A stretch of 21,205 nucleotides of DNA. Source: a virus. Shown in pieces: positions 1 through 21,205 of the stretch. The stretch covers positions 1 through 21,205 of the IMG/VR virus record IMGVR_UViG_3300017786_000182, one strand, 5' to 3'. Numbering within the stretch: position 1 is the stretch's first letter; each line of letters starts with the position of its first letter. The notes under the pieces were generated by a model. That model worked only from the letters and a program-made list of their open reading frames with translations, was not told where the DNA came from and did not search any database. The position numbers and the translations under genes are program-made.

Positions 1-784
1 AATCCACCGACCTCTGCCAAGTATAAGCCGCGTAATGCGCCATGTAGGGCATAAATTCCTGCGGTATTAAAGTGCTTGGGGCGTCCGTCGCTGCTAAATC
101 AACATCGAAAACTCTTTTGTGCGTAACAAAAACTACATTTGCGTCACCTGAGGACCCCATTACTTTTGCGGATCCATTTTTAACGTAAAAATCGGACTCC
201 TGAACGTGGTTTCCCGAAAATGGTTCTTGCTTGTAAATTCTAAGAAATGTATCTATGTCTTCTTGCACTTTGGATACAGATATTGTAGGCTCAGGAGAAC
301 ATGAAGTAAACCACCCAGATGATGGCACATTTGAGTCCACGTAATTGGAATACAATTTATCTCCGTGTTCTTCGCTTCCAATTATCCAGTATCCACCAGT
401 GACGGTGGCACGTATTGTTGAAACTACAGATCCATTCTTAAATAATGAATACTTTGGGTTATTGTCCAAAGTTCCGTCTTGTACGTAAATTCCGCTTAGC
501 GCGGTGCACATTGCATCCCCTCCCGTAACGGATAAATTGTAGGATAATACTTGGGACCCATCAGGAGACTCAACCGATGGTACGGATCCAGATCTTACTG
601 TTCTAGCATCTCCGACCGACAAATATCTTTCCCAGTAATTTGAAGCTCTATAAGCTTTTTTAGCCCCTTGATTCCATAAGGCAACTAATCTTTTAAACGC
701 AGCTGAAGTGCTTACGTATTCCCTGCCTATAAGGGCAAAAGTTAAATCCTGAAGTTCTTGAAGTGTTGAGTTCTGTGTAGACAT
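1..784 (-). CDS. Adaptor-like virion protein, C-terminus cut by window edge
   Basis: I translated this by hand: the frame is open from an ATG at 784 to base 1, giving at least 261 residues with no stop, so the C-terminus lies outside the window. The start overlaps the stop of the previous gene as TAATG, a coupling arrangement used elsewhere in this operon. The N-terminus (MSTQNSTLQELQDLTF) is followed by a Gly/Ser/Val-rich, beta-looking middle. Around residues 241-261 is a helical stretch containing FMPYMAHYAAYTWQRSV, rich in aromatic residues. Its place three genes after the major capsid suggests a head-to-tail connector or adaptor. That role is inferred from gene order only; I recognise no signature motif. 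Confidence 0.6.
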   Translation of the reverse strand, partial: MSTQNSTLQELQDLTFALIGREYVSTSAAFKRLVALWNQGAKKAYRASNYWERYLSVGDARTVRSGSVPSVESPDGSQVLSYNLSVTGGDAMCTALSGIYVQDGTLDNNPKYSLFKNGSVVSTIRATVTGGYWIIGSEEHGDKLYSNYVDSNVPSSGWFTSCSPEPTISVSKVQEDIDTFLRIYKQEPFSGNHVQESDFYVKNGSAKVMGSSGDANVVFVTHKRVFDVDLAATDAPSTLIPQEFMPYMAHYAAYTWQRSVD

Positions 785-1089
785 TACATTCTAGTTGCTG
801 CCATCCCATTGGGGTGCAGTATTTTTTTGTTCATCCAGCCAACAAAATCTTCGCTTGCAAAAGCTTCTTGACCGTATTGTTTTCTAAGCTTGTAGAACTC
901 CTCCATTGGGACTGAGCCAACGTGAACGCCTAAAGAATCAGAGGATCCACCGTTAAATCTTTGCGCGGATTTCATGGCTAGCTTTCTGCGGTTGCCTTCC
1001 GCTTGCGCATTAAAAACACGTTGCCACTTGGATTTAATCATCTTTTGCATGGCAATTTCTACATCTTCGTCTGTGAATTCAAAGGACAT
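784..1089 (-). CDS. Small conserved head-region protein, function unknown
   Basis: This encodes 101 residues beginning MSFEFTDEDVEIAMQKM. An in-frame ATG at 1122 would add 11 residues, but that start falls inside the GC-rich hairpin at 1111-1133, so I prefer the ATG at 1089, which follows an AT-rich ATTTTATT without an SD sequence. The N-terminal third is a charged amphipathic helix. Then come a Gly/Ser-rich turn (NGGSSDSLGVHVGSVPMEEF) and a C-terminal KQYGQEAFASEDFVGWMNKK. A short protein with a glycine hinge and a C-terminal helix is common next to capsid genes, but I cannot assign a function. Its stop overlaps the next start as TAATG. Confidence 0.65.
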   Translation of the reverse strand: MSFEFTDEDVEIAMQKMIKSKWQRVFNAQAEGNRRKLAMKSAQRFNGGSSDSLGVHVGSVPMEEFYKLRKQYGQEAFASEDFVGWMNKKILHPNGMAATRM

Positions 1090-1101
1090 AATAAAATAAT
1101 T

Positions 1102-1133
1102 AAAAAGAGAAGGAGGGGGCATAACCCCCTCCT
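1102..1133 (-). terminator. Intrinsic terminator-like hairpin after the 115-aa gene
   Basis: A perfect 9-bp stem (1111-1119 pairing with 1125-1133; arms AGGAGGGGG and CCCCCTCCT on the plus strand) has a 5-nt loop. On the minus strand it is followed by TCTCTTTTTA. The form fits a rho-independent terminator or attenuator just downstream of the 1146-1493 gene and upstream of the start at 1089. Because the operon seems to continue, partial read-through is likely. Confidence 0.6.
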
Positions 1134-1145
1134 AACTCAATGTAT

Positions 1146-1493
1146 TTAAGACGAAGGCTCGTCGGCAACTTCAAAGCCATCTGGCTCTAATCTAAGCTGA
1201 ATGGTGTAATTCCTTATGAATTCTCCAGCCGAATTATCTTCGCTGGTTGATCTAGAAATTGTCATTTTAGCTGGAACGTCCGCCGTAGGAATAGCTTGAT
1301 ACTTATTAAAAAGTAACTCGGCGATTCCGTAAATAACTTTACGTGCGTCTCCAGAACCAGTAGAATCTGCTTCCGTTGAAGTTACTTCTGTTAATGCGTT
1401 TGCAAAATCAAGAGTTATGCCTGTGGAATCGGATGAATACCCTGTACCAAAGAACTCTTGGGGTTCGTTGTATGATGATGTGTCGAATGCCAT
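1146..1493 (-). CDS. Small virion-associated protein after the capsid, function unknown
   Basis: This encodes 115 residues (MAFDTSSYNEPQEFFG...) rich in Ser/Thr/Asp, with alternating hydrophobic segments such as FIRNYTIQLRLEPDGFEVA that look like beta strands. The N-terminus resembles that of the major capsid protein only in a very general way (MA-S-D-S-Y). Its position directly after the major capsid is where decoration or head-completion proteins often sit, but no motif supports either. No SD sequence precedes the ATG; the context is AAATACAATG. The gene is isolated by GC-rich hairpins on both sides (1111-1133 and 1520-1547), unlike the overlapping genes around it. Confidence 0.65.
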   Translation of the reverse strand: MAFDTSSYNEPQEFFGTGYSSDSTGITLDFANALTEVTSTEADSTGSGDARKVIYGIAELLFNKYQAIPTADVPAKMTISRSTSEDNSAGEFIRNYTIQLRLEPDGFEVADEPSS

Positions 1494-1519
1494 TGTATTT
1501 TTTTTATTTAAGATTAATA

Positions 1520-1547
1520 GGGCTGGGGGTATAAAACCCCCGAACCC
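1520..1547 (-). terminator. G/C-run hairpin downstream of the major capsid gene
   Basis: Five G and five C residues (1525-1529 and 1537-1541) pair around a 7-nt A/T loop. An outer GGG/CCC pairing (1520-1522 with 1545-1547) lies across a small internal loop. On the minus strand it follows the capsid stop (1556) by about ten bases and leads into A/T-rich DNA with no clean T-run. It may be an attenuator or an mRNA-stabilising 3' hairpin for the capsid message. Confidence 0.45.
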
Positions 1548-1555
1548 AGAATTAA

Positions 1556-2578
1556 TTAGCTAGCAAGGTCGATGTCTGTAATCTTGCCAAGACCGTTTGG
1601 TCCCTTGCAGATTAGAGTACCCATGCAGTCAATGTAGCCACGAGGACCAGCACCGCGATCTTCAAGCATTGTGGAGCCCATAGAAAGAGCTTCACCCCAA
1701 GCGAGAAGACTTGGATCGAGGATATAGCCGCGATCATGCTTACCAACAGCCGATTCTGGCATACATTTTGGATTAGCAGTAATGATCTTGACGATACCGA
1801 ATGGACCTCTGAAGAGCTCTACGTTGTATTCAACGACAGCTTCAGAACCTTCTACGTTGTAACGTACAGAAGTACCAGTGCTGTCAGCGCGTGTGAACTC
1901 GTCAACGATGTGGTTGCGAAGAGCAGTGTCTGCAACGAGGTGCAAGTCCTGAATTTCACCAACTTCATTGAAGATGCTTCCAAGAAGTCCAGCGAATTCG
2001 CTTTCAGTCAATGTACTTGCGTCTTCCTTGATGCTAGAAGTGGGAGTTACGAATCCAGAAGGAACCGCTGTAGCGTCATCCGAAGAAGCTGAATTATTAA
2101 TCCAAGCTCCTAGACCTCTGCTCTTACCAGCAGCGCTACCTGTTCCAGCAACTGCACCTTGATCGCCAGCAATTGATTTCTCAATATCGCGGAGAAGCTG
2201 AGAAGCAGCTTTTTCTTCTGCTTGCTGTAGCTTTACAGGTGTTACTGAATCGTAGACCTCTTGCTTCTTAGAAACGAGGAACTGATCACGGAAGTGCTCA
2301 ACTCTATTGTCTAGTCTAGCTAGGTCGCTGAATTGCTCTGCATCAGTGCTGCCACTTGCGGAGAAGTCAACGTCAACGCCTTCGACTACTGCTACATCAG
2401 CAGGGTCACGGAGGCTGTCAACTGTCCACTCAACCTTGTCGGCGGATACTTTTTGCTTTGAAAGCAGACCATAAATGGGTGCTTGACGTGGTGAAAGAAC
2501 GGTAGTTAGGTCCAATAGTTCTTCTCTATTGGAGTTAAGTCCACCATTCTCGTATGATTTATCGAATGATAATGCCAT
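1556..2578 (-). CDS. Major capsid protein, SU10-like
   Basis: This encodes 340 residues and forms the icosahedral shell. The N-terminus (residues 1-60) has the pattern ELLDLTTVLSPRQAPIYGLL followed by KVEWTVDSL. This matches the start of SU10-type phage capsid proteins, where a T-x-L-x-P-x-x-x-P-x-x segment precedes a W-containing strand. The middle is helical (SKKQEVYDSV, EEKAASQLLRDIEKSI) and resembles the HK97-fold spine helix. The C-terminal half is beta-rich, ending with GYILDPSLLAWGEA and GYIDCMGTL. Position after a 382-aa acidic scaffold supports the call. The ATG has no SD sequence (context ACAAATACTATG), which is surprising for what should be the most highly expressed gene. The family name is from memory of the sequence pattern. 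Confidence 0.85.
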   Translation of the reverse strand: MALSFDKSYENGGLNSNREELLDLTTVLSPRQAPIYGLLSKQKVSADKVEWTVDSLRDPADVAVVEGVDVDFSASGSTDAEQFSDLARLDNRVEHFRDQFLVSKKQEVYDSVTPVKLQQAEEKAASQLLRDIEKSIAGDQGAVAGTGSAAGKSRGLGAWINNSASSDDATAVPSGFVTPTSSIKEDASTLTESEFAGLLGSIFNEVGEIQDLHLVADTALRNHIVDEFTRADSTGTSVRYNVEGSEAVVEYNVELFRGPFGIVKIITANPKCMPESAVGKHDRGYILDPSLLAWGEALSMGSTMLEDRGAGPRGYIDCMGTLICKGPNGLGKITDIDLAS

Positions 2579-2602
2579 AGTATTTGTGTGTTATATTGGG
2601 TT

Positions 2603-3751
2603 TTAAGTAGTTCGTTTGAACAATGAGTGTTTGTTTTGGATCTCTAAAGTCCTTAGTTCTCTAGCGGCTTTGAGGTCCCCTGTTTTTGCTGCGTTTCTTA
2701 ACTTCTTGACTCGGACATCGCCCCTTGATTTTGGTGATGCAGATCCTGCCGCAGAATCCCTAGCTGTGCTAGGCAATCTTCTAGGCAAAGTAATCTTTTT
2801 TCCTTTTGGTGCAGATTTTTCGCCAGACATACTGTTTGCCGCGTGTAACAACTGATACTTCAGTTTGTATCCTACGCTTGGAGCAATGCTTTCAATTATC
2901 GCTATATCGGATGACGAAATCATTTCATCATACAATTTAGCTGCCTTTGAATCATTGTCCTGCAACCAAGTAAATTCGGACTCAGCCTTTTTCTGAAGTT
3001 CTTCCGCTTCGCCCATAGATTTTTCTATATTGCGAAGGTATTCTCTTTGCTTTGGAATATCTTCGTACTGATCCTGTAGGGATTCAACGTACTTAAATAC
3101 ATCCTGCCTAGAGAAGTCCTTCCCTTCGTGCGTGAAGTATTCTTCATCCCCTCCTAGCCACTTTTGATAGAACCTTATATTATTTTTGATTTTATCTTGA
3201 GCTTCATCTAAATCCCCCTGACTTCTTATATCAGCTAGTGCTGATTGAGGCTTGGCTATTTGTTGAATGCCCTCTTTTAGTGCTTGGTCCTTAGCGGCTA
3301 TTTGAGACTTTAGGTCTTTGATCTGCCCAGTTAGCTCTCCGATCCTTTTACCGCTACCGCTTCCCATCTTCTTAGCTAGCTCAGCTAGCTTGTCTACTGG
3401 CAGTGTTTCTACTGCTTGAGTTGCAATTTCGGATCTAGTATCATCATCTAGAGCGTCCCAGTCAATTTGAGAAAGAACGTCTTCCTCGCCCTCTTGGACT
3501 TCCTCCTCCTCTGATCCATCGTCCTCTACTTCGGGTGCGTCAATACTGGACTCCTCAACGGGATCCTCATCAACGTCCTCCGTAGTTTCCTCAATTTCTT
3601 GAGTACCTTCGGGCTCTGTTTCAGCACTTGGATTAAGCCGTTCCAATCTTTCCTGACGAATATCATCAAGGCTTTTTGGTTCGGACGATTCTGTTTCCAT
3701 CACTTCTTGTTCGGGGGCAGTGACGTTACCCGTATCTTTTGTATCTTGCAT
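2603..3751 (-). CDS. Scaffolding protein
   Basis: This encodes 382 residues, one gene upstream of the capsid, the canonical scaffold position. The N-terminal about 95 residues are extremely acidic and disordered (runs such as DDGSEEEEVQEGEEDV). A central region, roughly 130-275, is helical and coiled-coil-like (RIGELTGQIKDLKSQIAAKDQ, QREYLRNIEKSMGEAEEL). The C-terminus is strongly basic (KGKKITLPRR, RVKKLRNAAKTG, SLFKRTT). This acidic-helical-basic layout is typical of podovirus and SU10-like scaffolds, whose basic tail docks to the capsid lattice. Alternatively it could be a scaffold-protease fusion, but I see no serine protease motif. Confidence 0.8.
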   Translation of the reverse strand: MQDTKDTGNVTAPEQEVMETESSEPKSLDDIRQERLERLNPSAETEPEGTQEIEETTEDVDEDPVEESSIDAPEVEDDGSEEEEVQEGEEDVLSQIDWDALDDDTRSEIATQAVETLPVDKLAELAKKMGSGSGKRIGELTGQIKDLKSQIAAKDQALKEGIQQIAKPQSALADIRSQGDLDEAQDKIKNNIRFYQKWLGGDEEYFTHEGKDFSRQDVFKYVESLQDQYEDIPKQREYLRNIEKSMGEAEELQKKAESEFTWLQDNDSKAAKLYDEMISSSDIAIIESIAPSVGYKLKYQLLHAANSMSGEKSAPKGKKITLPRRLPSTARDSAAGSASPKSRGDVRVKKLRNAAKTGDLKAARELRTLEIQNKHSLFKRTT

Positions 3752-3806
3752 AACTACTTTTAACGCCCAGTAGAATGGCGATTAAAAAAATTATAGCACA
3801 GGTAAT

Positions 3807-4100
3807 TTAATACTTGCCCTTTCGACCTTTAGGAGAGGACTTTTTAGATCCCCCTTTACCCTTCCATAGCTCAGTACAAGCTAAGTGCCTAGCTGTACCA
3901 GCTTTTGCTGTACTGCATTTGTGCCGTGCTCTAAATGATTTTCTAGCTGCTGCGCTGTAATTATGACCGTATCCTTTTGCCCCTGCATGAACAAGCTTTT
4001 TTTTGCCGTCTATGCAATAAAGCTTCATAATTTTTTTACCAGCCCTAGTGCTCCTTCGCACCTGACCGCAACTCATGGATGCCTTAGGATTCTTTGCCAT
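3807..4100 (-). CDS. Small basic Cys/His-rich protein with an HAGAKGY motif
   Basis: This encodes 97 residues if it starts at the ATG at 4100, which is preceded by AAGGGAGAAG, a good SD sequence. A longer reading from 4154 lies within the upstream gene and is less likely. The core is KLVHAGAKGYGHNYSAAARK (residues 35-54) followed by SFRARHKCSTAK. The VH-(A/F)-GAKGY and ARHKC pattern resembles small phage and giant-virus proteins of the DUF5754 type, though this match is from memory. Cysteines at 11, 29, 62 and 75 and histidines at 38, 60 and 72 could bind a metal. The C-terminus is a Lys/Gly-rich tail. It sits between portal and scaffold, so a virion or DNA-binding role is possible. It overlaps the preceding gene by 17 bp. 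Confidence 0.7.
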   Translation of the reverse strand: MAKNPKASMSCGQVRRSTRAGKKIMKLYCIDGKKKLVHAGAKGYGHNYSAAARKSFRARHKCSTAKAGTARHLACTELWKGKGGSKKSSPKGRKGKY

Positions 4101-4314
4101 TTTCTTCTCCCTTAAACAACTTGTAGAGGTAGTCATCCTCGACCATAGCCCCAATCAGTTTAGCGTCTGCTCTCTCGTCCGAGTCCAATTTGGACTCCAG
4201 TGCAGTAAATTTGCTCTCTCGGACTTCTCTAAGGAACTCGATCACGACCTTGAACTGATCGGCTCCCCTCAAATCCTTAAGCGCTTCCGCTAGATTATCT
4301 TTTGCTCTTCTCAC
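4084..4314 (-). CDS. Small helical protein downstream of portal
   Basis: This encodes 76 residues starting at GTG (4314), which overlaps the portal stop as TAGTG, so it should be translated by reinitiation. The sequence is charged and almost entirely helical (NLAEALKDLRGADQFKVVIE, KLDSDERADAKLIGAMVEDD), with no recognisable domain. The end overlaps the start of the next small gene by 17 bp. Small helical proteins between portal and scaffold occur in several podovirus-like phages; no function can be given. Confidence 0.7.
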   Translation of the reverse strand: MRRAKDNLAEALKDLRGADQFKVVIEFLREVRESKFTALESKLDSDERADAKLIGAMVEDDYLYKLFKGEENGKES

Positions 4315-6395
4315 TATATTCCTTCGGTAACAATGTTTCCTAGCTCAGCTGGTGCTGCACCTAGTCTTCCAATCTCAGCATTTTGCTCCTGAGCCATTTG
4401 TTGCTCGTATTTAGCGCTGTATTGCTGTAAGTTTTGAGCAAATGCAGGATCAGATTGTATCTTTTCCTGAGTGCTGGGCTGCTGTATGTACTCCTGTATA
4501 ACTTGCAAGGCTAGCTCGCCGCCGTTGGATTTAGCTCCCACTGGAATACCAGCGTAGATCTTAGATAGATCCGCAGTAACGGTATCCACTATTTCTTGTT
4601 GAGCTTCCTCTGCGGGCTGAACAACTGCGTCCGTCATAACTGGATCAATCATGTTAGCCACGAATTCCTCGACCTTGCCTAAGTTAAATCTATTGGATCC
4701 AGATGTTCTAGCTAGCTGCAAGAATGCATCCGTTTTAGCTTTCATAGTTTCGGAGTCATTGTTTTGAGTATCGAAGGATACGCGGACATCGAGCTCGTCA
4801 TCAATCGGTCCCCGAAGGAACTGAATTGGATCCGCCTGACCCGTAACCCTAAAGAACAGCTCATCGGGTCCATAAAGAATATAAGCCTTGTAGGAAAGCT
4901 TCAGTACACTAGCTATATGGGCAAGGAACTTGTCAACAATGGACTGCTGTCTAATTTGAGAATACGGACTTTCTGGGTTCAACCCAACTAAGTCCCTAGC
5001 TTCCGCTTGAACGTAGTTCTCAATCTCAATTCCCAGCTTGCCAGTATTAGGGACGTCCAAGAACTTATATGTATCGTTCTGGCGTACACCAATCCAAGCT
5101 CCAGCGCCCATTTGCTCTGGCGCTCTGCCTACTGGATGAAGGAATGGAGGAGATATTGTAACCGCTTGATTGTCGCTCCAGCCGTCTCTAACTATTTTAG
5201 CTTGCTTTTGAGGTCCACGAAGTATATCCGAAAATGTAGATACATCCTGAAGTCTCTTATTGTTATTAAACAGTTTTGTGCAAACAAATGGATATTGCTC
5301 GACGCCAGAAAGCAGCTCGTGTTTCAAAAATCCTTCACCGTATTGCGGACTCCATGTAGTAAGGTATATGCCCTCAGCTCCGTCCTTTCGGTCAATCATT
5401 CTTTTGTAGGTATATACAATCTCTACAACATCGTCGTATTCCGTAGAGTTACCAGAACCAAATGTCATTCCTCTGGATTGCGTAGAAGTCCTTTCGTATG
5501 CACTATACGAGGATGCGGAGGTATTAACTAGACCCCTATGGTGCTCAATTAGATCCCTGCCAATCTCTTTATCCCAACCATCGTTCTCAATGCTGTTCTC
5601 AATTTCGGGAACCGTTAGTAGACAACGAACATGGACTCTAGGCGATTTCTGGATATCGGATACATACGCTGGAAATCTAATCTCGGAATCAACGAACTTG
5701 GATTGCATGACGGGTCTAGACACGTCTTTCTTCACAACTGGAATCTCAGCTTTGCCTACTTCCCTTAGATCCTCAAGAGCCTTCATAGCGCCCTTCTTAT
5801 CAACGGAATCAAAAATTCTGTCGAACAAAGCCATAGCTTCATCCTCCCTGCCTTCAGTCCCCAAAACTTCGTAAAGCTCTGGAGATATTTCGGCGATTTG
5901 CTCCAAGTCTATTGGTTCCTTATGTTTTCTCTTTTTTACTTCCCAGCTGACATAAGTAAAGGCTATGCCTTTTTCTAATAATGTATTCGCGGCGATCTCT
6001 GCTTGATTCGCAAAATCCTTAATATAGGACTCCCGCATCCATTTTAAAAATAAAGCTTTAACTCTAGCTTCCGTAATATCATTGCTTTCTACGGGATTAG
6101 CAGTAATGTTGCTCCGCGTTAGAGCGTTCATCATTATAGCTACGTACGTATTAATGCACTGCTCGATCAGGCGAACTTCTTGGTCCGATGCGCCGTCCCA
6201 CGGAAACGCCGCTTCGCCGTGTTTTTGTAGGTCATCCGTTTTTCCCGCCCATAGCGCGTTCCGTTCATCGTAGGAATCTTGGCACTGCGCAATGTACTGA
6301 GACATGTCCAAAGAATCCGAATCAAACTCTTCTTTAAGGTCAGCTATATCTGGGGAGTCGGAGACGTAGAAACTTTCTTCTGTTTTTGCGTCCAT
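4314..6395 (-). CDS. Portal protein
   Basis: This encodes 693 residues, the size of P22- and SU10-type portals. Portals form the dodecameric ring at the DNA-entry vertex that binds the terminase and the connector. Supporting features are an N-terminal helical region with AFPWDGASDQEVRLIEQCIN (residues about 63-82), typical of large podovirus portals (W-D-G/A-S-D). The long middle holds the clip/stem/wing segments, with QKQAKIVRDGWSDNQAVTIS and PPFLHPVG. The C-terminal helical, Gln-rich region (about 640-693: QNLQQYSAKYEQQMAQEQNA) could form a barrel or coiled coil. Position directly after the terminase block supports the call. The start lies three bases after the stop of the preceding small gene and has no clear SD sequence. 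Confidence 0.88.
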   Translation of the reverse strand: MDAKTEESFYVSDSPDIADLKEEFDSDSLDMSQYIAQCQDSYDERNALWAGKTDDLQKHGEAAFPWDGASDQEVRLIEQCINTYVAIMMNALTRSNITANPVESNDITEARVKALFLKWMRESYIKDFANQAEIAANTLLEKGIAFTYVSWEVKKRKHKEPIDLEQIAEISPELYEVLGTEGREDEAMALFDRIFDSVDKKGAMKALEDLREVGKAEIPVVKKDVSRPVMQSKFVDSEIRFPAYVSDIQKSPRVHVRCLLTVPEIENSIENDGWDKEIGRDLIEHHRGLVNTSASSYSAYERTSTQSRGMTFGSGNSTEYDDVVEIVYTYKRMIDRKDGAEGIYLTTWSPQYGEGFLKHELLSGVEQYPFVCTKLFNNNKRLQDVSTFSDILRGPQKQAKIVRDGWSDNQAVTISPPFLHPVGRAPEQMGAGAWIGVRQNDTYKFLDVPNTGKLGIEIENYVQAEARDLVGLNPESPYSQIRQQSIVDKFLAHIASVLKLSYKAYILYGPDELFFRVTGQADPIQFLRGPIDDELDVRVSFDTQNNDSETMKAKTDAFLQLARTSGSNRFNLGKVEEFVANMIDPVMTDAVVQPAEEAQQEIVDTVTADLSKIYAGIPVGAKSNGGELALQVIQEYIQQPSTQEKIQSDPAFAQNLQQYSAKYEQQMAQEQNAEIGRLGAAPAELGNIVTEGI

Positions 6396-6398
6396 TAG

Positions 6399-6599
6399 CT
6401 AGGATTCTAACATGTTTCTTTTAATTCTGTTACGGGCATTGCTTATAGTATTGTTGAACCATACTTCATCTCTGCCTAGAATTTCAATTAGTATATCACA
6501 AGGAATTTCTTCCATGCGGTTATTTGCGGCACGATTGAGTATTTCCCAAGCAGAATACGCGGCGCTATGCTTTTTTAGGAATTGAAGGGTAATATCCAT
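6399..6599 (-). CDS. Small protein between the HTH protein and portal, start uncertain
   Basis: From the ATG at 6599 this gives 66 residues (MDITLQFLKKHSAAYSAWEI...NRIKRNMLES), mostly helical with a basic C-terminus. A TTG at 6671 would give 90 residues but would extend the overlap with the previous gene to over 100 bp. I prefer the ATG, which overlaps by 35 bp. Neither start has an obvious SD sequence. The frame fills the gap up to the portal start, which argues that it is a real gene. No family is recognised. Confidence 0.55.
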   Translation of the reverse strand: MDITLQFLKKHSAAYSAWEILNRAANNRMEEIPCDILIEILGRDEVWFNNTISNARNRIKRNMLES

Positions 6600-6969
6600 C
6601 AACAAGTTTTTCGTGTCTATAGTAGTCCATTCCCTCGTAAGTAATGATTTGGCATCGAATGACGTTACCAAGCTTAAGGGATTTTTTTATATTTGAGGGG
6701 ATACATACGGGAGTCTTTTTTGACAGAGTCCCTTGAAGTGTTTTGCATATAACAAATTTAGGATTATTCGGAAACTCTATAATCTTAGCTTTGATATATT
6801 GCGGTTCAATGACTTTGTCATCGCAATAATCTTTTATTTTCTGTATTGCGGACTCCGAAAGCTCCCCAGTTTTTTCGTCGTACTCGTCATCGTTGCAGAT
6901 TTCTTTCCGTATTTTTCCTATTTGCATCGGGGTTTTCCCGAGTTCTTCACCTAGTTTTCCTTGTTTCAT
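6565..6969 (-). CDS. HTH-like protein between large terminase and portal
   Basis: This encodes 134 residues. The N-terminus (residues 5-24, KLGEELGKTPMQIGKIRKEI) reads as a helix-turn-helix of the kind that begins with an L-x-x-x-L-G-x-x-x-x-x-I pattern. The second half (about 60-125) contains short beta-like segments such as AKIIEFPNNPKFVICKTLQG and VIRCQIITYEG, which could be a small beta barrel. The start is very well supported: an AGGAGG sits 7 bases before the ATG, embedded in the last codons of the terminase gene, and the ATG overlaps the terminase stop (TAATG). Possibly a DNA-binding regulator of late genes or a packaging accessory; the function is inferred only from the HTH-like pattern. 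Confidence 0.7.
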   Translation of the reverse strand: MKQGKLGEELGKTPMQIGKIRKEICNDDEYDEKTGELSESAIQKIKDYCDDKVIEPQYIKAKIIEFPNNPKFVICKTLQGTLSKKTPVCIPSNIKKSLKLGNVIRCQIITYEGMDYYRHEKLVDGYYPSIPKKA

Positions 6970-8615
6970 TAGTATCCTCCTGTGCCTTTGGCTTGTTTAT
7001 GTAGGTTTTCAGCGTAGTGAATTGGACCATCTCCAGCGTTAGCTAGCCTTAGATAGCGCAGGACGTCAAAGAAGTCCTTTAGCGCATCGTCCACCTTAGA
7101 ATAGTTTATTATACTTTGTATTAAATTCTTGCATTCCTCATGAATAAAGCATCTAGGTTTATTTACGGAATCTATTTCTGCATTGGGGTTGTAGTAGAAC
7201 CATTCGTCTAGCGCAGTAATTCCAATTCTCTCGTTTCGTCCGTCCGAAGGCACGAAGTGCATCCCGCGCTCGCTGAACTCCTGAAATAAATCCATAGAGT
7301 TCAGGGTTTCTCTAGCAAAGAATCTGGAATCCCCTATTCTTTCAAAAACCTCTAAGCCCAGTTCTTTTTCCGCCTGATGAAATAGATCAATGTATCCTTC
7401 AGTATTGTACCCAAGTTTCTTGGATGCTGGACCAAATCGCCATTTTGGATCCCCGAATATAGCCCAGTCCCCATAAGTGTCATTATCGGGGAACTCCTTT
7501 CGTATAAATACATCTCCACCTGCATCTACGGCAGCCCATATACTAACGTAGTTACGAGCATCCGCTGGATCCACAACCTGATATACGGTGTATTCGGACG
7601 TATCCGTTATGTCTGGAAATGTCATACCGTGTGCATTGGGGGTATCGGACAGGACATTTACGGATGTACTGAACATAGGTAGCACTGTATTCATGCTATG
7701 CACTGGGACTCCATAAGCGCGGACCAAGATAGTCTCCCTAGTATCAGCCTTTAGATCCTTAGCGATTCTGTCGTAACCCCCAAATGGGTTTTCATCCGAA
7801 TGCAGGTATACAACTGCTGCATCTCTGGAGTTGCTTTTCTGCTTTACTGGAACCTCCTCGTAGTCCAAAAGGACGGCGGGTTTTGTTTCCAGAGTCTCTG
7901 CGTCCGTGAGGTACTCCGATATAAAGGCTGTGAACCCGTCAATGGGAGTGAATCCCAAAATCATCTTGGAATCCCTTGTAGCTAATCTAAATCTAAGAGT
8001 ATTGACTAGATCCGCAGTCCCCAAGTATTCGTCCAGCCAAGCCCCTATATTTAAACCCTTAGGCTTCTTGAACCCGAACTCAAAGCCCTCAAGGATGGTT
8101 TGATTATTACTGAACTGAGTATACGTCTTGAAGTCCACCCTAGTCTTGGTATCAGGAAAGATGAAGCTGGATCCAGTGAATCCGTTTTGCATACTAAAAT
8201 TAATGTATCCCTCTATGCCCTTAGTCTTGCGCTTGAACTCCTTTGGCATCATTTCCCAAATAGCCGCTTGCTGGATCTTAACTGAGGTATCCGCATTCTG
8301 GCTGAAGCATACTACGTGTCCATCTTGGTTACTTGTAACCGCCTCCATTAGCATTTTTGCGCAACCAGTAGTTTTACCACTTCTATTTCCGCCTAGAGTT
8401 AGGACTTCATTGTAATCCTCTAGGGCTTCACGCATTCTACCCCACCCTTGAAGGTCAAAGCCGTATCTAAGAGGGTCATCTACGGAAGCCTCTATGCGCC
8501 CTTCGTGAGCCTTATGGAGCTCCTGAAGGACGTTGGGGTCATCTTCAGCCAGCAAAAGGATCTCTGAGTCGCTCGGAGCCTCTAGGATCGGATGATCTGT
8601 GAACTTAATTTCCAT
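6969..8615 (-). CDS. terL: Large terminase subunit (ATPase and nuclease)
   Basis: This encodes 548 residues. It is the packaging motor that pumps DNA through the portal and cuts the concatemer. The ATPase domain shows Walker A GGNRSGKT at 75-82 and Walker B LNIGAWLDE at 188-196 (D195, E196 catalytic). A likely coupling motif is GFTPIDG at 221-227. The C-terminal RNase H-like nuclease begins at about 345 with VVDPADARN (D349 a likely metal ligand), and KDFFDVLRYL near the end resembles the last nuclease motif. The order terS-terL-portal fits. The start overlaps the stop of a 27-codon ORF as TAATG and has no SD of its own, so expression probably depends on coupling. Confidence 0.93.
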   Translation of the reverse strand: MEIKFTDHPILEAPSDSEILLLAEDDPNVLQELHKAHEGRIEASVDDPLRYGFDLQGWGRMREALEDYNEVLTLGGNRSGKTTGCAKMLMEAVTSNQDGHVVCFSQNADTSVKIQQAAIWEMMPKEFKRKTKGIEGYINFSMQNGFTGSSFIFPDTKTRVDFKTYTQFSNNQTILEGFEFGFKKPKGLNIGAWLDEYLGTADLVNTLRFRLATRDSKMILGFTPIDGFTAFISEYLTDAETLETKPAVLLDYEEVPVKQKSNSRDAAVVYLHSDENPFGGYDRIAKDLKADTRETILVRAYGVPVHSMNTVLPMFSTSVNVLSDTPNAHGMTFPDITDTSEYTVYQVVDPADARNYVSIWAAVDAGGDVFIRKEFPDNDTYGDWAIFGDPKWRFGPASKKLGYNTEGYIDLFHQAEKELGLEVFERIGDSRFFARETLNSMDLFQEFSERGMHFVPSDGRNERIGITALDEWFYYNPNAEIDSVNKPRCFIHEECKNLIQSIINYSKVDDALKDFFDVLRYLRLANAGDGPIHYAENLHKQAKGTGGY

Positions 8616-8698
8616 TATTTAAAAAAGAATTCTACAAACAAAGATGTCAGTACCCCAAATATAGCGGATAATATTATTAGTTCTAGTAGTTCTAACAT
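8615..8698 (-). CDS. 27-residue hydrophobic micro-ORF upstream of terL
   Basis: This ORF runs ATG 8698 to TAA 8615 and encodes MLELLELIILSAIFGVLTSL plus seven more residues ending FFFK. It would be a single transmembrane helix of about 20 residues with an acidic N-terminal face and a terminal lysine. It starts two bases after the stop of the 41-codon ORF and overlaps the terL start (TAATG). It may be a real micro-protein, for example holin-like, or just a leader whose translation couples ribosomes into terL. There is no database evidence here, so confidence is modest. Confidence 0.45.
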   Translation of the reverse strand: MLELLELIILSAIFGVLTSLFVEFFFK

Positions 8699-8700
8699 AA

Positions 8701-8826
8701 TTACTTGGACTTCTTGGGTTGCTCCGTCTTGGGAGCACTAGGCTTTTTACCCCAATTTATATCATCGTAGTTCTTTCGTTGCTTTGCGGGGTTATGCCCC
8801 TTTCTTGGTGCGCATCCTTTACCCAT
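8701..8826 (-). CDS. 41-residue small basic phage protein (MGKG type)
   Basis: This ORF was found by hand. The ATG at 8826 overlaps the end of the previous gene (8 bp), and TAA is at 8701. The product begins MGKGCAPRKGHNPAKQRKNY, continues DDINWGKK and ends in a Pro/Lys tail. The pattern MGKG-x-x-P-R followed by a Y/W-D-x-I-x-W/F-G-K-K segment is a recurrent type of very small phage protein of unknown role. That pattern, together with zero-gap packing between neighbours, makes it more likely than a chance ORF. The high Lys/Arg content suggests nucleic acid or acidic-surface binding. Confidence 0.65.
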   Translation of the reverse strand: MGKGCAPRKGHNPAKQRKNYDDINWGKKPSAPKTEQPKKSK

Positions 8827-9025
8827 TTATATCCCCCTCGTCCCATATAATCTCTACATTGTCATCCTTGAAATCCAATGATGCCTCCCGAAGTAGCATT
8901 CTAGCTACGGAAACTGTCGTATAATCGGACTGCACTTCACCTTCCTCGTCTAGAACCACTATAAGGTAGTTCGGGTAGTGCTCCCCAAGTATTTCTTTTA
9001 ACTTACCAAGAAGTTCTTCATCCAT
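8819..9025 (-). CDS. Small acidic protein next to small terminase
   Basis: This encodes 68 residues (MDEELLGKLKEILGEHYPNY...IIWDEGDING), strongly acidic. It shows a helix-strand-helix-strand pattern: KLKEILGEHY, LIVVLDEEG, VSVARMLLREASL, VEIIWDEG. An AAGGAGG sits 7-8 bases before the ATG, inside the last codons of terS, so the start is well supported. It overlaps terS by 8 bp and the 41-codon ORF by 8 bp. No family is recognised. Confidence 0.7.
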   Translation of the reverse strand: MDEELLGKLKEILGEHYPNYLIVVLDEEGEVQSDYTTVSVARMLLREASLDFKDDNVEIIWDEGDING

Positions 9026-9614
9026 CAGTATCCTCCTTTGTTATAACTTCCGCCTCTATGGATTCTTCTCGAATTTTAGCTAGGCGTTTTTTTGCCGCAG
9101 AAAGTGTATCTTCGTAATCCTGCTGCGTATAGACCTTGCGTTCCTCAGTTATTTGAGACGCTTCCCCACGAGCAGTCATTGCTTGCCTTTGGGAGTTGCT
9201 CTTGGCTATGCTAATTTCTTTTAAATCCCTGAATTCTGGTATGTAGCCCCCGTCAATTCTTTCACGCAGGGCGTCAACAATATCCTCTTCTAGGGATTCT
9301 AAATTCAAGTAGCTCCTCGCCGCAAGCTTACCTCCTAGTTGTTTGAACTGCCCCATGTAATCCGCGTAGTCCGTTAGGACGGAGATTATAGTACTCCTGT
9401 TCAAGCTATGCTTTTTGACCATAGCTGTCTGAGATACCCCAATGGACGCTAAATGCAGAACCTTAGCCACCTTTTGGGGATTAAGCCTACTTAGACTCTT
9501 GCAGTTCGTAAGCGCTTTCTTTTCGCGCATTTGAATTATAGCGTCCTCTATGCCCTCCTGAAGATCATTTTGAATCTCCTCGAAGTACTCATTAACTGTA
9601 TCTATTTCTTTCAT
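9018..9614 (-). CDS. terS: Small terminase subunit, putative
   Basis: This encodes 198 residues and is the first gene of the late operon, upstream of terL. Residues about 50-83 (VLHLASIGVSQTAMVKKHSL then NRSTIISVL) form a clear helix-turn-helix with the I-G-x-S-x-x-x-x-x-x-x-x-x-N-R-S-T-I pattern used by small terminases to bind the packaging site. The remainder (84-150) is helical and could be the oligomerisation core. The C-terminus is a charged coiled-coil-like tail (QQDYEDTLSAAKKRLAKIRE) that may contact TerL. A 12-base dyad lies 7 bases upstream of the ATG. It could instead be an HTH transcription regulator, but size and position favour TerS. Confidence 0.75.
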   Translation of the reverse strand: MKEIDTVNEYFEEIQNDLQEGIEDAIIQMREKKALTNCKSLSRLNPQKVAKVLHLASIGVSQTAMVKKHSLNRSTIISVLTDYADYMGQFKQLGGKLAARSYLNLESLEEDIVDALRERIDGGYIPEFRDLKEISIAKSNSQRQAMTARGEASQITEERKVYTQQDYEDTLSAAKKRLAKIREESIEAEVITKEDTDG

Positions 9615-9621
9615 AGCATTT

Positions 9622-9633
9622 GCCCTACAGGGC
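9622..9633 (-). promoter_or_regulatory. Dyad overlapping the terS ribosome-binding region
   Basis: GCCCT and AGGGC arms are separated by two bases, with weaker pairing continuing one or two bases outward. On the minus strand the hairpin ends 7 bases before the terS ATG and contains the only AGGG that could act as a ribosome-binding site. It could be an operator for TerS itself or an RNA hairpin limiting its translation. Confidence 0.4.
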
Positions 9634-9699
9634 GAACCAATACCAGTTAGAATACATTATATATATAAAGGAAATGAACTAAACCAGCAGGTTATTGGT

Positions 9700-9730
9700 T
9701 TTATATCTAGTATTATAACATAGGTGTCAA
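9700..9730 (-). promoter_or_regulatory. Putative sigma70-type promoter(s) for the late operon
   Basis: Read on the minus strand, a perfect TTGACA (9730-9725) is followed 7 bases later by TGTTATAAT (9720-9712), an ideal extended -10 (TGnTATAAT). After a 19-base gap comes TATAAA (9705-9700). The first pair is too close to be one promoter, so I read this as an extended -10 promoter and/or a TTGACA-N19-TATAAA promoter. Both point at terS about 90 bases downstream. Confidence 0.5.
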
Positions 9731-9903
9731 CAACGTAGCATAGTTTTTACCCAGAAACCCATAGGATTTCAATTTTTTTAAAGGGTAGTTTATATATTAC
9801 TTAAAAGAAACGCGCAAAAAATCTGGACCCCCTCCCCCCTATGTGCTCCTGTGCGCGGCGAACGTCGGCAAAGGCAGGCAATCCGAGCTAAGCTACTATC
9901 ACT

Positions 9904-9913
9904 CAAGCACTTA
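9904..9913 (+). repeat. CAAGCACTTA direct repeat, copy 1
   Basis: A 10-base word repeated exactly at 10143-10152 in the same intergenic region. Copy 2 also supplies the right arm of an AAGTGC/GCACTT dyad (10129-10151). It is a possible protein-binding site. Confidence 0.35.
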
Positions 9914-10142
9914 GCTACATCTAGCTATCTGGCTACTAGCTAGGGCTGTCATCTAGCCCGCTTCAGCACTGGCATCAGCGCTCATGAGCTAATGATTTAT
10001 CCTGCTCGGCGGAAATGTATTCTCAGCACATCTCAGTGCAGTACATGCCATGCATTTAAGGGTTACAGCAGAGCTACAACGCATTACGTAAGTCGTTGAT
10101 AAACACAGCATTAGAAGATAACTATCACAAGTGCCTAATAAC

Positions 10143-10152
10143 CAAGCACTTA
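10143..10152 (+). repeat. CAAGCACTTA direct repeat, copy 2
   Basis: This is the second exact copy of the 10-base word at 9904-9913. It is followed by another dyad, AGCTA-ATTA-TAGCT, at 10162-10175. Confidence 0.35.
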
Positions 10153-10336
10153 ACGCTTGAAAGCTAATTATAGCTAATTTGCTCCGAACTATTGAAAAAA
10201 AGATGAAAATTTCTATTCACTGATATGCAATGGTTTACGACAGATTTTGTGCGCTCTAAAAATTATGTTATTGCATGTAGCTAAGATCTAGTCACCTTGA
10301 TTGGCATCGTTCCTTGACAGTCCAAATGCTACCGAC

Positions 10337-10523
10337 TCTGGTGAGATGCGCCAGATGGGTTTTCCGTCCGCAAGGACCTAAGGATCAGTAAGTGGAAAAC
10401 TGCTAGACGAAAGTCAGCTCGATGACGTAGTAAATGGGACATAGATTGGTAATGTAGCTCCACTTCTGGAACGGTTGACAGCCCGTGTAAATTTGAGGTC
10501 GAAAGACCTCTCCACAGATCACC
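10337..10523 (+). ncRNA. Structured 5' leader RNA upstream of the ArdC-like gene
   Basis: Several helices can be drawn without conflict. They are a 7-bp hairpin 10337-10343/10349-10355; a 7-bp stem GTTTTCC/GGAAAAC (10359-10365/10394-10400) enclosing a GTCC-GCAA-GGAC hairpin (10366-10377); GCT-A-GAC-GAAA-GTC-AGC (10402-10418); TCCA-CTTC-TGGA (10459-10470); and a perfect 6-bp GAGGTC-GAAA-GACCTC (10495-10510). Three loops are GNRA tetraloops, which is unusual for chance sequence. An alternative long-range pairing GTGGA/TCCAC (10392-10396/10511-10515) could compete. The element ends about 30 bases before the ATG at 10543. It matches no riboswitch, ribozyme or intron core that I can recall. It could be a regulatory leader or a free-standing RNA. 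Confidence 0.5.
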
Positions 10524-10542
10524 AATAAAATAGAAAAATATT

Positions 10543-11430
10543 ATGAAAAATAACAGCAAAAATGTATACGAAATCGTTACCGAACAAGTCATCGAAAAGA
10601 TCGAAGCTGGGAACCTAGCTCCATGGCTGAAGCCATGGAAGAGTTCAGCGCATCGACCTGCAAACCTAATCACCAAGAAACCATACAAGGGAATCAATGC
10701 CTTCCTGCTCTCATTCAATAACTACGATTCACCCTTTTACTTAACCTACAAGCAAGCCATTGCGAAAGGCGGAAACGTAATGAAAGGCGAAAAGTCCACC
10801 CTCGTCACATATTGGCAATTCCTCTACTTTAAGAATGAAAAGCTCCTGCCCAGTAAAATGCCAATCCCCGAAAAGGAGGCGATCGCGGACAAGAAAGTGC
10901 CACTACTTAAATACTACAGAGTATTCAATGTCGAACAATGCGAAGGCGTCGAATATCCTAAGATTGAAATCAAGGATTTGAACGAAAACGAAAAGCTCGA
11001 GGAGTGCGAAGAGGTTATTCAGGGAATGCCAAGTAAGCCAGAGTTCGAGTTCGGCGGAGATCGTGCATTCTACCGTCCGTCAGAGGACAGCGTAACAATG
11101 CCAAAGTTGGAGCGCTTCAACAGCTCAGATGAATACTACTCAACATTCTTCCACGAGCTAGCGCACGCTACTGGTCACGAAAGCCGCTTGAACCGCGAAG
11201 GCATCGAGAAGATCGCCGCATTCGGTGACGCAGTATATTCCAAAGAGGAGCTCGTCGCTGAGTTCACAGCCTGCTTCTTGTGCGGAGAAACTGGTATCCT
11301 GCAACGCACAGTAGATAACTCAAGCGCTTACCTCAAGGGATGGCTCAAAGCACTAAAGAACGATAGCAAGCTACTCGTCAGCGCCGCAAGCCAAGCTGAG
11401 AAAGCCGCGAACTTTATCTTAAACAGATAA
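10543..11430 (+). CDS. ardC: ArdC-like antirestriction protein (ssDNA-binding plus metalloprotease-like)
   Basis: This encodes 295 residues. The N-terminal domain (about 1-130) matches the ArdC/TraC N-terminal ssDNA-binding domain: VTEQVIEKIEAGNLAPWLKP, then KPYKGINAFLL, then KGGNVMKGEKST and YYRVFNVEQCEGV. The C-terminal zincin-like domain has HELAH at 204-208 followed by TGHESRLNRE, with E240 (ELVAEF) as the probable third zinc ligand. Plasmid ArdC coats incoming ssDNA and protects dsDNA from restriction. Being the first gene of the early operon fits a job immediately after entry. The start has no SD sequence; the context is ACCAATAAAA...AATATTATG, shared with the next genes. A two-hairpin element follows the stop. 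The domain call is strong; the antirestriction role here is inferred. Confidence 0.88.
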   Translation: MKNNSKNVYEIVTEQVIEKIEAGNLAPWLKPWKSSAHRPANLITKKPYKGINAFLLSFNNYDSPFYLTYKQAIAKGGNVMKGEKSTLVTYWQFLYFKNEKLLPSKMPIPEKEAIADKKVPLLKYYRVFNVEQCEGVEYPKIEIKDLNENEKLEECEEVIQGMPSKPEFEFGGDRAFYRPSEDSVTMPKLERFNSSDEYYSTFFHELAHATGHESRLNREGIEKIAAFGDAVYSKEELVAEFTACFLCGETGILQRTVDNSSAYLKGWLKALKNDSKLLVSAASQAEKAANFILNR

Positions 11431-11432
11431 AA

Positions 11433-11495
11433 CCACAGCTCCATAGCTATTAGCTATGGGGCTTTCTGGGTGTAAGCACTCCGCTTATAATTAAC
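11433..11495 (+). repeat. Two-hairpin intergenic element, copy 1
   Basis: A 63-base element follows the ArdC-like stop. Hairpin 1 is an 11-bp stem (11437-11447 with 11453-11463, one G-U pair, TATTA loop) followed by TTT, so it may act as a weak terminator. Hairpin 2 is GTAAGC/GCTTAT (11472-11477 with 11483-11488) with a 5-base loop. It is 57/63 identical to copy 2 at 11756-11818. Confidence 0.8.
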
Positions 11496-11522
11496 TAATC
11501 AAATATCAACCAACTAAATATT

Positions 11523-11753
11523 ATGGAAAAAACAAAAGAATACCAAGTTGTCACATACAAAACAGATAATGTCTTTGAAGTTAAAGTATCATTTAAAGGA
11601 GGAGGTCATCTGAATTGTGAAGTGAATACCTTCGGCGATGAACAGCAAGCTAAAGAGCACGCTAACTGGGCTATGTTTGAAAGCGGATACGCGGACAAAG
11701 TTGATTACGTCAGAGTAAATCACGTAATCTGGCACATCAAGAAAACAAAGTAA
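11523..11753 (+). CDS. Small unknown protein flanked by the duplicated hairpin element
   Basis: This encodes 76 residues (MEKTKEYQVVTYKTDNVFEV...VIWHIKKTK) with alternating polar/hydrophobic strands and one helix (DEQQAKEHANWAMFESGYAD), so probably a small alpha/beta fold. No catalytic motif is visible. The start follows AACCAACTAAATATTATG without an SD sequence. Near-identical 63-base elements immediately precede and follow the gene, suggesting that the gene plus element behaves as a cassette that arose by duplication or was inserted by homologous exchange. Confidence 0.7.
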   Translation: MEKTKEYQVVTYKTDNVFEVKVSFKGGGHLNCEVNTFGDEQQAKEHANWAMFESGYADKVDYVRVNHVIWHIKKTK

Positions 11754-11755
11754 TT

Positions 11756-11818
11756 CCACAGCTCCATAGCTATTAGCTATGGGGCTTTTGGGGTGTAAGC
11801 ATCCCGCTTACGATTAAC
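11756..11818 (+). repeat. Two-hairpin intergenic element, copy 2
   Basis: This is the second copy of the element at 11433-11495. Hairpin 1 (11760-11770 with 11776-11786) is identical, followed by TTTT. In hairpin 2 (11795-11800 with 11806-11811) the closing pair is G-C where copy 1 has G-U, and the loop differs at two bases. Stem pairing is kept while unpaired positions vary, which suggests selection on RNA structure. Confidence 0.8.
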
Positions 11819-11836
11819 AACTAACCAATAAATATT

Positions 11837-12016
11837 ATGAAAATGAGAACTACAATCACCCTCCGCAAACGTGAAGTCTATGGTAACGAGCTATTCTACG
11901 TCGTAGACATGGACCAAGCCAAAGCCCTAGCAGTCCTGACTGGGCAAAAGACTATCACGGACCGAAACATCGGAGCCTTAAAACAGCTCGGATACGAGAT
12001 CCATTACATATTCTAA
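11837..12016 (+). CDS. 59-residue unknown protein
   Basis: Translated by hand: it begins MKMRTTITLRKREVYGNELF, continues with YVVDMDQAKALAVLTG and ends LGYEIHYIF. Two beta strands at the N-terminus, a helix, and a last helix-strand unit (NIGALKQLGYEIHYIF) give the look of a compact alpha/beta mini-protein. The start carries the AACCAATAAATATTATG context seen at neighbouring starts. No family is recognised. A 20-base gap separates it from the next gene. Confidence 0.7.
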   Translation: MKMRTTITLRKREVYGNELFYVVDMDQAKALAVLTGQKTITDRNIGALKQLGYEIHYIF

Positions 12017-12036
12017 ACCATCAACCAATAAAAACT

Positions 12037-12318
12037 ATGAAAAAAATAATATATCAACTACATACGGAAGTGCAGGATGCACTTAACGAACCCGAGCCGC
12101 ACGACTACTACGAAAGGCTCGTAAGAATGGAAGCCCTAGTAAAAAAGCTCAGGGCTACGAGCGAAGACACGATGATTCTTTCTCGGACGGCGTACAACAA
12201 AGGTTTCTCCGATGCAATGTCTGGAGATAACTTCAACCCGCCGTACAAGATTAAGGATGATCGACACGCGGACTACTCATTTGGATTTCAAATGGGATGC
12301 AAGGAATACGAATCATAA
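12037..12318 (+). CDS. 93-residue protein with an RMF-like C-terminal motif
   Basis: The N-terminal half is a long helix (QLHTEVQDALNEPEPHDYYE, LVRMEALVKKLRA). The C-terminal half (residues 52-88) reads AYNKGFSDAMSGDNFNPPYK followed after a few residues by ADYSFGFQMG. The pattern A-x-x-x-G-x-x-A-x-x-G-x-x-x-N-P-x-x, then A-x-x-x-G-x-x-x-G, resembles ribosome modulation factor and related phage proteins. That resemblance is a pattern match only. The start is preceded by AACCAATAAAAACT with no SD sequence. Confidence 0.65.
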   Translation: MKKIIYQLHTEVQDALNEPEPHDYYERLVRMEALVKKLRATSEDTMILSRTAYNKGFSDAMSGDNFNPPYKIKDDRHADYSFGFQMGCKEYES

Positions 12319-12329
12319 CCAATAATAAC

Positions 12330-12767
12330 ATGAAAAAAGTCAGTAACAACAGTGTACTCAAGCGGTATATCTCTGGATCCAAAAAACGCGGAGAAAGTGA
12401 TTACGCAAACATCAAAGGCGTCGATATTGCGAAAGCAAATCGCGCACAACTAGAAAGCTGGATATGTGAATTCACCGATCCAGACAGTATAATAACTACG
12501 TTTAGACAGAAAGAAAATAGAACTATGGAACAACAATACGGATATATGTTAAACATGGACAACTCAAGATTCGAGTCCTGCTGGGTCTTGGTGAAGTTCA
12601 CTACGGATGAGGATTGCAACTTCATTGGATTCACGTCCATCACCTCCGACAAGGTGTTGGACTCCGACGATCTCGCGCACTTGGAAGAGTGGGTGGTTCA
12701 ATCTAAAGGTAGCTGGAAGATTCAGATACTGGACAACAACTACAAACAACAAAAGGAAATATTATGA
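12330..12767 (+). CDS. 145-residue unknown protein
   Basis: I place the start at the ATG at 12330 (AACCAATAATAACATG), not at 12297, which would run into the previous gene. The product begins MKKVSNNSVLKRYISGSKKR, has a basic N-terminus and then an acidic alpha/beta body (SRFESCWVLVKFTTDEDCNF, DDLAHLEEWVVQSKGSWKIQ). The stop overlaps the next ATG as ATGA. There is no recognisable domain, though the phase-locked overlap with the transglycosylase-like gene argues that it is translated. Confidence 0.65.
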   Translation: MKKVSNNSVLKRYISGSKKRGESDYANIKGVDIAKANRAQLESWICEFTDPDSIITTFRQKENRTMEQQYGYMLNMDNSRFESCWVLVKFTTDEDCNFIGFTSITSDKVLDSDDLAHLEEWVVQSKGSWKIQILDNNYKQQKEIL

Positions 12768-13138
12768 GCATAAACTTAATGGCATTAATTATGGTCATCA
12801 TCCAAATCGAAAGCTCAGGCAATGATTTAGCTATCGGTGACGATGGTTTAGCATTCGGCTGTTTGCAAATGCATTCCGCTTACGTGCAGGATGCGGCGCA
12901 ATACGCCAAAGAAGATTGGGTCCACGAGGACGCTTTTGACAGGGAAACGTCCATAGATATATTCATAGCTTATATGTCCAGATACGCCACGAAGGAGCGC
13001 TTAGGGCGCAAGGTCACGGCTGAGGACATAGCTAGGATACATAACGGTGGTCCAAACGGATGGAAGAAATCAGCTACGGACGCCTATTGGAACAAGGTAA
13101 GAAAAAATATAATTGACAGTAAATTAGCAAAAAAATAA
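12764..13138 (+). CDS. Lysozyme-like lytic transglycosylase (candidate endolysin)
   Basis: This encodes 124 residues. The catalytic motif IESSGN places the acid Glu at residue 16, followed by the substrate-cleft pattern AIGDDGLAFGCLQMH (23-37) and the closing ARIHNGGPNGWKKS (89-102). This is the lysozyme/SLT-type fold that cleaves peptidoglycan. The N-terminus (MSINLMALIMVIIQ) is hydrophobic but runs directly into the catalytic helix, so it is probably part of the fold and not a cleavable signal; export would then need a holin. It overlaps the upstream gene by ATGA. A lysis enzyme inside the early/replication operon is unusual for podovirus-like genomes. Confidence 0.8.
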   Translation: MSINLMALIMVIIQIESSGNDLAIGDDGLAFGCLQMHSAYVQDAAQYAKEDWVHEDAFDRETSIDIFIAYMSRYATKERLGRKVTAEDIARIHNGGPNGWKKSATDAYWNKVRKNIIDSKLAKK

Positions 13139-13147
13139 AACAGCGAT

Positions 13148-13369
13148 ATGAAAATAGGAACAAAGACAGAAATGGGAATGATTGACTCCCTCAGCAAAGC
13201 AATCGCGGGCGTAGACGAGTCCATCGGAAGCACGAGGCATATTAAGGATATCCTTGAGGATATGCTTGGTATTACGGATGACCAATACAAATTGGCTAAT
13301 GCGCAGATCGACGAAGAAAATCATCTGCACAGTTTATCCTCAAGTAAGGGGATTAACTTCAGGGGGTAA
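13148..13369 (+). CDS. 73-residue helical unknown protein
   Basis: Reads MKIGTKTEMGMIDSLSKAIA...LHSLSSSKGINFRG. It is predominantly helical and acidic (DSLSKAIAGVDESI, HIKDILEDMLGITDDQYKLA). It starts nine bases after the transglycosylase-like gene and ends just before a 14-bp hairpin. No domain is recognised and no function can be proposed from the sequence. Confidence 0.55.
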   Translation: MKIGTKTEMGMIDSLSKAIAGVDESIGSTRHIKDILEDMLGITDDQYKLANAQIDEENHLHSLSSSKGINFRG

Positions 13370-13382
13370 CCCGCCGCGAAGT

Positions 13383-13416
13383 CGCTCGTAGTTAACTATC
13401 ACGTTAGCTACGGGCG
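13383..13416 (+). promoter_or_regulatory. 14-bp hairpin upstream of the replication-initiator gene
   Basis: 13383-13396 pairs with 13403-13416 over 14 consecutive base pairs (two G-U) around a 6-base TATCAC loop. No T-run follows, so it is not a classical terminator. It ends 9 bases before the ATG at 13426 and may control translation or processing of the initiator mRNA, or be a DNA cruciform/operator. Confidence 0.6.
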
Positions 13417-13425
13417 CATTGCTAT

Positions 13426-13857
13426 ATGAACTATTCATTTAACTCAAAATACGCCGAGAAGTATGGGCTTCAACAATCAGTAATGCTTCAATACATTATC
13501 TGGTGGGTCCTGCGAAACGGCGTCTACGGAAAAAACTTCAAGGATAACAGATTCTGGACGTATAATTCTGTAAACGCATTTAGACACGAGTTTCCATTCC
13601 TAACGCAAAAGCAGATAAGAAAATGTTTGCAGGATCTGAGGGAAGGCGGAGCTATACTGGTGGGTTCGTACAATAAAATGCGGGCGGATCGAACAAAGTG
13701 GTACACTTTAAGTGATGCACTTATGCTTGACGTCCAAAGGAATCCCACTTACAAATCTTGGTTAAGTAAGCATTTGTCCTCAAGGGCAAAGCAATACCAG
13801 TTAGAAAACAATAATAATAATAAAGAAACCCTTAAGGAGGAACAGCCATATGTATAA
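13426..13857 (+). CDS. Winged-helix replication initiator-like protein
   Basis: This encodes 143 residues. The N-terminal domain (1-95) matches a frequent phage replication-protein layout: FNSKYAEKYGLQQSVMLQYI, then RFWTYNSVNAFRHEFPFLT, then QKQIRKCLQDLREGGAILVG, then DRTKWYTLSD. It looks like a DnaD/RepO-type winged helix with a strand-helix-helix-wing pattern. The C-terminus is short, polar and Asn-rich (a run of five Asn), so no helicase-loading domain is evident. In related phages this class is thought to bind the origin or recruit the helicase. With the DnaB-like protein at 17819 it probably forms the initiation system. It overlaps the next gene by 8 bp. Confidence 0.75.
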   Translation: MNYSFNSKYAEKYGLQQSVMLQYIIWWVLRNGVYGKNFKDNRFWTYNSVNAFRHEFPFLTQKQIRKCLQDLREGGAILVGSYNKMRADRTKWYTLSDALMLDVQRNPTYKSWLSKHLSSRAKQYQLENNNNNKETLKEEQPYV

Positions 13858-14113
13858 AGAAAAAGGAAGTAGAACTGACGAAGATGTATTGCACTACATC
13901 GAAAAAAGAAAATTAACATTCACGCACAACGAGGATTCATTACAGGTTCATTCCCTCTTGCATCCTTTGCCGCTAGTCACTTATCCAACTGGTAAATCAA
14001 AGGGCTACCTGAGGGAAGCTATAGAATTTTTAATGGACATGGATGATCGCCAAAAAGACGAAGAAAGACTTGTCCCCGTGTATAAAGATAAACCCGAAGT
14101 AATAGAACTATGA
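13850..14113 (+). CDS. 87-residue unknown protein
   Basis: Begins MYKEKGSRTDEDVLHYIEKR and contains HSLLHPLPLVTYPTGKSKGY then a helical acidic end (LREAIEFLMDMDDRQKDEER). A strong TAAGGAGG lies about 9 bases before the ATG, inside the upstream gene, making this one of the few clear SD-led starts of the early operon. The stop overlaps the next ATG (ATGA). It sits between the initiator-like protein and a recombination nuclease, but no domain is recognised. Confidence 0.65.
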   Translation: MYKEKGSRTDEDVLHYIEKRKLTFTHNEDSLQVHSLLHPLPLVTYPTGKSKGYLREAIEFLMDMDDRQKDEERLVPVYKDKPEVIEL

Positions 14114-14967
14114 GTCATTTCTACGATACATCAAGCGGAGAGGGATTCCTCTCGGAAAGCAACACAGCGCCTCAAGCGAGAAAAGCTGGGCATTATCCAA
14201 GCGTAACTACAGTTTTGGGGATCGAAAAAGATTCTTTTATAGATTACATCTGGAAACCTAAAAAGTTAATTGAGCTAGCTAGGGAGTACCCCGCGCTTCC
14301 AGCAAATAAAGTAGCTGATTTGACCTACGGGACCGTAACTTGTGCATCCACTGGGAAGCAGATTCCCAGCTCGCAATTCGGTACAACGGTTCATGCTAGG
14401 CTGGAGGGATACGTTAAGGGCGAGACAATGGATTTCTCTGAATACGATTCATACGCTACGCCTTTCGTATCTTGGATGTCCAAAGAGGGGGTGACTGCAA
14501 AGTATGCTGAATACGTAGCATTCAATGACGATATTCGGTTGGCTGGGTCCGTTGACTTTATCGGGACGGACGCCGAAGGGAATTACATGCTTGCGGACTA
14601 CAAGTGCAGATCGTGCAAGGGCTCAGGCAAGGGCAAATTTTACAATAAGGATTGTTCACAACTGGCTATCGAGGCATGGATGTTTGCTAGAATGCACGAC
14701 CTGAACTACATCCCAAAATGCATATCAATTTGTATTGACGTTGATTCCAAAGACCATCACCACAAAGTGTGGAGTGATTTGGATTGCTACAAGGGCATTC
14801 TTCGAGCCAAGCTATTGACTACGTTATACTGGATGGATTTCATGAACGAAGACATTGGTCACATCTTGGAAAAAAAGAAAAGTATACTACAGGAGGAAAT
14901 TGATATGACCATTCAGATCCTTAAGGACCTGAACTCTATATACGAGCACGACGATGCGTCAATATAA
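14110..14967 (+). CDS. PD-(D/E)XK exonuclease, RecB/Cas4-like
   Basis: This encodes 285 residues. Active-site motifs appear in order: GTTVHARLEGY (91-101, H95 and E99), LAGSVDFIG (144-152, D149), LADYKC (161-166, D163 and K165) and DCSQLAIEAWMF (181-192, Q184). The C-terminus is a coiled-coil-like helix (EKKKSILQEEIDMTIQILKD). Phage members resect dsDNA ends to feed a single-strand annealing protein; the ERF protein at 16599 is the natural partner. Cysteines C166 and C169 and later C182 could in principle form a Cas4-like iron-sulphur site, but the four-cysteine pattern is not clear. It overlaps neighbours by ATGA upstream and by 14 bp downstream. Confidence 0.85.
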   Translation: MSHFYDTSSGEGFLSESNTAPQARKAGHYPSVTTVLGIEKDSFIDYIWKPKKLIELAREYPALPANKVADLTYGTVTCASTGKQIPSSQFGTTVHARLEGYVKGETMDFSEYDSYATPFVSWMSKEGVTAKYAEYVAFNDDIRLAGSVDFIGTDAEGNYMLADYKCRSCKGSGKGKFYNKDCSQLAIEAWMFARMHDLNYIPKCISICIDVDSKDHHHKVWSDLDCYKGILRAKLLTTLYWMDFMNEDIGHILEKKKSILQEEIDMTIQILKDLNSIYEHDDASI

Positions 14968-15151
14968 GGTAAGGTACAAGCACGGGGATATGCAGGATGA
15001 CTACGTCGGAGAATGCATCAAGTGGGCTCACGACGAGAGGAGTGCGCTGAAGTTGGTATTCAAAAACAATTTGGATCGAGACGGTTTTGGCATCCTGAAA
15101 AGGGGTGCTCGAGGTAAGCTAATAGACATAACCGAGATACCAGCCCCATGA
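14954..15151 (+). CDS. 65-residue unknown protein
   Basis: Begins MRQYKVRYKHGDMQDDYVGE and ends in GKLIDITEIPAP. It shows a strand-helix-strand pattern (KVRYKH, ERSALKLVFKNN, KLIDITEIP). The start overlaps the exonuclease end by 14 bp and the stop overlaps the next ATG (ATGA), so it is placed between two nuclease genes. No domain is recognised. Confidence 0.6.
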   Translation: MRQYKVRYKHGDMQDDYVGECIKWAHDERSALKLVFKNNLDRDGFGILKRGARGKLIDITEIPAP

Positions 15152-15621
15152 TTGAAGTCCCTATAACCCAACAGCAAATGGAAATTGCGGAAAGCAAATC
15201 CGAAGAAATGGGTTTGCTAAAAAACTCAGTTACTAAGGGGGAGGGAAATATAGCTGGCTTCGTAGGAGAGCTCGTTGCGGCTGAGCACATTGGGGCTGAG
15301 GTTCAAAACACGTATGACTACGACCTCCTTCTCGGGGACATAAGGATAGACGTTAAGAGCAAGCGGGCTAAGTTTGCTCCGCTTCCTCATTATGATTGCA
15401 GTATAATGGGGTTCAATACAACCCAGAAATGTGATTACTATTACTTCGTCAGAATCAAGACGGACTTCACCGTAGCTTGGTTGCTGGGCGCTTACCCCAA
15501 AGAAAAATACTTCGAGGATGCTACGCTTTACAAGGCTGGAGATAACGATGCATCAAATAACTTTACATTCAGAGCGGATTGTTATAATCTACCTATATCA
15601 AAACTAAAACAAATAACATAA
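15148..15621 (+). CDS. Second PD-(D/E)XK-like endonuclease
   Basis: This encodes 157 residues. A helix with GFVGELVAAEHIG (37-49, E41) is followed by YDYDLLLGDIRIDVKSKRAK (56-75), giving the E...D...DVK pattern of restriction-endonuclease-fold nucleases, with D68 and K70 at the catalytic spot. The rest is beta-rich with aromatic residues (CDYYYFVRIKTDFTVAWLLG). Similar short proteins include phage resolvase-like enzymes and host-DNA-degrading nucleases. The substrate cannot be told from sequence: it may degrade host DNA or process junctions alongside endonuclease VII. Confidence 0.7.
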   Translation: MIEVPITQQQMEIAESKSEEMGLLKNSVTKGEGNIAGFVGELVAAEHIGAEVQNTYDYDLLLGDIRIDVKSKRAKFAPLPHYDCSIMGFNTTQKCDYYYFVRIKTDFTVAWLLGAYPKEKYFEDATLYKAGDNDASNNFTFRADCYNLPISKLKQIT

Positions 15622-15628
15622 GGGAAAA

Positions 15629-15958
15629 ATGGAAACGGCAACAACGGGAGCATCCATCAGCAGATTCATGCGGTGGGCGGAAGAAAAAATAGCACAGGCA
15701 GTCAAGGAGGACGAAGACTTTATTAAAAAAAGTGGCACTAATAATTTTTTAAAGAGCGACGCACATAGACCTTGCTCAAGAAAACTCGAGGACTCCGAAA
15801 GAAAGCAAATAATTCTGCATATACACGAGCTAAGAGATATGGGTATGAAAACTACCGAAGCCTGCAAAAGTGCTAAGGTGCATTACAGCACGTACAGGAA
15901 ATGGATGATAAATTTAGACCTAAAGTATCAGAAGGGAAGAGTGGATTACTTGGGTTAA
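15629..15958 (+). CDS. HTH DNA-binding protein
   Basis: This encodes 109 residues. The C-terminal part (about 66-95: IILHIHELRDMGMKTTEACK, then SAKVHYSTYRKWM) is a helix-turn-helix with the T-T-x-A-C-x-x-A-x-V-x-x-S-T-Y-x-x-W pattern seen in transposase-like and Sigma-4-like HTH proteins. The N-terminal half is helical and acidic. AAGGGAAAAATG provides a weak SD sequence. It is the last gene before a 190-base gap with the tRNA, so it could be a regulator of the early-to-late switch; that is inference. Confidence 0.65.
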   Translation: METATTGASISRFMRWAEEKIAQAVKEDEDFIKKSGTNNFLKSDAHRPCSRKLEDSERKQIILHIHELRDMGMKTTEACKSAKVHYSTYRKWMINLDLKYQKGRVDYLG

Positions 15959-15964
15959 CTTAAG

Positions 15965-15978
15965 ACAACTGGTGTTGT
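15965..15978 (+). promoter_or_regulatory. Short hairpin after the HTH gene
   Basis: ACAAC-TGGT-GTTGT, a 5-bp dyad starting 7 bases after the HTH gene's stop, with no T-run. The remaining gap to the tRNA (15979-16065) holds no gene I can support. Confidence 0.3.
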
Positions 15979-16065
15979 GAGTAAGTCGTGAGTGCTCAGC
16001 AGGGTTTAAGCAACGCCCATAATTGGTTGCCGTTCGCCAGCCAGCTAACCGCGACGCGAACATTC

Positions 16066-16139
16066 GAGGGTGTAGCTCAGCTGGATAGAGCATCGGTTTT
16101 CTAAACCGACGGTCAGGGGTTCAAGTCCCTTCGCCCTTA
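16066..16139 (+). tRNA. tRNA-Arg (anticodon UCU)
   Basis: A complete 74-base cloverleaf fits. The acceptor pairs GAGGGTG with CGCCCTT (two G-U), T8 A9, D stem GCTC/GAGC, anticodon stem TCGGT/ACCGA with loop TTTCTAA (anticodon TCT), variable loop CGGTC, T stem AGGGG/CCCTT with loop TTCAAGT, and discriminator A. No CCA is encoded. UCU reads AGA (and AGG by wobble), both frequent in these genes. The tRNA ends 10 bases before the endonuclease VII ATG, so tRNA processing would define the 5' end of that mRNA. Confidence 0.93.
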
Positions 16140-16149
16140 ATATTTTACT

Positions 16150-16596
16150 ATGAAATATATCCCTCAAAACAAATTAGCTAAGTGGAGAAAAGAAAATACT
16201 CCAGCCGCCTGTCCTATACTCGGATGCCCTATGATTGACCCAGTAGTGGATCACTGCCATCGAACGGGTTTAATACGAGGAGTAATATCTAGGGAGGCTA
16301 ACTCCCTAGTTGGGAAGGTAGAAAATTTCTTTCACAGGTATTGCGAGTCCAAGTGCGTCGGCACAAAACACGAGGCTATACATCGAGTTGCGGATTATCT
16401 CGGGGGCAATAAAACTAATATACTACATCCAGTCGGAGCCAAGCAATTGATATCCCGTTTTGCTAGAATAAAAAAGGAAGATCAGTTATTTGTTCTTAAA
16501 AAATTTGGAGCAAGAAAAAGTGAAATTAACTCTTGCGTAAACTCTAAGGAACGATCTATATTGTATGGGTCGTTAATAAAAAACACAACGAAATAA
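16150..16596 (+). CDS. Recombination endonuclease VII
   Basis: This encodes 148 residues. The core is CPILGCPMIDPVVDHCHRTG (21-40) then LIRGVISREANSLVGKVENF (41-60). The D-H-C-H-R-T-G-x-x-R-G and N-x-L-G motifs match T4-type endonuclease VII (HNH fold; D34 and H35 catalytic, N51). Cys21 and Cys26 are a plausible zinc half-site, and C65/C69 (RYCESKC) a second pair. The enzyme cuts Holliday junctions and branches so that replicated DNA can be packaged. The basic C-terminal half has no further domain I recognise. The start sits 10 bases after the tRNA with no SD sequence. Confidence 0.87.
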   Translation: MKYIPQNKLAKWRKENTPAACPILGCPMIDPVVDHCHRTGLIRGVISREANSLVGKVENFFHRYCESKCVGTKHEAIHRVADYLGGNKTNILHPVGAKQLISRFARIKKEDQLFVLKKFGARKSEINSCVNSKERSILYGSLIKNTTK

Positions 16597-16598
16597 AT

Positions 16599-17048
16599 AT
16601 GGAAAAGCTACAAAAACTACAGGCGGCGCTCAAAGCCCCTAAAAACCAGCGTAACTCCTTTGGGGGTTATTCTTACAGAAGTTGCGAGGATATACTCGAG
16701 GCTTCTAAACCGCATCTATCTGAACTTAAGCTCGTTTTGATTGTATCGGATACGATTGAATCCACATACGACAGGGTGTACGTCTGCGCTACATCTAAAC
16801 TGTATGACGCAGAAACCAATGCGCTCATCGCCGAAAGCACTGGCTATGCCAGAGAAGCTGAGAATCGCAAAGGTATGGACGATAGCCAAATCACTGGATC
16901 GGCTAGCTCCTACGCTAGAAAGTATTCACTGAACGGATTGCTATGCATTGATGATGCTCGCGATGCGGACGCAACGAATACTCACGGCAAAGATAAGCCA
17001 TCACCCAAAAAGGTAGCTAGCAAGGTTAGCTCCGACGATATCATTTAA
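16599..17048 (+). CDS. erf: ERF-family single-strand annealing protein
   Basis: This encodes 149 residues. It has the ERF signature: an N-terminal GGYSYRSCEDILEASKPHL (22-40) and the central GMDDSQITGSASSYARKYSL (92-111) followed by NGLLCIDDARDADA. ERF proteins anneal complementary ssDNA for recombination and genome circularisation. The tail after residue 125 is short, polar and Lys/Ser-rich. The partner exonuclease is at 14110, separated by five genes, and an SSB-like protein follows 23 bases downstream. The gene is two bases past the endonuclease VII stop and lacks an SD sequence. Confidence 0.9.
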   Translation: MEKLQKLQAALKAPKNQRNSFGGYSYRSCEDILEASKPHLSELKLVLIVSDTIESTYDRVYVCATSKLYDAETNALIAESTGYAREAENRKGMDDSQITGSASSYARKYSLNGLLCIDDARDADATNTHGKDKPSPKKVASKVSSDDII

Positions 17049-17071
17049 CCCTAACAAAAGGAAAAAGCAAC

Positions 17072-17305
17072 ATGTCACAAACATACGACAACACAAATCG
17101 AGGCGCTGCCTTCGTAAACAAGCGTAAGGAAAAGGAAACACAGCCTGACCTTACTGGTAAGATCAACGTCAATGGAACCGATTTCCGAGTTTCCATTTGG
17201 AAGCAAGAGAGCGCTAAAGTGGGTAAGTATTTATCCCTAGCGATTTCTGAGTTCGAGGAGCGTCCTGCTACAGTAGAAGTAGCTAAGGAGGAAGAGCCAT
17301 TCTAG
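17072..17305 (+). CDS. Small SSB-like protein (DUF736-like) with an acidic tip
   Basis: This encodes 77 residues. The middle (27-58) reads LTGKINVNGTDFRVSIWKQE then GKYLSLAISE, a G-x-(I/V)-x-(V/I)-N/D-G-x-x-(F/Y)-x-(V/L)-S-x-W pattern found in DUF736-like and phage ssDNA-binding proteins. The N-terminus is basic (FVNKRKEKE). The C-terminus ends EEEPF, resembling the acidic Pro-Phe tip by which SSB proteins recruit partners. A purine-rich AAAGGA gives an SD sequence. Standing directly after ERF, it probably coats ssDNA for annealing; the assignment is by pattern and context. Confidence 0.7.
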   Translation: MSQTYDNTNRGAAFVNKRKEKETQPDLTGKINVNGTDFRVSIWKQESAKVGKYLSLAISEFEERPATVEVAKEEEPF

Positions 17306-17306
17306 G

Positions 17307-17675
17307 ATGAAGAAACCCGAAATAGATTCGGGACTCCCAGACTCTGGGGAGCGGACAGCCTTCGATTCGGGGGCTGTCCGTGACTCCATGCGGGGAAAGG
17401 GATACCCAAGTATGATACCAACGGTAGCTATGATGGCGATGGCTAGGCGTTTTGAAGACGGAGCAACTAAATATGGTAGAGACAATTGGAAGAAGGGGAT
17501 ACCTACATCTAGATATTGCGACGCCGCCTTTAGGCACTTGATGTCTTGCAGGGATGGAGAAATAAATGAGGACCACTTCGGAGCTGTCCTATGGAATATG
17601 GCTTGTTGGATGTGGACTCAGCAAAAAATTGATGAGGGGTATCTTCCTCTTGAACTTGACGATCTATCACACTAG
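17307..17675 (+). CDS. MazZ/DUF5664-like dATP/dGTP diphosphohydrolase
   Basis: This encodes 122 residues. It shows TAFDSGAVRDSMRGKGYPSM (17-36), ARRFEDGATKYGRDNWKKGI (46-65) and HLMSCRDGEINEDHFGAVLW (77-96), ending with LPLELDDL. This is the arrangement of the all-alpha NTP-diphosphohydrolase family that includes MazZ; E50, E88 and D89 are likely metal ligands. Members turn dATP or dGTP to the monophosphate, and in 2-aminoadenine phages MazZ feeds dGMP to PurZ. No purZ gene is visible in this window, so the role may only be pool sanitation. The gene starts two bases after the SSB-like stop and is also one base from the next gene. Confidence 0.8.
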   Translation: MKKPEIDSGLPDSGERTAFDSGAVRDSMRGKGYPSMIPTVAMMAMARRFEDGATKYGRDNWKKGIPTSRYCDAAFRHLMSCRDGEINEDHFGAVLWNMACWMWTQQKIDEGYLPLELDDLSH

Positions 17676-17676
17676 C

Positions 17677-17886
17677 ATGGACTACATTGACAACTACAAA
17701 AGACTTCGGGGAACCCCGAAATCACAATCAGCGTTTGAGGAATTAGCTAAGCAATCAACAGTGCTTTTCGCTAAAGCTAGAGCGTCTGGTTTAATACAAA
17801 AACAAAATAAAATACATAATGGAACAGCCGTACTGCCTTCAAACGGAGAGGATATTAATCGCTTGCTTGCTTCTGCAAGGGGATAG
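17677..17886 (+). CDS. 69-residue unknown protein overlapping the helicase start
   Basis: Begins MDYIDNYKRLRGTPKSQSAF and continues with a helical basic-acidic segment (EELAKQSTVLFAKARASGLI). It begins one base after the upstream stop and ends 68 bases inside the helicase gene in another frame. The overlap is long for this genome, so it may be a real overlapping gene or an ORF extending past an earlier functional end. No domain is recognised. Confidence 0.5.
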   Translation: MDYIDNYKRLRGTPKSQSAFEELAKQSTVLFAKARASGLIQKQNKIHNGTAVLPSNGEDINRLLASARG

Positions 17887-19126
17887 CGATGTATTCGATC
17901 AAGTATCAAGCATCGTTCAAGAGGACGATTTTTATAATGAAAAAACTAGACAACTATTTAAATGCATCAAAACAATTTTCTCGAAGGGGCAAGTCATTGA
18001 TGACGTTTTATTACTCGATGAAATCCGAAGCGCGAAAGTTGATGTTGATCTCTCGGATATATATAGCATCCAAGATTCTGCGAGTACTACGCTACCTGCG
18101 CTATCTTCTGCAAAGATAGTTTCGGAGAGAAGCAGAGCTCGTCAGTTACTTCGAGCTACTAGGTCAGCTACTGAGGATCTAACTTCTGGGGAAAGCTCCG
18201 ACGAAGTTGCGGTTCAGCTCGAGGCTGAGATACTCAGGGCTAACAAAAATGTAGGATCCTCTAAGAATCTATCTGAGTCCGCAAGTAAGCTGAAGACTAA
18301 GTTTCAGCAGATGCTGGACGGGACGTACGAGGTGCAAAGTTTAAGTACTGGGATCTCGCACTTGGACATGAAGTTGGACGAGGGTGGCATAGGGAGGGGC
18401 GAGGTATTTGTTATAAGCGCCCCAACATCTTGCGGAAAATCACAGCTAGCCTTGAATATAGTTCTTCGCGCCGCAATAACTGAGAAAAAGTCAGTGGGTA
18501 TATTTTCCTTTGAGATGCCATCCGAGCAGTTGACTAAGCGCATGATTCAAACATCTAGCGCAGTTAATTTAAAAATATTCCGTGAGGGAATGCCAAGCAG
18601 GGATCAGGCAGACAGAGTTTTTGCGGCTACAGACAGGATAAGCGCCGCGCCGATACATACGGAGCACTACGTTAGAAACGCGGATGACCTCAGGTCTAAG
18701 GCTCGGGCTATGAAGCGAAAACATGGCATAGAGGTTCTAGTAATTGACTACCTTCAGTTGATTTCATTCGATGCTAGAATGAGCAAGAACGATGGCATTG
18801 CGCATAACTCGCACTGCATCAAGCAGTTAGCCATCGAGCTGGATATTCCCGTAATCCTTTTAGCGCAAGTGAACCGCGAGGGAGCGAAGAGAGAGACAGG
18901 TCTAGGGCTATATGATCTCAAGGATTCTGGGGACATAGAAAACGATGCTGATATAATACTCCTGATGTGGGCTTCCCAATTTGGGGACGTTGACAGGTCC
19001 AAAATGGTGGACTCCAACGGAGTTAGCTACATCGAAATGAAATACAAAATCGCCAAAAACAGAGAGGGCGAGAGAGATACCGAAGGTGTCTTTAAATTCT
19101 TAAACCACGTTGGGAGATTCCAATGA
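17819..19126 (+). CDS. dnaB: DnaB-type replicative helicase
   Basis: This encodes 435 residues. The N-terminal domain (5-110) begins with the conserved QTERILIACLLLQGDSDVFD stretch. The RecA-like ATPase domain follows: APTSCGKS (Walker A, 201-208), FSFEMPSEQL (229-238, catalytic E232), VLVIDYLQL (Walker B, 307-315), LLAQVNREGAK (348-358) and GDIENDADIILLMW at about 374. It unwinds DNA ahead of the host or phage polymerase. The start at 17819 is fixed by the conserved N-terminus even though it lies within the preceding ORF. No primase domain is fused. Its C-terminus overlaps the next gene by ATGA. Confidence 0.93.
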   Translation: MEQPYCLQTERILIACLLLQGDSDVFDQVSSIVQEDDFYNEKTRQLFKCIKTIFSKGQVIDDVLLLDEIRSAKVDVDLSDIYSIQDSASTTLPALSSAKIVSERSRARQLLRATRSATEDLTSGESSDEVAVQLEAEILRANKNVGSSKNLSESASKLKTKFQQMLDGTYEVQSLSTGISHLDMKLDEGGIGRGEVFVISAPTSCGKSQLALNIVLRAAITEKKSVGIFSFEMPSEQLTKRMIQTSSAVNLKIFREGMPSRDQADRVFAATDRISAAPIHTEHYVRNADDLRSKARAMKRKHGIEVLVIDYLQLISFDARMSKNDGIAHNSHCIKQLAIELDIPVILLAQVNREGAKRETGLGLYDLKDSGDIENDADIILLMWASQFGDVDRSKMVDSNGVSYIEMKYKIAKNREGERDTEGVFKFLNHVGRFQ

Positions 19127-19362
19127 TTCACAATCCAAATACATATACATCTAGAGAAAGAATGAGCGATAATAGAGCTAAGCAGTCACTATTCAACAGA
19201 AACGCAGAGGAAGTATTAAAGCAGGGCTTGGGGGCGGCTACAATCGCTCTGGAAGCGCTCACTGACCAGAATAAGATTCTCAACAAGGATATTGAAAAAT
19301 TAAAAGGGAAGGTGCGTATACTAGAGGATCGAGCACTTCAGAATCTAGAAGAAAGAGAATAA
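19123..19362 (+). CDS. Small coiled-coil protein
   Basis: This encodes 79 residues; residues 25-77 form a long helix with heptad-like leucine/isoleucine spacing (NRNAEEVLKQGLGAATIALE, DQNKILNKDIEKLKGKVRIL). It starts inside the end of the helicase gene (ATGA overlap) and overlaps the HNH gene (TAATG). It may be a helicase partner or an assembly factor; neither can be proven from sequence. Confidence 0.6.
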   Translation: MIHNPNTYTSRERMSDNRAKQSLFNRNAEEVLKQGLGAATIALEALTDQNKILNKDIEKLKGKVRILEDRALQNLEERE

Positions 19363-19580
19363 TGCGCAATTACAAAAAGGAATACAAGGACTACCATTCA
19401 AAACCAGACCAACGAAAAAAGCGTTCGTCCAGAAACAAAGCTAGACGCAAAATGCAAAAAAGCGTAGGTAAGCGAAAAATACATGGCAAAGACATTGACC
19501 ACAAGGATGGCAATCCTCTTAATAACCGTAGATCAAATTTGAGAGTCCAAAGTAAGGCAAAGAATCGCTCACGAAAGTGA
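19362..19580 (+). CDS. Small HNH-like protein, last gene of the early operon
   Basis: This encodes 72 very basic residues. The tail is GKDIDHKDGNPLNNRRSNLR then VQSKAKNRS: D46-H47, N51 and N59-L60 match the D-H-x-D-G-N...N-x-x-x-N-L HNH pattern that occurs in many phages without zinc cysteines. The first 40 residues are Lys/Arg-rich (KKEYKDYHSKPDQRKKRSSR). It could be a small nicking or packaging-related HNH enzyme, or a homing-derived remnant. The start overlaps the previous stop as TAATG. Confidence 0.75.
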   Translation: MRNYKKEYKDYHSKPDQRKKRSSRNKARRKMQKSVGKRKIHGKDIDHKDGNPLNNRRSNLRVQSKAKNRSRK

Positions 19581-19614
19581 CAAACAAAAGATGTTCTAGG
19601 AAGTGATTCCTAGA
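19581..19614 (-). terminator. Minus-strand hairpin with a T-rich tail, candidate late terminator
   Basis: TCTAGGAA-GTGA-TTCCTAGA (19595-19614) is an 8-bp hairpin. On the minus strand it is followed by ACATCTTTTGTTTG, a moderately T-rich tail. It could stop transcription arriving from the large minus gene at 19697. The tail is not a clean run, so confidence is moderate. Confidence 0.45.
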
Positions 19615-19662
19615 TAACGGGTTCTACGTCGCTGTTCCTACCCGTATTGTTGGGTCTTTTGA

Positions 19663-19695
19663 AGCCTCCACTCCATAGAGAGTGGGGGCTTTTTT
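19663..19695 (+). terminator. Intrinsic terminator of the early operon
   Basis: An 11-bp stem (AGCCTCCACTC at 19663-19673 with GAGTGGGGGCT at 19680-19690, one G-U pair) has a 6-base loop and is immediately followed by TTTTT (19691-19695). It lies about 80 bases after the HNH gene and right before the stop of the convergent minus gene. This is a textbook rho-independent terminator on the plus strand. Confidence 0.85.
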
Positions 19696-19696
19696 C

Positions 19697-21205
19697 TTAG
19701 TCGTTTAACCTAGAGACTCTTCTCTCTACGTCCTTACCCCTGCCTTCTCTCCAGTAGTACAGCTTACCTACAAACGGAAGATACTTCACGGATCTCAGCT
19801 CGTCGATATCAAAGGTCCCTTCAGAGACAGCCTTGTCAAAATCCTTACTGAAGTCATCGAGCATACCAAACTGCGGCGGAGCTATAGTCTTGAGAAACGC
19901 ATCCCCAAGACCTTCCTGCCTAGCCTTTACCGTAGTATACTTCGTTATGCCAAACATACGAAGAATGTTATTCCAAACTAAATCCTCTTCATCTATCTCT
20001 CTGTTAAAGAGAATAGCCTTCAGGACGTCCGCGCTTCCATTAGCTACCATAGCTAGGGTAGCTATACGAATGAGCTGAGTAGCGCCTTCAGCAAATGTTT
20101 TGCTGCTCCCCATCTTATTAAATGATTCTTGCCTGATGAAATCAAATTGCTTGATGGTATAGGACTTCAAGCTGTATATAATTCTAGCGTTTGGATTAGA
20201 GTTGTAGGACTCTGGCATTTCCGACAAAGATATTGGGGCTACGTTGGAAAGCCTGTTGTATAAAGCCTCGAGCACTAAGTCACTGTTAACCCCATTCTTT
20301 ATATCAGCAATTGTTTGAGCACTATCACGTCCCTGATACTGCGACAGTTCCTTCTGTAATTTTTGAAACGCTCTGCTGTCCTTAGATTTTGTTGCTCTCT
20401 TGCGCATGTCCAGTAGAGCTGCATTTATATTTGTGTCCTTAGCAAATCCGTCGATGGCAGTAATACCAGATGCCTTGAAGACGAAGTCCACTGCCTTTTG
20501 AAAGGACTTGCCACCGTCCTTAGCTTCAATGGTAACTAAGTTCTTCATGCCCATTACATCCTCTCTGCTTAGAGTTTTGTTGGACAATCCCGCTTGAACG
20601 GTATTTACGAGTCCGTTTTGGACTGCGGAAAAGTAGAAGTCCCCGATCTGAGTAATAGCGGATCCAATGTTACCCATAGCGGCTATATATCCAGCGTTCT
20701 TGGCTCCGCGTATAAATCCGTGTTGCTGACCATGCATTCCGAATCTAGCTTCCACTGCATCCTGAACGATATTTAATCCTTCTTTGCTTAAAGTTCCTCT
20801 TTGCAAATCCGCGTCCAGCATTTGCCCTAGAAGTCCAGACTGAACTCTCTTGCCCTTCTCCATTCGAGCCGTGCCTATGAGCTTAACTTGATTGATACTG
20901 GAGATCATGGACTCCACATAGGTATCCAGCGCTTCTTCAGAACTAGCGTAGAACTTCTTTCGTCTATCCTGATCCAGAACTTCAATAGTTCTTTGGTTTA
21001 CTGCATTTTGATTAACCCCACCAGCTCCGCGCTTAAGTATTTTATTCTTAGCTAGGTTCTCTAAAAACACTTGGCGCTCAATTGGATCAAGCTCTCTGCC
21101 GTTGAACTTCTTCTTGGCATACATGTCCAGCTCCCTTTCGATTTCATTGTCGTAGTGAACCCCCTTGTAGGAATCCTGCAAGCCAGCCAAGTCCTTGACC
21201 ATTCT
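19697..21205 (-). CDS. C-terminal part of a large, probably virion-internal, protein
   Basis: The frame is open from the stop at 19697 to the window edge, about 502 codons. The Met at 21202 is followed upstream by an in-frame Arg codon with no stop, so the true start is probably outside the window. The visible part is helical with many short Gly/Ala-rich segments: HGFIRGAKNAGYIAAMGNIG, LIRIATLAMVANGSADVLKA (possibly membrane-associated), and a final YLPFVGKLYYWREGRGK. The arrangement resembles C-termini of very large phage polyvalent or internal virion proteins, but I cannot name a family with confidence. It would be the last late gene if the map closes into a circle. Confidence 0.6.
   Translation of the reverse strand, partial: RMVKDLAGLQDSYKGVHYDNEIERELDMYAKKKFNGRELDPIERQVFLENLAKNKILKRGAGGVNQNAVNQRTIEVLDQDRRKKFYASSEEALDTYVESMISSINQVKLIGTARMEKGKRVQSGLLGQMLDADLQRGTLSKEGLNIVQDAVEARFGMHGQQHGFIRGAKNAGYIAAMGNIGSAITQIGDFYFSAVQNGLVNTVQAGLSNKTLSREDVMGMKNLVTIEAKDGGKSFQKAVDFVFKASGITAIDGFAKDTNINAALLDMRKRATKSKDSRAFQKLQKELSQYQGRDSAQTIADIKNGVNSDLVLEALYNRLSNVAPISLSEMPESYNSNPNARIIYSLKSYTIKQFDFIRQESFNKMGSSKTFAEGATQLIRIATLAMVANGSADVLKAILFNREIDEEDLVWNNILRMFGITKYTTVKARQEGLGDAFLKTIAPPQFGMLDDFSKDFDKAVSEGTFDIDELRSVKYLPFVGKLYYWREGRGKDVERRVSRLND

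Follow-up and report, generated by a model that had tools for sequence, protein, structure and literature searches.

The leader of the rightward gene block in the virus record IMGVR_UViG_3300017786_000182, analysed here over a window of 21,205 nt (the whole stretch of DNA under study), carries a RAGATH-24 RNA followed by a divergent type-P1 twister ribozyme (Table 1). The constant linkage of the two modules at a near-fixed distance suggests that the virus cuts RAGATH-24 free from its messenger. We put at roughly 0.7 the probability that the twister would cut the early ArdC-like mRNA so as to set RAGATH-24 free as a small RNA, with RAGATH-24 as the product and the ribozyme as the maker of its 3' end, a reading drawn from sequence and predicted structure. 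What is new here is the constant pairing of RAGATH-24 with a twister, neither module being new in itself. We know of no function for RAGATH-24, and the Rfam description of the family states none. The available part of one account of bacterial and phage twisters leaves their purpose open and gives the reason for their gene associations as unknown (PMC10085705). The pairing merges these two questions of function into one, namely whether the ribozyme releases the RNA.

Table 1. Features of the leader and its first gene (window coordinates; paired strands separated by a slash).
Feature	Position	Strand	Basis or remark
RAGATH-24 RNA (RF03049)	10314..10442	+	Rfam 68.4 bits, E 2.5e-13; gathering threshold 45.3
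RAGATH-24 outer stem	10320-10323/10437-10440	+	GTCC/GGAC
RAGATH-24 inner stem	10327-10332/10427-10432	+	predicted fold
RAGATH-24 hairpins (n=3)	10337-10355, 10358-10401, 10402-10418	+	predicted fold
Divergent type-P1 twister ribozyme	10444..10526	+	held-out covariance model R1, 63.1 bits, E 1.8e-14
Twister P1	10445-10449/10522-10526	+	
Predicted cleavage site U^A	10450..10451	+	position in twister consensus; UAA 10450-10452
Twister P2	10453-10456/10513-10516	+	
Pseudoknot T2	5' half GC 10457..10458 with GC 10481-10482	+	paired in 21/21 relatives
Twister P3	10459-10462/10467-10470	+	
Twister P4	10471-10473/10484-10486	+	
Pseudoknot T1	5' half UGA 10476..10478, 3' half UCA 10519..10521	+	Watson-Crick in 51/51 loci
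Optional twister P5 hairpin GAGGTC-GAAA-GACCTC	10495..10510	+	minimum-energy fold; third GNRA loop
ArdC-like gene	10543..11430	+	first in rightward block; PF08401 1e-30 (ArdcN), PF18818 3.2e-37 (MPTase-PolyVal)

An Rfam scan of the window returned two matches above cut-off, the RAGATH-24 RNA and a tRNA at 16066-16139. Genes to the left of the element run leftward and include the major capsid protein (SU10_MCP) as well as terminase and portal, which were named from their similarity to phage C75C1 and other phage records; those to the right run rightward and encode the ArdC-like protein, ERF and DnaB. Judged by this content of replication and early genes, the rightward block is probably early. 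The divergent layout is seen in the relatives as well, with no rightward upstream ORF of at least 90 aa in the 12 loci examined, in two of which the contig contains no ORF at all upstream of the element. Because the first gene after the element differs from phage to phage, the leader does not belong to ArdC in particular. A clear Shine-Dalgarno sequence was not seen in the A-rich leader of the ArdC-like gene, and no convincing promoter was found in the window, where the best -35/-10 score (7 of 12) lies near the shuffled mean of 7.2; the relatives' best scores, taken from 41 distinct upstream stretches, average 7.8 on the same scale, a weak excess over the 7.2 of mononucleotide shuffles. Two further features of the window deserve mention. 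Within the divergent intergenic region, 9780-9840 holds an AT-rich stretch followed by CCCCCTCCCCCC, as does the matching place in phage C75C1, in which loose patterns did not find the element (its terminase is 69.4% identical over 100%). A 68-nt repeat, 88% alike in its two copies (11428-11495 and 11751-11818), stands on both sides of a 76-aa gene; it comprises, in this order, a strong hairpin, TTTCTGGG or TTTTGGGG, and a further stem that may form a pseudoknot, and has no Rfam match.

In sequence and structure, the window element matches RAGATH-24 above the family cut-off, and nothing in it departs from the family; its relatives add long forms, several of them below the cut-off, and, in the loci found here, the constant twister linkage. 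The same fold is predicted without Rfam as the lowest-energy structure, in which the second hairpin is a GTTTTCC/GGAAAAC stem around a GCAA hairpin, as the original prediction had described, and the third carries a GAAA loop. The outer stem forms 4/4 pairs in all 51 loci with both strands (G-U allowed) through the combinations GTCC/GGAC, GTCA/TGAC, GTCG/CGAC and GTTT/AAAC, plus wobbles of GTTT or GTCT with GGAC, and the inner stem forms 5/5 pairs in 47 of these 51 loci and 4/5 in L032, L092, L104 and L118. Among 11 short-form sequences, 13 of the 29 predicted pairs change on both sides while still pairing in at least one sequence. Long forms are enlarged by a domain at the position of the first hairpin, and none of their 31 pairs covaries in the 15 aligned sequences, which are too similar to show it. 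A conserved GATGACGTAG lies close to the 3' side of the RNA, whose middle is freely replaced, giving cores of 79 to 261 nt. In two relatives (L089 and L090) a second start-like motif, TTCTTTCCTAGTCCACCTC, precedes the 3' part of RAGATH-24 by some 190-215 nt and may be an incomplete duplicate of the RNA's 5' end.

The second module is called a divergent twister on its anatomy and not as an Rfam match, because it falls short of the Rfam gathering threshold, which is a curator's cut-off and no anatomical feature. A permissive scan of 9650-10700 gave a match to twister-P1 (RF03160) at 10446-10503 with 20.2 bits (E 0.22) against a threshold of 67.2, the low score being due in part to the inserted P5 hairpin. 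Rfam twister-P1 matches in the relatives always lie just 3' of RAGATH-24 and score up to 54.2 bits (E 1.8e-9), so that no scanned relative reaches the cut-off; in one scan at E <=5 a match was present in 11 of 12 relatives, L063 having none. The covariance model R1, built from 21 relatives with the window left out, found a single site in the window (Table 1), and beyond it the expected loci and three weak matches in L106 (E 0.22-0.32).

Across the 21 distinct relatives (window excluded), 96.2% of cells are paired in the twister structure including both pseudoknots, against 75.5% in shuffled controls and 25-39% when the structure is slid by 1-3 columns, and 11 of 20 pairs covary; this test contains L063, which the MAFFT alignment misplaces around P2/L1 and which counts against the structure. 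P1, P2 and P4 are nested in twister order, covary (98.1, 90.5 and 93.7% of cells paired, respectively) and are also present in the window. P2 has 4/4 pairs in 41 of 51 loci and 3/4 in the other ten, which represent three sequence classes and include the window, with an A.C innermost pair. Pseudoknot T1, between L4 and L1, is formed by six sequence combinations over the 51 loci (34 distinct sequences), while for T2, between L4 and L2, the evidence is weak, one pair never varying and the other varying one-sidedly in the 21 relatives. The UAA occurs in the window and, without variation, in all 21 aligned relatives; as part of both the twister-only pattern search and the locus parsing, it is not independent in either. 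Long inserts at the place of P5 occur in 8 of 51 loci, with sequences unrelated between lineages.

A U-A cleavage site, the T1/T2 layout and optional P0, P3 and P5 stems characterise the twister in the accessible part of its description (PMC6154101). With type P1 (RF03160) our element shares P1, P2, P3, P4, T1, T2, the UAA and GC core and the optional P5; it differs in its score below the Rfam cut-off, in an L4 and L1 that depart from the consensus while keeping the T1 pairing, and in adjoining RAGATH-24. It belongs to a twister subfamily that the Rfam cut-off misses. Separately, L106 (three copies) and L122 contain twister-like elements in which P1 is a closed hairpin; these resemble the permuted type P5 and precede genes with Shine-Dalgarno-like AAAGGAG or GGAGG.

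To define the relatives, pattern scans of IMG/VR were cleared of chance matches, leaving 53 contigs with a RAGATH-24 3' strand beside TTGGTAA, or 54 loci with the window; "true" and "chance" were judged from the printed sequence, model scans and parsing. A twister follows the RAGATH-24 3' strand in 51 of the 54, at a spacing of 3-5 nt in nearly all loci, and the other three (L090, L092 and L095) have TTGGTAA and then an intrinsic terminator hairpin (folded for L090). The RAGATH-24 5' strand is absent from L053, L065 and L069, where the contig start is too close. Locus parsing demanded TTGGTAA and is thereby biased towards the twister, a bias that two scans avoid. A pattern for RAGATH-24 only gave 41 loci, five by chance and 36 true, the latter comprising 33 with a twister and three with a terminator. 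Conversely, a pattern for the twister only gave 40 loci: four by chance, the two twister-like cases without RAGATH-24 (L106, L122) and 34 true, every one of which has the RAGATH-24 3' strand directly upstream (both strands in 32, two at contig edges). Within this phage group, from which the patterns were derived, each module is therefore a predictor of the other. Other IMG/VR scans yielded 5 loci (2 chance), 1 locus (chance), 42 loci (29 true, 13 chance) and 5 loci (all RAGATH-24). Among annotated phages and plasmids we found no relative of the element; 19 pattern matches in GTDB genomes were judged chance on reading their sequences, none having a twister start or RAGATH-24 5' strand. The literature search returned no paper on RAGATH-24 or its pairing with a twister, but the founding papers lie outside the literature covered, so prior notice is possible.

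At the level of sequence and covariation, both structures, their near-fixed spacing and their constant pairing are established; from them we infer cleavage, release of RAGATH-24 and a 5'-hydroxyl mRNA. As the leader of the rightward block is transcribed, the twister would fold and cut at U10450^A10451. The 5' product would be RAGATH-24, a compact small RNA whose terminal AUUGGU would bear a 2',3'-cyclic phosphate, and the 3' product the early mRNA, whose 5'-hydroxyl end would resist decay that depends on a 5'-triphosphate or monophosphate and whose start codon would lie near a P1 dissolved by the cut. We regard RAGATH-24 as the probable functional product, and the twister as its 3'-end maker, because three loci swap the twister for a terminator after RAGATH-24. 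They give the strongest hint that what counts is a defined 3' end of RAGATH-24, although, being three loci from at most two lineages, they may reflect deletion of the twister and a first gene. More tentatively, RAGATH-24 could be a trans-acting phage small RNA of early infection that owes its 3' end to a dedicated ribozyme in the same leader, which would make it a family of ribozyme-matured regulatory RNAs across a phage clade; we hold this possible, though short of an even chance.

It is unlikely, though the likeliest of the alternatives, that processing of the mRNA is the main role: the twister would trim it so that it begins with a 5'-hydroxyl and its start region is open, and RAGATH-24 would cap the 5' end, as a structure that is thrown away or that protects until the cut. 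The start codon lies 66-76 nt after the UAA in most of 32 loci (searched from 40 nt on; L047 has no open frame in range), and further self-cleaving motifs occur in two relatives: a type II hammerhead directly after the twister (L093:3017-3077, minus strand; 47 bits against a cut-off of 37) and another about 270 nt beyond it, close to where the first ORF ends (L089:4-64, minus strand; 39.9 bits). These favour a further role, fragmentation of the mRNA, of the kind put forward for the hammerheads that phages carry near ardA; the published tandem hammerheads flank phage genes including ardA, and their cleavage was shown, according to the available part of that report (PMC3088659). Both systems place a self-cleaving RNA beside an antirestriction gene in a phage, but theirs is a hammerhead and ours a twister predicted from sequence, and ours has a conserved non-coding RNA partner where that part of the report describes none. 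Against processing as the main role, RAGATH-24 covaries in its own right and is kept without a twister in L090 and L095 (P1 4/4, P2 5/5 pairs).

Quite improbable is a composite switch, in which RAGATH-24 governs the adjoining twister in response to a ligand or factor that it senses. The short linker and strict pairing of the modules would suit it, but RAGATH-24 stands without a twister in three loci, and its variable middle leaves little constant pocket besides the core near GATGACGTAG. A chance fold or functionless leftover, to which only the ordinary folding energy of 10337-10523 could speak, is refuted for the structure by the covariation and the blind R1 match and hardly credible otherwise.

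The release of RAGATH-24 by the twister, our preferred reading, departs in several respects from the original prediction, which had placed a strongly folded, undescribed element at 10337-10523. A structured, conserved RNA in the leader that precedes the ArdC-like gene is borne out by the helices of the fold and by the covariation proposed as a check, which is strong in both modules, and the idea of a free RNA may hold for this leader. The proposed edges are too narrow, starting inside RAGATH-24 and stopping inside the twister. Both outer helices are thereby truncated, which explains why the folding energy there is ordinary (z -0.83, 40 of 200 shuffles as good), while that of 10314-10545 is lower than in most shuffles (z -2.08, 6 of 200); the expected helices do appear in the lowest-energy fold and centroid of this longer stretch, which agree on two adjacent modules, the second domain spanning 10445-10526. 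The statement that no riboswitch, ribozyme or other known RNA matches is refuted by RAGATH-24 and the twister, and the element is not undescribed, since the one is already in Rfam and the other a known ribozyme class. The three GNRA loops do exist, but in relatives the loops differ or the hairpins are missing; the proposed GGTGA/TCACC switch is likewise not conserved, its 3' half lying in twister L1/P1 with other sequences in relatives. Loops and alternative pairings are incidental. A riboswitch or GNRA-receptor reading was rejected, as the GNRA loops are not conserved, and so was an RNA on the reverse strand (z -1.80 at 10337-10523, no Rfam match on that strand there).

Finally, although none was found in the window, several relatives carry tmRNA-like genes of 66-68 nt (L002:2559-2625, L004:9182-9248, L041:8486-8552, L048:6767-6833, L062:3440-3506, L090:10052-10119, L095:1409-1474 and L111:11917-11982). 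They have an acceptor stem, a UCGAC core, one hairpin, a T arm and, in most, CCA, without a coding or pseudoknot part. All lie above the Rfam tmRNA cut-off, whereas ARAGORN calls no tmRNA and reads that of L041 as tRNA-Glu; it would be odd for a phage tmRNA to lack its message.
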